Notes under the pieces: model-generated
Databases searched by the model: none
What the model was told of the DNA's origin: nothing
What the model saw: the letters and a program-made list of their open reading frames with translations, nothing else
In this document: one piece after another, positions 1 to 64,000 of the stretch
Numbering within the stretch: the first letter of the stretch is position 1
Layout: each line of letters opens with the position of its first letter
Origin: Exiguobacterium sp. Helios
Lineage (GTDB): Bacteria > Bacillota > Bacilli > Exiguobacteriales > Exiguobacteriaceae
Assembly: GCF_014524545.1 (NCBI RefSeq)
Contig: NZ_CP053557.1
Span: forward strand, 1,885,501-1,949,500
Direction of reading: 5' to 3'
Length of the DNA: 64,000 nucleotides
Position numbers and translations under genes: made by a program

Positions 1-22
1 AAGGATGAACCCGTCGTGTCAT
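1..22 (-). CDS. PH-domain membrane protein YdbT-like, 5' fragment
   Basis: Only the first seven codons (MTRRVHP) are in the window; the rest runs off the left edge. The ATG overlaps the TGA stop of the preceding PH-domain gene in an ATGA arrangement, which indicates translational coupling. In Bacillus the ydbS and ydbT genes, both of bPH2 (DUF304) membrane proteins, sit in this order, so the identity is inferred from context and not from the fragment itself. Confidence 0.5.
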
Positions 23-582
23 AACGATTCCTCCTCCTGTTCCTCGAGTTTTGCGAATCGTTCAATCCGTTGTCGCAAGATGACCGCTTGTGTGACATCG
101 AGTCCCGGCAATTCGATTTGACCGGACGCCGTATGAACGTTCATGTTCATCAAGTTCAATCGGCGAAGCAACGGACCGGACGACGTATCGATGATTTGTA
201 CTTTGACTAAAGGAGTCACGACATGGCGTAAAATAAAGATACCGAACTCAACGACTAAAAATTCATCATCCACCCGGTATTTAAAATACTTTTGCCGGAT
301 CTTCGGGATGTACACAAACTGGAGTAAAAAGAATACGATCCACACCCCGACGAGAATCCACATCCACCAGGGGGATAAATCCAGCCACTTGACCTGAACC
401 ACGGTTGCCGTTCCGATCAGTAGCAAATAAATGGTATACTTAATGCCGACGTATTGACGTTCGGCGGTCACCGAGGCACGTGGCAAACGTTGCCAGTCCT
501 CGGTCGGTTGATTTGGTTGCATCCAATCGCCTGCCTTTCCTTTTTCCATACGGGAAGAGACTTGCTCAAGTTTCATTGTCAT
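19..582 (-). CDS. ydbS: bPH2 (DUF304) membrane protein, YdbS-like
   Basis: The protein has two adjacent hydrophobic segments (about residues 48-66 and 70-90) followed by a basic, beta-rich domain of the bacterial PH-like DUF304 type, with the characteristic positions RHVVTPLVKVQIIDTSSGPLLRR and a final heart-of-domain LPGLDV segment. Function of the family is unclear; members are membrane-anchored and usually paired with a second PH-domain protein, as here by an ATGA overlap. The first ATG lacks a good ribosome binding site; the ATG at residue 21 (position 522) has a purine-rich AAAGGAAAGGCAGG upstream and gives a length nearer the family norm, so the start is uncertain. Confidence 0.75.
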   Translation of the reverse strand: MTMKLEQVSSRMEKGKAGDWMQPNQPTEDWQRLPRASVTAERQYVGIKYTIYLLLIGTATVVQVKWLDLSPWWMWILVGVWIVFFLLQFVYIPKIRQKYFKYRVDDEFLVVEFGIFILRHVVTPLVKVQIIDTSSGPLLRRLNLMNMNVHTASGQIELPGLDVTQAVILRQRIERFAKLEEQEEESL

Positions 583-591
583 AAACAGACG

Positions 592-621
592 TTGACATTT
601 CGCTGCGAATCATCGCATATA
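592..621 (+). promoter_or_regulatory. putative sigma-A promoter of the 655 gene
   Basis: A perfect -35 TTGACA (592-597) is followed at 18 nt by CATATA (616-621) or, at 20 nt, TATATA. It lies just upstream of a gene with an AAGGAGG binding site. The spacing is longer than optimal, so the exact -10 is uncertain. Confidence 0.45.
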
Positions 622-654
622 TAAGAGAGTAGAAATGTATTTCAAGGAGGAACC

Positions 655-1110
655 ATGCTAACATTTGAAGAAAAATTAAACATCATCGAGACTTTCCCAC
701 AACTTGTCCGGAAAGAAGTCTCGCTTAACCGTGTCAATTTTCATTTCCCGGAAAGTCAGTTCGAGAAAAAAATCGTCGTCTATCATCTTCACCCGAACGG
801 CAACGGTTTTGTCTACGCTGCAGGATTACCGGGATATGAAACGGATCGGAAAGGTTTCGTCAACATCCGTGAATTCTCCGAGCCTGCTTTAATTCTCTTA
901 TTACAAGATGCAATCAAAGCACTTGAGACGGTCGAGACCGTGGAAACACTGGAAGAAACATGGGTCAACGATAACCAGTTCGAATTGACATTGTTAAATG
1001 AAGACCTCGATACGTGGCTAGTGTACGCGGGCGACTTGCTTGACGGTGCGTTCAATTCGTATAAAGAAGCAGCGAATTATCTGGAAGAAGAAGGATTCCG
1101 CCGCAAATAA
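655..1110 (+). CDS. conserved hypothetical protein, 151 aa
   Basis: A soluble acidic protein with no signal peptide or membrane segment. It has a mixed alpha/beta N-terminal part containing VVYHLHPNGNGFVYAAG and a helical acidic C-terminal part rich in Glu. The start ATG is preceded by CAAGGAGGAACC, an excellent binding site. I have seen similar short proteins in Bacillales but cannot assign a function. It is monocistronic: an upstream promoter and a shared convergent terminator with ohrR bound it. Confidence 0.65.
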   Translation: MLTFEEKLNIIETFPQLVRKEVSLNRVNFHFPESQFEKKIVVYHLHPNGNGFVYAAGLPGYETDRKGFVNIREFSEPALILLLQDAIKALETVETVETLEETWVNDNQFELTLLNEDLDTWLVYAGDLLDGAFNSYKEAANYLEEEGFRRK

Positions 1111-1118
1111 ATAGTTAA

Positions 1119-1151
1119 AATGAACGGGACTGTCAATCAGTCCCGTTCATT
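1119..1151. terminator. bidirectional terminator between the 655 gene and ohrR
   Basis: A perfect 13-bp stem (AATGAACGGGACT, 7-nt loop, reverse complement) is followed by TTTTA on the plus strand and preceded by AAAA for the minus strand. The last codons and stop of ohrR (1133-1135) lie inside this hairpin. Confidence 0.85.
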
Positions 1152-1567
1152 TTTAGAGTCAACCGGTTTAAGGTCTGTTTGACCAGTTCCAAATCTTCTT
1201 CCGATACACCGAGTAACTCCTTTAAGGCCAGCGGAATTTGTTCGGCCTCGTTTCGGAGGGCCTGTCCGTCTGCTGTCAACGTGATTTGAATATGCCGTTC
1301 GTCAGTCGGATTTTTGACACGTTCCACTAAGCCCGAAGCTTCTAATTTTTTTAATAAGGGTGTTAACGTCCCTGAATCAAGATGCAACCGTTCGCCGACC
1401 GCTTTTAATGATTGTTGGTCCTCCTCCCACAAAACGAGCATGACAAGATATTGGGGATAGGTTAATCCAAGCGGCTCGAGCAAGGGACGGTATCGCTTCG
1501 TGATTTCACGGGAAATCGCATAAAACGGAAAACAGAGTTGTTCCTCCAGCAATAAGGGATTCGACAT
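1133..1567 (-). CDS. ohrR: MarR-family organic peroxide sensor OhrR
   Basis: A winged-helix MarR repressor of 144 residues. The N-terminal Cys in the EEQLCFPFYA context (residue 11) matches the single reactive cysteine of one-Cys OhrR proteins, which is oxidised by organic hydroperoxides to release DNA. The recognition helix region LHLDSGTLTPLLKKLE and the wing with NPTDERHIQITLT are typical. The gene is divergent from ohr with a palindromic operator between. The start has TATATCC...GGAGG upstream on the minus strand. Expected role: repression of the neighbouring peroxidase gene and of itself. Confidence 0.92.
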   Translation of the reverse strand: MSNPLLLEEQLCFPFYAISREITKRYRPLLEPLGLTYPQYLVMLVLWEEDQQSLKAVGERLHLDSGTLTPLLKKLEASGLVERVKNPTDERHIQITLTADGQALRNEAEQIPLALKELLGVSEEDLELVKQTLNRLTLKMNGTD

Positions 1568-1605
1568 ATATATCCTCCTTCAAGCAAAATAGTTGCGTTC
1601 TCATA

Positions 1606-1629
1606 TAGATTGTATAAAATCTAATTGTA
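1606..1629. promoter_or_regulatory. putative OhrR operator between ohrR and ohr
   Basis: The divergent intergenic region holds the inverted repeat TAGAT-TGTATAAA-ATCTA (1606-1623) running into AATTGTA (1623-1629), a half-site seen in Bacillus OhrR operators (TACAATT/AATTGTA). Position between the two genes fits dual control. Confidence 0.55.
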
Positions 1630-1672
1630 AGCTACTTAAATTAATCAGCCAACCCGAAAGGAAGTTATCATT

Positions 1673-2095
1673 ATGAAACCAATGTTCACATCATCTGCTA
1701 CAGCTGTCGGAGGCCGTGACGGCCGCGTCGTATCGGAAGACGGTATTTTAGACGTCGCTCTCGCTATGCCTGTACCGGGATCGAAGAAACAAGCGACAAA
1801 CCCGGAACAATTATTTGCTGCCGGATACTCTGCTTGTTTTGATTCCGCTTTAAACCTGGTTGCCCGTAAGCAAGGAATCAAACATGACGGAAGTGAAGTC
1901 ACTGCACACGTCACGTTGAATGAAGCAGCAGACGGATTTACACTTTCAGTTGAACTGGACGTTCTTGTCCGTGGTGTTTCAGAAGAACAAGCTGCTGAGC
2001 TTGGTAAACTCGCACACAGCGTTTGTCCGTACTCACGTGCAACAGCCGGAAACATCCAAGTCGACATCTTCACACGGACGACTGATTCAGAATAA
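1673..2095 (+). CDS. ohr: organic hydroperoxide resistance protein Ohr
   Basis: A 140-residue Ohr/OsmC-family thiol peroxidase that reduces organic and fatty-acid hydroperoxides in the cytoplasm. Both catalytic cysteines are present in their motifs: YSACFDSALNLV (peroxidatic, about residue 49) and HSVCPYSRATAGN (resolving, about residue 115). Length matches the family. The start has GGAAG upstream. It is divergent from the peroxide-sensing repressor gene ohrR, the usual arrangement, and is closed by its own terminator. Confidence 0.95.
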   Translation: MKPMFTSSATAVGGRDGRVVSEDGILDVALAMPVPGSKKQATNPEQLFAAGYSACFDSALNLVARKQGIKHDGSEVTAHVTLNEAADGFTLSVELDVLVRGVSEEQAAELGKLAHSVCPYSRATAGNIQVDIFTRTTDSE

Positions 2096-2102
2096 GCATA
2101 CC

Positions 2103-2160
2103 ACTCCTCCTCTGGATTAGCGTATTTCGCTGAACCGGAGGAGTTTTTTGTTGTTTTTTT
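2103..2160 (+). terminator. terminator of ohr
   Basis: An 8-bp stem ACTCCTCC/GGAGGAGT (2103-2110 with 2137-2144) is followed by a long T-rich tract to 2160. Confidence 0.75.
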
Positions 2161-2247
2161 AAAGGGGCAATGTAAACTTCACTCTTTTCTTTGGATATTT
2201 TTATATCATAATTATGGTACATGAAATAAAGTATCCTTCAGTTTAAA

Positions 2248-2276
2248 AATCACACTGCCTTCTTCACAGTGTGATT
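2248..2276 (-). terminator. terminator of the 2296-3435 gene
   Basis: A perfect 10-bp stem AATCACACTG/CAGTGTGATT with a 9-nt loop lies just beyond the minus-strand stop; reading the minus strand it ends in TTTTTAAA. Confidence 0.75.
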
Positions 2277-2295
2277 CGACGATTTGTTCGATTAT

Positions 2296-3435
2296 TTATT
2301 TTAATTGGTTGACGGACAGAATGACCAATTCCCCGGATACAATCATATAGTAGGCATCCTCGAACCGGTGACGAACCGCCTGTTCACCGTCGTATACCGT
2401 CACCATCGGCTCCGCGTCCGTGCCGATCGATTCATGCAGGTAGAACCGGTCACGTAACACCCGCTCAAACGGATCTCGGTCCAGATAACGGGCACCCGTC
2501 CGCAGATTCATCACTTCATGATGATGATTCGATCGGTCATTCACGATGAAAATCGTCGACTCGACATCGTCATACGTGAAGTCCAGCGGTTCGAAATCAC
2601 TCCATCGGATTCGTTCCCGTTCCGTGATTGCCGATGGTTCCTTGATTTCATAAAAAACTTCTTCATTCAGACGTTCCGTATAGGCACTAAAGACGAGGTG
2701 TCCGTCCTGCTCCCCCAGATATTGAACGGTATCCCCTTCCCCGTCCAACCGTAACAAGGTCCGAAATGACAGATGTTCTACACCTTGTTCGATTTCAGCA
2801 ACAATCGTCGATAGCTGGGCAATCAGTAAACTTTCCGAATGATCAATCGGATCTTCGGGTGAGATGACGCCACTTTCCAGGGCATCGTAAAAGGAAAATT
2901 CATCGAGCCGGGCATTGCAGACGATATAATCGATATCCGCCAACGTGACGAGGAAAAAGTACAGTTCGCGGTAGTTTTCCGTGATGCCGTACAATCGTTC
3001 ATCCTTAATCGGATGCTCGCGAGTCGTCTCGACATCATATAAAAAGGCTGTCGTCGTTCCATCGACATGCAACAACACCATATACCGTTCATTCAACACC
3101 CAGTAGAGGGTCAAATCGCCTCCTAGACGCCACGTGGCGAGGTGCTCGCTTTTTCCGGAATGCAGGTCGATGGAAAGGAGTTGTGTTTCTCCGCCGTCTT
3201 CCCGGTCCTGTTCATTCAGACAATAGACTTTCCCCTTTTTGACGAATGGTCGTGTCGGTCCGTGGTCTTGCAATACATCAGGCGTCAGATCACTCTGTTC
3301 TTGATCCTCTAAATCAAACCGGCTGATATGAAATTGACTGCTGTTGAGTCGGCGTCGGAAATAAACCGATGATGGTGTGACATGTAAGATATCAGAATGA
3401 TCAGCTGGTAACGCCCGCGCGTCCAAAATTTCCAT
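2296..3435 (-). CDS. hypothetical protein, possible beta-propeller, 379 aa
   Basis: A cytosolic acidic protein without signal or membrane segments. It has repeated beta-strand-rich blocks such as KVYCLNEQDREDGGETQLLSID and YLGEQDGHLVFSAY that suggest a propeller-like fold; this is an inference from texture, and no family is recognised. I start it at the ATG at 3435 (MEILDARA), which has GGGAGGGGTG upstream; the reading frame stays open further upstream but that part would overlap the promoter of the divergent synthetase gene. It is divergently transcribed from the alarmone synthetase at 3569. Confidence 0.7.
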   Translation of the reverse strand: MEILDARALPADHSDILHVTPSSVYFRRRLNSSQFHISRFDLEDQEQSDLTPDVLQDHGPTRPFVKKGKVYCLNEQDREDGGETQLLSIDLHSGKSEHLATWRLGGDLTLYWVLNERYMVLLHVDGTTTAFLYDVETTREHPIKDERLYGITENYRELYFFLVTLADIDYIVCNARLDEFSFYDALESGVISPEDPIDHSESLLIAQLSTIVAEIEQGVEHLSFRTLLRLDGEGDTVQYLGEQDGHLVFSAYTERLNEEVFYEIKEPSAITERERIRWSDFEPLDFTYDDVESTIFIVNDRSNHHHEVMNLRTGARYLDRDPFERVLRDRFYLHESIGTDAEPMVTVYDGEQAVRHRFEDAYYMIVSGELVILSVNQLK

Positions 3436-3528
3436 TCTAGCACCCCTCCCAGATGTTCTACTCTTTCTTTCCCACGAAGCGGGCTCCTTGAAACAGGGTC
3501 CTGCCGTGCGTCCGTCGAAAACGAATGC

Positions 3529-3534
3529 TACAAT
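3529..3534 (+). promoter_or_regulatory. putative -10 element (TACAAT) of the alarmone synthetase gene
   Basis: TACAAT followed by an A-rich stretch lies 35 nt before the chosen start. No good -35 hexamer is visible at the right distance, so the call is tentative. Confidence 0.35.
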
Positions 3535-3568
3535 AAAACAAGAAGAATTGATGAGGAAGGTGAATTCC

Positions 3569-4648
3569 GTGCAATCGCAGGACTTAAACACGATGATGCT
3601 CGAATATGTCAATGACAAGGAAGACTATGATGCCTTTGCCGATAAATTAAAAGTTTTATTATCGGAATTGCTCGATGCAGCCGGCATCAAATACCATTCG
3701 ATCGTCGCCCGGACGAAAGAGTCCGACAGTCTGTACCAAAAAGTGTTACGGCAACCGAATAAATACCAATCGCTTCGCGATGTCCACGATTTGACGGGGA
3801 TTCGGATCGTGACGTATTTTCACGATGATGTCCGGGAAGCTGCCCGGATCATCGAAAATGAATTTTCAATTGACCGGGATCAATCCGTCGACAAATCCAC
3901 TTTGCTCGACACGACCGAGTTCGGTTATCTGTCAGTTCACTTCGTCGCTGCGTTGAATGAACAGCGGCTCGCCCTCAGCGAATACGGTCGTTTTAAGGAA
4001 CATACCGCTGAAATCCAGATTCGTTCGATTCTGCAGCACGCCTGGGCCGAAATCGAACACGATTTAGGATACAAAAATCCGAACAGCGTACCAGCTGAAG
4101 TCCGCCGCAGTTTCAGCCGTGTCGCCGGACTCCTTGAAATCGCCGATCAGGAATTCGTCAACATCAAAAAACAGTTAAAACAATTTGAAGACGAGACGGT
4201 CCAACAAATTTTATCGGATCCTCATAAGGTTCGGATCACGTCGGACAACTTAAACTATTTCATTGATCACTCCGCCGTCATCAACGATCTCGACAAACAA
4301 CTGGTCACGTCCCAGATGATGCTTGATTCCGATCAACAGTTGATCAATGAATTAATCCGGATGTTCCATTACGTCGATATCCGCAATTACGGTGAATTGA
4401 TCGAAGCCGTCTCCGTCCATAGTCCGCTCGCCTTGAAATGTGCCCAGGTCATGCCAAACCCGTTCCTGCCCCGCCAAGGGATCGGCATCGCCTATATCTG
4501 TATGGCCGTAACGATTGCCGGGAACGATCCGCACCGGATTGACTATTTCTTCCGCCGGTTCTACCCGGAACTCCGAAATGTCGAGGACATCATCAAACAG
4601 GTCCAACCTTTAACTAAACAGATGATTCAAGAGAAAAATATTGATTAA
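3569..4648 (+). CDS. RelA/SpoT-domain (p)ppGpp synthetase, stand-alone long form
   Basis: A synthetase without the HD hydrolase or TGS/ACT domains of full-length Rel. Key synthetase motifs are intact: SLRDVHDLTGIRIV (about residue 68), FGYLSVHF, and AEIQIRSILQHAWAEIEHD (about residue 148), containing the residues used for GTP/ATP binding and pyrophosphate transfer. The product should be (p)ppGpp-type alarmone. About 170 further helical residues follow, making it much longer than the RelP/RelQ small synthetases. I prefer the GTG at 3569, which has AGGAAGGTG at ideal spacing; an ATG at 3551 is also in frame but lacks a binding site. Confidence 0.85.
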   Translation: MQSQDLNTMMLEYVNDKEDYDAFADKLKVLLSELLDAAGIKYHSIVARTKESDSLYQKVLRQPNKYQSLRDVHDLTGIRIVTYFHDDVREAARIIENEFSIDRDQSVDKSTLLDTTEFGYLSVHFVAALNEQRLALSEYGRFKEHTAEIQIRSILQHAWAEIEHDLGYKNPNSVPAEVRRSFSRVAGLLEIADQEFVNIKKQLKQFEDETVQQILSDPHKVRITSDNLNYFIDHSAVINDLDKQLVTSQMMLDSDQQLINELIRMFHYVDIRNYGELIEAVSVHSPLALKCAQVMPNPFLPRQGIGIAYICMAVTIAGNDPHRIDYFFRRFYPELRNVEDIIKQVQPLTKQMIQEKNID

Positions 4649-4711
4649 ACTAAAATTTTTCACTATACTAAATCTCGGAAGAAGAAACTACGGAACAGAA
4701 AGAGTGAAACT

Positions 4712-5155
4712 ATGGCAACTACATTAGAAGTGGCAAACCGCGATCAGTTGATCGTCGATACAGAAAAAGGCTTACGCATGAACTACCGCGCCATCAAAAA
4801 AGATGTCCGGAGTATGTTCACGACTTACTTGACGCGAAACGAATTTTTTATCCTGAAGTCGCTTTGCACAAGCAGTCCTCAAATCGCATCGGCTTTATCC
4901 AACGAATTTCAGTTTTCAGCGAGTATGATTACGGCACTGGCCGATGAGTTGACGAAAAAAGGTTTGATTTCACGCGAGCGGAGCGAACTGGATCGTCGTG
5001 TCGTTGAACTCCGGGCAACAGAAGAAGGCATCGAATTATACGGGAAGCTCGAAGCGATGAAGATGGAATACCTGTCTGACGTCTTCGCTGACTTTTCGGA
5101 TGCTGAACTGGATACGTTCCGGACACTCTTGACGAAACTCGAACAACAAAATTAA
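4712..5155 (+). CDS. MarR-family transcriptional regulator
   Basis: A 147-residue winged-helix protein. The helix-turn-helix lies around residues 60-85 (IASALSNEFQFSASMITALA) and the wing is KKGLISRERSELDRRVVELRATEEG, the standard MarR pattern with the DxRxxxxxLT-like signature. It is co-directional with the alarmone synthetase 63 nt upstream and followed by a terminator. Ligand and targets cannot be read from sequence; no reactive N-terminal cysteine is present. Confidence 0.85.
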   Translation: MATTLEVANRDQLIVDTEKGLRMNYRAIKKDVRSMFTTYLTRNEFFILKSLCTSSPQIASALSNEFQFSASMITALADELTKKGLISRERSELDRRVVELRATEEGIELYGKLEAMKMEYLSDVFADFSDAELDTFRTLLTKLEQQN

Positions 5156-5162
5156 TCTCGTT

Positions 5163-5190
5163 CCCTTCAGCCCCATTGGTTGAAGGGTTT
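5163..5190 (+). terminator. terminator after the MarR gene
   Basis: A 7-bp stem CCCTTCA/TGAAGGG with the 10-nt GC-rich loop, followed by TTTTTG. Confidence 0.65.
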
Positions 5191-5224
5191 TTGTATCGAT
5201 TCCACATTCGAGGAGTGATTTCAG

Positions 5225-6136
5225 ATGACAGCTTCCATGACGCTTGAGACCACACGGTTACGGATTCAAGGCGCCGTTAATCCATCCAGGCGAGACGAAT
5301 ATAGATTTGAGTTGTTTCGTGCAGACGACGAAACACTGCTCGGAACGATTATCGTCTCAGCCCTTCATCGTCCGGACATCCGGACGGCACACGTCCACTG
5401 CCAGATCAATCCGCTGTTTTTACGACAGGGCTATGCCACAGAAGCCCTTCCTGCCGTGCTGGCGTTTGTCTTCACGAGACTTGATTTCCAACAGATTGAA
5501 ACTTCAATCCATCCGGACAACGAACCGGCGCTCGCTGTCGCTTCTCGGCTCGGTCTGCAGTTTCGCTACAGCGTATTACCGGATGAACAGCCGCGTCATC
5601 CCCTGACCTTCGTCTATCATCAATCAGACCGCATATCTTCTGAGGTTCATTTCGACTTTTCTGCCGTCTCACGTCTCCGTCAAGTGAAACAGTATCACGC
5701 AGCGAAAGCCTTGGTCGCTTCTTATCTGCACCAAAAACCGGACGATCCGGTGGTCCATTACCAGATGGCGTGGTGTCACGACAATCTGGGGGAAGAAGCA
5801 GCGGCTGTTCCTTATTATGTCACCGCTATCGAACTGGGTCTGGCTGCACCCGATTTGCAGGAAGCGTATGTCGGGCTCGGTAGTACATACCGCGCCCTCG
5901 GACGATACGACGAGGCGTATCAGACCCTATCGGAAGGACTCATTCACTTCCCGAATCATGCCGCCTTACAGACCTTTTTCGCATTGACGTTACATAATCT
6001 CGACCGGTCATCGGAAGCGATCGAACGGTTGATCGAAACGCTTGTTGATACGACGGAGAATCCCGAAATCCTCTCATATGCCAATGCCCTGCGTTTTTAC
6101 GCATCCCGTGTCGACGAGACATGGGACAGCGAATAA
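5225..6136 (+). CDS. GNAT acetyltransferase fused to a TPR domain
   Basis: Residues 1 to about 135 form a GNAT fold of the RimJ/RimL type, with QINPLFLRQGYATEAL as the acetyl-CoA loop (R/Q-x-x-G-x-A-like) and NEPALAVASRLGLQF as the typical C-terminal helix-strand. Residues about 145-303 form a TPR_5-like domain with three or more helix-pair repeats, containing VHYQMAWCHDNLGEEAAAVPYY and LGSTYRALGRYDEAYQTL. In other Firmicutes the TPR part occurs as a separate protein of about 160 residues, so this is a genuine two-domain fusion in one uninterrupted frame. GAGGAGTGAT precedes the ATG. Substrate unknown; the TPR part may recruit a protein target. Confidence 0.8.
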   Translation: MTASMTLETTRLRIQGAVNPSRRDEYRFELFRADDETLLGTIIVSALHRPDIRTAHVHCQINPLFLRQGYATEALPAVLAFVFTRLDFQQIETSIHPDNEPALAVASRLGLQFRYSVLPDEQPRHPLTFVYHQSDRISSEVHFDFSAVSRLRQVKQYHAAKALVASYLHQKPDDPVVHYQMAWCHDNLGEEAAAVPYYVTAIELGLAAPDLQEAYVGLGSTYRALGRYDEAYQTLSEGLIHFPNHAALQTFFALTLHNLDRSSEAIERLIETLVDTTENPEILSYANALRFYASRVDETWDSE

Positions 6137-6147
6137 ACTGTACGGTA

Positions 6148-6198
6148 AAAAAATCCGTCTCTTGGACCGAACAACTCGGTGCAGGAGACGGATTTTTT
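6148..6198. terminator. bidirectional terminator
   Basis: AAAAAATCCGTCTC (6148-6161) pairs with GAGACGGATTTTTT (6185-6198), serving the plus-strand GNAT-TPR gene and the convergent phosphotransferase gene. Confidence 0.85.
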
Positions 6199-6229
6199 TA
6201 GAAAGACCGGTACCATACGAGGACACCGG

Positions 6230-7147
6230 TCAAGGCCGGCTGAACGTTTCATACCACTCCGGAATCACACGCTCAAATCGCTGATGGTCGGATAAGACAT
6301 GTTCCAGCCGCCCACGCATCTGCTCCATCTCTTCCGGTGCATGACGGCTCGTCCAGACGATGGATGAAAAACAGGCCATCGCCAGATAGACGCTGTATAC
6401 ATTCCAAAACTGTTTCGGAACATTTCCCTCAAAATAACCGTTGACTTGACCGACGGCAAACGGAATGCTGTTTTCGACCTGAAACAATCCCATTTTGACG
6501 AAATCATGCCACGGATCGCCACTATCGTGATTCGAAAAATCAATGATTCCCACGAGATGCTCCCCGTCCGTAATCAGATTGGCCAGATGAACATCGTCGT
6601 GTTGCAAACGATTCGGCCGATCTGCAATCCATCCGATGTTTTGTTCGATGAAGGACAAAATTGCTTGATCGCCGGTCAACGGTAACGCTTCCTGTTGATA
6701 CAGCGCGACGTACCGGTTGTGTTTCGCCCGACATCGGACCGCCCACTTCGTTGCCAGCGGTCCTTCATAACGATGGATTTGGTTCAACAACCGTCCTGTC
6801 TCTTGACCGAGTCGATACTCGCCGGCTCGACCAAGCGGTACACAATCCTGGATCGTCGAACCGGTCAGGAAACGGTAACGGCTGTAACAGACAGATCCTT
6901 CCGGAAGCTGATTCAGGTCGAGTGGTTCCGGGACCGGCAGTCCGTCTTGTTTCAGTTGCCGTAAAATCTCAAACTCCCGTTCTTTCTGTCGAAATGATGT
7001 GAGCGGAGCCGTATGGAGAATTGATAGTCCGCTTTCGTCACGGGCTGTATATTTCGGTGAAGCGGAGTAGCGCGTTGGCAGACGGGTCCAGCCGGTCAGA
7101 TGCCGGAGTTCCGGTTGCTGTTGCAATAGCTGAACGAGTACATCCAT
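6230..7147 (-). CDS. aminoglycoside-phosphotransferase-family kinase
   Basis: An APH/choline-kinase-fold protein of 305 residues. The catalytic loop LQHDDVHLANLI (Brenner HxDxxxxN) and the metal-binding IIDFSNHDSGDPWHDF are intact, so it should transfer phosphate from ATP to a small molecule. The N-terminal lobe contains FEILRQLKQDGLPVPEPL. Substrate is not determinable; these proteins are often annotated as antibiotic kinases, but many chromosomal members have unrelated substrates. Start ATG at 7147 has AAAGGAG upstream. It is downstream of the guanylate-kinase-like gene on the same strand with 59 nt between. Confidence 0.8.
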   Translation of the reverse strand: MDVLVQLLQQQPELRHLTGWTRLPTRYSASPKYTARDESGLSILHTAPLTSFRQKEREFEILRQLKQDGLPVPEPLDLNQLPEGSVCYSRYRFLTGSTIQDCVPLGRAGEYRLGQETGRLLNQIHRYEGPLATKWAVRCRAKHNRYVALYQQEALPLTGDQAILSFIEQNIGWIADRPNRLQHDDVHLANLITDGEHLVGIIDFSNHDSGDPWHDFVKMGLFQVENSIPFAVGQVNGYFEGNVPKQFWNVYSVYLAMACFSSIVWTSRHAPEEMEQMRGRLEHVLSDHQRFERVIPEWYETFSRP

Positions 7148-7206
7148 CGCAGGTTCTCCTTTCTTCCAGGCAAGCATCAAAAAACAGCAGGGAATCTTCC
7201 CTGCTG

Positions 7207-7776
7207 TTATGATTCGGACGGTTGTCCGGGAATATAAGCGGAAATGATTCCTAACAGATCGGCATAGGCTTGTTCAAAATCGATGTTTTCAATCATGTAA
7301 TCATAATGATCCCGTTCTTTCCAGGCATCAGCATAATCGACGAGCCGTGCTTCAAATTCCGGGGTATCCCCCCGCATCAGCAACCGCTCCTTCATCAAAT
7401 CCGGCGGAACGGAGACGAAAATCGTGATGACGTGGTCGGCATACAACGTCTTGAACGCTGTTGCCCCTTTCGGATCAATATCCTTGATGACGATTCCATC
7501 CGTCGCCAAAATTTCTTCATACGCCTTTCGTGGTGTACCGTACCATGCCCGGTGTACATGGGCATACTCAATGAATCCGTTCTCCTGGATCAATTGTTGG
7601 AACGTCTTGACGTCAACGAAATGATAACTTTCTCCGTCATGTTCCGTCGGACGTTTCGGTCGTGTCGTCACGGACGGAATAAAGCGGACCCGTTCATATT
7701 CCTGGCGTAAGCGTTTGATCAAGGAAGATTTCCCGCTGCCCGATCCACCAATCAACAGAATGATTTTACCTGACAT
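7207..7776 (-). CDS. guanylate-kinase-like P-loop protein
   Basis: A 189-residue protein with Walker A GGSGSGKSS at residues 10-18 and the guanylate kinase signature SVTTRPKRPTEHDGESYHFVD, including the Arg/Tyr residues that bind GMP. It should phosphorylate GMP or a related nucleotide. The housekeeping gmk of Bacillales lies beside rpoZ, priA and coaBC, none of which are here, so this is probably a paralogue. Its start overlaps the upstream membrane-protein gene by 11 nt, which suggests coupling. Confidence 0.75.
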   Translation of the reverse strand: MSGKIILLIGGSGSGKSSLIKRLRQEYERVRFIPSVTTRPKRPTEHDGESYHFVDVKTFQQLIQENGFIEYAHVHRAWYGTPRKAYEEILATDGIVIKDIDPKGATAFKTLYADHVITIFVSVPPDLMKERLLMRGDTPEFEARLVDYADAWKERDHYDYMIENIDFEQAYADLLGIISAYIPGQPSES

Positions 7777-8242
7777 CGTGATCCTCCTTTTGTTGTTGTA
7801 CTGTCATGAAATAGCTTGAAAAGCGAAGCGCAAATTGTTCCAGTTCACTGTCTTCGATCACCCCGTAAATCGGGCGGATGACGACGAGGTACCGGTCATA
7901 CGTTAAAATCCGGGATACGTCATTTCGGGTCATCTGAACATTTTTTTCGGGATAACTCGCGACGAAATACCAATCGACGGCAATACGGGTCGGTGTCGGA
8001 CTGGAATAAATCCAGGTTTCGCTCGAACGATTGTGCTCGAGCGTGCTGGTACGGGCAAACCGTTGTACCATCTTTAATTCGGTTTTTGCGTCGCGGAGTC
8101 CTGCCTGAAAATCATCCGGTCGCGTCACTGATTCCTCGACCTGTTTCGGTTTTGGTGCCGGCAGACTGGCAAAACCAATCTGCAGACCGATGACGAGTGC
8201 GACCAATGACGCTAAAATGATGAACAGATGCTCCTTCCGCAT
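7766..8242 (-). CDS. hypothetical membrane-anchored protein, 158 aa
   Basis: An N-terminal hydrophobic helix (about residues 6-26) probably anchors the protein, leaving an extracytoplasmic domain of about 130 residues with alternating strands, including SSETWIYSSPTPTRIAVDWYFVASYPEK. No lipobox and no family recognised. It lies between the glycerophosphodiesterase and guanylate-kinase-like genes in a tight operon and overlaps the latter by 11 nt. Confidence 0.65.
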   Translation of the reverse strand: MRKEHLFIILASLVALVIGLQIGFASLPAPKPKQVEESVTRPDDFQAGLRDAKTELKMVQRFARTSTLEHNRSSETWIYSSPTPTRIAVDWYFVASYPEKNVQMTRNDVSRILTYDRYLVVIRPIYGVIEDSELEQFALRFSSYFMTVQQQKEDHDVR

Positions 8243-8254
8243 GACGCTACCTCC

Positions 8255-8986
8255 TTATGGGATGGATAGACTTTTCTGAAATGCTTGTGGATCGTTGACG
8301 ATGACGGCGTCAATCCCGATGTCGATCATCCGTCTGACATCGTCAGCCGATTTCGGCGTATAAACCCGGACCTCAATCCCGGCTTGATGGGCAAGGATGA
8401 CATCTTCTCGCGTCACCCGGCGGTAATCCGGATGAATCGCCTTTGCCCCGAGCAGGATGGCTTGCTGCTCCGGATGGTACAACGGATACGGATAGAGAAT
8501 CGCTGTCTCGATCGTCGGATCAAGTTCCCGGACGGTCGCGACCGAGTAATGATTAAACGAACTCAAAATCAGGCGGTCGTTCGAAATGCCGTGGGCGCGA
8601 CACCGTTCGAGTGTGTATGCTTCGATTCCGGGATACCGGATCGTATCCGTCTTCAGCTCGATGTTGAGCAAAAGCTGTGTCGGTGCAAGCAGGGTCAGTA
8701 CTTCATCAAGCGTCGGAATCGTCGTTTGAACCGGTCCGCCGTCTCCTTTGAACCGGGCTCCGGCGTTGAGCTGCTTCAGTTCAGCGAGCGTCAAATCGAC
8801 GACCCGCCCTGTTCCGTTCGTCGTCCGGTTCACCGTCTCATCATGAATGATGACTCCGACTCCGTCACGTGAAAAGTGAACATCGAATTCAATACCGTCG
8901 ACGTACGGGATTGCCGCTTCTATCGCTTCGAGCGTATTTTCCGGAAACCGGTCACTCGCTCCGCGATGGGCGAACCAGCGCATCAT
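8255..8986 (-). CDS. glycerophosphodiester phosphodiesterase
   Basis: A cytosolic GDPD-family enzyme of 243 residues (no signal peptide) that hydrolyses glycerophosphodiesters to sn-glycerol 3-phosphate and an alcohol. Signature motifs are present: FAHRGASDRFPENTLEAI at the N-terminus, GIEFDVHFSRDGVGVIIHDETVNRTTNG (metal and catalytic His), and LLLNIELK. The ATG at 8986 overlaps the TGA of the upstream carboxypeptidase gene (ATGA), indicating coupling; a longer open frame upstream lies within that gene and is not used. Confidence 0.9.
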   Translation of the reverse strand: MMRWFAHRGASDRFPENTLEAIEAAIPYVDGIEFDVHFSRDGVGVIIHDETVNRTTNGTGRVVDLTLAELKQLNAGARFKGDGGPVQTTIPTLDEVLTLLAPTQLLLNIELKTDTIRYPGIEAYTLERCRAHGISNDRLILSSFNHYSVATVRELDPTIETAILYPYPLYHPEQQAILLGAKAIHPDYRRVTREDVILAHQAGIEVRVYTPKSADDVRRMIDIGIDAVIVNDPQAFQKSLSIP

Positions 8987-10461
8987 AATGCTTCGACGAC
9001 CCGTGTATATTTTGCCGTCAAGTAGTTGATCAACGGCTGGACGGAAATCGATTGTCCGGTTGCCGCCTGAATCAGCTCCGCCGGTGTCTTCGCTTTTCCG
9101 TGCCGGTGAATGTTGATGTTCAACCATTCCTTGATGGGTGCCAGTGTTCCGTCGGCGATCAGTTGATCGACATCATTGACGTCATCGCGCAATGCTTCGT
9201 TCAGTTGAGCGCTGTAGACGAGACCGAGCGCATAACTCGGGAAGTAACCGAACGATCCGCCGGACCAGTGGACATCCTGCAGAACACCTTTTGCATTGGA
9301 CGGGACATCGACTCCGAGGTATTCCTTGTACAGTCGGTTCCATTCCGCCGGTAAGTCTTTGACTTCGAGTTCGCCCGTAATCAGACGTTTTTCGAGTTCG
9401 TAGCGGATGATGATATGCAAAGCATACGTCAATTCGTCCGCTTCGATCCGGATTAGTGACGGTTTGACTTCGTTGACCGCGGCATAAAACGTCTCGAACG
9501 GCACGTCCGTCAATGAAGGAATCGCTCGTTGCAGACCGGCATAGCGGGCCGACAGGAATCCTTGATTCCGGCCGATGAAATTCTCAAAGAACAACGACTG
9601 CGATTCATGGATCCCCATCGAAGCCCCGTCCCCGAGTCCGAGCGTATCGAGATTCGGATCAATTCCTTGTTCATATGTTGCGTGTCCGGCTTCATGCATC
9701 GTTCCGAAAACCGAATTGCGGTAATCCGCTTCATCGTACTTTGTCGTGACGCGGGCATCTTTACGATTGATCGTCGTCTGGAACGGATGAACGGTCTCAT
9801 CCAGTCGTCCCGCCGTGAAGTCATAACCGATGTCCTGCAGCCACTCGTGATTCAATCGAATCTGTGTCTCGCGGTCGGCTGACCAGTCGAGTGTCGGGAA
9901 TGTTTTTCCGTCGAGTTGTTGCAGGAGTGTGATGATCGCTTGACGGAGTTCTGCAAACAACGGATCGAGTTCTGCGACCGTCATCCCCGGCTCGTAATCA
10001 TGTAGCAACGCATCGTACGGATGGTTGTCATATCCCCAGTACTCGACGAACTTCCGTTCCATCGCGACAATCTTTTCCAGGTAAGGTGCAAACAAGTCCC
10101 AATCATCCGCGTCCTTCGCCTTCTCCCAGACACTTTCCGCTTCCGAAATTAACGTGATGAATGTCTGGTATTCCGCTTCCGGAATCTTCGAGTCCCGGTC
10201 GTACGCTTGTTTTGCTTTGGCATAGGAGACGGCTTCCACACCCGTCAACGCTTCTTGCCCCATCGCTTCAAGCAACGTTTGATATGCTGTTCCCGTCCGG
10301 CGGCGGAAACTTTCCGTCGATAAGAAGCCGATTGATTTCGAACGGTTGTCGGCGGATTGTTCCGGCATGTATGTCCGCATGTCCCAATAGAGTAAAGCAA
10401 CAGCTTCATCGTATGCCCGAAGCGCCTCAAAATGGTCACGCCATTGTTGTAAAGTCGTCAT
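8983..10461 (-). CDS. M32-family metallocarboxypeptidase (Taq type)
   Basis: A 492-residue cytosolic zinc carboxypeptidase that removes C-terminal residues from peptides. The zinc motif HEAGH lies at about residue 256, preceded by FGTM, and the M32 marker motifs DxRxT-like (NRKDARVTTKYDE) and HESQSLFFEN are present. Start ATG at 10461 has AAGGGGGC at ideal spacing. It is the first gene of a four-gene run (peptidase, glycerophosphodiesterase, membrane protein, guanylate-kinase-like) with overlapping ends. Confidence 0.93.
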   Translation of the reverse strand: MTTLQQWRDHFEALRAYDEAVALLYWDMRTYMPEQSADNRSKSIGFLSTESFRRRTGTAYQTLLEAMGQEALTGVEAVSYAKAKQAYDRDSKIPEAEYQTFITLISEAESVWEKAKDADDWDLFAPYLEKIVAMERKFVEYWGYDNHPYDALLHDYEPGMTVAELDPLFAELRQAIITLLQQLDGKTFPTLDWSADRETQIRLNHEWLQDIGYDFTAGRLDETVHPFQTTINRKDARVTTKYDEADYRNSVFGTMHEAGHATYEQGIDPNLDTLGLGDGASMGIHESQSLFFENFIGRNQGFLSARYAGLQRAIPSLTDVPFETFYAAVNEVKPSLIRIEADELTYALHIIIRYELEKRLITGELEVKDLPAEWNRLYKEYLGVDVPSNAKGVLQDVHWSGGSFGYFPSYALGLVYSAQLNEALRDDVNDVDQLIADGTLAPIKEWLNINIHRHGKAKTPAELIQAATGQSISVQPLINYLTAKYTRVVEAL

Positions 10462-10571
10462 TAAAATGCCCCCTTGAGCTAAGTAGTATCCGTACGTTTT
10501 CAGCATATCACAAAATGTTCAAAACTTTCACACAGGAGCCGTTTTATGAAACCATCCGCGGTCAAACGTCG

Positions 10572-10577
10572 TATAAT
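10572..10577 (+). promoter_or_regulatory. putative -10 (TATAAT) of the kinase-like gene
   Basis: A perfect TATAAT lies 29 nt before the GTG start. No matching -35 is visible at 17 nt, so the promoter may depend on other elements. Confidence 0.45.
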
Positions 10578-10605
10578 ATAAAAGAAGAGAAAGGAAGTGG
10601 CATGT

Positions 10606-11226
10606 GTGAAGATAGATTCCGAACTGGCTTTTGCCATCCATCTGGCCGAGACGCCGGAGGGATTTACGGTGACGTCCTATCCGGAACAACTCGAATGGAT
10701 TGGAACAGGTCGCAGTGCCTTTGTATTTCGAGTCACTGGAACCGACCGGGTCATCAAAAAGTTTTTCCCCTCGCACCGACATCTTGCAGCAATCGAAGGG
10801 TCGATTTATGAACAATTAAGTCCCTTTGCGACGTATGCGAAACAGTATGAATACGGGACTGACTACCTCGTCATCGAATACATCGAAGGACAAACGTTGT
10901 TTGAGTGTTTGATCAGCGGGACACTCATCACGGACGATGTCATCCAAACGGTCGATCGGGCTTTAGCTGAAGCACGTTCCGTCGGTTTGAATCCATCTGA
11001 CATTCATTTACGAAACATTCTCTTGACGCCGACCGGGACACGGATCATCGACGTCGCCCGATTCCGTCAGACCGATCCGTGCACGCAATGGGATGATTTA
11101 AAGCGCGCTTATCACTATTTTTATGCGAAGGCGTATTTCCCGAAACGTTTTTCCGAGTCTTTTTTGAATACAATCGCGGACGTCTACAAAGGACGATTGT
11201 TCGAATCGATGCGAAAGACGGGGTAA
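10606..11226 (+). CDS. protein-kinase-like (RIO/YrzF-type) protein
   Basis: A compact atypical kinase of about 206 residues. It has a degenerate glycine loop IGTGRSAFVFRV, a Lys in VIKKFF, a catalytic-loop equivalent in NPSDIHLRNILL, and IIDVARFRQ where Asp would bind metal (DVA in place of DFG). This resembles B. subtilis YrzF. It may phosphorylate protein or be a pseudokinase. GTG at 10606 has AAGGAAGTGG upstream; TATAAT at 10572-10577 is a likely -10. A separate terminator ends it. Confidence 0.75.
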   Translation: MKIDSELAFAIHLAETPEGFTVTSYPEQLEWIGTGRSAFVFRVTGTDRVIKKFFPSHRHLAAIEGSIYEQLSPFATYAKQYEYGTDYLVIEYIEGQTLFECLISGTLITDDVIQTVDRALAEARSVGLNPSDIHLRNILLTPTGTRIIDVARFRQTDPCTQWDDLKRAYHYFYAKAYFPKRFSESFLNTIADVYKGRLFESMRKTG

Positions 11227-11231
11227 ACCAA

Positions 11232-11263
11232 AACGACCGACAATCCAGTGACTGTCGGTCGTT
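11232..11263 (+). terminator. terminator of the kinase-like gene
   Basis: A perfect 11-bp stem AACGACCGACA/TGTCGGTCGTT with a 10-nt loop, followed by GTTTT. Confidence 0.8.
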
Positions 11264-11311
11264 GTTTTACATACAACTTCAATATTTTAACTGAAATGGA
11301 GTGATTTTCAA

Positions 11312-11647
11312 ATGAAGCGTTGGCAAAAAGTCGGGCTGTGGATTGGTGGATCCGTACTCACCTTGTTAATCGTCTTATCCCTGCTGTCGCCGGTCGTATT
11401 TTCGAACGATACCGAGAGCGGCGCCATCCGCCATTATTTGTATGAACAGGGTCATCCGTATCAGAGTTACACCGTCATCCTCGACAAACGAATGGTCGAT
11501 CCGAACTACGGTCGGATGTATGATGTCGTGTGGTACGACTATGACAGTGAAACCGGCATGACCCCGACGATCTGTTACAGTAAAAAACGGCGCAACACTA
11601 TAGCGTCAGCTGCGGAACGGGTCCTTGAAGGATTCGTTTTTTTTTGA
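11312..11647 (+). CDS. small hypothetical membrane-anchored protein, 111 aa
   Basis: One N-terminal transmembrane helix (about residues 9-29) follows a short basic stretch, with a C-terminal outside domain containing YVVWYDYDSETG-like polar sequence. The ATG follows GGAGTG. The final codons GGATTCGTTTTTTTTT form the descending arm and T-tract of an intrinsic terminator, so the C-terminus ends in FVFF encoded by the terminator. This could also mean the gene was shortened; no family is recognised. Confidence 0.6.
   Translation: MKRWQKVGLWIGGSVLTLLIVLSLLSPVVFSNDTESGAIRHYLYEQGHPYQSYTVILDKRMVDPNYGRMYDVVWYDYDSETGMTPTICYSKKRRNTIASAAERVLEGFVFF
11617..11645 (+). terminator. terminator inside the 3' end of the 11312 gene
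   Basis: ACGGGTCCT (11617-11625), loop TGA, AGGATTCGT (11629-11637) pair with two G-U wobbles and are followed by nine T. The whole hairpin precedes the stop codon region. Confidence 0.65.
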
Positions 11648-11756
11648 ACATTTTTCTTTTTTTACCTGTTACGACAGCTGATGGTTTGGAAGGAGTAGAA
11701 TCGATCGTGTCCGTATGAAATTATTTTATACAATCATTACGGGAATTGAAATAAAA

Positions 11757-11840
11757 TTAACGGACTCGTCTCGCTCGGCAGAGGCTTGCAAGTAACGTCA
11801 AGACAACCAGCACCGCCGTTTTTGGAATTCCTCGTTTCAT
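11757..11840 (-). CDS. 27-residue membrane microprotein
   Basis: A complete short frame (MKRGIPK start, then a hydrophobic stretch TAVLVVLTLLASLC, then a basic tail) is preceded by AAAGGGGG eight nt from the ATG. It starts 17 nt after the stop of the PH-domain gene and its binding site overlaps that region, suggesting coupling. Basic-hydrophobic-basic layout predicts one membrane helix. It could be a regulatory peptide or a chance frame; the strong binding site and operon position favour a real gene. Confidence 0.45.
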   Translation of the reverse strand: MKRGIPKTAVLVVLTLLASLCRARRVR

Positions 11841-11856
11841 CGTCCAATCCCCCTTT

Positions 11857-12225
11857 TTAAAGAATCGCGTTCGCAATCAGCAAGTCAATTTTACGGACAT
11901 CGACCTTTTTGTTGAGATTGATTTTGATCGTTCCGGCCCGTGTAAACAATTGGACTTCCGAATTGATGTCAAACATGCCGCCGGCGTTTTCCGTTGAATA
12001 CATGTTAATTGATTTATAAGGAATCGAATAGACTTCGACCTTTTTGCCCGTCAATCCTTGCGCGTCCCGAATGATCAGCCGGTGTGTCGTAAAAATCGCG
12101 ACGTCCCGGATCGTCTTATATGCGGACAACGCTTGTTCGCCTTGAATCAATAATCCTGTTACGTCTTGCGGGATGTCACACTCGGAGACGAAGGTCCATG
12201 CGAGTTGGCTCAGTGGATTACTCAT
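11857..12225 (-). CDS. bacterial PH-domain protein (bPH1-like)
   Basis: A soluble 122-residue protein with the pattern of single-domain bacterial PH proteins: GEQALSAYKTIRDVAIFTTHRLIIRD, then VEVYSIPYKSINMYSTE, then a final helix DVRKIDLLIANAIL. Such proteins bind no known ligand and are often present beside membrane proteins. ATG at 12225 follows AGGCG at 9 nt. It lies downstream of the membrane protein at 12318 and upstream of the microprotein. Confidence 0.75.
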   Translation of the reverse strand: MSNPLSQLAWTFVSECDIPQDVTGLLIQGEQALSAYKTIRDVAIFTTHRLIIRDAQGLTGKKVEVYSIPYKSINMYSTENAGGMFDINSEVQLFTRAGTIKINLNKKVDVRKIDLLIANAIL

Positions 12226-12317
12226 CAAACATCGCCTGCTTTCTGCTTTTAATTTTGCTTACCTGTCTAGGATATCCGATTTCTCTACCTTTACCAAGTC
12301 ATGTGAAATGTCCGGCT

Positions 12318-13019
12318 TCACTCGCGAAAATGCAGCCGAAACAAAATCATACCGGCGAGTAAAACGGCCTGTGTCTCAAGATCCGGGACATCAAACGTCA
12401 GCAGATGCCGTTTTCGGTGACTTGCCGCAATCGTTTTCTTATCGCGTCTCACTTCAATCCGTCGGGATAACCGGGGCGAGCGGATCTGATACGTCTCGCC
12501 ACGGTACGTCATCCTCAGTACTTCAGTGAATTCGACGGCGTGCAGGACCGTATTTTCGGTTTTAATGTCGCCGACGGTTTCGCCGCCTTCTTCGATCGTC
12601 CATTCGGTCTGATTGCTCCACAGTCGTTGACCGGTTTTTTCCTCGAATCGGAGTTCACGCTGCGAAAGATCAAAAACGAGGTTCAGAAAAAAATTCTCCA
12701 CTTTCGGAAAAGCGACGAACCAGCGGTGCCAGACCTGTTTAAACGTCCGACGGTAGGAACCGACGACCGTATCTGCCCGGTAGATTTGTTTGATCCCCGT
12801 CGATTGCCGGTCACTGAGACGCGACGTGTAACCGGTTCCGCTTCCGTTGAATGCCGCATCTTGTTTTTGTTGCCACCGTTCCACCCAAAAAAGCAACAGC
12901 GCTGCCGGGAGAAAAACGAAGACACTCCCCCACTCCGTTAAGCGGAAGATGTCAAAATACAGTCCCCGCGCCGTCAGAGCAACGACACCGAGCACAAACA
13001 TGCCGATACAATAGATCAT
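12318..13019 (-). CDS. hypothetical membrane protein, 233 aa
   Basis: Two N-terminal transmembrane segments (about residues 2-20 and 28-46) are followed by a cytosolic domain of about 180 residues rich in strands, with LRFEEKTGQRLWSNQTEWTIEEGGETVGDIKTENTV, a texture reminiscent of tubby/LURP-like beta-barrels. That is only a resemblance. The ATG has AAAGGAGCAGGGAA upstream. It is probably co-transcribed with the PH-domain gene 92 nt downstream. Confidence 0.6.
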   Translation of the reverse strand: MIYCIGMFVLGVVALTARGLYFDIFRLTEWGSVFVFLPAALLLFWVERWQQKQDAAFNGSGTGYTSRLSDRQSTGIKQIYRADTVVGSYRRTFKQVWHRWFVAFPKVENFFLNLVFDLSQRELRFEEKTGQRLWSNQTEWTIEEGGETVGDIKTENTVLHAVEFTEVLRMTYRGETYQIRSPRLSRRIEVRRDKKTIAASHRKRHLLTFDVPDLETQAVLLAGMILFRLHFRE

Positions 13020-13238
13020 TTCCCTGCTCCTTTCCTGGTGAGACCTGATTTTCAGTCTTCTGACTTTATGCTAATCGAAGGAATCTGACGCAGCAACGTT
13101 TTTTCCTTTCTTCTTCCACCAAAAGAATTTTAACATCCATTTTTCAGTTAAAATGTAGGAGATGTAACCGATTGGTCGAAATAAATACAATAGAAGTTTT
13201 TCATCCCCACCGTTCACATTTTGCAAGGAGGTCGATCC

Positions 13239-13592
13239 ATGTTATTCCTATTGCTCGTTAAAGCGTCAAACCGCTCTGAAGCCGATCTGTTTCCGGATCC
13301 ACTCCTTCAGGAAGCGATGGCCGCCTTTAACCGGGACCTGGTCGAAGCCGGGGTCCGGGTCATGGCAAAAGGACTGCACCCGACGCGGGAAGCCGTTCGC
13401 TTTTCGTTTCACCAACCAAATGAAGAACCGGACGTCACATCCGGACCGTTTGAACCGTCGGCGGATCAATTGGCAGGATTTATTTTGATCGATGTGGCGT
13501 CAAGAGAGGAAGCGATCACTTGGGCCAGACGTATGCCGGATCCGCAAGGTCACGGCGAAGGACAAATCGAGTTACGCCAAGTTTTTGAATGA
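13239..13592 (+). CDS. YciI-like (YCII/DGPF) protein
   Basis: A 117-residue protein with the dimeric alpha/beta-barrel pattern of YCII/DGPF proteins: MLFLLLVKAS first strand, helix with FNRDLVEAGVRVMAKGLHP, central DVTSGPFEPSADQLAGFILIDV, and the last helix EAITWARRMPDP. The conserved GPF and aspartate/histidine of the family are partly visible. Catalytic role is unproven in the family. ATG at 13239 has AAGGAGGTC upstream. It is translationally close (15 nt) to the creatininase gene. Confidence 0.8.
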   Translation: MLFLLLVKASNRSEADLFPDPLLQEAMAAFNRDLVEAGVRVMAKGLHPTREAVRFSFHQPNEEPDVTSGPFEPSADQLAGFILIDVASREEAITWARRMPDPQGHGEGQIELRQVFE

Positions 13593-13606
13593 AGGGAAAT
13601 GAATTC

Positions 13607-14371
13607 ATGCTTAGTTATAAAAACAGTACGAAGGTTATTCAAGACAGTCAGACTGTCACCGCGATTCTCTCGGTCGGGGCAACCGAACAGTTCGGACCGT
13701 ATCTGCCGATGCATCTTGATACATTGATTGCCGAGCACCAGGCCGCTGTTTTCGGTGAACGGTTAAACGCCTATGTCTTACCGACACTGCCGTTTAACAC
13801 CTCCGAAGAACATGCCAATCAAATCGGGACCGTCACCGTCAGTCCGACGGTGATCTCAATGATGCTCGAAGAAATCATCGTCAATCTGTACCGGCAAGGG
13901 TTCACTCGATTCATCCTTTGCAACGGGCACGGAGGGGCATACTGGGAATCGGCATTCGTCAAACAGATTAACTTTAAATATCCGGAGCTCGTCGTCATCA
14001 CGACGCACCGCTACCGGGCATTTGAGGAAGCGTTGGACGCGGCGGGACTTGCGGAATTAAACGAACGGCACGGCGGTCTGTTGTCCGTCGCAACCGGGAT
14101 GTGGCTTTGTCCGAATCTCGTTGACCTGCAACCGATGGGCGGGGACGTTCCGCTGTCCCATTATCCGGTCGCCGATTATGTCTTTTGGGATCAACTGGCG
14201 ACGGACGGTTGTTGGGGAAGCTTTGAACCCGGTGTCTATTCGCCGGACGAACTCGCAACCATCGGTGAGACGTTTTGGACTACCTTTACTGAAAAACGGG
14301 CGGAACACTTGAAAGAAACACTTACGACGGCGGTCCGCCTGCGAAACCTGCCGGGAAGAAATGAGGACTAA
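13607..14371 (+). CDS. creatininase-family amidohydrolase
   Basis: A 254-residue cytosolic metal amidohydrolase. Metal and catalytic motifs are present: VGATEQFGPYLPMHLDT (Glu, His, Asp) at residues 24-40 and LCNGHGG with ELNERHGG further on. The family hydrolyses creatinine or acts in cofactor/formamide metabolism; the substrate here is unknown. ATG at 13607 has AAGGG at 10 nt; another in-frame ATG at 13589 overlaps the upstream stop. The stop overlaps by one base (TAATG) the start of a broken methyltransferase gene. Confidence 0.88.
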   Translation: MLSYKNSTKVIQDSQTVTAILSVGATEQFGPYLPMHLDTLIAEHQAAVFGERLNAYVLPTLPFNTSEEHANQIGTVTVSPTVISMMLEEIIVNLYRQGFTRFILCNGHGGAYWESAFVKQINFKYPELVVITTHRYRAFEEALDAAGLAELNERHGGLLSVATGMWLCPNLVDLQPMGGDVPLSHYPVADYVFWDQLATDGCWGSFEPGVYSPDELATIGETFWTTFTEKRAEHLKETLTTAVRLRNLPGRNED

Positions 14372-14863
14372 TGATGAACGAAACGATTCGGACACACGAC
14401 GTTCTGTTGCAGATGCTTGACGCTTTACTCCGGGAACCGACCGCCTTTTGGGACGGCTTTTATGCCGACCGGACGAAACGGACGAGAATCTGGTCCGCTA
14501 CGTCGAACAACTTGAGATTCCGGTGAACCGGGTGCCTACGATTTTGTCTATGATTCCGGCTGCTTTCATCATATCGCCCCGCACCGCCGACCCAACTACA
14601 TCCGGATCGTCTCGGATGCCCTGCGGCCGGGCGGCTGTTTTGCTTTGACCTGTTTCGTCGAAGGCGGACAGTACGGCGGATCCTATATGATGGACTGGGA
14701 TGTTTACCAAGAACTGAGCCTGCACGGCGGTCTCGGCTTCACGGAAGAGAAACTGCGGTCAATTTTCGAACCGTTCGACATCCGTTTGATGCAGGAGGCC
14801 GCTCCGACCGCTTCCGTCTTCGGACTATCCGGCCTGTGGACCGCCCTGTTCCGGAAAAACTAA
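14371..14863 (+). pseudogene. SAM-dependent methyltransferase, internally deleted
   Basis: The start overlaps the creatininase stop (TAATG). Frame one reads MMNETIRTHDVLLQML and FWDGFYADR, typical of the methyltransferase N-terminus, then frame two reads DENLVRYVEQLEIP, then frame three reads GAYDFVYDSGCFHHIAP and on to LRPGGCFALTCF and a normal C-terminus at 14863. Family members have the glycine-rich SAM motif between the second and third pieces; it is absent, so about 60-70 codons were lost and at least two frame changes exist. The protein cannot bind SAM. Confidence 0.85.
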
Positions 14864-14874
14864 TCGGGTACACC

Positions 14875-14917
14875 AAAACCGGTCATCCTTTCCACTGTTT
14901 GGAGAGGAGCCGGTTTT
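14875..14917. terminator. weak terminator after the methyltransferase remnant
   Basis: AAAACCGG (14875-14882) pairs with CCGGTTTT (14910-14917) across a 27-nt loop; the T run is only four bases. Confidence 0.45.
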
Positions 14918-14928
14918 CGTCTGTTCTG

Positions 14929-15591
14929 TCACAATGTTATTGCTTTTAAATCGAGTTGAATCAGTTCCTGTAAGTCTTCAATGACGGCATCTGCCTGTTC
15001 CAGTTCTACTTCGTTCGAAAAATCGAACCGGCAACCGACGGCGGGTAATCCGTTAACCTTGGCCGCGGTAAAGTCGGAAATTCGGTCTCCGACGACAACC
15101 GCTTCCGTTAACTGGTGCCCAGACAAGATGTAGGCGACGAGATCACTTTTTTGTGACGACGCGACGTCTTCGATGCTATAAACGCCATCGAGCCAGCGGT
15201 CCAGTCCATACTGCCGGACGATGGCCGTTAAATACACTTTCCAGCCGTTGCTTGCGACATAGAGCCGATGCCCTGCTTCTTTTAAGGCGTGAAGTGTCGC
15301 TTCCGCTCCCGGATACAGGGCACCGTGTCCTTGTTCGATGTGACGGATCAACGCGTCTTGAAACGTCCGGTCAACGCACATCCTCTCTTCATCCGAATGC
15401 GCCGGCAGTAAGGTTTGCCAGACTTCCGGCAATGACACTCCCATGATGGCCTGATACTCAGCCAGCGGTGTTGCCCCGCTCCAGCGGCCATTCATGCGTA
15501 AGAAGTCGAATGCATCTTCTAACGCATGACCCAGAATCCGATTCGTTTGAAATAACGTGCCGTCCATATCAAAGATGTACGCCTGTTTCAT
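14929..15591 (-). CDS. HAD-superfamily phosphatase
   Basis: A 220-residue HAD hydrolase of the phosphoglycolate-phosphatase subgroup with a helical cap. All four motifs are present: IFDMDGTLF (nucleophile Asp 8), VASNGW, a lysine in SQKSDLV, and VVGDRISD. It should dephosphorylate a small phosphate ester; the substrate is unknown. The ATG has AAGGAGG upstream on the minus strand. Confidence 0.88.
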   Translation of the reverse strand: MKQAYIFDMDGTLFQTNRILGHALEDAFDFLRMNGRWSGATPLAEYQAIMGVSLPEVWQTLLPAHSDEERMCVDRTFQDALIRHIEQGHGALYPGAEATLHALKEAGHRLYVASNGWKVYLTAIVRQYGLDRWLDGVYSIEDVASSQKSDLVAYILSGHQLTEAVVVGDRISDFTAAKVNGLPAVGCRFDFSNEVELEQADAVIEDLQELIQLDLKAITL

Positions 15592-15748
15592 GATGATTTC
15601 CTCCTTGACGGTTAAGAGACGACTTCTTATCAGTTGTCTCGATTTAGTAACAGATTTCTTCAGACAACTTACTCATTTTGTTGATTTTCGGGTAAAGATA
15701 ACTAACGGAATTTATCGTGTTGCTGTAGAAAAAAGGAGATGAACCATC

Positions 15749-15832
15749 ATGATGGTGCTCATCGTGGTCGGCTTAGCCGTCATCAGTATCGTTCTGTTTG
15801 TTCTCTACAATAACCATAACAAAATCGTTTAG
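15749..15832 (+). CDS. 27-residue single-helix membrane microprotein
   Basis: A complete short frame is preceded by AAAAGGAGATGAACC with the binding site 8 nt from the ATG. The product is almost entirely hydrophobic (residues 2-20, MVLIVVGLAVISIVLFVLY) with a polar C-terminal tail NNHNKIV, the layout of small membrane proteins. About 155 nt of non-coding DNA lies upstream, enough for its own promoter, and a strong inverted repeat follows. Short length precludes a family call. Confidence 0.55.
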   Translation: MMVLIVVGLAVISIVLFVLYNNHNKIV

Positions 15833-15869
15833 CAGCATACCTTTGACTGCGATTATTTCAGATTCCCGC

Positions 15870-15903
15870 TATCCCGTTGATTTTCTTTATAATCAACGGG
15901 ATA
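15870..15903. terminator. 12-bp perfect inverted repeat, terminator-like but without a T-tract
   Basis: TATCCCGTTGAT and ATCAACGGGATA pair perfectly around a 10-nt AT-rich loop. It sits between the microprotein and the convergent DUF402 gene, as terminators do, but neither side has a run of T. It may be a factor-dependent terminator or a protein binding site. Confidence 0.5.
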
Positions 15904-15915
15904 TGCTTGTTCTAA

Positions 15916-16449
15916 TCACACATTATCCAGTAAATCATGATGCACACGGGCAAGCGGCTGGAACAACAGCTTGTTAGTCCGGATTTGATCTTGCAATATC
16001 TTCGTTTCCTTCCATGCTGCCGCGTACTGGTCCTGACTGATCCCCCCTGTTTCCCGGGCCAACTCGAGTTCCTTCGCATCCAGCACAAAACATTCTCCGG
16101 ACGGCAATAATACGAGATCGAGCATTAAATCGTCCCAAAAAATCCCTGTCGTATCCCGTCCATGCCGAAGACAAATATCGATGTACGATTGAACAATCTG
16201 TCCGTGTGCATTGAACATCGTCGTGATGACGTGCTTCTGCCCTGCCGGAAACTGCTGGAGCCAGGAATAACCGTCGCCAGCAATCTGAATCTCCTGCCCG
16301 GAATAACGAACCGACAACGGGTCTGTCACCCGAATCATATCGAGCCGTGTCACATAACCCGTAAACGATGTTGTCTCAAGATAAAGCTCCCGGTAATCGC
16401 GTTTTACGATCCGCTTCCATGAAGATCGAGCGGCATATTTACGTTCCAC
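15916..16449 (-). CDS. DUF402-domain protein
   Basis: A 177-residue cytosolic protein. The C-terminal half shows the DUF402 pattern with YIDICLRHG, FWDDLMLDLVLLPSGECFVLDAKEL and further acidic residues that bind divalent metal in characterised members such as the NtdP nucleotidases. Sequence divergence from NtdP is large, so phosphohydrolase activity is only a possibility. Start is the ATG at 16449 with GGAGGGAGCC upstream. Confidence 0.75.
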   Translation of the reverse strand: MERKYAARSSWKRIVKRDYRELYLETTSFTGYVTRLDMIRVTDPLSVRYSGQEIQIAGDGYSWLQQFPAGQKHVITTMFNAHGQIVQSYIDICLRHGRDTTGIFWDDLMLDLVLLPSGECFVLDAKELELARETGGISQDQYAAAWKETKILQDQIRTNKLLFQPLARVHHDLLDNV

Positions 16450-16601
16450 AACGGCTCCCTCCTTCTTTTTTCCATCCTATCATTTCCGTATCGACTGTTC
16501 CTATTGATTTTTGTAAAAAAATCCCTCTTTTTTCTGGACGTTGTTCCTTCGGGAGCGGTAAGATGAACAAGCACATACTTAATGGAACTGGAGGCGTTGT
16601 T

Positions 16602-17351
16602 ATGTCGCATACTCCCCGAATTGCCCTTATCACCGGGGCAAGCCACCCCCGCGATATCGGCACAGCCATTTGCCGGAAGCTTGCGGCAGAAGGGATGACG
16701 ATTTGTTTTACATACTGGAAAGCGGATCGTAAATGGATCAACACGTTTCAAGCAGAACTGGCGGTAAACGGTGTCCGAAGCGAGGCGCTCGAAATCGACT
16801 TGTCGGCGCCGGATGCGGCAGAACGTGTGCTTGCGCATACGTGCTCGACTCTCGGCACCCCGTCCGTCCTGATCAACAATGCGGCACATTCGACACAAAC
16901 GGATCTCGCGACGCTTGACGCGACGGCACTCGATGCCCATTACGCCGTCAATGTACGGAGTACGCTTTTATTATCGACCTTGTTTGCCCGGGCTTTCGCA
17001 GAAGCCGGTTTGCAGGCCGGCCGGATCGTCAATTTGACGTCCGGCCAGGATCTTGGCGCGATGCCCGAAGAACTGGCCTATGCGGCAACGAAAGGGGCTG
17101 TCTCGTCTTTCACGACTTCCTTTGCGACAGCCGTCGCACCGCTCGGCATTACCGTCAATGCGCTTAATCCTGGACCGACCGATTCGACCTGGATGACGGA
17201 CGACATCCGGACGCACCTGATACCGCAGTTTCCGCTCGGACGGATCGGGACACCGGAGGACGCCGCGCGGACGATTGCGTTTCTCGTCAGTGCAGACGCC
17301 GCCTGGATCACCGGACAGGTCATCCATGCCGAAGGCGGATTCGCACGGTAA
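16602..17351 (+). CDS. short-chain dehydrogenase/reductase
   Basis: A 249-residue SDR. The nucleotide-binding ALITGASHPRDIGTAI (a longer loop than the usual TGxxxGIG), INNAAHST, and active-site YAATKGA (Tyr and Lys) with upstream LTSG are present; the C-terminus GQVIHAEGG is typical of the FabG-like classical SDRs. Substrate unknown. The in-frame extension upstream of 16602 lacks SDR sequence; ATG at 16602 has CTGGAGGC in front. A Nudix gene follows after 44 nt. Confidence 0.88.
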   Translation: MSHTPRIALITGASHPRDIGTAICRKLAAEGMTICFTYWKADRKWINTFQAELAVNGVRSEALEIDLSAPDAAERVLAHTCSTLGTPSVLINNAAHSTQTDLATLDATALDAHYAVNVRSTLLLSTLFARAFAEAGLQAGRIVNLTSGQDLGAMPEELAYAATKGAVSSFTTSFATAVAPLGITVNALNPGPTDSTWMTDDIRTHLIPQFPLGRIGTPEDAARTIAFLVSADAAWITGQVIHAEGGFAR

Positions 17352-17395
17352 ACATCCATATTGTCAAAACGATGAAAAAGAAAGGATTGATTTAA

Positions 17396-17866
17396 ATGGG
17401 ATACATCTCAGAATTACGGCAACTCATCGGCAGTCGTCCAATCATCAGTGTCGGTGCTACCATCCTTGTGACAAATGACCAGCAGGAAGTTTTGTTCCAA
17501 CACCGGTCCGATACGCTTGACTGGGGACTGCCTGGCGGATCGATGGAACTCGGCGAAACGCTCGAAGAAGTCGCCATCCGTGAACTGCAGGAAGAGACTG
17601 GATTACAGACAAGCGAACTGGAACTGATCGGCGTCTTTTCCGGTCCCCGCTTTTACTACCAGTATCCGAACGGCGATGAAGTGCATGGCGTCATTCATCT
17701 CTATCATGCGAAAAACGTCACGGGGACACTTGCGATGCTTGACGGAGAAAGTCTTGACCTGGCCTACTTTAGTCAAGCGACGTTACCGGAAAGCATTGAA
17801 AGTCGGGCCAACGAACTGATGCAGCAACTGGGAGATTCCTTTTGGACACTCGGAAGTTCGTTTTAA
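17396..17866 (+). CDS. Nudix hydrolase
   Basis: A 156-residue Nudix protein. The full Nudix box runs from GGSMELGETLEEVAIRELQEETGL (residues about 47-70), preserving Gly, the REUxEE core and flanking Glu residues. These enzymes cleave nucleoside diphosphates linked to another moiety; the substrate is unknown. AAAGGATTGATT precedes the ATG. Transcribed with the SDR gene and ended by a strong bidirectional terminator. Confidence 0.9.
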   Translation: MGYISELRQLIGSRPIISVGATILVTNDQQEVLFQHRSDTLDWGLPGGSMELGETLEEVAIRELQEETGLQTSELELIGVFSGPRFYYQYPNGDEVHGVIHLYHAKNVTGTLAMLDGESLDLAYFSQATLPESIESRANELMQQLGDSFWTLGSSF

Positions 17867-17886
17867 TTTTTTTCCCTCCAAACGAC

Positions 17887-17939
17887 AACGAGATCTACGC
17901 TTTGGTCCAGATGACGGACTGAAGGTAGATCTCGTTTTT
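17887..17939. terminator. bidirectional terminator between Nudix and cupin genes
   Basis: AACGAGATCTAC (17887-17898) and GTAGATCTCGTT (17925-17936) form a perfect 12-bp stem followed by TTTT. Confidence 0.85.
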
Positions 17940-17942
17940 CAT

Positions 17943-18353
17943 TTATTTCTTCAGCAAGTTATATTCCCGTTCCGAAACCGGCTCCAGCCAGTCCGGAGTC
18001 CCTGCCGTGATAGTCAGGTGCGAAAACCAGCTGTCTGACGTCGCGCCATGCCAGTGCTTGACGCCGTCATATGTGACGACCGTATCTCCGCTTCGCAACA
18101 GACGGGCCGGTTTGCCCATCTCCTGATACCACCCTTCCCCATCTGTCACGAGTAGGATTTGATATCCGCCCCGATGGATATGCCAATGGTTGCGACAGCC
18201 CGGTTCGAATGTCACCTGACCGACTGAAATTTCGAGCGATGAATCATTGACTAACGGATGGAGGTAACTTTGTCCCGTGAAATACGCTTCAAAGGCTTCA
18301 TTTTTTTCTCCCCGTTGAAAAGGATGTTCTACAGGTGTCTTCGATTTTGTCAT
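17943..18353 (-). CDS. cupin-domain protein
   Basis: A 136-residue single cupin. The two motifs are GCRNHWHIHRGGYQILLVTDGEGW (His residues for metal) and GDTVVTYDGVKHWHGA. It belongs to the group of small cupins found beside oxidoreductases and carboxymuconolactone-decarboxylase genes. The ATG overlaps the stop of the lipoprotein gene by 4 nt. It is the last gene of the SDR-acetyltransferase-lipoprotein-cupin operon. Confidence 0.88.
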   Translation of the reverse strand: MTKSKTPVEHPFQRGEKNEAFEAYFTGQSYLHPLVNDSSLEISVGQVTFEPGCRNHWHIHRGGYQILLVTDGEGWYQEMGKPARLLRSGDTVVTYDGVKHWHGATSDSWFSHLTITAGTPDWLEPVSEREYNLLKK

Positions 18354-18820
18354 AGTTGTCTTCCCTCTCCTTCATACCATTGCACGGAAACAGACTGGTT
18401 TCCGAACGACGCCTGGATTTCCTGAAAACGACTGATTTTTCCAATCCGTGTATACGGAACAATCGGTTCAGCCGCTTGATAAAAAATCACCAGGCAGTTA
18501 TTTTGATACAGTAGCACGTCTCCGGCTTCAATCGTCTGAATCGGTTGGGGATTCGCCGGAAACGACTTATCGAAATAATAGTATTTCTCATTCTGGTGTA
18601 AATCATCCATCTGAATTGTAAACGGCATTTCCGCAAGTATAGCTTTTACCGTCGCGTTATCTTCCAGTTGTACGGAAGCAACCTGACCGTTGACGTTGAT
18701 GTTCATCGTATCGCTCTCCTTGATTTCTTGTTTGACTTCGGTTGAAACCGAAACTGACGGACCGCAACCTGAAAGTCCGAGCGAGAGGAGAACGATGACA
18801 GTCCCGACTCGACGCTTCAT
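18350..18820 (-). CDS. lipoprotein with cyclophilin-like domain
   Basis: A signal peptide with lipobox LSGC (Cys about residue 19) predicts an outer-surface lipoprotein. Residues about 38-150 fit the cyclophilin-like fold family found in redox-linked operons, with MNINVNGQVASVQLEDNATV, KYYYFDKSFPANPQPIQTI and GDVLLYQNNCLVIFY. Peptidyl-prolyl isomerase activity is not expected. ATG at 18820 follows CGGAGGACTGAC. It is tightly packed between acetyltransferase (1 nt) and cupin genes. Confidence 0.82.
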   Translation of the reverse strand: MKRRVGTVIVLLSLGLSGCGPSVSVSTEVKQEIKESDTMNINVNGQVASVQLEDNATVKAILAEMPFTIQMDDLHQNEKYYYFDKSFPANPQPIQTIEAGDVLLYQNNCLVIFYQAAEPIVPYTRIGKISRFQEIQASFGNQSVSVQWYEGEGRQL

Positions 18821-18821
18821 G

Positions 18822-19403
18822 TCAGTCCTCCGATTCATCGATATAACGGATGATTCGCGCCGGAGTGCCGGCGACAATCGCCAAGTCCGGTACATCTGTT
18901 GTCACGGTCGCATTTGCTGCGACAATCGCATGTTTACCGACGGTCACGCCCGGCAGAATCGTTGCCCCTGCTCCGATCCAGGCATTTCGTTTCAGGTGAA
19001 TCGGTTTCACCGACAGCCCCCGCCGTTTCGACGGACTGACCGGATGATTGACGGTCAACAACTTGGCAAACGGACCGATCAGCACATGATCATCAATTTG
19101 AATCGAACCGAGATCCGTCAACATGACTCCGCGGTTGATGAAGATGTCTTTCCCAAGTGAGATATGCCGTCCAAAGTCTGTATAAAACGGGGGTAAGACG
19201 ACAACACTCTCATCCACCGGCTGACCGATCAGCTCGCCCAGCGTCTCGCGAAACTCGGCCGGAGACAACAGGTGCTGATTCAACCGGTGGAGCAGTCGTT
19301 CCCCGTCCCGCTGTACGGCATGAATTTGCTCGAATACGGCATCGTGTGACTCGACCAGCCGATTTTCGATTTGATGGTAGATCGATGAATGCTCCATCCG
19401 CAT
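18822..19403 (-). CDS. sugar O-acetyltransferase, hexapeptide-repeat type
   Basis: A 193-residue left-handed beta-helix acetyltransferase of the maltose/galactoside family. The C-terminal half carries hexapeptide repeats (ISLGKDIFINRG, ITIDDHVLIGPFAKLLTVNH, NAWIGAGATILPGVTVGKHAIVAANATVT) and the motif TPARII. It acetylates a sugar or other acceptor from acetyl-CoA. The ATG shares its A with the upstream SDR stop (TGATG), so I start it at 19403. Confidence 0.85.
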   Translation of the reverse strand: MRMEHSSIYHQIENRLVESHDAVFEQIHAVQRDGERLLHRLNQHLLSPAEFRETLGELIGQPVDESVVVLPPFYTDFGRHISLGKDIFINRGVMLTDLGSIQIDDHVLIGPFAKLLTVNHPVSPSKRRGLSVKPIHLKRNAWIGAGATILPGVTVGKHAIVAANATVTTDVPDLAIVAGTPARIIRYIDESED

Positions 19404-20140
19404 CACACTTGTTGTTGCGTCGGACGGATGATTAAGTTGCTGATTGAGACACGGTCCGGTGTATCGATGGCATACAGGACGGCTTGGGCGACATCTTCGC
19501 TCGTCAATCCCCACTCTTGTTGCGCTTGACGCAGTGACTCGCCTGTTGCTTGATCTCTGATCGTCGTATACAATTCCGTCTGCACGGCTCCCGGTGAAAT
19601 GATTGTCGATTTGACATTATTTTCGCATTGCTCCTGACGTAATCCTTCCATAATTGCCCGGACGGCAAACTTCGTCCCGCAATAGACGGCGGATTCCGGA
19701 TAGACGACATGTCCCGCAACCGAATCTGTCGCAATGATATGACCGGACTGTTGCTGTTCCATGATTGGCAGTGTCGCGGTAATTCCGTTCAAGACGCCCA
19801 TCACGTTGATGTCGAGCATGTTTTTCCAGTCCTCCCGGTGTCCGGCCGCAAGCGGAGCGGTCGGCATGATGCCGGCATTGTTGAAGAGAACATCAATCCG
19901 TCCGTAGACGGCTTTTGCTTCCTCGACGACGGCTTCAACCTGATCGAATCGGGTGACGTCGGCCTGTTTGATTTGAATATACGCTTCAGGATAGGCTTCC
20001 TGAATGACTTGTAACCGCTCGATTCGACGGGCGGCGAGCATTAATTTGGCTCCGCGTGACGCGAGCAGTCGTGCCGTCGCTTCGCCGATTCCGCTTGACG
20101 CGCCCATGATGACGATGACTTTATCCAGTGGTGTGTTCAT
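19403..20140 (-). CDS. short-chain dehydrogenase/reductase
   Basis: A 245-residue classical SDR with nucleotide motif VIVIMGASSGIGEATA, NNAG, and catalytic YCGTKFA. The C-terminal sequence resembles the group often called clavaldehyde-like or YdfG-like dehydrogenases. AAGAGGAGGAATACAA precedes the ATG. It is first in the operon, divergent from the LysR gene 112 nt away, which implies control by that regulator. Confidence 0.9.
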   Translation of the reverse strand: MNTPLDKVIVIMGASSGIGEATARLLASRGAKLMLAARRIERLQVIQEAYPEAYIQIKQADVTRFDQVEAVVEEAKAVYGRIDVLFNNAGIMPTAPLAAGHREDWKNMLDINVMGVLNGITATLPIMEQQQSGHIIATDSVAGHVVYPESAVYCGTKFAVRAIMEGLRQEQCENNVKSTIISPGAVQTELYTTIRDQATGESLRQAQQEWGLTSEDVAQAVLYAIDTPDRVSISNLIIRPTQQQV

Positions 20141-20252
20141 TTGTATTCCTCCTCTTAGTTGTTGCTTGTCTACAAGGTTACGAGTATTCACCTTTCATGT
20201 CTAATGCTAATATGAAATCATTATCCATAACTAAAACGCATAGGAGGACGTC

Positions 20253-21137
20253 ATGGAAATTCAACAATTACGTTATTTTTTGGCAGTCGTCGAGGAAAAA
20301 AACATCACCCGGGCGGCCCGGATTCTCCGGATTTCCCAGCCCGCACTGTCCCGTCAACTCCAACGGTTAGAAGACGAATTGGCCGGTCCGTTGTTCGACC
20401 GGACTCCGGGAGGCATCGTCCTGACGGAAAGCGGGTACTATTTGGCGGAACGGGCGCGCGAACTTGTGACGCTGGCCGATAAAATCGTTATCAATCTTGT
20501 GACCGAGGAAACGTTGCGTGGCGAACTTTATATCGGCGGCGGTGAAACGGAAAGTCTGTTGCCGGTCATCCGGTCATTCAAACAAATGCAATCACAGCAT
20601 CCGGACGTCACGATTCGGATTCACAGCGGGAACGGTCAGGATATTCTGGAAAAGCTCGATAAAGGAATTCTGGATTTCGGACTGGTCATTGAACCGTTTG
20701 ACGTCAAGGCCTATCATTACCTGAAACTGAATCAGCCTGATCAATGGGGGATTTTGACACGGCGCGATCATCCGCTCGGGCAACAGGCGACGGTAACGGC
20801 AGACGATTTACGGGACCTCCCGTTAATCGTTTCGGAACAACTCCAAGGAAATCGGACGTTCGCGGAACGGACCGGTTTGGACTGGGACACGGTCCATATC
20901 GTCGGAACATACAACCTGCTGTTCAACGCTTCGCTCCTCGTCAAGGAAGGAGTCGGTCATGCTTTGTGTCTCGACCGCATCGTCAATACAAGCGGAAGTG
21001 AACTCATCTTCGTCCCGCTGACGCCGTCGCTCACCGCCAACACCTACTTGATTTGGAAAAAGCAAGCGGTCTTGTCGCGTCCGGCTAAAACACTGCTCGA
21101 ATGGATGAGTTGTCCGCAAGAGGACACCGCCTTTTAA
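20253..21137 (+). CDS. LysR-family regulator of the divergent SDR operon
   Basis: A 294-residue LysR protein. The N-terminal helix-turn-helix reads MEIQQLRYFLAVVEEKNITR with RILRISQPALSRQLQRLEDE; the rest is a two-lobe effector domain. GGAGGACGTC precedes the ATG. Divergence from an SDR operon suggests it activates that operon and represses itself; the inducer is unknown. The 112-nt gap should hold its T-N11-A binding sites, but I could not single out a clear one. A terminator follows. Confidence 0.9.
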   Translation: MEIQQLRYFLAVVEEKNITRAARILRISQPALSRQLQRLEDELAGPLFDRTPGGIVLTESGYYLAERARELVTLADKIVINLVTEETLRGELYIGGGETESLLPVIRSFKQMQSQHPDVTIRIHSGNGQDILEKLDKGILDFGLVIEPFDVKAYHYLKLNQPDQWGILTRRDHPLGQQATVTADDLRDLPLIVSEQLQGNRTFAERTGLDWDTVHIVGTYNLLFNASLLVKEGVGHALCLDRIVNTSGSELIFVPLTPSLTANTYLIWKKQAVLSRPAKTLLEWMSCPQEDTAF

Positions 21138-21148
21138 CGGCCATACCA

Positions 21149-21197
21149 AAAAACGACTTTTCGGACAGAAGTTATTTCTGTCTGAAAAGCCGTTTTT
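21149..21197. terminator. bidirectional terminator between lysR and ganA
   Basis: A long imperfect stem: AAAAACG...CTTTTC...GACAGAA pairs with TTCTGTC...GAAAAG...CGTTTTT. Confidence 0.85.
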
Positions 21198-21205
21198 GAT
21201 TACAT

Positions 21206-23266
21206 TCATATTTGATCGCGATTCTTCCGTTCAACGATCTTGACTTCATAGGGGGCAAGTATCAACTGACTGCTGATCTCCGTTTGTGTCGCAGATTCCA
21301 GCAACGGCTCGAACAGTTCAATCGATTGCTCGATTTCGGAAAAGTTCAGGATGAATCCGTAATCTTTCTCCTGACCGCGACGTACTTGAACGGATACTTC
21401 CGCACGGTGCGATGTCGCGAGCGGTGCCTCGATCCGTAAACGGTCCGTCAGTAATGTATACAGGTCACGCTGGAAGGCAGCCTCGAGTCGCCCGCCGATA
21501 TACCAGGCCTCTCCTTGTCCCAGCCGATGTTTCGTCACAGCCGGCGTCTGTCGATAAAAGTCGTCCGTATAGCGGCCGACGACCTCCGCTTCGTCGACCT
21601 GAATGACCGTCGCATACTCCTGCAGTTCATACTGTTTCCCGTTGAACATCACGTGATTGCGGTCGCTCGGATACAACGTGTCCGTCTCCGCCGGTGTCAG
21701 CCCAAAGATTGTCTGCAGTTCTTCCGGCCATCCGGTGTACGCCAAATCATGCTCATCGACGAGACCCGTCATGTACGTCGTGACTAACGTCCCACCCTGT
21801 TCGACAAAACGCTGCAACCTCTCCAGGATCGTCGCACTGACTAAATACAGCATCGGCACGATCAACAGTTTGTAAGCATCAAACGGCTGTTCCTTCGTGA
21901 TGACATCGACGGGAATATCCTGCTCGTAAAAAAAGCGGTAGTGTTCCTGAAGGGTTTGCGGATACTGTTTCGTGTCGTTTGCGAACCCTTGGGCATCATT
22001 TAAGGCCCAGTTGTTTTCCCAGTCGTAAAGAATCCCGACCTCTGCCGGACGCGTCGTTCCGACGACGGCATCCAGTTGCTCGAGGGTCCGTCCGACTTGG
22101 GCGACTTCTTGAAAGACACGGTTCTGCTCCGACCGGTCATGATCGACGACCGCCCCGTGGAACTTTTCTGATGATCCGCGGGATTTGCGCCACTGGAAAT
22201 AAAGGACACTGTCGGAACCGTGGGCAATCATTTGCAGCGAGGACAACAGGTGCATGCCTGGACGTTTCGCTTTATTGACAGGATGCCAGTTGACGGCACT
22301 CGGCGTCGATTCCATCAAGAGAAACGGTTGCTGTTTTAAACTTCGGAACAAGTCATTGATGAACCCGACCTTCAGCGCTAAGTTGGCTGTTGTTTCCCAG
22401 TCATTGTGCCAGGTCGGATAGGCATCCCAACTGACGACATCGACGTGTTTGGCAAATCGACTGTAGTCGAGGGCCTGAAAAGGAATCAAGTCCTCTGTAT
22501 CCGCCATGAAGTTGGTCGTAATCGGAAGTGCCGGCGTCAATTCGCGCAAGGGGACGCTTTCCTGTTCAAAAAAGGAAATCGTTTGATCCGTCACAAAGCG
22601 TTTCCAGTCCAGATTCAAGCCATGGACCATACTTTCACCGATCGGCGACGGCGATTCAATTTGCGACCAGTCGTCAAATGTATGGCTCCAAAAGGCACTC
22701 CACCACGAGGCATTCAACGCTTCGAGCGTCTCATACTTCACTTTCAGCCAGTCCCGAAAGGCTTCCTGGCAGAGCGGACAATGGCAGTCGCCCCCGTATT
22801 CATTTGAAACATGCCACATCAAAAGCGCCGGATGATTTCCGTACCGTTCGGCCAACAAACGGTTTATTTGCTGCGTTTTCTTTCGATACACGGGTGATGT
22901 CAGACAGTGATTATGACGACCGCCATGGAGCTGTTTGACACGCCTTTCATCGACACGCAGGACTTCCGGATAAGCTTGAGACAACCAGGCCGGACGCGCA
23001 CCGCTTGGTGTTGCCAAGATGACCCGGCCCCCGTTCGCATCAATATCGTCGATGATCTGATCGAGCCACTCGAACGTGAACTGATTTTCGGTCGGTTCGA
23101 GCGCACTCCAGGCAAAGATACCAACCGAGTACGTATTCGTGTGCGCGAGACGCATCAACCGTAAATCGTCCTGCAAGACGTCCGGGACATCGAGCCACTG
23201 ATCCGGATTATAGTCCCCGCCATGCAACAGATGCCTGGCCTTTGATGTATAGATTTTTCGTCCCAT
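21206..23266 (-). CDS. ganA: GH42 beta-galactosidase
   Basis: A 686-residue glycoside hydrolase family 42 enzyme that releases galactose from galacto-oligosaccharides. It has an N-terminal TIM barrel with acid/base Glu in HVSNEYGGDCHC (about residue 155), nucleophile Glu in LLMESTPSAVNW (about 318), and the zinc cysteine cluster CHCPLCQ plus NHCLTS. No signal peptide, so it acts on imported oligosaccharide. The ATG at 23266 has AGGGAGAG upstream. It is the last gene of the ganSPQA transcription unit. Confidence 0.93.
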   Translation of the reverse strand: MGRKIYTSKARHLLHGGDYNPDQWLDVPDVLQDDLRLMRLAHTNTYSVGIFAWSALEPTENQFTFEWLDQIIDDIDANGGRVILATPSGARPAWLSQAYPEVLRVDERRVKQLHGGRHNHCLTSPVYRKKTQQINRLLAERYGNHPALLMWHVSNEYGGDCHCPLCQEAFRDWLKVKYETLEALNASWWSAFWSHTFDDWSQIESPSPIGESMVHGLNLDWKRFVTDQTISFFEQESVPLRELTPALPITTNFMADTEDLIPFQALDYSRFAKHVDVVSWDAYPTWHNDWETTANLALKVGFINDLFRSLKQQPFLLMESTPSAVNWHPVNKAKRPGMHLLSSLQMIAHGSDSVLYFQWRKSRGSSEKFHGAVVDHDRSEQNRVFQEVAQVGRTLEQLDAVVGTTRPAEVGILYDWENNWALNDAQGFANDTKQYPQTLQEHYRFFYEQDIPVDVITKEQPFDAYKLLIVPMLYLVSATILERLQRFVEQGGTLVTTYMTGLVDEHDLAYTGWPEELQTIFGLTPAETDTLYPSDRNHVMFNGKQYELQEYATVIQVDEAEVVGRYTDDFYRQTPAVTKHRLGQGEAWYIGGRLEAAFQRDLYTLLTDRLRIEAPLATSHRAEVSVQVRRGQEKDYGFILNFSEIEQSIELFEPLLESATQTEISSQLILAPYEVKIVERKNRDQI

Positions 23267-23310
23267 TATTAAACTCTCCCTCACTCACCAATTTAGCTGT
23301 TCTTTCTCTC

Positions 23311-24159
23311 TTACCCTTTTGTTCCCCCGGCCGTCAGTCCGGACACAAAATGTTTTTGCAGCAGGACAAACAGAACCGCGACCGGGATGCTGATCAAAAT
23401 CGCTCCGGCAGCAAACGTCGTATAGCTCGCTCCCATCGCTTCGTTGACAAGATTAAACAGTCCAATCGGCAACGTATACGCTTCCTGCGTCCGTAAAATT
23501 GTCGAAGCCAGCACAAAATCCCCGAGTGGTCCCGTAAATCCATTCATCGCGACCACGGCAAGCATCGGACGACAGAGCGGTAAAATAATTTGGATGAAAA
23601 TCCGGGTATGACCGGCGCCGTCGAGTTTGGCACTTTCATCGAGATCGACCGGAATTGAATCCATATATCCTTTCATCAAGTAGGTATTCATCGGAATTTG
23701 CCCGCCGATATATAACAGAATCAGCAGCCAATGACTATTCATCATGCCAAGTAGCTGGGCCAGCACGAACAGGGCAATCAAGGCTGAAAACTGCGGAATC
23801 ATCTGTAACAGCAAGAACAACGTCAAGGCTTGCTGGCGTCCTTTGAAGCGAAACCTTGAAAAAGCATAGGCTGTAAAAGAAACACTGACAACCGTCCCGA
23901 GCATCGTAAAGAGACTGATTTTCAAAGAATTCATATACCAATGACCGTATTGCAGACTTTCTTTTCCGGCAAATAATTCCCGGTAATGATCAAGTGTTGG
24001 ATTTTTCGGAATGATCGATGTGCTGACTAAACTGTTGCCCGGATTAAAGCTCGCACCAATCGTCCACAGGAGGGGATAGATGATGCAGGTCGCAACGAAC
24101 AGCAGAATCAAATAGGTCAGCGTCAGACGAACCGTCCGTGTCTTGTTTCCAGTCGCCAT
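23311..24159 (-). CDS. ganQ: galacto-oligosaccharide ABC permease, MalG type
   Basis: A permease with six predicted helices and the EAA motif in MDSIPVDLDESAKLDGAGHTRIFIQIILPLCRP, the MalK-contact loop of MalG-type subunits. It forms the channel with GanP. Two starts are possible: GTG at 24168 overlapping the ganP stop (GTGA) or ATG at 24159 with AAGGAAGGAG at 10 nt; I prefer the ATG. No ATPase gene is present; a shared MsmX-type ATPase elsewhere is expected. Confidence 0.9.
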   Translation of the reverse strand: MATGNKTRTVRLTLTYLILLFVATCIIYPLLWTIGASFNPGNSLVSTSIIPKNPTLDHYRELFAGKESLQYGHWYMNSLKISLFTMLGTVVSVSFTAYAFSRFRFKGRQQALTLFLLLQMIPQFSALIALFVLAQLLGMMNSHWLLILLYIGGQIPMNTYLMKGYMDSIPVDLDESAKLDGAGHTRIFIQIILPLCRPMLAVVAMNGFTGPLGDFVLASTILRTQEAYTLPIGLFNLVNEAMGASYTTFAAGAILISIPVAVLFVLLQKHFVSGLTAGGTKG

Positions 24160-24164
24160 CCCGA

Positions 24165-25421
24165 TCACGCTCCTTCCTTAAAGGCGTTCGTACGTCTAAA
24201 CTGCCATAACGCAATCGCGATGACAAAAATCGACAGTAAGATTGTCAAGGCGGCCGCTAACGCATATTGACCGGACTGCATCGTCAATTTATATATCCAG
24301 GAGACGAGAATATCCGTTCCGCCGGCATTGGAACCGGGTACGGACGGTCCGCCCCCGTTAAAGAGATAGATGATATTAAAGTTATTGAAATTAAACGTGA
24401 ACTGGGTAATGATGATCGGCGACATTGCAATCAGTACCATCGGCATCGTAATATGTCGAAACTTCGCAAACATCGACGCCCCGTCAATCGTTGCTGCTTC
24501 GTATAAATCATCCGGAATTGATTGCAGGACACCTGTCGTCACTAAAAAGACGTACGGGAATCCGAGCCATCCCTGCATAAAAACGAGGGCAACACGTGTC
24601 CACTTCTCATCCGTTAACCACGGGACCGGATCAAGACCGAACAGAGACAAGATGTCCAGATTGATGGCACCGAAGCTGTCATTAAAGAGTCCGGCAAAGA
24701 CAAGAATCGTCACAAAACCAGGAACCGCCCACGGCAAGACGAAAATCGTCCGAATGACACGTTTGAACTGGACCTCTTTTTGATTGACGAGTACTGCTAA
24801 AAAAATACCGAGCGACACTTGTAAGGTCGAGGCGACTAAGGTCCAGACAATTGTCCAAGACAACACATCAAAGAACGTCGACCGCCAAATATCAACTGTG
24901 AAGATTTGAGCAAAGGTAGAAAATCCGACCCAATCCGCCAGTTTGGCAGGCGGGGAATGGTACAAATCATAATTCGTGAACGCCAAGGCGAAACTGAACA
25001 AAATGGGAAAGATTACGGCAAAGATCAATAGAAACAACGAAGGTCCGCTGACTAAATAGGGATAACCCTGATCCATTAAATTCCGATAATCCGACCACAA
25101 AGAATCCGGTCGGACGCCTTGGTCACGTTTTTGCCCATTGCGGTAGGCGTCCCGTAAATTAAATACATACAGACCGATCCCAAATAACAGGACGATGATC
25201 GCGATGATGCCTTGTGCCAACAAAAAAATCGAGTTGTCGCGGGGTACTTCTGTTCCGAGCGTCACGATTCCCCATAGCCCCATGTTGAGCAGATCGGCGA
25301 ACGCTATCCAAAAGGCAATGCTGACTGCGAGCAAGAGTCCGCCTTTCATCCATTGCCGGTGATACAATTGGCCAAGTCCTGGAATGATTGATAACATCAA
25401 TCCAATTTTCCGGTGTTGCAC
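24165..25421 (-). CDS. ganP: galacto-oligosaccharide ABC permease, MalF type
   Basis: A 418-residue permease with two extra N-terminal helices in a TM2/cysteine-free domain followed by the six-helix MalF core and the EAA motif SIPDDLYEAATIDGASMFAKFRHITMP. GTG at 25421 has AAAGAGGTG upstream; an in-frame GTG at 25430 is within that binding site. It lies 57 nt after ganS and overlaps ganQ. Confidence 0.9.
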   Translation of the reverse strand: MQHRKIGLMLSIIPGLGQLYHRQWMKGGLLLAVSIAFWIAFADLLNMGLWGIVTLGTEVPRDNSIFLLAQGIIAIIVLLFGIGLYVFNLRDAYRNGQKRDQGVRPDSLWSDYRNLMDQGYPYLVSGPSLFLLIFAVIFPILFSFALAFTNYDLYHSPPAKLADWVGFSTFAQIFTVDIWRSTFFDVLSWTIVWTLVASTLQVSLGIFLAVLVNQKEVQFKRVIRTIFVLPWAVPGFVTILVFAGLFNDSFGAINLDILSLFGLDPVPWLTDEKWTRVALVFMQGWLGFPYVFLVTTGVLQSIPDDLYEAATIDGASMFAKFRHITMPMVLIAMSPIIITQFTFNFNNFNIIYLFNGGGPSVPGSNAGGTDILVSWIYKLTMQSGQYALAAALTILLSIFVIAIALWQFRRTNAFKEGA

Positions 25422-25478
25422 GTCCTTCACCTCTTTACTAGAATCTCCGACTGTCAGGCATTGTCATATTAAACACGG

Positions 25479-26750
25479 TTATTTCGTTCCGTGTTTCGCC
25501 TTAATCTGACCGTCAATCGTCTTGACGGCTTGCTTCATCGCTGCTTCCGGTCCCGCTTTTCCGGTGGCAATCGTTTGAAGTGCGGCATCAACCGGCTTCC
25601 AGACTTCATTCATTTCGGGGACGTTCGGTGTTAACTCGGAAAATTTAGATTGTTCGGCTACCGCTTGTGCGGCTGGACTTTTTGTGACCGCAGGATCTTC
25701 TGCCAACGCACTGACGGCCGGAACTTCTTTTGTGATTACAAAACGTTTTTTAGAGTTTTCCGCATTCGTCAAATAAAGCGCCAGTTTGCTCGCAAGCTCC
25801 GATCGTTTGGAATAGGCACTGACATTATAACTTTTGACGCCGATGAAAGAACTCATATTTTTCCCGTTTTCAAGTTCCGGCAGTTTTGTGATACCGAAAT
25901 CAATGCCGGCTTTCGTAAACGGCTCGACATTCCAGGGACCGGAGATGATGGCGGCCGCTTTCCCTTCCGTAAACAGGGACTCGAGGACATTGATGCCCTG
26001 CTCACCGATGATGCCTGCCGGGAATAATTTTTCCTTGTAAAACTTTTGAATATACGTCGCACCTTCGATTGCTCCGGTATTCCCAAGCCCGACTCGGTTC
26101 GTCTGATACTTCCCTTGGTCATCCAGCTTAAAAATGTAGCCGCCATATCCGCTCAGGACACTTTGGGCATAATAAATTTGATCAAATAAAGCGAGAAATC
26201 CAAATGATTGTCCCGTTGCCGTTTTTTTCGATAAGGCATACCACTCTTCCAATGTTTTCGGTAATTTCTCTTCTGACACCAGTTTTTTGTTGTAGTATAA
26301 AACGGTTGTTTCCACTGCTTTCGGGACACCATAGAGTTTCCCGTCCACTTTTTGCGAATCGAGCGCAACATCGGTATAAATCGACTGGACCTCTTTCGGA
26401 ACATCCATCTCCTTGATGATTCCTTCTGTTACGGCAGTCCCAATCTGATCCCCCGGCATCGTCAATAAATCGGGACCGGTCCCTGCCGGACCATCTAATC
26501 GCAAATCCTCGATTTGCTTGGCATACGGTTTTTCAACGACTTTTACATCAACGCCGTTATCTTGTTCGAATTTCGAAACGATGTCTTTGATTCCTTCTCC
26601 TTTTTCAATGTCTTCCCAGACAACAAGCTTCGCTTCCTTACCCGAAGTTTCATCCTTCTTCTGCGACTCTTCCCCGGGGCCACATGCCGCGAGCGAAACC
26701 GTTAACGCCAGACTACTCAGGACCGTCATATATGTAATGGTTTTTTTCAT
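25479..26750 (-). CDS. ganS: galacto-oligosaccharide-binding lipoprotein
   Basis: A 423-residue extracellular solute-binding protein of the MalE type. The signal peptide ends in lipobox LAAC (Cys 23), so it is anchored to the outer face of the membrane. The mature part has KLVVWEDIEKGEGIKDIVSKFEQDNG and GAAAIISGPWNVEPF, typical of maltodextrin/galactan binding proteins. Specificity is inferred from the GH42 gene. Start has CAGGAGGAAAAAG. A promoter, a cre-like site and a palindrome precede it. Confidence 0.92.
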   Translation of the reverse strand: MKKTITYMTVLSSLALTVSLAACGPGEESQKKDETSGKEAKLVVWEDIEKGEGIKDIVSKFEQDNGVDVKVVEKPYAKQIEDLRLDGPAGTGPDLLTMPGDQIGTAVTEGIIKEMDVPKEVQSIYTDVALDSQKVDGKLYGVPKAVETTVLYYNKKLVSEEKLPKTLEEWYALSKKTATGQSFGFLALFDQIYYAQSVLSGYGGYIFKLDDQGKYQTNRVGLGNTGAIEGATYIQKFYKEKLFPAGIIGEQGINVLESLFTEGKAAAIISGPWNVEPFTKAGIDFGITKLPELENGKNMSSFIGVKSYNVSAYSKRSELASKLALYLTNAENSKKRFVITKEVPAVSALAEDPAVTKSPAAQAVAEQSKFSELTPNVPEMNEVWKPVDAALQTIATGKAGPEAAMKQAVKTIDGQIKAKHGTK

Positions 26751-26799
26751 CTACTTTTTCCTCCTGTGGATCATATTATGAAAAGATTAAAACACTTTT

Positions 26800-26813
26800 T
26801 GTAAGCGCTTTAA
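26800..26813 (-). promoter_or_regulatory. cre-like site downstream of the gan promoter
   Basis: TGTAAGCGCTTTAA matches the CcpA cre consensus at 13 of 14 positions (last C to A change), with symmetric core AAGCGCTT. It lies at about +1 to +15 relative to the promoter below, which suits catabolite repression by blocking. Confidence 0.7.
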
Positions 26814-26820
26814 TAATCAA

Positions 26821-26840
26821 AATATAGCACCACAAGAAAA

Positions 26841-26849
<9 letters not shown>
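26821..26849 (-). promoter_or_regulatory. sigma-A promoter of the ganS operon
   Basis: On the minus strand TTTACA (26844-26849) and TATATT (26821-26826) are separated by exactly 17 nt. The -35 lies inside the end of the 48-bp palindrome, so a repressor bound there would block RNA polymerase. Confidence 0.7.
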
Positions 26850-27891
<1,042 letters not shown>

Positions 27892-27904
27892 TTAAATTAT
27901 TTTA

Positions 27905-27976
27905 AGTAAAAAGTTTTAGTAAATAAATAGATTAAAATATTTTATGCGTGGTAAAGTAAAAGGGAATAATTTTACT
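27905..27976. promoter_or_regulatory. putative GanR operators in the ganR/mutarotase intergenic region
   Basis: AGTAAAAAGTTTTAGT (27905-27920) matches the core of the gan palindrome with one arm mismatch, and AGTAAAA (27955-27961) faces TTTTACT (27970-27976) 8 nt away. Shared half-sites in both promoters suggest autoregulation and control of the divergent gene. Confidence 0.5.
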
Positions 27977-28047
27977 GATTTGATTATTGTATATGTATTA
28001 TACCGTTAAAAAGGGTTAAATTTCACATGAAAAGAGGAGGAAAGAAA

Positions 28048-28935
28048 TTGCAGGTCCGGATGAATTCACAAAAAGACAGGTCGGCACGATATCGTTTGAA
28101 CAATGATCGTGGAATGGAAGTCGAGATTGCAAGCAAAGGAGGAAGCATTGAACGTTTGATCGTACCTGACCGAAATGGTCATCCCGAAAATATTATGTTT
28201 GACTGTTCTTTGGTAACGGTTCCTGCGATTCCTCGCGGTTTATCCGGCCGGTTGTATGATACGTCATCCGGTTCCGTTCACGAAATCGATCTGGCATTAC
28301 ATCAGCTTTCATTCACAGCTGAACCGTTTTCGACAACACAAGAATCCGGACTTCGTCTGTCGGCGGAAATAGCTGTCAATGGACAGGTGATCGCAATCGA
28401 CATTCTTTATGTGCTGACTAACAACAATCAATTGATTCTCCGTTATGTAGCGACGACCAACCAGCCTCTTCGCCTCTCTTTGTCGCTTCCTATTTTCTTT
28501 AACCTAAGCGGTAATTTAAAAGCTAGTATTACACAACATGATTTAAAGTTTGCCAGTTCTTGTTTCATCCACCCCGTACCGGCGTTGTCGATTAATCCCT
28601 GCTTGCAACAGACGAAAGGAACACCCTTTGATTTTCGGTTAGGGCGTCGTCTGAACCGTTTCTTTTTAGACAAGATGTTTTCAAGGTCTCCTGCCGATAC
28701 CTATTATTTATTTCATCAACAACCGGTCATCTCTGTTCATGAAGCCGTAAGCGGCCGCTGGATGACAATGGAAACTTCCCAGCCCGGCTTTGTGTTGTCT
28801 ACAGCAGCGCATCATACCGATACTTTTTTTTCCGGTATTTGTTTTGATTCAACCGATTTCCTTCTGTCATCTCTCATTAACGGTCCAATTCCCTCCTTTC
28901 ACGAGACGACTTATTCGTTCAGCACGACGTATTGA
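28048..28935 (+). CDS. aldose-1-epimerase-like protein, catalytic residues lost
   Basis: A 295-residue protein with the mutarotase fold: it has GTPFDFR, SGRWMTMETSQPGFVLSTA and NLSGN where galactose mutarotases have NHSYFNLSG, and SGICFDST where they have the catalytic Glu. The His of the first motif is Pro, the His in the central motif is absent, and the Glu is Asp, so mutarotation is unlikely. It lies divergent from ganR and behind its operators, suggesting a binding or sensing role. TTG at 28048 is the best start, with AGGAGG at 7 nt; an ATG at 28027 is within that context. Confidence 0.72.
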   Translation: MQVRMNSQKDRSARYRLNNDRGMEVEIASKGGSIERLIVPDRNGHPENIMFDCSLVTVPAIPRGLSGRLYDTSSGSVHEIDLALHQLSFTAEPFSTTQESGLRLSAEIAVNGQVIAIDILYVLTNNNQLILRYVATTNQPLRLSLSLPIFFNLSGNLKASITQHDLKFASSCFIHPVPALSINPCLQQTKGTPFDFRLGRRLNRFFLDKMFSRSPADTYYLFHQQPVISVHEAVSGRWMTMETSQPGFVLSTAAHHTDTFFSGICFDSTDFLLSSLINGPIPSFHETTYSFSTTY

Positions 28936-29017
28936 TTTCACAGCAAGAGGAGGACAGCAGACTGTGCATCTGTCATCCTCCTCCGTTCGATTTGTTTTTA
29001 CGAGTCCACCCGCGAAC

Positions 29018-29413
29018 CTAGTTGATTTTCCGGATGACCCTGGTCCCGGCAAATTCATCCTCCGGCAGGATCGATCCGTCTCGCAGATATACTTCCCGAT
29101 TTTTCCAGCCTTTAATCGGAGCAATCGTCTCCCGGTACACAATCCGTTTCGCAATCTGTTTGATGGCGAGCGGCTGGCCGTTCTCGCTGACGACCTGAAT
29201 TTGAAACAGACGTTGCCCGACGGTTTGTCCGCTACCTGTTGACAGTTGGACCGTCTCAATCAAAAAATTAACGACCGGCTCCGTAATGAGTGAATGCACT
29301 GCTTTGTTCTTGATACGCTTCAATACCGTTTTCTCGAGCACACCGGAAACCATCCCTTGTACAACTAAGTCGACAACTCCCGCTCCGATTCGACGTTTTA
29401 ATAATCCATCCAT
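29018..29413 (-). CDS. short RDD-family protein
   Basis: A 131-residue protein with the RDD signature near the start (RRIGAGVVDLVV) and GQTVGQRLFQIQVVSENGQP, as in RDD membrane proteins, but only weak hydrophobic stretches. AAGGAGGAACTGAAC precedes the ATG. Function of the family is mostly unknown, with roles proposed in transport or osmotic stress. It is convergent with the mutarotase-like gene. Confidence 0.7.
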   Translation of the reverse strand: MDGLLKRRIGAGVVDLVVQGMVSGVLEKTVLKRIKNKAVHSLITEPVVNFLIETVQLSTGSGQTVGQRLFQIQVVSENGQPLAIKQIAKRIVYRETIAPIKGWKNREVYLRDGSILPEDEFAGTRVIRKIN

Positions 29414-29474
29414 GTTCAGTTCCTCCTTTTTTTCAATTCCACTGACATTATCTCCTTCGTGATGGAAACAAAAA

Positions 29475-29513
29475 AACCTTTTTTAAAACGGAGATCTCCG
29501 TTCAAAAAAGGTT
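29475..29513. terminator. bidirectional hairpin terminator
   Basis: AACCTTTTTT (29475-29484), an inner 16-nt perfect palindrome AACGGAGATCTCCGTT (29487-29502), and AAAAAAGGTT (29504-29513) form a long stem that ends the minus-strand 29520 gene and faces the RDD gene. Confidence 0.8.
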
Positions 29514-29519
29514 GTCTCT

Positions 29520-29717
29520 TCACGCATACAACAGGACAATCCCGCCCAAACCGAACAGACAGCCACCGTACAGGACGGCTACCAGTCGTTTACCGGATAC
29601 CGGGATGTCTCGACGAACAAAGAGACGTCCGTACCTTACAGTCAAAACAATACCGATAATGAGTGCTGCAAGCGCAAGATTCGGTATATCAAGAACCGTT
29701 AAATACCAATTCAACAT
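29520..29717 (-). CDS. hypothetical two-helix membrane protein, 65 aa
   Basis: Two predicted membrane helices (about residues 12-28 and 45-64) with a basic loop RYGRLFVRRDIPVSGKRL between. ATG at 29717 has GGAGAGG 9 nt upstream; in-frame starts further upstream are less likely. It is followed by a strong terminator. No family recognised. Confidence 0.55.
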   Translation of the reverse strand: MLNWYLTVLDIPNLALAALIIGIVLTVRYGRLFVRRDIPVSGKRLVAVLYGGCLFGLGGIVLLYA

Positions 29718-29771
29718 CTTCCCCATCCTCTCCCGTCGACTATTATGTATGTCCCCTGTCGGCCCAGCCAC

Positions 29772-30029
29772 GCGGTACTCCTAGAGGCAACAAACAAGTC
29801 CTCTCTATTACCATGTTCTCGTGGATTTGATCCTTCTTTATTCGTTGAAGGTTCTACTTTAATGCTCTGAGCGTTCACCTTTGTTCGTTGTCGGTTGAGC
29901 TGTCAACGTTGAACTTTCACGTCAGGTTCCGGATAGAACCGATGTGAGGTGCCAGCGCACCGTTGTTTTGTTATCGCACAAAACAAGCGTGTTTGGTCAC
30001 AGGAGTATCAGGCAAACAGGGGATGTTCC
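29772..30029. other. hairpin-rich non-coding tract, possible structured RNA
   Basis: No convincing coding frame is seen across these 258 nt. Several stem-loops lie in a row: AGAGG/CCTCT (12-nt loop), CCATG/CGTGG (loop TTCT), AAGGT/ACCTT, GTTGA/TCAAC (29895-29908), GGTTC/GAACC (29925-29940), GGTGC/GCACC (29948-29961) and TTGTTTTG/CAAAACAA (29963-29986). TTTGGTCAC and CAGGCAAA each occur twice at the right end, one copy of each reaching into the 30030 gene. Short stems are common by chance, so this is a candidate only; strand unknown. Confidence 0.4.
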
Positions 30030-30683
30030 TCAGGCAAAAATTTTGGTCACTGTGTTGCTTTCCGATAACGTAAAATCCACTTCCGTTTCAAACGTATCAA
30101 TCGTCTCATCGAGTTCAGCAATGACCTGACGCAGGTTCGACGGATCAATCAGATTCGGCTCCAGCCGCTCGAGGAACAAACGGCGTGACTTTTCCATCTC
30201 GTCCGCATTCCCTTTTTCCCGCGACCCGTATGTCGCTTCGATATGGCTATCCGCCCGCCGTACGACGTCTTGCCGTTCCGTCTCAATCGTCTGTTCGACT
30301 TGTCGGAGTTGTTCGCGTAACGTCTGCAACAGTTGCCGTTCATAGACAAGGCCGGTATCCCGACGGTCAATCGCCTCTGCGACGGTCATCTCACGCCCCT
30401 CCATCCGGACGATCGTCACGGCATTCGATGCCGTGATAGAAGACTTAATCCGGTTCCGGCGCTCCATTAAATCGCGGACTGACTGAAGGTTCGCTTTCGC
30501 TTCTTCCGCAAATACCACGACAGACGGATATCCTGCCGGTGCCTGACTGCCACTTTGCACACCGATAAACGATTTCGTCTGCGCTTTTTGAATCCGTTTA
30601 TCTAAATTCTTCAACTCTACTAATCCACGATGGATGGACATTTCGATTCGTTCGATGAGGACCACACCCTTTTCTGATTCCAT
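30030..30683 (-). CDS. coiled-coil hypothetical protein, phage-like
   Basis: A highly charged, almost wholly helical protein of about 217 residues with heptad-like stretches (YERQLLQTLREQLRQVEQTIETERQDVVRR). Regions such as MSIHRGLVELKNLDKRIQKA and MTVAEAIDRRD resemble, from memory, small coiled-coil proteins in phage structural regions; this is unverified. No good binding site is visible for the start at 30683; a methionine at 30641 (MSIHRG) is also possible. It is separated from its neighbours by non-coding DNA. Confidence 0.6.
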   Translation of the reverse strand: MESEKGVVLIERIEMSIHRGLVELKNLDKRIQKAQTKSFIGVQSGSQAPAGYPSVVVFAEEAKANLQSVRDLMERRNRIKSSITASNAVTIVRMEGREMTVAEAIDRRDTGLVYERQLLQTLREQLRQVEQTIETERQDVVRRADSHIEATYGSREKGNADEMEKSRRLFLERLEPNLIDPSNLRQVIAELDETIDTFETEVDFTLSESNTVTKIFA

Positions 30684-30831
30684 CTTTTTTTCAGAATAAC
30701 ATATCCTGAATTGGAAATGGATCCTCATCCGACAGTTTCCACCTTACAAAATTGTCATATTTTTAATCTGATAAGGGATTATTTACCTTATACTAGAAGA
30801 AGACGATTTTTTTCAGAAAAGAGGTTTTTTA

Positions 30832-31764
30832 ATGCATCAACACCGATTACAGGTTACGGCAGCCCGGTCTGTCACCTGGACCAGACACCACCTTCCTCCG
30901 GTCCAAGAACACGAACTGCTTGTCCGGACGATTGCCGGCGCGATCAGCATCGGGGCTGAACTGCCGCAAGTCCGGGGCGACGACCCCACTGATCCGTCTC
31001 CAGCCTATCCGAAAGAGACCGGCTACGAAAGCTACGCCACCGTTATCGCTGTCGGAGATCAGGTCACCCGGTTTCAAGTCGGCGACCGCCTGCTTGCATT
31101 TTACGGACATCAGGATATCGCACTCGTCGAAGAAGCCAAAGCCATTCCTGTTCCGGACGGCATATCCGCCAAACTCGCATTGCTGAACATCCTATCGTGC
31201 GATGCTGCGAAAGGCGTCCGGAAACTAGAACCAAAACCGACGGACCCGGTTTTAGTGACCGGGATGGGTGTCATCGGACTGCTGACCGTTTTCTATCTGC
31301 GGCATTACTATCATGTCGACCGAATTGTTGTCTCCGACCCTGATCCGGTCCGAACATCGCTTGCCCTGTCACTCGGGGCGCATACTTTGTACTCAGACAC
31401 TGATCCATTCGTCGAGACGTTTACACATGCACTGGAATGTTCCGCACGCCAGGACGCTTTCGCCTTATTGCAGGAAAAGCTTGTTCCCCATGGACAGCTC
31501 TGCATTCTTTCAGACGGGAATCACGAGACCTTATCGTTGACTGCCGCCTTTTACGAAAAGGAATTGCGGCTGATCGGCTCAAGTGACGGCTGGGATTATC
31601 AGGACCATGCCGCATGGTTTTTTAAGACGGCACCACATGTCCCGCAGCTCGAACGGCTGTTTGAACAAACAGTTGCTTCTCAGGATTTAGCCGGATGTTT
31701 CGAGAACTTGCTGACAGACACGACGCCTTTAAAGGTTTTCGTCACGTACCCGTCCACTGATTAA
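30832..31764 (+). CDS. MDR-family alcohol-dehydrogenase-like oxidoreductase
   Basis: A 310-residue medium-chain dehydrogenase/reductase. The GroES-like N-terminal half is followed by a Rossmann domain with VLVTGMGVIGLLTVFYLR and ECSARQDAFALLQEKLVPHGQLCIL. The catalytic and structural zinc cysteines are missing, so it is probably a zinc-independent NADPH quinone-type reductase. AGAGG precedes the ATG. Its 3' end overlaps by 36 nt the convergent glyoxalase-like pseudogene. Confidence 0.82.
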   Translation: MHQHRLQVTAARSVTWTRHHLPPVQEHELLVRTIAGAISIGAELPQVRGDDPTDPSPAYPKETGYESYATVIAVGDQVTRFQVGDRLLAFYGHQDIALVEEAKAIPVPDGISAKLALLNILSCDAAKGVRKLEPKPTDPVLVTGMGVIGLLTVFYLRHYYHVDRIVVSDPDPVRTSLALSLGAHTLYSDTDPFVETFTHALECSARQDAFALLQEKLVPHGQLCILSDGNHETLSLTAAFYEKELRLIGSSDGWDYQDHAAWFFKTAPHVPQLERLFEQTVASQDLAGCFENLLTDTTPLKVFVTYPSTD

Positions 31765-32372
31765 CGCGAGCGGACTCACGGTCCGGACTTCAAGACCGTT
31801 TGGATCCTGCCCAGGCAGCGTAGGCGTTCCGGAAAACACAGCCTGTCTGAAATGCATCCGTTCCGCTACAATCGTCGTAATTTCCGGAACAGGCCGATCC
31901 AGTAATTGAGACAACAGCTTCTCAAGACCTGGTGTCGACGTCGCAATGTCGAGTTGCAGCAGTTGGTCACCCGTTTCTGACTGGATGGCATCAGGATGGG
32001 TCTGCAGTTCGATCCGGAAACCAAACGGTGTCTGAATGAACGTCCGGCGTTCGTTTGCCTGGACCGTTAATCCGACCGCTCCGCCCGGCCGAGGATCTGC
32101 AGCCGGTCGGCTTCTGTCACGAGAAATCCGATATGATCAAACATCACCTTTTTTCCGTAACCGAACGTCATGTTGATCGCTCCGCGTTTCATCTCAATGA
32201 TCCGAAACAGAATCGGTTGCTCGCGGAAATCATCCCAGTCGAGCGGAGGATCAAACGAGGTGAACGCTCCTTCGTATCTACCAATCCGTTGTGTCACCTG
32301 AAAACCGAGCTGCTGATAAAACCGTTCCGTTTCTTCAACGAAAGGTGTCCATAGATGATAATGAAATAACAT
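31729..32372 (-). pseudogene. glyoxalase/VOC-family protein, frameshifted
   Basis: The first frame reads MLFHYHLWTPFVEETERFYQQLGFQVTQRIGRYE to LQILGRAERSD then stops near 32069. The second frame continues with LTVQANERRTFIQTPFGFRIELQTHP to a natural stop at 31729, the second half of a two-lobed VOC protein. Loss of one G in the AGCGG near 32080 explains the shift. GGGAGAG precedes the ATG. Sequencing error is not excluded. Confidence 0.85.
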
Positions 32373-32384
32373 ATGTATCTCTCC

Positions 32385-33129
32385 CTATATCATGATATCG
32401 TCAAGCGTCAAAAGATTAACCTCGCCACTCTCCGTTAGCAACTGTTTTAGCAAGTGGACGTGTGCAAGACCATAGATGATGACAACCTGCTCATCTTGTC
32501 CTGTAAGGCATGCAAGGATATTTTTAAAAATCATCAGGTTGCGATAATACCAATATCGCGATACCCACTCCATTCCAGGTTCACCAAGACAAGCAAGTTT
32601 TAAATAAGTCTGATGCATCTCCTGCACCCGTCCATCTGTGTTAATTGTTTGTAGAAAAGAAAGCAACGGCAGTTCGGCAAATTCCTGTTCCATCTGTTGC
32701 ATTCGTTTTGTCTCCTTGGAAATGATTTCGTCAAATCGTTCAGGCTTTTCCTCTCTAAGCTGTCCAAGCGATGGTATCCCGTCAATCAATTGATTCCAAT
32801 CATTGATTCCAATCAATTGCTTAAATTAAATTGAGACCAACTTGGGATGCGAGACGAAAACCCAGCTGGTGCCGTTCATCCGCGGTCAGCGTCAAGTTGC
32901 CAGCACGATACGCCGCGTATTCATGCGTCAAATCCTGTTGGTTCTCCAATTGCGTTTCCAGCATGATTTTTGTCGGACGAAAGTTAGACAGGACACTCAA
33001 AACATCCTTAACTTGTGTTTGCCGGTCCGGTGTCAGGACTGAATTACCTTGTAGATGAAGCAAATCACCGTTATCCGGACGATCAAAATGTATACATCCA
33101 AGCAGTAAGACATTGGCGCGTGACCTCAT
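32385..33129 (-). pseudogene. DUF5694/TraB-like protein, broken by nonsense and 13-bp duplication
   Basis: The first half reads MRSRANVLLLGCIHFDRPDNGDLLHLQG to SQVGLNLI and stops at TAA (32821-32823). In frame, TAA is followed by AIDWNQ, the family-typical YAIDWN with Tyr codon changed to stop. A 13-bp tandem duplication then shifts frame; with one copy removed the sequence runs on as QLIDGIP and to VVIIYGLAHVHLLKQLL and a natural end at 32385. Two independent lesions point to genuine decay. Confidence 0.85.
32789..32814. repeat. 13-bp perfect tandem duplication
   Basis: ATTGATTCCAATC occurs twice in a row (32789-32801, 32802-32814) inside the DUF5694 pseudogene; 13 is not a multiple of three so it shifts the frame. 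Confidence 0.95.
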
Positions 33130-33216
33130 CTCAATCCCCCTTTCTTAATTCTCTTCTCACATATTACAACAATTGTCAAAAAAAACCATACCCCATAAAA
33201 AATATCCGACAAAAAC

Positions 33217-33236
33217 ACGGATCCTCATCTGGATCC
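33217..33236 (-). terminator. terminator of the CapK/PaaK-like gene
   Basis: CGGATCC and GGATCCG pair around a 6-nt loop; on the minus strand TGTTTTTG follows. Confidence 0.7.
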
Positions 33237-33308
33237 GCGTTACGATTACATCATTACCTTTTTTGAAAAGAAAGGTTAATCTGCCAGCGTTTTTTACGTT
33301 TTGAATTT

Positions 33309-34667
33309 TCAACTGGTCTCCGGTAACAATTGTTTGATTAACAACGTTTTCCCGCTGATTTCTTTCGGAATTTCCGGAACTGCCCGTAACAACACTTCCA
33401 TTTGTCCGCCAAACAACCGCTTCAAGACGAAGTACAGTTCCTTTTCGTGTTCTTCTTTAAAACAACGTTCATCCGGTACGTACAGCATGACGATTTCTTC
33501 CTTGTCGGATTGAATATATTGGACCCGTTCGATACAGTTCGGGAAAGCGCGAACGATACCGGCCAGTTCTCCCTCGAAAATCCGATGACCGTCTTTCAGT
33601 TGAATGAAACTTCGTCCCCGTCCGTCAATTGACGCGATGACCGGTCCGTCGTGCCCGCACTGGCACGTTGTTTCACTCAGCGTCATACGATCTCCAACAC
33701 GGTACCGGACGAGCGGAGTGCCGTGTGTATCAAAGCTCGTCACGAGAATCTGACCATCTTCTTCAACCTCAATGATGCCCATTTCATAGTGCAGATGTTT
33801 TTTACCATAGCGACATTCTGCAACGATAGGTGCTCCCTCGGATGAGGCATACTGATCAAAAATCGGCGCATGAAACACTTCCTCAATCAATTGGCGTTCC
33901 GCCGGAGTCATCATTTCCGCCGTCGGGAAAATCGCCTTCGGGCGGAACGTACACGGAATATTGTATTTTTTGGCATGACGGGCCACTTCGATCATGCCTG
34001 AAGGTAAACCATCGATTGATTCCGGGTTAAACCGGTTCAATTGTTCGATGTACGAGGCTGCCGTTTGTGGATTAATATTTTTTATCGTAAACAACATCTG
34101 ATTGATCGTTTTATTCATCCGCCAATACACCGGTGCTTTTTGTGATTCTGCCGCTAACGTCTGAGCCGTGAAGCTGGCGCGTCGCATGCCGCGTTCAATC
34201 CCGTGTGTCCACTTAAAGTAGTCGAGATGCGCCATCCGGATCTGCATATCTTCTTTTGTGTAATGGACTTGAATCGACTTCCCTGTCGTCCCGCCTGTTT
34301 TCCCGAGGATCGGCGCCCGGATTTTAGCATGGACGTCTGCATTACGCGTCCGGAGGATTTCCTTGCTCAATATCGGAATTTGCTTTAACTCATCCAATGC
34401 CTGGAGCGGTAATCTGATTTGATGTTGCTCGAACAGCTCTTGATAATAGGAACTGTACGTCTGGCAAAATAGCAGAAATTGATTCAGTCGTGCCAGTTGT
34501 TCCACTTGCGCATTCGTCCGAAAACGTTCTTTTTCCTTCAATTCTTGTAACCGTTTCTGATAAACCGGACCATATCGTTCCTGGTAGAGCATGCGACCGT
34601 AAACCGTCGTTAAGATATTTTGAAAAAAAATCGGTGAATGAAAGTAAATCGATTGCTTGAGTTGCAT
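33309..34667 (-). CDS. CapK/PaaK-like adenylate-forming enzyme
   Basis: A 452-residue ANL-superfamily protein of the CapK/phenylacetate-CoA-ligase type. It has the phosphate-binding loop LGKTGGTTGKS, YASSEGAP, the adenylate motif VRYRVGDRMTL and a zinc-like CQCGHDGPV. Such enzymes activate carboxylates and, in polysaccharide clusters, modify sugars or amino acids; no capsule genes are near, so the substrate is unknown. The start at 34667 has GGAGTGAGC upstream. Not in a visible operon. Confidence 0.8.
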   Translation of the reverse strand: MQLKQSIYFHSPIFFQNILTTVYGRMLYQERYGPVYQKRLQELKEKERFRTNAQVEQLARLNQFLLFCQTYSSYYQELFEQHQIRLPLQALDELKQIPILSKEILRTRNADVHAKIRAPILGKTGGTTGKSIQVHYTKEDMQIRMAHLDYFKWTHGIERGMRRASFTAQTLAAESQKAPVYWRMNKTINQMLFTIKNINPQTAASYIEQLNRFNPESIDGLPSGMIEVARHAKKYNIPCTFRPKAIFPTAEMMTPAERQLIEEVFHAPIFDQYASSEGAPIVAECRYGKKHLHYEMGIIEVEEDGQILVTSFDTHGTPLVRYRVGDRMTLSETTCQCGHDGPVIASIDGRGRSFIQLKDGHRIFEGELAGIVRAFPNCIERVQYIQSDKEEIVMLYVPDERCFKEEHEKELYFVLKRLFGGQMEVLLRAVPEIPKEISGKTLLIKQLLPETS

Positions 34668-34897
34668 ACGCTCACTCCTCTCATATCCCAGTCAGAAATT
34701 TCAGTTGTAACGTCAGCCATTTCCTGTTACTTACATCTTATTTCCAGTGTTTCACCTGTTCAATCAAATCTTAATAAACAAGCTTAGCTTTTATTCGGAT
34801 ACCGTTTTATGATAATAAACTGATATCACAAACATCTTTTAACGATTCTTCCTTTATTCTTTTTCTTTTACTGTTTTCGGTGAAAAAAAACAAAAAA

Positions 34898-34914
34898 AGA
34901 GGCTATTTCAGCCT
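34898..34914 (-). terminator. terminator of the 34928 gene; flank of an AT-rich gap
   Basis: GAGGCT/AGCCTC with a 5-nt loop; on the minus strand it runs into TTTTTTTG. The remaining gap (34668-34890) is AT-rich DNA in which I see only possible promoter sequence for the CapK-like gene and nothing else of note. Confidence 0.75.
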
Positions 34915-34927
34915 CCTTGAACCGCCA

Positions 34928-35317
34928 TCATATTTTTCGTTCCCCCAGCTCTTCGTCTGTCCCAAACATCCGCACCTGAATCGCTCCGAGCACGAGCTTT
35001 AACTCTTTCGGGTTCAACTGGTCGATGATTTCGATTATGGTCAACGTCGTACGACCGTTATACAGTTGTACCAAAAGCTGACGTTCCACATCGATCATCC
35101 GGTCATCAATCGGTTCAGCCAACATTTCCTGATAAAAAAAATCACCCGTTTCCGGAAAAAAATAATCACTGAACAATTGCATCAATTGTAGATTCCCCGT
35201 TGCTAAAAACAAGATTGCCTGAAACGGCGTTTTCGCCCGATTCCGTGTACTCAAGCGTTTTAAAATCATCTGATACCGCTTATTGTGTTGATCATCTAAG
35301 AAACAGACTGGATTCAT
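34928..35317 (-). CDS. DUF6075-like hypothetical protein
   Basis: A 129-residue, mostly helical soluble protein. Features such as FLDDQHNKRYQMILKRL, ILFLATGNLQLMQLF, and QLLVQLYNGRTTLTIIEI match, from memory, small DUF6075 proteins of Firmicutes with F-x-D-x-E-H and LYNG motifs. Function unknown. AAGGAGAGGGCGAAT precedes the ATG. Monocistronic. Confidence 0.6.
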   Translation of the reverse strand: MNPVCFLDDQHNKRYQMILKRLSTRNRAKTPFQAILFLATGNLQLMQLFSDYFFPETGDFFYQEMLAEPIDDRMIDVERQLLVQLYNGRTTLTIIEIIDQLNPKELKLVLGAIQVRMFGTDEELGERKI

Positions 35318-35515
35318 ATTCGCCCTCTCCTTAAATTAAAAAGTAAGTAGTATGTACCTGGAAAACGATAATTCGCCTTCACTCATTTGATCTCTTTTTC
35401 TTTTTCCCTGTTTTTCACACATCAAGCCTATTATCTCATGAAAACATCTGAAGGGATTACGAATGGTTTGATTCGGGTAAATTCAACAAGTAATGCCAAT
35501 CGAGGGGGAAAACAT

Positions 35516-36976
35516 ATGACGCAAACACGCAAACGCCTGGCACTTGCAGGTGCAACCGGATATATCGGACACAATCTCTTAAACGAACTCAAGAAAAAAT
35601 ATAACGTCATCGCTTTGTCACGAAACGGGGACGATAAGGACGACGAATCCCATGTCGAATGGCGCTCGTGCGACTTGTTTTCACTCCAGGATACAATCGA
35701 CGGATTAAAAGGGGCGGATATCGCCATTTATTTGGTCCACTCCATGATGCCGTCCGCTAAATTGACACAAGGGTCCTTTGAAGATATGGATTTGATTTTA
35801 GCCGACAATTATGCCCGCGCTGCCAAGGAAAACGGCATTCAGCAAATCGTCTATTTAAGTGGGATCATTCCGGAGGAGACGGAAGAATTGTCGCGCCACT
35901 TGAAAAGCCGCTTGGAAGTCGAACGTGTTCTCGGTGCTTACGGGACACCGGTAACGACAATTCGTGCCGCTTTGATTGTCGGCCCAAAAGGGTCTTCCTT
36001 CCCGATTTTATCGAAGCTCGTCAAACGACTTCCTGTCATGTTGCTACCAGAATGGACACGGAATCAGACACATCCCGTCGCATTGCCGGACGTCATTCAT
36101 GCGCTTGGAGCAAGTGTCGGACGGGAGGATCTGAAAGACCGTGCCATTGATGTCGGTGGTCCGGAATCGATGACCTATAAGGAAATGATTTTAAAAACCG
36201 CAGAAGTCATGGGGAAACACCAACCGACGTTTGACATCCCTTTGATGACGGTCAAACTGTCCCGCCTTTGGGTGACGTTAGTTTCGGGCGAACCAAAAGA
36301 GACGGTCTATCCTCTTGTCGAAAGTATGGTTCATAAGATGGTCGCAGATCCAGATAAGATGGTCGATGGCATCAGCGACGGGAAAATCACGTTTGAAGAA
36401 TCTGTCCGCATGGCGTTAAAAGAAGAGCAGGAAGAAAAGGACCAAAAGAAACAGAAGAAACAGTCGGGTCATTCCTCTCAAAAAGAGGAAGCGCTTGATG
36501 TGCGATCTGTTCAGCGCGTCCGCTTGCCGGAAGGTCGCGATGCCAACTGGGCAGCCGATAACTATGTATCGTGGCTTTCCTCTTTCGCCAAGCCGTTCCT
36601 GACTTCAAGCATTGCGAATGAGACCGTCGTAAAGATTCAAGTGCCGTTCGTCGATGCACCGCTTCTTGAATTAACAAAAGATCCGTTTCAAGATGCCGAG
36701 CAAGCGACGTACCGGATTACCGGCGGACTGTTTGCACAAGTTCAGGAAGGCAGCAAAGGGCGGATTGAGTTTCGACAGATTCCAGGATCCCAGGAGTGCC
36801 TGATTGCCATTCATGAGTATGTACCGGCCTTACCGTGGATCATTTACAAATCGACGCAGGCCAACATTCACCTGCTCGTCATGTACCTGTTTAAACTCCA
36901 CCTTCTACGTCTGATGCAGACAACGGAACAATCTCCGGACGAATCGGAAATGATTGTCCCTGATACAACCGGGTGA
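35516..36976 (+). CDS. NAD(P)-binding epimerase-like protein with C-terminal DUF2867-type domain
   Basis: The first 300 residues form an NAD(P)H-binding Rossmann fold: LALAGATGYIGHNLLNEL, then AIYLVHSMMPSA and IVYLSGIIPE, as in NmrA/YwnB-like proteins. A charged linker (about 310-350, EEQEEKDQKKQKKQ) leads to a C-terminal domain with YRITGGLFAQVQEGSKGRIEFRQIPG, like DUF2867. Cofactor binding is likely; substrate unknown. ATG at 35516 has GAGGGGGAAAAC upstream; the longer frame to 35387 is not needed. Confidence 0.8.
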   Translation: MTQTRKRLALAGATGYIGHNLLNELKKKYNVIALSRNGDDKDDESHVEWRSCDLFSLQDTIDGLKGADIAIYLVHSMMPSAKLTQGSFEDMDLILADNYARAAKENGIQQIVYLSGIIPEETEELSRHLKSRLEVERVLGAYGTPVTTIRAALIVGPKGSSFPILSKLVKRLPVMLLPEWTRNQTHPVALPDVIHALGASVGREDLKDRAIDVGGPESMTYKEMILKTAEVMGKHQPTFDIPLMTVKLSRLWVTLVSGEPKETVYPLVESMVHKMVADPDKMVDGISDGKITFEESVRMALKEEQEEKDQKKQKKQSGHSSQKEEALDVRSVQRVRLPEGRDANWAADNYVSWLSSFAKPFLTSSIANETVVKIQVPFVDAPLLELTKDPFQDAEQATYRITGGLFAQVQEGSKGRIEFRQIPGSQECLIAIHEYVPALPWIIYKSTQANIHLLVMYLFKLHLLRLMQTTEQSPDESEMIVPDTTG

Positions 36977-37004
36977 TTTTCATAAAAAAACGTCACCATC
37001 GAGC

Positions 37005-37044
37005 AGATTGAATTCCTTATTTCTCAGGAATTCAATCTTTTTTT
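37005..37044 (+). terminator. terminator after the epimerase-like gene
   Basis: AGATTGAATTCCT (37005-37017) and AGGAATTCAATCT (37026-37038) form a perfect 13-bp stem followed by TTTTTTT. The DNA from 37045 to 37242 holds only promoter-like sequence for dynA. Confidence 0.88.
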
Positions 37045-37242
37045 ATTCCTCACGAATTTACTGTCCATGACCGATGAATTGGATTGAATATGCTCTTTTT
37101 TCATCATATACCATTTTGCAGAATTCGTAAGTCTTGAAGGTCCTTTTCACACTCGGTTGTAGAACTTACGGATGAACAGATGACGGAACCAAAATAAGCG
37201 TGATACACTGAAACTGGATTGTAAGAAAGGGGTTTCACACGT

Positions 37243-40200
37243 ATGCGCTCATTTGAAGAACGGTTAACGAATCACATTGAAGCGACCGCGCTTCTCACGA
37301 CATTGATTCAACCCTCGTCGGATCAACTCCGACTCGACAAATTAAATAAATTTTCCGAAAAACTATTAAAACGCGAATTTACGATTGCTTTCGCCGGTCA
37401 TTTTTCTGCCGGGAAATCCAGCATGATCAATGCCTTGACGGGCGAGTCCATTTTACCGACCAGCCCGATTCCGACCAGTGCCAATATCGTCACATTACGT
37501 CGGGACGAGCAGGATGCGGCCATCGTCCATTTTCATGATCGTCCTGCCGTCCAGTTGGCCGCAACCGACTTACCGCATCTTGAGACATTAGGACGGGACG
37601 GCACCGTCGAACGGATCGATATCACACATGCCGGTTCAAGCTTACCGGAAGGACTCGTTTTAATGGATACGCCCGGTGTTGATTCCGTCGATGACGCCCA
37701 CCGGATTTCCACGGAGTCAGCTTTACACTTAGCGGACATGATTTTTTACGTCATGGACTACAACCATGTCCAATCCGAATTGAATTTCACTGTCACCCGT
37801 GAATTGTTGACTTCCGTGCCTGAATTGTATTTGATCGTCAATCAAATCGATAAACACCAGTCCGGCGAACTATCGTTTGCCGCCTTTAAGCGTTCGGTCG
37901 TTCAGTCATTTGCAACCCATGGCGTCGAGCCTAAAGGAATTTTCTTTACGAGCTTACGGGAAGCGGATCATCCGGAAAATGATTTCCTGACCGTTAAACA
38001 GCTTGTCGACCAAAGCATTCGTGACGTCCAGCCGAAATTATTGCAATCAGCTGTTACGACACTGGAGTCCTTACACGCCGAACACGTATCGTATCTTGAA
38101 ACACGCATCGAAGAAGCGGTCCAGTCGACGGACGAACTCATCACTTCGTCAGAGCGGCAACACTCCGAAGCCTTGTTTGAACAGTTGCATCAGCTCGATT
38201 TGCAACTCGAACTGATGGCACCGGAACAGTGGGTCAGCCGTTTTTCACAGCACCGGGAAAGCTTATTGCGCAATGCTACACTAATGCCGTTTGAGCTTCG
38301 TGAAAAAATGCGAACCTTTTTGGAAACACGACAAGCATCCTTTAAAGTCGGGTTTTTCAGAAGTGCCAAAAAGACGCAGATCACCCAGCAACAGGTCGCG
38401 GACGAACTCATACGGGCGTACCGCTCCGTTACGACATCTGAAATCGCTTTGCATCTGCGGAAGTTGATGAAACAATCTTTAGCGGAAGCCGGCCTCTTAT
38501 CTGATCAGCACACGATGCAGATTGATACCTATCCACTCGACCCGCCACTCCGCGTCATCGAGGATGCCGTCCAGGAAGGTATCACGATTACCGGTGAGTC
38601 AGTCCTCCAGTTTACGAATCGTGTCGTCAGTTTGACGGTCGACTGGTATACAAAAGAGACGAACCGCTGGCGTGACAGCATTCGAACAGAACTGGAACAG
38701 ACAGATGGCAACGTCAAACAGGACTTGCTGACGGAACAAGCCGCATTACGCCAAAAATGTGAGCTGTTGAAAACCGAAGCCGACTCCCGGCAATTGCTCC
38801 AAATGTATCTTGAACAGGCGGACTCGCCGACGAACCAACAACTGGAAACGGCTCGACAACAGGTCTTGAAATGGCAACAGGAACTGAGCCAAGCCGAGCA
38901 AGCGTTAGTTCCGTTCCAGCCGCAGGAAGTAATCGAGGAAGTCGCCGTTGCTGAAGAAGCAACTCTTTCACAAGACGTCGAGGAGACACGGGCTTATACG
39001 TTGGAAGACATACAACAGATCCAAACGATTTTAGCATCCGTTTCCGGATTCGAAGACACGGTCGCCTACCTGCAAGACAAACTGAACCGTGTCTCCTCCA
39101 GTACGTTCACGATTGCTTTGTTTGGTGCGTTCAGTGCCGGCAAGTCGTCGTTTTGTAATGCGTTACTCGGACAACCGGTCTTGCCTGTCTCACCTAATCC
39201 GACGACCGCTTCGATCAACCGGATCAATCCGGTCAGTACGGTACATCCGCACGGTACTGCGACGATCCGCTTTAAGTCGGAACAGGAACTCGTCGACGAA
39301 TTAAATGACCTGCTTCAGGCTTTTGACGTGACGATTACGTCCTTGCAGGAAGCAGCACATTGGATTGAATCTCAACCGGACCATACATTGCGGGATACCT
39401 CTTTTTTACGTGCCTTTTTAACAGGGTATCCGTCTGTTTCGCCGTTCGTCGGAACGATACAAACCGTTGATCAAACGACGTTTACGGACTATGTCGCACA
39501 AGAGCATCTCAGTTGCTTTGTTGATGTCATCGATTTGTACTTCGATAGTCCATTGACCCGCCTTGGGATCACTCTCGTTGATACACCGGGTGCCGATTCG
39601 ATTAATGCCCGTCATACCGACGTTGCCTTTGACTACATCAAAGATGCGGACGCTATCTTATTCGTGACGTATTTCAATCACGCCTTCGCCCGTGCCGACC
39701 GTGAGTTTCTGATTCAGCTCGGTCGTGTCAAAGATGCGTTTGAACTGGACAAAATGTTTTTCATCGTCAATGCGATTGACCTGGCACAAAACGACACTGA
39801 AAAACAAGCAGTCCTGCAGTACGTCGGGACTGAATTACAACGGTTCGGTATTCGGTCGCCTCGTCTGTTCGGCGTCTCAAGCCTTCACGCATTAGCCGAG
39901 AAGCAGATGGACCGCACGCTGGATTCAGGTCTGCCAGTCTTTGAATCCGCCTTCCATCAGTTCCTGGAACGGGATCTCAAAGGACTGGCCGTTCAAGTAT
40001 TGTCGGAAGAAACGGAGAAAACCGTCCATCGTTTACGCCAATTGATGGAACAGACCGAATTCAACATCGCCCGAAAAGAAACACGGCTAGAAGAACTGGA
40101 CGACTTGAGTCAGACGATCGACACACACTTTTCAGACCGGCGGACCGATTTACTCCGTCATGCCTTATTCGCTGAAATTCATGAACTGTTACATCATGTC

Positions 40201-40830
40201 AACCAACGGATCTATTACCGTTTTCCGGATTTCTTTAAAGAAGCATATCATCCTGTCCGCTTCGCGAATGCCACAAAGCAGCAAGCCTTACACGAAGCAT
40301 TGGTCGAGCTACTCGGCTTTTTGAAATATGATTTCGAACAAGAATTACGCGTGACTCATTTTCGGATTGACGGTTGGATTAAAACAGCTCTCGTCCAACG
40401 CTTCCAGGATGAAGAGCGGTATGCGACGAAGTTGAACCCTTCTTTCCAGCTTTCGCCGTTCGAAGCACCGGCGATGACATCCGTCCATTTTGAGGGTCCT
40501 TTCCAAGATGCGACACCGTACCAGTCTGTCAAACAGTATTTTCGTAATCCGAAAGCCTTTTTTGAACGGAATGAAAAAGAACAATTAAAAGATGCCTTGA
40601 TGCAGTTGACGAAACCGGATGCGGCATCTTATCTTGAAACGGAAGAGCAGCGGTTACGCGAACTGGCGCAGCAACACATCGCCCACTTGCTCGACGAGAT
40701 GTACACCGCGTTATCCGGAACGTTACAAAAACAAATCGAGATGGAACGAAACAGTTTGGCGACGACGGACCGACTCGAACAATTCAAACAAGCTTATTCG
40801 AGCATCAGCCATCTGAATCAAACCGTTTAA
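37243..40830 (+). CDS. dynA: bacterial dynamin-like double GTPase DynA
   Basis: A 1195-residue protein of two fused dynamin units. Unit one: P-loop GHFSAGKSS (about residue 52), switch DTPGVDSV (about 145), NQID (about 205). Unit two: GAFSAGKSSFCNALLG (about 628), DTPGADSI (about 778), NAID (about 843). Long helical stalk segments (QLRQ, TLEEL type) separate and follow them, as in B. subtilis DynA (YpbR), a membrane-tethering and fusion protein in membrane-stress and phage-defence contexts. AAAGGGG precedes the ATG. Monocistronic. Confidence 0.95.
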   Translation: MRSFEERLTNHIEATALLTTLIQPSSDQLRLDKLNKFSEKLLKREFTIAFAGHFSAGKSSMINALTGESILPTSPIPTSANIVTLRRDEQDAAIVHFHDRPAVQLAATDLPHLETLGRDGTVERIDITHAGSSLPEGLVLMDTPGVDSVDDAHRISTESALHLADMIFYVMDYNHVQSELNFTVTRELLTSVPELYLIVNQIDKHQSGELSFAAFKRSVVQSFATHGVEPKGIFFTSLREADHPENDFLTVKQLVDQSIRDVQPKLLQSAVTTLESLHAEHVSYLETRIEEAVQSTDELITSSERQHSEALFEQLHQLDLQLELMAPEQWVSRFSQHRESLLRNATLMPFELREKMRTFLETRQASFKVGFFRSAKKTQITQQQVADELIRAYRSVTTSEIALHLRKLMKQSLAEAGLLSDQHTMQIDTYPLDPPLRVIEDAVQEGITITGESVLQFTNRVVSLTVDWYTKETNRWRDSIRTELEQTDGNVKQDLLTEQAALRQKCELLKTEADSRQLLQMYLEQADSPTNQQLETARQQVLKWQQELSQAEQALVPFQPQEVIEEVAVAEEATLSQDVEETRAYTLEDIQQIQTILASVSGFEDTVAYLQDKLNRVSSSTFTIALFGAFSAGKSSFCNALLGQPVLPVSPNPTTASINRINPVSTVHPHGTATIRFKSEQELVDELNDLLQAFDVTITSLQEAAHWIESQPDHTLRDTSFLRAFLTGYPSVSPFVGTIQTVDQTTFTDYVAQEHLSCFVDVIDLYFDSPLTRLGITLVDTPGADSINARHTDVAFDYIKDADAILFVTYFNHAFARADREFLIQLGRVKDAFELDKMFFIVNAIDLAQNDTEKQAVLQYVGTELQRFGIRSPRLFGVSSLHALAEKQMDRTLDSGLPVFESAFHQFLERDLKGLAVQVLSEETEKTVHRLRQLMEQTEFNIARKETRLEELDDLSQTIDTHFSDRRTDLLRHALFAEIHELLHHVNQRIYYRFPDFFKEAYHPVRFANATKQQALHEALVELLGFLKYDFEQELRVTHFRIDGWIKTALVQRFQDEERYATKLNPSFQLSPFEAPAMTSVHFEGPFQDATPYQSVKQYFRNPKAFFERNEKEQLKDALMQLTKPDAASYLETEEQRLRELAQQHIAHLLDEMYTALSGTLQKQIEMERNSLATTDRLEQFKQAYSSISHLNQTV

Positions 40831-40861
40831 TTTCCCTCCATGATTGGACCCATTCCTATAC

Positions 40862-40917
40862 AAAGAACCCGAATCAGTTCCACTTCTTAGAAAAGAGGTG
40901 GCTGATCCGGGTTCTTT
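40862..40917. terminator. terminator enclosing the 3' end of the LysR gene
   Basis: AAAGAACCCG (40862-40871) and CGGGTTCTTT (40908-40917) form the base, with inner GATCAG-type pairing. The LysR stop (40887) lies in the loop. Confidence 0.8.
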
Positions 40918-41840
40918 TTAACGCTTTCTCCACGATTGGACGGATGCGGCCAATAGGATTTAAAATAATGTAAGACATAGTCCTGGACGTGCCGCACGAG
41001 CGGACGCTGCTCGATTCCTGCTAAATGATTTAACGACACGTCCCATAGCATCGGGGGGTCAAACGGTAAAATCCGGATGTCTTCCGCATGATGAAATCGG
41101 AGAATCGGCTCCGGCAAAATCGACACGACGTCGAGTTCCTGCACCATGCCGATCAACAAATCCCACGCACCGGAAGTAAAAAAGATCTGCGGTTCGACTT
41201 GTACGTGCCGGAACTGGGATAAAATCTGATGATGCAGCATAAAACTATCATTGAGGATGACCAACGGTTCCGCTGAAAGATCACGGTAAGAGACACTTTT
41301 GGCCTCGCTTAACGGATGGCTCGGTCTCACCGCGACGACGACCTCATCCTCGATCAATCGATACCGTTTTATGCCATAGGATTCCCCCGGTTCAATTAAA
41401 ATCGCCAGGTCCAGTTCTTCGAGCAACAGGCGGCGCTTCAATTCAAATGCGCCTTCTTCGATGATTTCCAACTCAATCCCGGGATGTTCCGCCATCAATT
41501 TCGGAATCAGTTGCGAAAAAAGGACAGGCAAAATGACCGGTGGAATCCCCAACCGGACTTTCCCTCGGATGACACGCGACCGTTCGTGAAGATGTTCCAT
41601 CATTTGTTGATGTCCGTGCAAAACACTCAGGGCATCCTCATAAAATTGCTGTCCGGCGTCCGTCAGACCGGTTAATCGTCCATGGTGACGCAAAAACAAC
41701 TCTACCTGTTCCACCTCTTCAAATTCCCGCACCAGTTGACTGAGCGCCGGTTGTGAAATACGAAGATGCTTGGAAGCCCGTGTTAAATTGTACGCATGAT
41801 CTACAATTGTCGTAAAAAATGTCAATTGCCGAATGTCCAT
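40887..41840 (-). CDS. LysR-family regulator
   Basis: A 317-residue LysR protein with N-terminal helix-turn-helix MDIRQLTFFTTIVDHAYNLTR and HLRISQPALSQLVREFEE, and a two-lobe effector domain with VAVRPSHPLSEA. Target unknown; it is not divergent from an obvious partner, as CorA lies upstream on the same strand with 14 nt between. The C-terminal NPDQPPLF is encoded by the terminator stem. AGGAGGAAGTCAG precedes the ATG. Confidence 0.9.
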   Translation of the reverse strand: MDIRQLTFFTTIVDHAYNLTRASKHLRISQPALSQLVREFEEVEQVELFLRHHGRLTGLTDAGQQFYEDALSVLHGHQQMMEHLHERSRVIRGKVRLGIPPVILPVLFSQLIPKLMAEHPGIELEIIEEGAFELKRRLLLEELDLAILIEPGESYGIKRYRLIEDEVVVAVRPSHPLSEAKSVSYRDLSAEPLVILNDSFMLHHQILSQFRHVQVEPQIFFTSGAWDLLIGMVQELDVVSILPEPILRFHHAEDIRILPFDPPMLWDVSLNHLAGIEQRPLVRHVQDYVLHYFKSYWPHPSNRGESVKKNPDQPPLF

Positions 41841-41854
41841 CTGACTTCCTCCTC

Positions 41855-42811
41855 TTACTCATCAAACCAGTGATTTTTTCTGAAATATAGAATCATTCCC
41901 ATCGCAATGACTGCCATCCCTCCCAGTGTGAAGAAATAGCCGAAACGCGTCGTCAGTTCGGGCATATGTTCAAAATTCATCCCGTAGATGCCGGCGATGA
42001 ACGTTAATGGCATGAAGATGGTCGTAAAAATCGTCAACGTCTTCATGATATTATTCATCCGGTAGGAGTTGAGTGAAATAAAATTATCCCGGAATTCAGA
42101 CGTCATTTCCCGGTTGTATTCAATCATCTCGTTCAGCTTAAGCAGATGATCATAAATATCCTGAAAAAACGCTTTTTTATTTGCATTAATCGCAAGCCGA
42201 CGGGATTCAACGACCCGGTACAACAAGTCCCGCATCGGTAAGATGGTCCGGGCGACGACTAACAAATCGGATCGAATCTCAAATACATCTTCCATGATCC
42301 GTTTATCATTCCCGCGCTGTTCGTACCGTCCTTCCAGTGCAAAAATCTTATCTTCTAACGTATGAACAATCGGAAAGTAACCATCGACGATTTTATCCAT
42401 GATTTTATGAACGATCTCAATGGTCCACTGTTCCGGATTATTATGTATACGCTGGAAAGCTTGAAACACGACATCGATTTCACTCGACGGCTCCTCGTGA
42501 TAAGAAACGACATAATTCTCATTGGCGAACAGGTTAATCTCTTTTCCTTTGAGTGACTCCGTATCCAGGGCATGCAACACAAAAAAGCTGTATCCGTCGT
42601 AATATTCTAACTTAGGACGCTGCAAGTATTGAAAACAATCTTCAAGGGCCAACGGATGAAAATCAAAAGCGGACACCAGCTGTTGTTTTTCCTGCTCCGT
42701 CGGTTGATTAAAATCGACAAAATACCATTTGATACCGGGTGCGTGAAGACGATTTAAACTATCATCCACTAAAACCTGATGATCTGTCGTCACCATTAGA
42801 CAGCGTATCAT
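41855..42811 (-). CDS. corA: CorA-type magnesium/divalent-cation channel
   Basis: A 318-residue CorA-family protein. Cytosolic alpha/beta and long-helix domains are followed by two C-terminal helices with the selectivity motif YGMNF at about residue 275 and a charged tail. It transports Mg2+ or Co2+/Ni2+ as a pentamer. ATG at 42811 has AAGGTGA upstream; in-frame ATG at 42817 lies inside that site. Confidence 0.9.
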   Translation of the reverse strand: MIRCLMVTTDHQVLVDDSLNRLHAPGIKWYFVDFNQPTEQEKQQLVSAFDFHPLALEDCFQYLQRPKLEYYDGYSFFVLHALDTESLKGKEINLFANENYVVSYHEEPSSEIDVVFQAFQRIHNNPEQWTIEIVHKIMDKIVDGYFPIVHTLEDKIFALEGRYEQRGNDKRIMEDVFEIRSDLLVVARTILPMRDLLYRVVESRRLAINANKKAFFQDIYDHLLKLNEMIEYNREMTSEFRDNFISLNSYRMNNIMKTLTIFTTIFMPLTFIAGIYGMNFEHMPELTTRFGYFFTLGGMAVIAMGMILYFRKNHWFDE

Positions 42812-42886
42812 GAACATTCACCTTCTTTTCGTTACGGTTTATTCACACAGTATCGCAAACAATCCGCTCGATTTCCATAAAAAAAA

Positions 42887-42915
42887 GACTGCAGCCCTAT
42901 TTCAGCACTACAGTC
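42887..42915 (-). terminator. terminator of the 42924 gene
   Basis: On the minus strand GACTGTAG...GCTGCAGTC forms an 8-9 bp stem with wobble pairs, followed by TTTTTTTT. Confidence 0.75.
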
Positions 42916-42923
42916 CCCCTGCT

Positions 42924-43472
42924 TTATCCCCGTTCGAAGTAAAAGCCATTCCAGTAGACATGACGATACGTAAATTCTTTACCACTTTTTGTTGTCACAA
43001 GCATTTCATCTTCCGAAACGACAGCAATTTTGACGGGGGTCTCTCCGTGATCGGTCAAAAAATTTAAAATCTCTAAATGACGATTTAGCCATAACCGGCG
43101 GCGGAACCAACGGAACCGACTAAACGCAGCTGTAAAGTGTAAAATCGATAACAGCATGATGATCATCGCGAACGGTAACGGTACATCAAACAACGCAATT
43201 AAATAAAAATCCGCGATGATTAAAAAGACGGATAATCCCATCTCGGTCATCTCCATAAAAGACGCTTTATACGTGGCAAAATAGGTCATGACACGAAATA
43301 AAACGATGACCGTCAAATAAGGTACAAAATAAAGACGAAAAACGTTGTCCGACCCACTGTTGACATACATGAGCAAGGGCAGGAAGAAGAGCAACTTCCA
43401 AATTAGGATGGCAGAATAAAACAAAGTGTGATCCGTGTAGCGTTTGCGTACGATGGCGCGACTAATGTTCAT
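42924..43472 (-). CDS. hypothetical membrane protein, 182 aa
   Basis: Four predicted membrane helices (about residues 20-40, 52-70, 78-95, 98-118) are followed by a short cytosolic C-terminal domain with ILNFLTDHGETPVKIAVVSEDEMLVTTKSGKEF. The ATG at 43472 has AAGGAGGGGAAGG upstream. Family not recognised. It is divergent from the FAD oxidoreductase gene. Confidence 0.6.
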   Translation of the reverse strand: MNISRAIVRKRYTDHTLFYSAILIWKLLFFLPLLMYVNSGSDNVFRLYFVPYLTVIVLFRVMTYFATYKASFMEMTEMGLSVFLIIADFYLIALFDVPLPFAMIIMLLSILHFTAAFSRFRWFRRRLWLNRHLEILNFLTDHGETPVKIAVVSEDEMLVTTKSGKEFTYRHVYWNGFYFERG

Positions 43473-43733
43473 TGCCTTCCCCTCCTTCAATGGTGACTAC
43501 ATGTTCGAGTCGATGATGTCGGGATCTAATGCCTATAAGGGTATGTTTCCTGATTGGACCGTTTCTAATCGTATATTTTGTGTGAAATATCGGTTTATAT
43601 TCAGTATACGAAACATTTTGATAAATAGTTTTACTTTCCCATCATTCCCCATATTTATAATGTGCTGAATCGATCGGATTTGTCGTTTGTCTGTTTTTTC
43701 TTTACACTTGATACAGATCACTTTAGAAATGAG

Positions 43734-44843
43734 ATGAAAAACATGTACAGCCATATCGTTGTCGGTGCCGGCATCCTCGGAACATCGACCGCTTATCATT
43801 TAGCGAAACAAGGTGCAACGGTCCTGCTGATTGACCGGAAAGAAGCCGGACGTGCCACTCATGTCGCAGCTGGTATCATCTGTCCCTGGATGACACAACG
43901 ACGCAACAAAGCCTGGTATCGACTAGCCAATAACGGTGCTCATTATTACGATACGCTAATTCCAGAACTGGAAGCACTCGGTGAAACGAAGACGGGCTAT
44001 CAAAAAGTCGGAACCATCGCCTTACATGAGACGTCAAAAATTGAAAAGATGCAGACGATTGCAGAAAATCGTTTCCCGGAAGCACCGGCGATCCAACAAA
44101 TTGAACGGTTGACGGCTGATCAAGTCCGAACAATGTTTCCCTTGATTGAGTCGATTGAGGACGCCTTATTCGTCTCTGGAGGAGCCCGTGTCGACGGACG
44201 TGCCTTACGGGCAGCCTTAGAAAGCGGAGCAATCAAACACCAGGCTACCGTTCTTGAAGCCGATGCTTCGCTAGTCGTCGTCGACGGTCACGTCAAAGGG
44301 GTTCAAATCGGGCCCGACATCCATTATGCCGATCAAATCATCTTGACGGCCGGTGTCTGGATTAATGAATTACTCGAACCGTTGCAAACGCGTCTTGATA
44401 TTCGTGCCGAAAAAGGACAGATTCTTCATTTGGATATTTCGAACGAACAATCAAAAGATTGGCCTGTCATCATGGGACAACGCGGTTTGTATCTCGTGTC
44501 GATCGAAGATGGAAAACTCGCACTCGGTTCGACGCATGAAAAACAGCTCGATTACAATCTTCAGCCGACTGTTAAAGGAATGTACGCCTTATTGACACGT
44601 GCCATTCCGGTCGCACCGGTACTGGAAGAAGCAAACATCAACGAAATGCGGGTCGGTCTTCGCCCGTATACGAGTAATTCCTTACCTGTCATCGGTCGAC
44701 TGGCGACTCATCCGAATGTCCTTGTCGCCAATGGTCTCGGGGCTTCCGGTTTAACGATTGGTCCGTATCTCGGTCAGGAGTTATCCAAATTGGCATCAGG
44801 AAAAGATTTGGACATTGATTTGAACGATTATCTTTTGCAATAA
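43734..44843 (+). CDS. FAD-dependent amino-acid oxidoreductase, DadA-like
   Basis: A 369-residue flavoprotein of the D-amino-acid dehydrogenase/glycine oxidase (DAO) family. The FAD-binding VVGAGILGTSTAYHLAKQG at the start, GIICPW, ILTAGVWINELL and C-terminal NGLGASGLTIGPYLGQELSKLA are typical. It is close to B. subtilis YurR. It probably oxidises an amino acid or amine at the membrane or cytosol. Start could also be the ATG at 43743; neither has a strong binding site. The next gene is co-directional 100 nt away. Confidence 0.85.
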   Translation: MKNMYSHIVVGAGILGTSTAYHLAKQGATVLLIDRKEAGRATHVAAGIICPWMTQRRNKAWYRLANNGAHYYDTLIPELEALGETKTGYQKVGTIALHETSKIEKMQTIAENRFPEAPAIQQIERLTADQVRTMFPLIESIEDALFVSGGARVDGRALRAALESGAIKHQATVLEADASLVVVDGHVKGVQIGPDIHYADQIILTAGVWINELLEPLQTRLDIRAEKGQILHLDISNEQSKDWPVIMGQRGLYLVSIEDGKLALGSTHEKQLDYNLQPTVKGMYALLTRAIPVAPVLEEANINEMRVGLRPYTSNSLPVIGRLATHPNVLVANGLGASGLTIGPYLGQELSKLASGKDLDIDLNDYLLQ

Positions 44844-44943
44844 CCTGCTGATGATTCACATATCTCCATCTATAGTAAAGGTATACCCTTTCTAAAAAAG
44901 GAACAAACGTTCTTATAAAATGAAATTCAAAGGAGTTTTGGAT

Positions 44944-45282
44944 GTGCACCCGATAAAAGATATGGTGACCCCTGAACAATTCGAAACACTGGATATTCGC
45001 GTCGGCACCATCCGCTCCCTCCATGTTTCAGATGCCGAACCCGGCTTTTTAAATCTGTTGATTGTGTTTGGAGACTTTCAACAGGCCATATTTCTGGATT
45101 GGAAAGAATCCCGGTTCGAGTACGAAGAAATCGTCGGGAAACAGGCTTTGGTCCTGCTGAATGTTCCGGGAATCGTTGCCGGTACGACCGGCCGTGTTCT
45201 CGAACTAGGGACACAAGATCATCTGATGCCGGTACTGGCGTGTCCGGAACATCCGATTCCTGACGGTAGTCGACTGAGTTAA
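44944..45282 (+). CDS. CsaA-like tRNA-binding OB-fold protein
   Basis: A 112-residue protein with the CsaA/EMAP-II OB-fold pattern: TPEQFETLDIRVGTIRSLHV then IVFGDFQQAIFLDWKESR and VGKQALVLLNVPGIVAG. CsaA is a small dimeric chaperone-like tRNA-binding protein, but the central QSSAQI region is diverged. GTG at 44944 has AAAGGAG at 8 nt, making it the best start; an ATG at 44920 is in frame. A terminator separates it from the convergent egt operon. Confidence 0.72.
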   Translation: MHPIKDMVTPEQFETLDIRVGTIRSLHVSDAEPGFLNLLIVFGDFQQAIFLDWKESRFEYEEIVGKQALVLLNVPGIVAGTTGRVLELGTQDHLMPVLACPEHPIPDGSRLS

Positions 45283-45325
45283 CACTGAAAAGCAGAAGTC
45301 AGCAGACAACGCGCTGTCTTGAACG

Positions 45326-45374
45326 AAAAGAAGGAATCGCCATCGTCACAGATGAGCAATCCCTTCTTTTTGGC
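45326..45374. terminator. bidirectional terminator between csaA-like and egtD genes
   Basis: AAAAGAAGG (45326-45334) and CCTTCTTTT (45362-45370) pair with an imperfect inner stem; TTTTT follows. Confidence 0.7.
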
Positions 45375-45413
45375 TTATGACACGGACTGATGTTTCAGCC
45401 CTTATCGTTTCAA

Positions 45414-46376
45414 TCAGATCCGCGTCTTTTCCAAGTAGTGTACGCTGAAATGGTGCTTTGCATCCGTAAAACATCTAATTGGAGTAAATCCGTTTTGTTT
45501 GGCTAACCATTGAAATTCTTCCTGACTGTACTTATAGGAATTTTCCGTATGAATCGTTTCCCCCTCTTTAAACGGAAAGCGCTGATCGGCAATCGTGACG
45601 ATTTGATCGATCCGGCTTTTCAGATGCATTTCAACCCGCCCCTGCTGTTCGTTATAAAAGGCGATATGTTCAAACAAATCTACATCAAACGTCCCTCCAA
45701 GTGTTTCATTGATATGCCGCAAGATATTTAAGTTAAACTGTGCCGTAACGCCAGCTCGATCATTGTAAGCCGCATGGAGCAGATTAGTTTCTTTTTTTGT
45801 ATCAATTCCGATTAAGAAACCGTCTCCCTTCTCCAGCAATTGACTCGATTGTTGTAAAAAGTCTGCTGCTTCCTGCGGATTAAAGTTTCCGATTGTCGAA
45901 CCGGGAAAGAAAATCACCTTTTTTTGTTTATCTTCAATCGGTAAATGCAAAGGGGCAGAATAGTCACCACAAACCGCTTTAATCCGGAGTCCCGGATAAT
46001 CTTGAGATAATTGATGCGCGGATTGGATTAGAAAATCTTTCGAAATATCGATTGGCATATATTGTTCCAATTGATGGAGGGAACTGAGTAAACTTTTGAT
46101 TTTACGACTGCTTCCGCTTCCATACTCAATCAGTGTGTGGACCGGTCCAATACAATCTGCAATGGCCGTTTGGTGTTCGGATAAAATATCGATTTCCGTC
46201 CGCGTCAAATAATATTCCGGTTGCTGTGTAATCCGTTCGAATAATTCCGATCCGGTTTGATCATAAAAGTATTTTGCTTGCAACACCTTTTGAGGTTGCG
46301 CTAAACCGTGTAATACTTCTTGGAGCATGTTCTGCTGATCCGTGTACATATCAAAACTTTCGACTTGTTGCCGCAT
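45414..46376 (-). CDS. egtD: L-histidine N-alpha-methyltransferase EgtD
   Basis: A 320-residue DUF2260 methyltransferase that makes hercynine (N,N,N-trimethylhistidine) from histidine and SAM, the first step in ergothioneine synthesis. It has the N-terminal EgtD signature LPKKYFYDxxG-like (LQAKYFYDQTGSELFERITQQPEYYLTRTE), IEYGSGSSRK as the SAM loop, and FPGSTIGNFNP. The start abuts the egtB stop with no gap, so the genes are translated from one mRNA. Confidence 0.9.
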   Translation of the reverse strand: MRQQVESFDMYTDQQNMLQEVLHGLAQPQKVLQAKYFYDQTGSELFERITQQPEYYLTRTEIDILSEHQTAIADCIGPVHTLIEYGSGSSRKIKSLLSSLHQLEQYMPIDISKDFLIQSAHQLSQDYPGLRIKAVCGDYSAPLHLPIEDKQKKVIFFPGSTIGNFNPQEAADFLQQSSQLLEKGDGFLIGIDTKKETNLLHAAYNDRAGVTAQFNLNILRHINETLGGTFDVDLFEHIAFYNEQQGRVEMHLKSRIDQIVTIADQRFPFKEGETIHTENSYKYSQEEFQWLAKQNGFTPIRCFTDAKHHFSVHYLEKTRI

Positions 46377-47648
46377 TTAGAGGTCACCCGCCAATCGGAA
46401 GCCACTGAACTGCCAACGTTTAGCAGGTGGGAAGAAATTCCGGTACGTCGCACGGATATGATTACCCGGAGTCACACAGGCACCGCCGCGAAGAACCATC
46501 TGGTTACACATGAACTTGGCATTGTACTCCCCGAGTGCTCCTTCAAGCGGTCGACTTTTCGGATACGGAGCATATGCACTTGCCGTCCATTCCCAGACAT
46601 CACCGAACATGCCGTTCACCGACTGATTCGCGTCTTGAACCGGAACGGGATGATAGGAACCTTGTTCCATGAAGTTCCCCTGTTGATCAACTTGCCGCCC
46701 GACGTATTCCCATTCGGCTTCAGTTGGTAGACGTTTCCCGCACCACCGGCTGTAGGCATCGGCTTCATAAAAACTCACATGACAAACCGGTTCATCCAAC
46801 TGCAAAGGTTCAACACCGTTCAATGTGAAGATGGACCAGTCACCCTGTTGATCTTTCATCCAGTAGAGAGGTGCTTTCCACTGTTGTTGCGTCACGACTT
46901 GGAAGCCGTCCGACAGCCAATGTTCAGCTTGCTCATACCCGCCCGCCTCAATGAATGCCATGAACTCACGGTTGGTGACGGGGCGTGTTGCGAGTTCAAA
47001 TGGTTCTAACCACGCTTTATAAACCGGACTTTCATTGTCAAAGGCAAATCCCGCACCCTCATGACCGATTTCAACGAGCCCCCCTTCAAATCGCGTAAAC
47101 GTAAGCGGCGGCGACTGAGCTGTTCCACGCCGCTCGACTTGTCGGGTCTGATACGCCGGCAATAACGGATTAGTAAAGAAGTTGTATTTTACATCCATCA
47201 AGATTAACTCCTGATGTTGCTGTTCATGCTGCAGTCCCATTTCGACCAATTGCTCGATGACCTGTTGAAGGGCCGTCTCTCGTTCTTGTCGCAACAATGT
47301 CAAGACTGCCTGATCGACATGTTCACGATAAGCAATGACGTCCTTGACGGTCGGACGTGACAACACCCCTCGCTGATGGCGCGGTTGATACGGACCGATC
47401 GAATTGTAGTAGGAATTAAATAAATAGTTGTATACCGGATCAAAAACATGATACGTATCGTCATACTCTTGAAGGATCATCCGTTCAAAAAACCATGTCG
47501 TATGGGCAATATGCCATTTCGGCGGGCTGACATCCGTACTTGCCTGAATTACAAAATCCTCTTGTTCCAACGGTTCAATCAAGGTTAATGTCTGATTCCG
47601 GACCGTATTGAACTTGTCTGCTAAGTAAGTCGTAATCTCTTGACTCAA
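46377..47648 (-). CDS. egtB: ergothioneine-forming sulfoxide synthase EgtB
   Basis: A non-haem iron enzyme that joins hercynine with a thiol to give the sulfoxide precursor of ergothioneine. The N-terminal DinB-like domain carries PPKWHIAHTTWFFE and QHEQQHQEL, providing the three-His iron site; the C-terminal FGE-sulfatase domain ends with FSGFRLAGD. I prefer TTG at 47648 (AAGGAAGTGG upstream); ATG at 47693 lies too near the promoter. No egtC or egtE gene is in view, so cysteine-lyase activity must be elsewhere. Confidence 0.9.
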   Translation of the reverse strand: MSQEITTYLADKFNTVRNQTLTLIEPLEQEDFVIQASTDVSPPKWHIAHTTWFFERMILQEYDDTYHVFDPVYNYLFNSYYNSIGPYQPRHQRGVLSRPTVKDVIAYREHVDQAVLTLLRQERETALQQVIEQLVEMGLQHEQQHQELILMDVKYNFFTNPLLPAYQTRQVERRGTAQSPPLTFTRFEGGLVEIGHEGAGFAFDNESPVYKAWLEPFELATRPVTNREFMAFIEAGGYEQAEHWLSDGFQVVTQQQWKAPLYWMKDQQGDWSIFTLNGVEPLQLDEPVCHVSFYEADAYSRWCGKRLPTEAEWEYVGRQVDQQGNFMEQGSYHPVPVQDANQSVNGMFGDVWEWTASAYAPYPKSRPLEGALGEYNAKFMCNQMVLRGGACVTPGNHIRATYRNFFPPAKRWQFSGFRLAGDL

Positions 47649-47698
47649 TTCATCCACTTCCTTCAAATAAAATATTCTGAAAATATGCACCATTATCT

Positions 47699-47723
47699 TT
47701 ACCCGTTTTCCTTTTAAGTAAGC
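47699..47723 (-). promoter_or_regulatory. possible sigma-B promoter of egtBD
   Basis: On the minus strand GCTTAC (47718-47723), 13 nt, GGGTAA (47699-47704) resembles the sigma-B pattern GTTTAA-N13/15-GGGTAA, with two -35 mismatches. A transcript from here would begin near or after the ATG at 47693, which supports the TTG start at 47648. Confidence 0.4.
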
Positions 47724-47730
47724 GTTTACA
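47717..47730 (-). promoter_or_regulatory. cre-like site in the egtB promoter region
   Basis: TGTAAACGCTTACT on the minus strand matches the cre consensus at all but its last base. It overlaps the sigma-B-like -35, so CcpA could repress here; no other evidence. Confidence 0.4.
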
Positions 47731-47745
47731 ATAAACTGCAAAAAA

Positions 47746-47780
47746 ATCGGAGTGAGACCCCATGCTGGTCCCACTCCGAC
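47746..47780 (-). terminator. terminator of guaC
   Basis: ATCGGAGTGAGACCC (47746-47760) pairs with GGTCCCACTCCGAC with one mismatch; the minus strand ends in TTTTTTTG. Confidence 0.82.
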
Positions 47781-47784
47781 TTGT

Positions 47785-48768
47785 TTAATACACTTTATCG
47801 CCGTTAAAAATCGAATTTTTGACAACGACATAATCAACCGTTCGAATCGCCTGCAGTTTATTGCCGCCGGCATAGGAAATCGCCGATTGCAAATCTTGTT
47901 CCATCTCAATCAGGGTGTCGGACAAACTTCCTTTAAATTCAACGAACATCTTTTTACCCTCGACATTCTTCTTTTCACCTTTTTGAAATTCCGAAGCGGA
48001 TCCGAAGTATTCCTTCACCTGTAAACCGTCGACTTCTTGCATTTCACCAGGAGACTCTTCGTGTCCGGCAAACAATGAACCGATCATGACCATCGTCGCC
48101 CCGAAACGGACGGATTTAGCAATGTCTCCGTGTGTCCGGATGCCACCATCTGCAATGATTGGTTTACTGGCAGCCTTGGCACACCATCTCAATGCTGCCA
48201 ACTGCCATCCGCCCGTACCGAATCCCGTTTTGATTTTCGTGATACAAACCTTCCCTGGTCCGATCCCGACTTTTGTTGCATCTGCGCCGGCATGTTCCAG
48301 TTCGCGAACAGCTTCCGGTGTCCCGACGTTACCTGCGATGACAAAGCTGTCCGGTAACACGTGTTTGATATGTTGGATCATCCGGATGACCGCTTCTGAA
48401 TGTCCATGCGCGATATCAATCGTGATATATTCCGGCGTCAATTCTTCGTGTGCCAATGTCTCGATGAACGCATATTCTTCCGTTTTCACACCGACACTGA
48501 TGGAAGCAATCAATCCCCGTTCCTGCATCGTGCGAACAAAGTTCAGTCGCGTTTCCGGCTCAAACCGGTGCATGATATAAAAATAGCCGTTTTCAGCTAA
48601 AAAAGTTGCGATTTTTTCATCGATGATCGTCTGCATATTAGCTGGCACGACAGGCAATTTAAAGCGTCGTCCTCCGAATTCGACCGTCGTATCACATTCC
48701 GAACGACTTCCGACGATTGATTTAGCTGGAATCAATTGAATATCTTCGTAATCAAATACTACATCCAT
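47785..48768 (-). CDS. guaC: GMP reductase
   Basis: A 327-residue IMPDH/GMPR-family enzyme that converts GMP to IMP using NADPH in purine salvage. It lacks the CBS insert of IMP dehydrogenase and has [19 protein letters not shown] with the catalytic Cys (about residue 175), [24 protein letters not shown] and the C-terminal [14 protein letters not shown] precedes the ATG at 48768. PurR-box-like sites lie upstream. Confidence 0.95.
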
Positions 48769-48814
48769 CACTAACACCTCAAATAACGAATATTTTTTAT
48801 GAATAACACTTTAA

Positions 48815-48911
48815 CGTTCGTACTATAATACTGTAACGAACAATTAATGGTTTGTCAAAAACATTTCGTCAAAAAACATACTTTTAGAAAAATAAAAGCA
48901 CTTAATGTTCG
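48815..48911. promoter_or_regulatory. guaC promoter with PurR-box-like sites
   Basis: On the minus strand TTGACA (plus 48853-48858) and TACAGT (plus 48830-48835) with 17 nt between form a sigma-A promoter. PurBox cores CGAAC/GTTCG occur at 48816-48820 and 48837-48841 in opposite orientation 16 nt apart, and AAATCCGAACATTA (plus GTTCG 48907-48911) further upstream. The paired, inverted spacing matches purine repressor operators. Confidence 0.65.
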
Positions 48912-49029
48912 GATTTAAGGTTATTTCACTCTGTCGATTGACCATTTCATTGATTTATCATTAAAAAAGATAGATTCCGTTTCTTCTATAGCCCAGTCAT
49001 CAGGACGACGTCACTTTGATATGGATCTG

Positions 49030-49572
49030 TTAACCGGGTGCAAACTCTTCTTTTAACAGCGCGAACAAAATAAAATCTTCCCATGCACCGTTGATGTACA
49101 AGCTTTTTTTCGCAAGCCCTTCTCTTCTGAATCCCACTTTTTCTAACACACGGATGGAACCGATGTTTTCCGGCATCACTTCCGCCCGAAGACGGTGAAA
49201 CTGATGGGTCTCAAATAAAAGTTTAGCCGCCTGTCGAACAGCTTCCGCCATAATTCCTTTTCCATTGTGTTCCCGGTCCAATTGATATCCGATCATACAT
49301 GTCTCTGCCGGAAACCGTTCGACAAAAGCTGCAGAAACTTCACCGATTAATTGATTGTTTTCCGTTAAAAAGATTCCATAGGCATATGATCGATCCGCCA
49401 AACTGTTTTCAAGCATCTGTTCGATTCGTTCCAGTTGCTTCGGCAATGTATAACTATCCGGTTTCGGTTTTACAGGCATCCAGTATTCAAAATGTAATTG
49501 ATTCCGGAGGCTTAACCGGAGTAGCTGTTCTGCATCAGACAGTTGATATGGTCGAAGAAAAATGGTTCCCAT
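49030..49572 (-). CDS. GNAT N-acetyltransferase, RimJ/YjcK-like
   Basis: A 180-residue acetyltransferase with MIGYQLDREHNGKGIMAEAV (acetyl-CoA motif Q/R-x-x-G-x-A/G) and MPENIGSIRVLEKVGFRREG, the RimJ/RimL pattern. It should acetylate a protein N-terminus or small amine. AAGGAGG lies upstream on the minus strand. Monocistronic. Confidence 0.85.
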   Translation of the reverse strand: MGTIFLRPYQLSDAEQLLRLSLRNQLHFEYWMPVKPKPDSYTLPKQLERIEQMLENSLADRSYAYGIFLTENNQLIGEVSAAFVERFPAETCMIGYQLDREHNGKGIMAEAVRQAAKLLFETHQFHRLRAEVMPENIGSIRVLEKVGFRREGLAKKSLYINGAWEDFILFALLKEEFAPG

Positions 49573-49613
49573 GATTAATTTCCTCCTTAAAAAAATAGTA
49601 TGAATTCATAATT

Positions 49614-49635
49614 CTTTAACTTTAGAGAGTTAAAG
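49614..49635. repeat. 8-bp inverted repeat upstream of the GNAT gene
   Basis: CTTTAACT (49614-49621), 6-nt spacer, AGTTAAAG (49628-49635). AT-rich, in the divergent gap between the GNAT and sigma-like genes; could be an operator. Confidence 0.55.
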
Positions 49636-49690
49636 CGTTTGAGAATTCTTTTTTCGGGAAAATTATAAAATATCTGAATAAGTAACAAAG

Positions 49691-49713
49691 TGTTTACAAA
49701 CGTGTTGTAAACA
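49691..49713. promoter_or_regulatory. palindromic putative operator before the sigma-like gene
   Basis: TGTTTACAA (49691-49699), spacer ACGTG, TTGTAAACA (49705-49713): perfect 9-bp arms, 11 nt before the AGGAGG site of the sigma-like gene. The site would lie in the leader or at the promoter. Confidence 0.6.
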
Positions 49714-49730
49714 ATTAAAAGGAGGAGAGC

Positions 49731-49991
49731 ATGCGTATAAATACAGATACAGAGTTATTTAAACAAATCGAATTAAAAAATAAGCACGCTCTCGAAGCGT
49801 TATACGATCGGTACGAAAAGTCCTTATACTTACTTCTCACACGTATGTTGAATGACGAAAAAAGAGTTCAACTTACGTTAAGACAAATTTTTCAGGATGT
49901 CTGGACAAGCCCGAACCAACATTCTACTATTCACGGCTATTTGATTACTGCTGTAAAACAAGCCCGATCCCAGCGCGAACCGATCCATTAA
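49731..49991 (+). CDS. stand-alone sigma-70 region-2-like protein, 86 aa
   Basis: The whole sequence aligns in texture with region 2 of ECF sigma factors: LFKQIELKNKHALEALYDRYEKSLY (2.1), MLNDEKRVQLTLRQIFQDVW (2.2, equivalent to the core-binding LQEVFLKVW) and a short 2.4-like end. There is no region 4 and no linker, so it cannot recognise a -35 alone. AAAAGGAGGAGAGC precedes the ATG, and no frameshifted continuation is visible downstream. Possible roles: core polymerase binding, anti-sigma bait, or a decayed sigma gene. Confidence 0.6.
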   Translation: MRINTDTELFKQIELKNKHALEALYDRYEKSLYLLLTRMLNDEKRVQLTLRQIFQDVWTSPNQHSTIHGYLITAVKQARSQREPIH

Positions 49992-50158
49992 TCCTTTCGC
50001 GATTTTGTTCCTCTTATATGAAGAAGAACATTTTATAGATATTCGAACTGCATGCATACATTCCTTCAAGGAATAACCTTTCTTCAAGTGAGTTTGATAT
50101 TTTTAGGGGAGATTGCCACTTTTTTTGTTTATTACTTCCTTTTTTCATTTTTTCATGG

Positions 50159-50277
50159 TATATTATAAACAATTATTGTTGTTCGGTGGAGATACAAAGT
50201 TTACACTTTCGACTCGATGAAATTGATCACAGTAGTAATAATCAGTGTGACTTAGTCATACGCAGGAGGCAACACAC
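50159..50277 (+). promoter_or_regulatory. csp1 promoter -10 and long structured leader
   Basis: TATATT (50159-50164) is a likely -10; transcription from near 50172 would give a leader of about 105 nt, typical of cold-shock mRNAs. A 6-bp hairpin GTGTGA-CTTAG-TCATAC (50245-50261) lies just before AGGAGG (50264-50269). Confidence 0.6.
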
Positions 50278-50478
50278 ATGGAACAAGGTAAAGTAAAATG
50301 GTTTAACGCAGAAAAAGGTTTTGGCTTCATCGAACGTGAAAGCGGCGACGACGTTTTCGTTCACTTCTCTGCTATCCAAACTGATGGTTTCAAATCACTT
50401 GACGAAGGTCAAGAAGTTTCGTTTGAAGTTGAAGAAGGCCAACGCGGACCACAAGCAACTAACGTTACTAAACTTTAA
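50278..50478 (+). CDS. csp: cold-shock protein, copy 1
   Basis: A 66-residue CspA/CspB-type OB-fold RNA chaperone. RNP1 KGFGFI and RNP2 VFVHF motifs are intact, with the aromatic surface WFN. It melts structured RNA and aids translation at low temperature. Copy 1 encodes the same protein as copies 2 and 3 but differs from them at several silent sites (for example CTGCTATCC versus CAGCTATTC). Leader and terminator are described separately. Confidence 0.95.
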
Positions 50479-50487
50479 TTTCCCTGA

Positions 50488-50511
50488 GAGGATCCGTAGC
50501 TGCGGATCCTC
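50488..50511 (+). terminator. terminator of csp copy 1
   Basis: GAGGATCCG and CGGATCCTC form a perfect 9-bp stem, loop TAGCTG, followed by TTTTTT. Confidence 0.88.
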
Positions 50512-50557
50512 TTTTTTAATTCTTTTCCGCCTACCCCTATCTTTTTCAAACCGGACG

Positions 50558-50680
50558 TGCTATATTATTAAGTAATTATTGTTGTTCGGTGGAGATATGA
50601 AGGTTACACTTTCGACTCGATGAAATTGATCACGGTAGTAATAATCAGTATGGCTCAGTCATACGCAGGAGGCAACACAC
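50558..50680 (+). promoter_or_regulatory. csp2 extended -10 promoter and leader
   Basis: TGCTATATT (extended -10, 50558-50566) precedes a leader of about 105 nt. Hairpin GTATGG-CTCAG-TCATAC (50648-50664) replaces that of copy 1; paired bases differ but pairing is kept. Confidence 0.6.
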
Positions 50681-50881
50681 ATGGAACAAGGTAAAGTAAA
50701 ATGGTTTAACGCAGAAAAAGGTTTTGGCTTCATCGAACGTGAAAGCGGCGACGACGTTTTCGTTCACTTCTCAGCTATTCAAACAGACGGTTTCAAATCA
50801 CTTGACGAAGGTCAAGAAGTTTCGTTTGAAGTTGAAGAAGGCCAACGCGGACCACAAGCAACTAACGTTACTAAACTTTAA
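50681..50881 (+). CDS. csp: cold-shock protein, copy 2
   Basis: The product is identical in all 66 residues to copies 1 and 3. It begins exactly 403 bp after copy 1. The nucleotide sequence is nearly identical to copy 3 and differs from copy 1 in silent positions, so copies 2 and 3 are the most recent duplicates or were homogenised. It has its own promoter, leader and terminator; the intergenic DNA up to copy 3 repeats that between copies 1 and 2. Confidence 0.95.
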
Positions 50882-50890
50882 TTTCCCTGA

Positions 50891-50914
50891 GAGGATCCGT
50901 AGCTGCGGATCCTC
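50891..50914 (+). terminator. terminator of csp copy 2
   Basis: Same 9-bp hairpin and T-tract as that of copy 1, exactly 403 bp further on. Confidence 0.88.
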
Positions 50915-50960
50915 TTTTTTAATTCTTTTCCGCCTACCCCTATCTTTTTCAAACCGGACG

Positions 50961-51083
50961 TGCTATATTATTAAGTAATTATTGTTGTTCGGTGGAGATA
51001 TGAAGGTTACACTTTTGACTCGATGAAATTGATCACGGTAGTAATAATCAGTATGGCTCAGCCATACGCAGGAGGCAACACAC
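50961..51083 (+). promoter_or_regulatory. csp3 extended -10 promoter and leader
   Basis: TGCTATATT (50961-50969) and a leader as in copy 2, with hairpin GTATGG-CTCAG-CCATAC (51051-51067) fully Watson-Crick paired. Confidence 0.6.
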
Positions 51084-51284
51084 ATGGAACAAGGTAAAGT
51101 AAAATGGTTTAACGCAGAAAAAGGTTTTGGCTTCATCGAACGTGAAAGCGGCGACGACGTTTTCGTTCACTTCTCAGCTATTCAAACAGACGGTTTCAAA
51201 TCACTTGACGAAGGTCAAGAAGTTTCGTTTGAAGTTGAAGAAGGCCAACGTGGACCACAAGCAACTAACGTTACTAAACTTTAA
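51084..51284 (+). CDS. csp: cold-shock protein, copy 3
   Basis: Third copy, 403 bp after copy 2, with the same 66-residue product. Only one silent change (CGTGGA) separates its 3' end from copy 2. Its downstream DNA is different: the terminator here is unrelated to those of copies 1 and 2, which marks the end of the repeated unit. Confidence 0.95.
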
Positions 51285-51290
51285 TTTTCC

Positions 51291-51318
51291 AAGACTCTGC
51301 TGTTGCAGGGTCTTTTTT
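51291..51318 (+). terminator. terminator of csp copy 3
   Basis: AGACTCTGC and GCAGGGTCT (one wobble) with loop TGTT, followed by TTTTTTT. Confidence 0.82.
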
Positions 51319-51373
51319 TGTTTTATCTTTTTTGAAATCTCATCATTCAGGTAAGAACGAAAGGATGATTCTC

Positions 51374-51760
51374 ATGGAAACTTCAGCTAAACATGAACAG
51401 CTTCAACTCCTCTTGACAAACCGTCATGATTATTTGATGCAAGGTAACCGAAAAGAGATGCATCAATTGTTATCACCTGATTTTTCTTTTGTTGACGGAC
51501 AAGGCCGGCAGTTCGATGCCGAGACGTATCTCGATCATTATGTCGATCCGGATCAAATTCAGTGGAGCGATCAACTCAGTGAGTCGATTATCGTCGAAGT
51601 TTTCGAGACGACGGCCCTGGTACAGGAAATCGTGGAAGATCATTTCTCATACGGTCGCAGCATGTATGTCGGTCGCTTCCGAAGTGTTTCGCTTTATCAC
51701 TGGACGAGCGAAGGCTGGAAGTGGCACTTTCATCAACTTACGCCACTTGATCCGTCCTGA
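51374..51760 (+). CDS. NTF2-like (SnoaL/DUF4440) protein
   Basis: A 128-residue protein with the cone-shaped NTF2 fold pattern: HDYLMQGNRKEMHQLLSPDFSFVDGQGRQFDAETYLDHY and final SLYHWTSEGWKWHFHQLTPL. Family members are binding proteins or small enzymes of unknown substrate. ATG at 51374 follows AAAGGATG. It has its own terminator. Confidence 0.75.
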   Translation: METSAKHEQLQLLLTNRHDYLMQGNRKEMHQLLSPDFSFVDGQGRQFDAETYLDHYVDPDQIQWSDQLSESIIVEVFETTALVQEIVEDHFSYGRSMYVGRFRSVSLYHWTSEGWKWHFHQLTPLDPS

Positions 51761-51790
51761 ATTCCATACTTTCTTCAGATACATCGATCG

Positions 51791-51823
51791 GATCAGTCTC
51801 TCTTTAGGAGAACTGGTCTTTTT
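51791..51823 (+). terminator. terminator of the NTF2-like gene
   Basis: GATCAGT (51791-51797) pairs with ACTGGTC (51812-51818) with one wobble; TTTTT follows. Confidence 0.65.
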
Positions 51824-51876
51824 CTGTCGAACGCTCCCCCTGTTCCAAAAAATTCAAATTCCCTTTGAAATGAAGT

Positions 51877-51905
51877 TTGATTAACTGTTTTCATTCCGTT
51901 ACACT
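51877..51905 (+). promoter_or_regulatory. sigma-A promoter of the serCA operon
   Basis: TTGATT (51877-51882), 17 nt, TACACT (51900-51905); 43 nt before the serC ATG. Confidence 0.65.
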
Positions 51906-51948
51906 TTAGTTGTGAATATTTTCTGAAAATTACTGGAGGCGGAATTAG

Positions 51949-53013
51949 ATGACGGTTTTTAATTTTTCAGCTGGTCCGGCAGTACTACCGGTACCGGTTT
52001 TACTTAAGGCTCAATCTGAGCTTCTGAATTACCAAGGTTCTGGACAATCCGTTTTGGAATTAAGTCATCGTTCTACCTTGTTTGAAAACATCCTTCAGGA
52101 TACAGAGGCTTTACTTCGGGAACTCTTGCAGATTCCGGATCATTACCATGTCTTGTTTTTACAAGGCGGAGCAACGCTTCAATTTTCCATGTTACCACTG
52201 AACTTGGCGACGAATCAGCAACGTGTCGACTTCATCGATACAGGCAGCTGGTCACAAAAAGCGATGCAGGATGCCGCGGCTTTTGTAAAGACAGGTATCG
52301 TTGCTTCATCTAATGCGGACAACTACCGTTCGATTCCGGCCGGTCCCATTTATTCTGACGCGGATTATCTGCATCTCACATGGAACAATACGCTTGAAGG
52401 AACGACTTTTACCGACGCTCCACAGGTCGATGTTCCGTTAGTGGCTGATTTCTCCTCCTCCATTTTATCGGAACCGATTGATGTCAGTCAGTTTGATGTG
52501 ATTTATGCGGGGGCTCAAAAAAATCTCGGGTCAGCCGGAATGACGCTCGTCATCATAAAAGATGAGCTTTTACAACGTACACCGGACCGTTTAGGTTCCT
52601 ATTTACGGTACGATACACATGCCGCCAATCATTCTTTATACAATACACCGCCCACATACAGCATCTATTTGACGAAACTGGTCCTCGAATGGATTAAGGA
52701 TCAGGGTTTCGATACGGTCGTCGAGCGTAATCACAAGCAATCCGCCTCCCTTTACGCGTACTTGGACCAATCTGTCCTATTTTCAAATCACGTTGCCCTG
52801 CCGGACCGGAGCCGGATGAACATTCCTTTCACTACCGGTCAAACGGATTTAGATAAACAATTTCTGCAATTTGCAGAACGTCATCACCTCGTCAATTTAA
52901 AAGGACATCGTTCCGTCGGAGGAATGCGCGCAAGTCTCTATAACGCGATGCCGACTGCAGGCGTCGATGCCCTTATTGCCATTTTAAAACGATTCGAACA
53001 GGGGGAACGTTAA
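51949..53013 (+). CDS. serC: phosphoserine aminotransferase
   Basis: A 354-residue class V PLP aminotransferase that converts 3-phosphohydroxypyruvate and glutamate to phosphoserine. FNFSAGPAVLPVPV, LFLQGGATLQFSMLPLNL, and the PLP Lys 191 in VIYAGAQKNLGSAGMTL are intact; GMRASLYNAM closes the protein. TGGAGGC lies before the ATG. First gene of the ser operon; serA follows immediately. Confidence 0.96.
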   Translation: MTVFNFSAGPAVLPVPVLLKAQSELLNYQGSGQSVLELSHRSTLFENILQDTEALLRELLQIPDHYHVLFLQGGATLQFSMLPLNLATNQQRVDFIDTGSWSQKAMQDAAAFVKTGIVASSNADNYRSIPAGPIYSDADYLHLTWNNTLEGTTFTDAPQVDVPLVADFSSSILSEPIDVSQFDVIYAGAQKNLGSAGMTLVIIKDELLQRTPDRLGSYLRYDTHAANHSLYNTPPTYSIYLTKLVLEWIKDQGFDTVVERNHKQSASLYAYLDQSVLFSNHVALPDRSRMNIPFTTGQTDLDKQFLQFAERHHLVNLKGHRSVGGMRASLYNAMPTAGVDALIAILKRFEQGER

Positions 53014-54171
53014 ATGCATCATGTACAACTTTGGAATGACGTGTCGGAAAAAGGATTAAAACGCTTCACCGATCAATACGTCGTCAAACAAGACATCGAA
53101 ACAGCGGATGCCTTTCTTGTTCGCAGTAAAGATTTACACGGCATGAAGTTCCCGCCTTCCTTAAAAGCGGTCGCCCGCGCCGGTGTCGGCGTCAACAACA
53201 TCCCGCTCGACCAATTGGCGAATCGGGGAATTCCTGTTTTCTCAACCCCCGGCGCAAATGCCAACGCCGTGAAAGAGCTGGTCATCGCAAGCTTATTCCT
53301 GACTGCACGGAAATTAATCCCGAGTATCTTATGGACCAACAACCTGCGTGGACCGGACATCCCGGAACGGATTGAAGCGAACAAAAAACAATTTGCCGGC
53401 ACGGAGTTACTCGGAAAACGGATCGGCATCGTCGGACTCGGTGCCATCGGAGCGAGTTTAGCGAATACACTGCATGAACTCGGAATGACGGTTTCCGGCT
53501 ACGATCCGCATATGTCCGTCGAATCTGCATGGCGCGTCTCGAATCAGGTTCACCGCGTCACCAATCTTGAAGAATTGCTCGCGACAAGTGATTATATTAC
53601 ACTCCACTTGCCGTTGATTGATTCCACCCACCATCTGCTCGATGAACGGTTACTCGGAAAAGTCAAACAAGGAGCAACATTACTCAATTTTTCACGTGGT
53701 GAATTAATTGACGAACAGGCTTTGGCAACGGTGTTGAAATCAGGGCGGTTATCTAACTATGTCACTGATTTTCCAAATGCTTTCATTCTTTCTCTTCCTC
53801 GTGTCATCCCGTTGCCGCACATCGGCGCGTCGACGGCCGAAGCAGAAGAAAATTGTGCAATCATGGCCGTCGATCAATTGAAGCTGTTCCTTGAGACCGG
53901 CAACATCCGGAACTCGGTCAACTTCCCGTCTGTTGAGTTACCGTATTCCGGTAAACGACGCATCACGATCGCGCACCAAAACATCCCGAACATGGTTGGT
54001 CAAATCGCTTCCGTCCTTGCGACTGAACAAATCAACATCGCCAACATGATCAACGGCAGTAAAGGCGGCATTGCCTATACGATCATCGACATCGATAATC
54101 ATCTGGATGAAATCATCTCATTACAACAATTAAATACCATTCCCGGTGTGTTAAAAACAAGATTACTTTAA
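53014..54171 (+). CDS. serA: D-3-phosphoglycerate dehydrogenase
   Basis: A 385-residue NAD-dependent enzyme, first in serine synthesis. Substrate-domain motifs ARAGVGVNNIPLDQ and GIPVFSTPGANANAVKEL, the nucleotide loop GIVGLGAIGASLANTLHE, LLNFSRGELID, and catalytic His in LPHIGASTAEAE are present. The last 75 residues (ITIAHQNIPNMVGQIASVLA) form an ACT domain for serine feedback. Starts one base after serC's stop. Confidence 0.95.
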   Translation: MHHVQLWNDVSEKGLKRFTDQYVVKQDIETADAFLVRSKDLHGMKFPPSLKAVARAGVGVNNIPLDQLANRGIPVFSTPGANANAVKELVIASLFLTARKLIPSILWTNNLRGPDIPERIEANKKQFAGTELLGKRIGIVGLGAIGASLANTLHELGMTVSGYDPHMSVESAWRVSNQVHRVTNLEELLATSDYITLHLPLIDSTHHLLDERLLGKVKQGATLLNFSRGELIDEQALATVLKSGRLSNYVTDFPNAFILSLPRVIPLPHIGASTAEAEENCAIMAVDQLKLFLETGNIRNSVNFPSVELPYSGKRRITIAHQNIPNMVGQIASVLATEQINIANMINGSKGGIAYTIIDIDNHLDEIISLQQLNTIPGVLKTRLL

Positions 54172-54183
54172 GGAGCGATGATT

Positions 54184-55386
54184 ATGCCTACTTTTGAACC
54201 TTTTCATGCCTTGCGACCTAACCCCAAATATGCAGAATCGTTTTCTTCCCTCCCGTATGATGTCTTCAATCGGGCGGAGGGACGGGTGGAAGTCCGCCGA
54301 CGTCCGTTGTCCTTTTTACGAATCGACAAGGCAGAAGTGACGTTACCGGACTTGATTGACGACCATGACCCACGCGTGTATCAACAAGCGGCCCTTCATT
54401 TCAAGGAAGCGATTGAACGGGGCATTCTCACAACAGATGATGTCGAGAGTTATTATCTCTATCGCCTGACAGACGGTGAGCATACGCAGACCGGTTTTGT
54501 CGGTTGTGTCTCTGTCACGGATTACGACCAAGGCATCATCCGGAAACACGAATTCACACGGCCTGATAAAGAACGGGACCGCGTCCGGCACGTTCAGTCG
54601 CTTGCTGCTCATACCGGTCCGATTTTGCTTGCCCATCATCCGGATGACGAACTAAATCGAGTCGTCAAGGAACAGACCAAACAATCCCCACTCTATCAAT
54701 TTACAGCGGAAGACGGGATTGAGCATACGATCTATAAAGTCACGGACCGTGATGCCATGATGACGATCGGTAGTCAGTTTGCCCGTCATGATCACCTGTA
54801 TATCGCTGACGGACACCACCGGGCGGAAGCAGCCGCACAAGTGGCACGGTTGAATCCTCACGAGGATGCCGGACTGTTTCTCGCCGTCTCTTTCTCAAGT
54901 GATCAATTGAACATCCAAGGTTACCATCGCGTTGTCGAAGATTTGTACGGTCAGTCCGTCGATGACTTGCTGGAAAGAATCAGTAGCCGGTTCACTATTA
55001 CCAAGGGACACGCGACAGAAACAAAAAAACACAGGTTTGAAATGTATCTCAAACAGACTTGGTACACACTCGATTATGAAAAAAACCGTCCTTCTGTCAA
55101 AGAGGATCTCGATGTCGCCATCCTTCAAGATGAATTGTTGACACCCTTTCTCGGAATCGAAGATCCTCGGACGGATGCACGGATTCAGTTCGTCGGTGGT
55201 GTGAAAGGTTATACCGGGCTTGAGCAACTCGTCGACCAAGGTACGATGGCCGTCGCGTTCCATCTCCATCCAACAAGCTTAACTGAGCTGATGGCAGTTG
55301 CTGATGCGGGCGAAGTCATGCCTCCGAAGTCGACCTGGTTCGAACCTAAATTGAGAAGTGGTCTGCTGATTCATCCGTTTTTCTGA
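54184..55386 (+). CDS. DUF1015 protein in the serine operon
   Basis: A 400-residue DUF1015 family protein. Typical motifs: LRPNPKYAESFSSLPYDVF near the start, HLYIADGHHRAEAAAQVAR in the middle, and MPPKSTWFEPKLRSGLLIH near the end. The ATG at 54184 has AAGGAG at about 9 nt; an in-frame ATG at 54178 is too close to it. Linkage to serC and serA is seen in many Firmicutes and implies a serine-related job, but the reaction is not known to me. Confidence 0.85.
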   Translation: MPTFEPFHALRPNPKYAESFSSLPYDVFNRAEGRVEVRRRPLSFLRIDKAEVTLPDLIDDHDPRVYQQAALHFKEAIERGILTTDDVESYYLYRLTDGEHTQTGFVGCVSVTDYDQGIIRKHEFTRPDKERDRVRHVQSLAAHTGPILLAHHPDDELNRVVKEQTKQSPLYQFTAEDGIEHTIYKVTDRDAMMTIGSQFARHDHLYIADGHHRAEAAAQVARLNPHEDAGLFLAVSFSSDQLNIQGYHRVVEDLYGQSVDDLLERISSRFTITKGHATETKKHRFEMYLKQTWYTLDYEKNRPSVKEDLDVAILQDELLTPFLGIEDPRTDARIQFVGGVKGYTGLEQLVDQGTMAVAFHLHPTSLTELMAVADAGEVMPPKSTWFEPKLRSGLLIHPFF

Positions 55387-55402
55387 GTCTTTCCAAGCAT
55401 AT

Positions 55403-55450
55403 AAAAAACATCTGTTCAGAAAAGACTATTTTCTGAACAGATTTTTTTTT
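55403..55450. terminator. bidirectional terminator between ser operon and cyclomaltodextrinase
   Basis: ATCTGTTCAGAAAA (55410-55423) and TTTTCTGAACAGAT (55429-55442) form a perfect 14-bp stem; T-tracts or A-tracts lie on both sides. Confidence 0.92.
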
Positions 55451-55456
55451 GTTCGG

Positions 55457-57241
55457 TTATTCTTGTTCTATTTGGAGAATTTTCCCGGACACCCCGCCTA
55501 CAGTGACCGATTCTGTATAACGTTGGCCGTCCATCAAATCAACGGTTGGATCTGTCAAATCAAAATGCACGTCCTCTGAACCATTGTTAAACAAAATCAA
55601 ATAAGTCGCTTCATCAGACTGGCGACGAATCAGAAAGCTTGCCGACGCATCATTCAGTTGCTCGAATTGATAGCCGCTGGCATTGGCGAGACCCGGATGC
55701 TGCTTCCGTAAATCAATCAACCGCGTAATATACGCCAAGAGGTCCGCATCTTGTTCGGCCGGATCCCAGACCATACACTTCCGGTTATCCGGATCCTGGC
55801 CACCCGTCAAACCAATTTCATCACCATAATAGATGACCGGACTTCCCGTGAACGTCAACAGCGACAACATCAACAGCTTCATCCGCTCGAGGTTCCCGTC
55901 TGCCCGCGTCAAGGCACGAGGTGTATCATGGGAATCAACGAGATTGAACATCACTTCGTTGACATTCATCGTGTTGCTGTTTAAGTTCCTTACGACGGCA
56001 TGACTGAATGCAGAGGCCGTACTTTCGTTCGTCGCAAAAAAGGTTAAAAAGGCTTCCGTCAATCCATAATTCATGACAGCATCAAACTGATCACCGAGCA
56101 ACCACCCTTGCGAATCCGTCCAACATTCCCCGACGATATACGCTTCGGGATTAGCAGCCCGTACTTCCCGCCGGAACTCGCGCCAAAAAGCATGGTCCAC
56201 TTCACTCGCGACATCCAGTCGCCAGCCATCAACCCCGAACTCTTCCACCCAGTAACGACCCACCTTTAATAGATAATCTTTCACATCCGGATGGGCCGTA
56301 TTGAGTTTCGGCATATTGCTTTCAAAGGCAAATACTTCATAGTTGGGTACCGGTGTTGATTGGATCGGGAACGAATCAATCATAAACCAGTTCGCATACT
56401 GCGATTCTTTCCCATGAGATAAAACGTCTTGGAAGGCCGGATGCTCGACGCTGACATGATTAAAGACCGCATCCAGCAAAATCCGGATTCCATTTTGATG
56501 AAGCAGTCGAACCATTTCCCGAAAAGTTTCTTCTGTCCCGAAACTCGGATCCAGACGTAAATAATCGAGAGTGTCGTATTTATGGTTGGACGGTGCGACA
56601 AAGACCGGGCAAAAATAAATGCCGGTAATACCAAGTGCTTTTAAGTAATCGATATGATCAATCACCCCTTGAAAATCGCCTCCGAAATGATTATCAAAGG
56701 CTGGTGCTTCCGTTCCCCATGGCGTTGTATCCGGCCGATCATTCGTTACATCCCCATTTGCGAACCGATCCGGAAAAATTTGATACCAGACCGTATCTTT
56801 CACCCATGCCGGAGCGTCAAATACATCTACCGCATTCATATATGGAACGGCAAAATAGTAGCCCGGGTGATCAAGCGGTACCTCATCGTACCACCCGCGC
56901 TCGGTGTAAACGGCGGATTCACCGCCTACATGAACTCTGAAACCGTAACGGATCCGCTTTTTTTTCGGCTGAATCGCGATAAACCAAAAATCGTGTGTCG
57001 CATCCGATCCCGCGAACGTCATCTCTGCCGTCGCCGTTTTCCAAAACTTCTCTTTATCCGGGTCAAAGTTCCAATCCCGATCTTCTTCTTTTTCCGCATC
57101 CCATTCATAAGGATCCCCATAAATCAATTCGACACGATTCACGTCTCCCTTTGCCGACATCAGGCGGATATGTACCGTATCTCGATCGTATGTATAGACA
57201 TACGGAGACAGGGCCCGGTGAAACACAGCTGCTTTATTCAT
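55457..57241 (-). CDS. cyclomaltodextrinase/neopullulanase (GH13)
   Basis: A 594-residue cytosolic alpha-glucosidase of GH13 subfamily 20. It has an N-terminal domain (about 1-120), a TIM barrel with [13 protein letters not shown] (nucleophile Asp about 342), GECWTDSQG (acid/base Glu about 371) and LVDSHDTPR (Asp about 438), and a C-terminal beta domain. No signal peptide. It hydrolyses cyclodextrins, pullulan or maltodextrin. The ATG has AGGAGAGGG upstream. Confidence 0.92.
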
Positions 57242-57443
57242 AGTCCCTCTCCTCTCACACGCTAGATTTCATCTTCTGTTACTTCCCGATTTCAGACTGG
57301 TTGTAAACGTTAATCATGAAAAAACACGTATTTCGCTATCTTTTCAGTTTAGCAATCAACAACTTATGCGGTATACTGATGAGGCAGAAGGAACCAATAA
57401 GTTCCTAATTAAATCGAAGTCATGTGAAAGCGAGTGGATTCTG

Positions 57444-58157
57444 ATGGGTCGTAAATGGAATAACATTAAAGAAAAAAAGGCGTCGAAAGACAAAAATACA
57501 AGTCGCGTCTATGCAAAGTTTGGTCGGGAGATTTATGTTGCCGCTAAACAAGGGGAGCCGGATCCTGAATCAAACCAGGCGTTAAAAGTGGTTCTCGAGC
57601 GTGCGAAGACATATAGTGTCCCCCGCGCTATCGTCGATCGTGCCATCGAAAAAGCAAAAGGCGGCGCAGAAGAAAACTTTGACGTGTTACGTTACGAAGG
57701 ATTTGGACCAAGCGGCTCAATGGTCATCGTCGAAACATTGACGAACAACGTTAACCGGACAGCTTCAGATGTTCGGGCCGCTTTCGGTAAAAACGGCGGA
57801 AACATGGGTGTCAGTGGATCGGTCGCTTACATGTTTGATGCGACAGCCATCTTTGCTTTTGAAGGCAAATCAGCTGATGATGTCCTAGAATTGATGATGG
57901 AAGCGGATATCGATGTGCGTGACATCCTGGAGGAAGAAGAGTCCGTCATCATCTACGCGGAGCCAGAACAATTCCATGCGGTTCAAGAAACGCTGAAAGA
58001 AGCGGGAATCACAGACTTCTCAGTTGCCGAACTTGTCATGCTCGCCCAAAACGAAGTGACGTTATCTGACGAAGACGTCCAACAGTTCGAAAAAATGATT
58101 GATGCGCTGGAAGACTTGGAAGACGTCCAGCAAGTCTATCACAACGTCGAACTTTAA
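57444..58157 (+). CDS. yeeI: YebC/PmpR-family protein, YeeI type
   Basis: A 237-residue YebC-family protein. Starting at [20 protein letters not shown], it keeps the N-terminal lysine-rich motif and [28 protein letters not shown], characteristic of the family, which acts as a translation factor for proline stretches or as a DNA-binding regulator. It is shorter than YebC of E. coli in the way YeeI is. The upstream open frame from 57366 lacks family sequence. Confidence 0.9.
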
Positions 58158-58197
58158 CTATCGACTCATTAACAAATCGGTTTAATACCGGTTTTCA

Positions 58198-58241
58198 GAC
58201 ACAAAAAGGAGTTGGACTTACATCCAACTCCTTTTTGTGTC
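58198..58241. terminator. strong bidirectional terminator after yeeI
   Basis: A perfect 19-bp stem GACACAAAAAGGAGTTGGA (58198-58216) with 6-nt loop and reverse complement (58223-58241). The rest of the 360-nt gap to 58519 holds a palindrome and the sigma-B promoter listed here. Confidence 0.9.
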
Positions 58242-58368
58242 TTCCATTTTCAGCTGCATCTGACACGTTTTAAGACCTCTATTTAGAAAAGAACAGGTCT
58301 TCTCCACTACTACTCAGCTGACGCCCATCGTTTACGATAGTCACGCGCTGTCGTGATTTATCATAAAG

Positions 58369-58386
58369 TATGAAACGCGTTTCATA
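58369..58386. promoter_or_regulatory. 18-bp perfect palindrome of unknown regulator
   Basis: TATGAAACGCGTTTCATA is a perfect palindrome. Its symmetry suits a dimeric repressor. It is not a cre (centre differs from TGWAANCGNTNWCA) and no regulator gene lies beside it. It sits 40 nt upstream of the sigma-B promoter. Confidence 0.6.
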
Positions 58387-58424
58387 GCAAATAAAACTTA
58401 AAAAAATAAAGATTCATTTAAAAG

Positions 58425-58450
58425 GTTTAATTTTTCTACATACTGGGAAA
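58425..58450 (+). promoter_or_regulatory. sigma-B promoter of the 58519 gene
   Basis: GTTTAA (58425-58430), 14-nt spacer, GGGAAA (58445-58450) fits the general-stress sigma factor consensus very well. Transcription would start near 58457, giving a 62-nt leader. Confidence 0.75.
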
Positions 58451-58518
58451 ATACATAACCGATACTGATTGGTGATTGCTCGTTAGGTCACATAGTTTTC
58501 ACATAAGGAGGAAATAGC

Positions 58519-58812
58519 ATGTCATATTCATTGATTGAAACTTTTAAACGAATCGTAAGCGAAGCTAACCACTTCAACCGAGTTGATTTCGGCGGTTACG
58601 ATATTTATATGCAAGCGAGCGATGGACGGACAATCACGGCAAAAATTCGTTTTGACGGTGGTGGTCAAGATCAAAACGAAGCATACCTGTCTCTTGAATC
58701 CAGTACAGGCCATAGTCGGATGACGACTCTAACGTTACATCAATTTGAGCATCTCTCTTCCTATGCTGCACACAGCGAACGAATTCAAGCACTCGTTTCG
58801 ACAAGCGCTTAA
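58519..58812 (+). CDS. hypothetical protein, sigma-B-controlled, 97 aa
   Basis: A small, soluble, strand-rich protein with GGYDIYMQASDGRTITAKIRFDGGGQDQNEAYLSLESS. No membrane segment, no motif I know. AAGGAGGAAATAGC precedes the ATG. The sigma-B promoter implies expression under general stress or stationary phase. It has its own terminator. Confidence 0.7.
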   Translation: MSYSLIETFKRIVSEANHFNRVDFGGYDIYMQASDGRTITAKIRFDGGGQDQNEAYLSLESSTGHSRMTTLTLHQFEHLSSYAAHSERIQALVSTSA

Positions 58813-58825
58813 TTCTTTACATGAC

Positions 58826-58851
58826 AACACGCTCTCAGACGAGAGCGTGTT
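58826..58851 (+). terminator. terminator of the 58519 gene
   Basis: AACACGCTCTC and GAGAGCGTGTT form a perfect 11-bp stem with loop AGAC, followed by TTTT; also faces the minus-strand gene at 58854. Confidence 0.88.
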
Positions 58852-58853
58852 TT

Positions 58854-59126
58854 TTACTGGTTATCTTCTTTTTCTAGACGTTCCAGTTCAGCATGAGTTT
58901 GCGGAAAACCATTGGCTTGCCAATCTGCCCGGTGAATCGAATCGAGTTGTGTCAATCCAACTTCTGTTTCATCCTTTTTGGCATCGATACTCGGTTGACG
59001 ATCGAGTGCAGCTGGATCACTGAACCCTTCTGACGAATCCCCCGCTTGCTTATAACGCTTGATGACTAACGCAGATAAGGCTGCGATTCCACCAATGAAC
59101 AAACCTTGTTTAAATGACTTTTTCAT
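58854..59126 (-). CDS. small single-helix membrane protein, 90 aa
   Basis: An N-terminal helix (about residues 6-22, SFKQGLFIGGIAALSALVIKRY) anchors an acidic tail, KDETEVGLTQLDSIHRADWQANGFPQTHAELERLEKE. It resembles small YtxH/YtxG-like stress membrane proteins in layout only. ATG at 59126 has AGAGGTGCC upstream; the longer frame to 59237 is not needed. Confidence 0.6.
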   Translation of the reverse strand: MKKSFKQGLFIGGIAALSALVIKRYKQAGDSSEGFSDPAALDRQPSIDAKKDETEVGLTQLDSIHRADWQANGFPQTHAELERLEKEDNQ

Positions 59127-59475
59127 GACGGCACCTCTGTTCGCTGAATTTTTAGACTTAGTTGGTTTTCCCTGAAAAAGACCATTGTAATCAAATTGCT
59201 CTCGTCTTTTAAAATTTTTTTGAACTTTTTTTCTCATTTTTCTGCCGTGTTCCTACATATTTAATAATTTAATCAAAAACCGCTTTCCTGCACTACATCA
59301 TGAAGGTTCGCGTCATGCAGAGAGCCGAAATCTACGTTATACTTTTAACAGATGCTTCATAAGAATCGAATGATTGGATAAAAGGACTCGTCACAAGCAC
59401 GACTGCTCGCTTGCGTACTACGTCCTTCTTTCATTTTTTTCGATGAAATGAACGATATGAAAAGGGGGGAATCAT

Positions 59476-61881
59476 GTGTCATTGCTTCATTTCGCAATTT
59501 TATTGCCGCTAGTCGTCAGTCTCTTCATTCCATTGCTGTATAAAAAAATTCGATCGGTGCACACCGGCTGGTTCGTTTTGCTCGTTCCGCTGATATTGGT
59601 CGCCTATTTCAGTCAATTCCTCAGCCAGACGATGGCCGGGAAAACAGTCGTTGCGACGATGAAATGGATTCCTTCGCTCGACATCAACTTTACTGCTTAC
59701 GTTGACGGCCTGGGTCTGCTGTTTGCGTTGTTGATTACCGGAATCGGTTCGCTCGTCGTCCTGTATTCCATCTATTATCTCGATGCCAAAAAAGAAGCTC
59801 TTCATAATTTTTATGTTTACCTACTTCTTTTCATGACGGCGATGCTCGGAATCGTCTTATCTGACAATATGATCGTCATGTATCTATTTTGGGAATTGAC
59901 ATCAATTTCGTCCTTCCTCTTGATCGGTTATTGGTACGAGCGGGAACGCTCCCGTTACGGTGCACAAAAGTCGATGCTCATTACTGTATTCGGTGGTTTG
60001 TCGATGCTGGGCGGGATTTCCCTGCTGTCGCTGCTGTCCGGTTCATTCAGTATCCGGGAATCGCTGGCGACGGTCGGCACTTATTCAAGTGATCCGCTCT
60101 TCACCGTGTCGCTTGTCCTGTTTTTACTGGCAGCTTTTACAAAATCGGCCCAGTTTCCGTTTCATATCTGGTTACCGGATGCAATGGAAGCGCCGACCCC
60201 GGTCAGTGCTTACCTGCACTCGGCCACGATGGTCAAGGCCGGTCTGTATCTCGTCGCCCGGATGAGTCCCATCTTTGCTGAAACACCACTTTGGTTTTAT
60301 CTGGTCTCGTCTGTCGGAATGTTCACACTCTTCTGGGGGTCGCTGAACGCCGTCAAGCAGGTCGATTTAAAAGCGATTTTAGCGTATTCGACGATTTCCC
60401 AACTCGGTCTGATCATGTCATTGCTCGGACTCGGAGCAGCTGCGTTACAGGTCGAAATCTTACCGGACAGCCTCTATACGGTTGCGACCGTTGCTGCCGT
60501 CTTTCATTTGATTAACCATGCCACATTTAAAGGAAGTCTCTTCATGATGGCGGGGATTGTTGATCACGAGACCGGCACACGGGATATCCGAAAACTCGGC
60601 GGCTTATCGCAACTGATGCCGGTGACGTTTACGATCGCGACCATCGGAGCGTTGTCGATGGCGGGTGTCCCGCCCTTCAACGGTTTCTTGAGTAAGGAAA
60701 TGTTTTTAACCGGTGTGCTCGAAGTATCAGAGTCCGGATTGTTCCATCTCGATACATTTGGACTCTTGTTCCCATTCGTTGCGGTCATCGGCAGCATCTT
60801 TACGTTTGTCTACAGTATCTTAATTGTTTACCGGACATTCCTCGGTCCAAGACAACTCGACAAGTTGCCGAAAAAACCGCATGAAGCACCGATCGGCATG
60901 CTGATTCCGCCGCTCGTTCTCGTTTCATTGGTTATCTTAATCGGCTTGTTCCCGAACCTGTTGTCGAACACGTTGATCCGCCCGGCCGCTGAAGCGATTT
61001 TACCGAAAGTGATCGCAAATGGCGGGACGATTCCAGTCGAGATCAAACTCTGGCACGGATTTAACCTGGAACTGTTCTTAACCGTCCTGATTATCTCAGT
61101 CGGTACGTTTTTATTCCTGACTTTACCGAAATGGCGCTCGTTGTATCACCGGATGCCGAAACAGGTCTCACTCAACCATCAATATGACGCATTGTTGCGT
61201 CGAGGTGAACGGACATCGACCGCTATCCATGATACGGTCATGACCGGCTACATGCGGTCTTACTTGGTCTACATCTTCGGTTTTATCGTCGTTTTGGTTT
61301 TATCGAGTCTGTATTTCCTTGATGCCTTCCGGTTTGATGTGAATCCGCTCAGTACGGTTCACACTTATGAAGTCGTCTTAGTCCTCGTCCTCGTTGGCAG
61401 CGCCTTGTCGATTACGTTTGCCCGGTCCCGTTTGACATCGATTATTCTGCTTGGTGTCGTCGGTTATACGGTCGCTCTGTTCTTCGTCTTATTCCGGGCA
61501 CCGGACCTGGCTTTAACGCAACTCGTCATCGAAACGGTGTCCGTCGCCCTGTTCCTGCTTGTGTTTTATCATATGCCGGAAATCAGCCGGAAAGAGGAAC
61601 GGATTAAGTTTAAACTCGGCAATGCCGCCATCTCGGCACTTGTCGGATTAAGCGTCACGTTGGTCGCACTGGCTTCACTCAGCCAACGCTCATTCGCTTC
61701 GATTGCCCAGTATTACATCGACAACGTGGCGGACTTAGCCGCTGGCGGTAATATGGTCAACGTCATCCTCGTCGACTTCCGTGGTTTTGATACGTTGTTT
61801 GAAATCAGTGTATTAGCAATTGCCGGTCTTGGTATCTACGCGATGATTAATTTCCGGAAGACAGGAGGAATCGATAAATGA
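59476..61881 (+). CDS. mrpA: Na+/H+ antiporter subunit A
   Basis: An 801-residue polytopic protein of the NuoL/MrpA family, the largest Mrp subunit. Conserved sequence includes NMIVMYLFWELTSISSFLLIGYW (acidic Glu), LPDAMEAPTPVSAYLHSATMVKAG with the proton-channel Lys, and a C-terminal MrpA-specific extension with DLALTQLVIETVSVALFL. GTG at 59476 has AAAGGGGGG upstream; an out-of-frame ATG lies 2 nt before. It overlaps mrpB by 4 nt. Confidence 0.94.
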   Translation: MSLLHFAILLPLVVSLFIPLLYKKIRSVHTGWFVLLVPLILVAYFSQFLSQTMAGKTVVATMKWIPSLDINFTAYVDGLGLLFALLITGIGSLVVLYSIYYLDAKKEALHNFYVYLLLFMTAMLGIVLSDNMIVMYLFWELTSISSFLLIGYWYERERSRYGAQKSMLITVFGGLSMLGGISLLSLLSGSFSIRESLATVGTYSSDPLFTVSLVLFLLAAFTKSAQFPFHIWLPDAMEAPTPVSAYLHSATMVKAGLYLVARMSPIFAETPLWFYLVSSVGMFTLFWGSLNAVKQVDLKAILAYSTISQLGLIMSLLGLGAAALQVEILPDSLYTVATVAAVFHLINHATFKGSLFMMAGIVDHETGTRDIRKLGGLSQLMPVTFTIATIGALSMAGVPPFNGFLSKEMFLTGVLEVSESGLFHLDTFGLLFPFVAVIGSIFTFVYSILIVYRTFLGPRQLDKLPKKPHEAPIGMLIPPLVLVSLVILIGLFPNLLSNTLIRPAAEAILPKVIANGGTIPVEIKLWHGFNLELFLTVLIISVGTFLFLTLPKWRSLYHRMPKQVSLNHQYDALLRRGERTSTAIHDTVMTGYMRSYLVYIFGFIVVLVLSSLYFLDAFRFDVNPLSTVHTYEVVLVLVLVGSALSITFARSRLTSIILLGVVGYTVALFFVLFRAPDLALTQLVIETVSVALFLLVFYHMPEISRKEERIKFKLGNAAISALVGLSVTLVALASLSQRSFASIAQYYIDNVADLAAGGNMVNVILVDFRGFDTLFEISVLAIAGLGIYAMINFRKTGGIDK

Positions 61882-62318
61882 AAAATCCGATCAAAAAACA
61901 TACGAACGACGTCATCTTGGAATCTGCGACGACGTTCATCACGTTCATCATCTTTTTGTTTGCCGTCTACCTGTTTTTCGCCGGTCATTACACACCGGGC
62001 GGCGGCTTCGTCGGCGGTCTTGTAACGGCTTCCGCACTCGTCTTGATCTTGCTTGCCTTTGATATCAAGACGCTTCGGCAAATCCTGCCCGTCGATTATA
62101 AACAGATGACAGCTATCGGGATGTTGATTTCCGTCCTGACAGCGTCAGGTGCCCTGTTGTTCAACAAACCATTTTTCACACATGCCCACGACTATTTTAA
62201 TTTGCCGCTGTTCGGAAAAACGTCCTTACATACGGCGATGCTGTTCGACTTAGGCGTGTATCTTGTCGTCGTCGGTGTGACGATGACGATTATTCAAACG
62301 ATTGGGGAGAGTGATTAA
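61878..62318 (+). CDS. mrpB: Na+/H+ antiporter subunit B
   Basis: A 146-residue MnhB-family protein with four membrane helices, including FFAGHYTPGGGFVGGLVTAS, the family signature glycine-rich stretch. It is required for assembly and cation transport. The ATG overlaps the stop of mrpA in an ATGA arrangement. Confidence 0.94.
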   Translation: MKNPIKKHTNDVILESATTFITFIIFLFAVYLFFAGHYTPGGGFVGGLVTASALVLILLAFDIKTLRQILPVDYKQMTAIGMLISVLTASGALLFNKPFFTHAHDYFNLPLFGKTSLHTAMLFDLGVYLVVVGVTMTIIQTIGESD

Positions 62319-62321
62319 CGC

Positions 62322-62663
62322 ATGGAAATCATCATGGCGATTGCAGCAGGCATCCTGACGATGTGTGCTGTGTATCTCATTCTTTCAAAAAGTGTCTTAC
62401 GGATCATCATCGGAACGGGTTTACTCAGTCACGCCGCTCATTTGCTCGTCATGACGATGGGCGGTTTGAAGACTGGTGCCGCTCCCGTCCTCAAAGACGG
62501 AGTCACCCAGTATACGGACCCACTGCCACAAGCGCTTGTCTTGACGGCTATCGTCATCAGCTTTGGGGTGACCGCATTTTTCCTTGTCCTTGCTTATCGG
62601 GCTTATCAGGAACTGGGAACAGACAATCTGGAGGAAATGAAAGGAACCGATACGCATGATTAA
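62322..62663 (+). CDS. mrpC: Na+/H+ antiporter subunit C
   Basis: A 113-residue protein of the NuoK/MrpC family with three helices. [19 protein letters not shown] and [25 protein letters not shown] match the family. Starts 3 nt after mrpB and overlaps mrpD by 8 nt. Confidence 0.94.
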
Positions 62664-64000
62664 TTTACCGTTACTACCGCTTTTGATTCCACTTATCACC
62701 GGGGTCATCTTGATGCTGTTTCCGAGTCGTCTCCGTCTGCAACGGACGCTTTCACTCGTCTCGACCTTCTTGACCATCGTTGCAGCCGTCTATCTCGTTT
62801 ACAGTATCCGCCAAGATGGCATTCTGACCGTCACACTTGGTAGTTGGCCGGCTCCGTTCGGTATCACTCTCGTGTCGGATATGTTATCAGCCTTGCTCGT
62901 CCTGACGACCAGCTTACTTGTCTTTTTTGTCGTCTGGTATTCGATCTATTATTTGTCGGATCTGCATCAACGGTTTTACTATTACATCGCCGTCCAGTTT
63001 TTACTCGTCGGTGTCAACGGTGCCTTCACGACAGGTGATATTTTCAACATGTTCGTCTTTTTCGAAGTGTTTCTGATTTCGTCTTACGTCTTGATTGTTC
63101 TTGGAGGCAAGCCGGCCCAACTTCGGGAGTCGCTGAAGTATTTGTTGATTAACGTCATTTCATCCGCATTGTTCGTCATGACGGTTGCCTTTTTATATGG
63201 TGTCATCGGTTCCCTGAGTATGGCCGATATTTCACAAAAGATTACTGAAATCAATCAACCCGGTATCCTCAGTGTCATCGCGGTTCTGTTTTTAATTGTC
63301 TTTGGCTTAAAGGGTGCCATCTTCCCGTTGTACTTTTGGCTTCCCGGCTCCTACCAAGTACCACCGACACCTGTTCTCGCACTGTTTGGTGCATTACTGA
63401 CGAAAGTCGGTGTCTACGGGATCTTGCGGACATACAGCCTGTTTTTTTCGCACCAGCAAGAGTTTACGCACCAAATTCTCGGGTGGCTTGCACTGGCAAC
63501 AATCATCATTGGTGTCATCGGTGCGCTGGCGACACGTGACGTCAAACAGATCTTAATCTACAACATCATCGTCGCAGTCGGTGTCATCTTATACGGTGTC
63601 TCCGTCATGACCCGTCAGTCGCTCGAAGGAGCAGTGTTCTACCTGGTCCATGACATGTTGATCAAGGCGGCCTTATTCCTGCTGATCGGCGTCATGATTG
63701 GTATTGCCGGATCAAGTCGTCTAAAAGACATGGGCGGCATGATCAAAGACTATCCCTTACTCGGATGGACGTATTTCATCGCTGCATTGTCGCTCGCCGG
63801 AATTCCGCCACTCAGCGGTTTCATCGGAAAACTGCTCATCGTCCGGGGTGGTTTCGAAGCCGGGGATTTAGTCGGTCCATTCGTCGTCTTGATTTCAAGT
63901 CTGCTCGTGCTCTATTCCGTGATGCAGATTTTCATCCGTGGATTCTGGGGAACACCGAAAACCTACAGTGGTCCGAAACACCACCTGATGAAGCAGTTGC
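62656..64000 (+). CDS. mrpD: Na+/H+ antiporter subunit D, 3' end outside the window
   Basis: An open frame from ATG 62656 to the end of the window (448 codons; family length about 490). NuoN/MrpD motifs include [22 protein letters not shown] (channel Glu), [40 protein letters not shown] (channel Lys), and [17 protein letters not shown]. The start overlaps mrpC by 8 nt. Subunits E, F and G are expected beyond the right edge. Confidence 0.94.

Follow-up and report, generated by a model that had tools for sequence, protein, structure and literature searches.

A conserved leader RNA with a hairpin beside the Shine-Dalgarno sequence in the tandem cold-shock genes of Exiguobacterium

Organization of the csp array

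The window, meaning the whole stretch of 64,000 nucleotides of Exiguobacterium sp. Helios DNA that was analyzed, contains a tandem array of three csp genes whose 66-aa products are identical. These are three of the five csp genes in the genome; the other two are not part of the array. Every copy in the array has its own extended -10 element, recognized by eye, a leader of ~110 nt, an AGGAGG Shine-Dalgarno (SD) sequence, and a terminator-like hairpin (Table 1). Read from 5' to 3', the leader consists of box 1, hairpins, a box 2 that is complementary to box 1, hairpin III, and finally AGGAGG. Copies 2 and 3 share the same product and hardly differ in their upstream sequence (50480-51083), which points to recent duplication or gene conversion. 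Across the genus, the size of this array ranges from one to five copies.

Table 1. Positions in the window of the csp genes, their leaders, and the parts of each leader
Feature	Position	Strand	Basis
Extended -10 TGG-TATATT, copy 1	50156..50164	+	Sequence by eye; promoter scan did not return the motif
Extended -10 TGC-TATATT, copies 2 and 3	50558-50566, 50961-50969	+	Read by eye
Whole csp leader RNA, copy 1	50169..50277	+	Covariance model R1, 43.7 bits
Whole csp leader RNA, copy 2	50572..50680	+	R1, 43.6 bits
Whole csp leader RNA, copy 3	50975..51083	+	R1, 42.1 bits
Box 1 AATTATTGTTGTTC, copy 1	50171..50184	+	Near-invariant in A2; like AATTATTTTTGTTC of other genera
Box 1, copies 2 and 3	50574-50587, 50977-50990	+	
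Hairpin I AAAGT-TTAC-ACTTT, copy 1	50196..50209	+	Sequence varies, pairing kept
Possible hairpin II TCGAT-GAA-ATTGA, copy 1	50214..50226	+	Invariant in A2
Box 2 AGTAGTAATAAT, copy 1, possible box 1 partner	50231..50242	+	Pairing counts
Box 2, copies 2 and 3	50634-50645, 51037-51048	+	
Hairpin III GTGTGA-CTTAG-TCATAC, copy 1, 7 pairs	50245..50261	+	Sequence, folding, genus covariation
Hairpin III GTATGG-CTCAG-TCATAC, copy 2, 7 pairs	50648..50664	+	Sequence, folding, genus covariation
Hairpin III GTATGG-CTCAG-CCATAC, copy 3, 7 pairs	51051..51067	+	Sequence, folding, genus covariation
Shine-Dalgarno AGGAGG, copy 1, outside hairpin III	50264..50269	+	Sequence
Shine-Dalgarno AGGAGG, copies 2 and 3	50667-50672, 51070-51075	+	Sequence
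csp copy 1, 66-aa cold-shock protein	50278..50478	+	
csp copy 2, same protein as copy 1	50681..50881	+	
csp copy 3, same protein as copy 1	51084..51284	+	
Terminator-like hairpin after csp copy 1	50486..50513	+	
Terminator-like hairpins after csp copies 2 and 3	50889-50916, 51291-51314	+	

Two neighbors of the array were observed in passing. Upstream of it on the forward strand (49731-49991) is encoded an orphan protein of 86 aa whose similarity to ECF sigma factors is confined to their first part; its best match covers residues 3-64 with an E value of 5.5e-7, far under the family cut-off, and there is no Pfam match at E<=0.001. The orphan occupies this place in 17 of the 18 leader-bearing genomes, with identities down to ~36%, and is absent from the examined loci of one genome (G006). 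A sigma-like protein with domain 2 alone, next to cold-shock genes, merits closer study. Farther away, on the reverse strand (45414-47711), lie adjacent egtD and egtB genes for ergothioneine biosynthesis, which score 429 vs 291 and 564 vs 360 bits against their NCBIfam cut-offs. The ergothioneine pathway is uncommon in Bacillota.

Hairpin III in the window copies and within Exiguobacterium

A hairpin at each of the three csp ribosome binding sites had been proposed in an earlier, sequence-only reading of this DNA, and such a hairpin is indeed present at all three sites, separated from AGGAGG by the two bases GC in every copy. That reading counted six conserved pairs. Pairing is kept in all copies, although the count itself needs correction: because a C and a G that had been assigned to the loop also pair, the stem has seven pairs and a three-base loop. 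The two varying pairs had been described correctly, with the terminal one (pair 6) being A-U, G-U, and G-C in copies 1, 2, and 3, and the second one (pair 3) being G-U, A-U, and A-U. The sole true two-sided change among the window copies is that of pair 6 from A-U in copy 1 to G-C in copy 3.

The argument that these compensatory changes reveal a conserved structure points in the right direction but carries little weight. Three substitutions separate the stems. When three random substitutions are introduced into the stem by simulation, all seven pairs survive in 2.4% of cases with kappa 1, 4.3% with kappa 2, 8.2% with kappa 4, and 14.7% with kappa 10, which amounts to a 2-15% chance that pairing would persist. 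Moreover, copies 2 and 3 are such close duplicates that the three copies are far from being three independent tests. The window leaders as wholes barely fold better than dinucleotide shuffles, with z scores of -0.3, -1.3, and -2.2. The three window copies alone are weak evidence, and it is the relatives that settle hairpin III as real.

Within the genus, 19 Exiguobacterium genomes were searched, the window genome among them, using R1, a covariance model made from leaders of other genera as described below. The leader was found in 18 of these genomes at 34 places (E<=0.001), and at the same threshold there was no match in the genus genome G018 or in 19 genomes of one sister genus. Covariation analysis of the 21 distinct Exiguobacterium leaders upholds the proposed stem, given that all 142 of its 142 alignment cells are paired. 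Two-sided changes occur at two pairs; pair 3 appears as G-C in nine leaders, A-U in seven, and G-U in five, and pair 6 as A-U in 14, G-U in four, and G-C in one. Neither the covariation score nor the paired percentage of hairpin III was equaled by any of 500 shuffles, and registers slid along the leader were at most 69% paired. Two other counts do not rise above the shuffles, as 42 of 500 matched its two pairs with two-sided changes and 138 of 500 its six further pair types. Among the remaining stems, hairpin I likewise varies in sequence while staying paired, with a mean longest stem of 5.93 in 14 distinct Exiguobacterium versions vs 3.81 (sd 0.22) after shuffling. The possible hairpin II is invariant in A2, and thus covariation offers no evidence for or against it.

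A leader family shared with other genera

The csp loci considered in other genera were the best 80 of at least 595 relatives. Half of these (40 of 80) passed patterns for box 1 and box 2 and served as the training set for R1, which therefore contains leaders of other genera only, without coding sequence and without Exiguobacterium. These 40 loci, from Peribacillus, Neobacillus, Sporosarcina, Planococcus, Bacillus, and others, are laid out in the same way: AATTATTTTTGTTCGG, then a variable stretch, GAGCAAGGATAGTAA, a hairpin (for example, GTGTG/CACAC or GTATGC/GCATAC), and AGGAGG. In the 3.15-Mb window genome, where 98 of 998 first-look candidates were scored, R1 gives three matches at E<=0.001. 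These are precisely the three copies (E 3.7e-6 to 8.2e-6), so that the model sets the array genes apart from the two other csp genes of the genome.

In the wider class, R1 matches 88 of 398 sampled genomes (18 of them from the window's genus) and 27 of 145 genera at E<=1e-4. Among the 40 loci outside the training set, two (L014 and L048) are matched strongly. Two untrained Gottfriedia loci have E values of 5.8e-5 and 1.6e-4, untrained loci of Trichococcus, Pisciglobus, and Lacticigenium are matched at the csp start with E 0.004-0.024, and matches for the remaining untrained loci are weaker, similar, or absent. The class-wide matches comprise the 34 places in the window's genus and 114 others, 110 of which were analyzed. 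A csp start is present in 109 of these 110 loci from other genera, and in 79 of the 80 short match loci it necessarily adjoins the leader; the remaining short locus was taken from the wrong side.

Hairpin III is preserved in this larger sample by several measures. With 13 presumed near-duplicates excluded, 97 of the 110 loci were aligned to R1, and the resulting 94 distinct rows have two-sided changes at all five modeled pairs and 98.7% of cells paired, figures that lean towards the model to which the rows were aligned. The 40 training leaders have two-sided changes at five of six pairs. A plain MAFFT alignment of these 40 leaves 14% of hairpin III cells unpaired, with some leaders visibly out of register. 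For a model-free test, strict patterns retained 87 of the 110 loci and yielded 72 distinct regions. The longest stem between box 2 and the SD averages 5.92 in these regions vs 4.02 (sd 0.10) in single-base shuffles, and 66 of the 67 stems of at least 5 bp end 0-3 nt before the SD. Across the family, hairpin III mostly has 5-9 pairs, lies 0-3 nt before the SD, and excludes it. The window leaders share the features of the R1 family, namely box 1, box 2, and an SD-proximal hairpin before csp. Overall, each csp gene of the array carries its own leader of ~110 nt, which belongs to an RNA family conserved in Bacillus-like csp genes.

The two other csp genes of Exiguobacterium (L132-L149 and L150-L168) have different leaders. 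In one type, a small hairpin, mostly CATATGC..GCATATG, lies ~30-50 nt ahead of the start and is accompanied by GGAGG, and the second has a GAGAGCTTGCTCTC-type hairpin and GAAGGGAA. R1 found no match in those non-array leaders that were given to its scan, and either could be another type of csp leader.

Relation to Rfam families and to known csp leaders

The cspA thermoregulator family of Rfam (RF01766) exceeds its gathering threshold of 78 bits at copies 1 and 3, with 94 and 80 bits, and is absent at copy 2. By itself, the coding part of copy 1 reaches 100.3 bits, and the posterior in the leader is low. When the copy 1 leader alone (50150-50280) was searched, Rfam returned nothing for cspA even at E up to 10. 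Membership of the leader in this family was therefore rejected, as the copy 1 match is carried by coding sequence and terminator, and this match to RF01766 means "csp coding sequence" rather than "cspA-type leader." The Exiguobacterium leaders resemble the E. coli cspA thermoregulator in being part of a csp mRNA that is probably cold-regulated and differ from it in that the copy 1 leader alone is not matched.

Other parallels exist among Gram-positive bacteria. The 5' UTRs of B. subtilis cspB and cspC are csp leaders with two conserved "cold shock boxes" (PMC8307031), and these can be likened to box 1 and box 2 by description alone. The portions of that report consulted here mention neither a hairpin near the RBS nor covariation in the B. 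subtilis csp leaders (PMC8307031). A suppressor mutation is described there at -65 of B. subtilis cspC (PMC8307031), and it can be placed on the present family only with uncertainty, position -65 of the B. halotolerans L069 leader being C. The L069 leader has the same layout and was part of the R1 training set; given alone to Rfam, it had only a chance-level match to another family. Its gene presumably encodes a cspC-type protein.

Thermoswitches have also been reported for Listeria cspA and for S. aureus cspB and cspC, as summarized in a review (PMC8155936). The L. monocytogenes cspA leader, a thermoswitch attributed to Ignatov (2020), is likewise ~110 nt long and favors translation in the cold, a likeness drawn from its description alone; its hairpins are disrupted to expose the SD, whereas here the SD lies outside hairpin III (PMC8155936). 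Switches of the Listeria and S. aureus type have two alternative folds that exchange with temperature, the RBS being closed in the warm. Here, box 1 has two competing partners, and a leader with 36 coding bases is not predicted to switch between 5 and 45 C; for the Exiguobacterium leader alone, pairing of box 1 with box 2 is predicted to be more favored at 10 C than it is at 37 C. The S. aureus cspB and cspC leaders, as Catalan-Moreno is said to have reported in 2021, take open and locked forms with an anti-RBS strand in a long hairpin. By description alone, this strand is much like box 1. One Jeotgalicoccus locus (L045), which we take to be the only staphylococcal relative in the sample, went unmatched by R1 even at E up to 1.

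A term search of the main text of four RNA discovery papers (PMC2864571, PMC8632094, PMC11109978, and PMC6429828) found neither csp nor cold shock, and no report of covariation in such csp leaders was recognized in the literature searched, which covers little of the subscription literature. Most likely, the leader belongs to an already known kind of RNA, the cold-regulatory leaders of csp genes.

Pairing partners of box 1

Box 1 can pair with two parts of the mRNA, as box 2 (GAGCAAGGATAGTAA) resembles the start of the coding sequence (GAACAAGGTAAAGTAA) in the boxed csp genes of L006-L081; similarly, the coding start GAACAAGG-UAAAGUAA resembles the leader segment GAGCAAGG-AUAGUAA. Outside Exiguobacterium, in the 40 training leaders, box 1 can form 13 pairs with box 2, a helix that RNAalifold picks unaided. 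There, 98.3% of the cells are paired with two-sided changes at two of the 13 pairs. In Exiguobacterium the register is different, 99.6% of the cells are paired, and all changes are one-sided. The second pairing, between box 1 and the coding start, receives no support for a constraint from the comparative data, as no two-sided change was found and an unpaired cell is present in six of 21 Exiguobacterium leaders and nine of 40 others.

Folding predictions suggest that in Exiguobacterium the balance between the two partners depends on how much of the RNA has been made. An Exiguobacterium RNA that ends just past box 2 forms on average 8.7 pairs between box 1 and box 2 at 10 C and 9.8 at 37 C, and a leader extending up to the start codon forms 7.2 and 2.8, respectively. 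When 36 coding bases are added, pairing of box 1 with the start is favored by 4.7 kcal/mol at 10 C and 4.1 kcal/mol at 37 C. The predicted drop from 7.2 to 2.8 pairs is the single computed hint of cold dependence. In other genera, pairing of box 1 with box 2 is predicted to win on average by 3-5 kcal/mol, and thus the same box 1 switch cannot be general; predicted access to the SD and AUG there rises on warming, opposite to what a cold gene would need. Across 61 leaders with 36 coding bases, ensemble folding at 5, 15, 25, 37, and 45 C produced no two-state temperature switch.

A possible role for hairpin III and box 1

When formation of hairpin III is penalized in folding predictions for the 21 Exiguobacterium leaders, mean access to the SD falls from 0.77 to 0.52 at 10 C and from 0.76 to 0.56 at 37 C. 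The SD of copies 2 and 3 is then predicted to pair with the hairpin's own CUC, which spans the closing pair and loop; that of copy 1, whose loop has CUU, finds its partners among C and U bases farther upstream. The effect is small in the 40 leaders of other genera (from 0.63 to 0.59 at 10 C and from 0.73 to 0.68 at 37 C). Because SD access falls when the hairpin is penalized, hairpin III is probably an insulator that keeps the ribosome site open and not itself a temperature gate.

A mechanism can be sketched in which hairpin III would lock sequence otherwise able to pair with AGGAGG (the CUC in copies 2 and 3), leaving the ribosome site open, and regulation would lie in box 1, by analogy with known csp thermoswitches. 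During transcription, box 1 would meet box 2 first, and the start would be free. In the longer Exiguobacterium RNA, box 1 would come to prefer the start-codon region, pairing UUGUUC with GAACAA. Slow refolding in the cold might then allow the open form to stay, and faster refolding in the warm might give the closed form. The Csp protein itself may also bind the U-rich box. The box 1 switch is held at low confidence, and any cold switch would be kinetic or protein-assisted, to judge from the folding predictions. We lean slightly towards the combination of a conserved csp leader family, an insulating hairpin III, and regulation in box 1.

Alternative explanations

Protein binding might account for much of the leader. 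Csp could regulate its own synthesis through box 1, which is U-rich and nearly invariant, and hairpin III would then hold the shape of the RNA or block nucleases. CspA of E. coli acts on its own transcript (PMC9947658), and in B. subtilis point mutations in the cspC leader act as suppressors in a cspB cspD double mutant (PMC8307031). The suppressor mutations lie in or near a cold shock box, and one of them approximately doubles reporter activity (PMC8307031). However, protein binding alone leaves unexplained the complementarity that is kept between box 1 and box 2, and as a full account it is tentative and somewhat unlikely.

Another possibility is that the target of the leader in the cold is not translation but transcription or the stability of the mRNA, with the leader serving, for instance, as a 5' stabilizer. 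In its favor, the cold effect seen in E. antarcticum B7 is one on transcripts: four csp genes with consecutive numbers rise at 0 C vs 37 C, with log2 changes of 1.9 to 3.6, and the two other csp genes fall (PMC4247613). Since these data are mRNA levels, promoter or stability effects could explain them. The cold-induced genes are taken to be of the array type; two genomes in the sample (G005 and G008) have four leader-bearing array copies and two other csp genes, the same tally as in B7. Six csp genes have been counted in B7 and in E. sibiricum 255, as against three in other species compared (PMC5833320), and E. sibiricum has been studied from -2.5 to 40 C (PMC2615787). Yet the position of the hairpin, 0-3 nt from the SD in nearly all stems of the model-free test, points to translation initiation, and an effect confined to transcription or stability is considered improbable. 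Based on the expression data and on analogy, the leader as a whole could well be a regulator that responds to cold.

The sequence-only reading had favored a temperature-dependent gate on translation. In zipper RNA thermometers of the ROSE and fourU types, the SD is part of a hairpin whose melting falls within the growth range. Hairpin III could be imagined to work in this manner, melting or forming with temperature and so gating ribosome entry, given that it is conserved and stands directly before the SD of cold-shock genes. However, it is unlike the ROSE and fourU elements in that both AGGAGG and AUG lie outside the stem, and the isolated window hairpins are predicted to be folded up to 50-60 C, with a probability of 0.88-0.97 for the third pair of the stem even at 60 C in the three copies. 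Hairpin III cannot be the proposed gate for these reasons. In addition, its loss is predicted to lower rather than raise SD access, and opening on warming would be the wrong direction for a cold-shock gene. Hairpin III as a melting thermometer was therefore rejected, and the reading is regarded as very unlikely.

Least credible of all is the view that the inverted repeat is a DNA operator rather than an RNA structure, despite the palindromic character of GTGTG/CACAC, as the repeat is found ~75 nt past the presumed start and changes in sequence while complementarity persists. Furthermore, a palindromic operator should treat G-U and A-C combinations alike, whereas an RNA stem accepts G-U alone. 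Exiguobacterium has 15 G-U and no A-C, and the model-aligned set 26 and none; in a symmetric stem search, G-U outnumbers A-C by 34 to 8 overall, 17 to 5 in the independent set, and 9 to 0 in Exiguobacterium, with P values that ignore relatedness. Two counts, 13 to 9 in the plain MAFFT alignment of 40 leaders and 8 to 3 in the symmetric search of the training set, are not significant; the operator was rejected all the same. The earlier claim that the hairpin is a functional RNA element is thus supported by covariation in the genus and in related genera, and by this asymmetry.

Implications for csp regulation

A more ambitious version of the preferred reading is unlikely to hold in every part. 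It would make the leader a csp leader class of Bacillus-like genera without an Rfam 15 match in the two leaders tested, in which a covarying insulator hairpin stands beside the SD, box 1 chooses between GAGCAAGG-AUAGUAA and the coding start, and the speed of transcription and refolding, rather than melting, reads temperature.

Leader-based cold control of csp genes is established in E. coli and has been reported for Listeria and Staphylococcus, and neither of the two leaders given alone to Rfam matched a family. The leader captured by R1 offers a testable, general description of csp control in Gram-positive bacteria, for which Exiguobacterium is a handy system.
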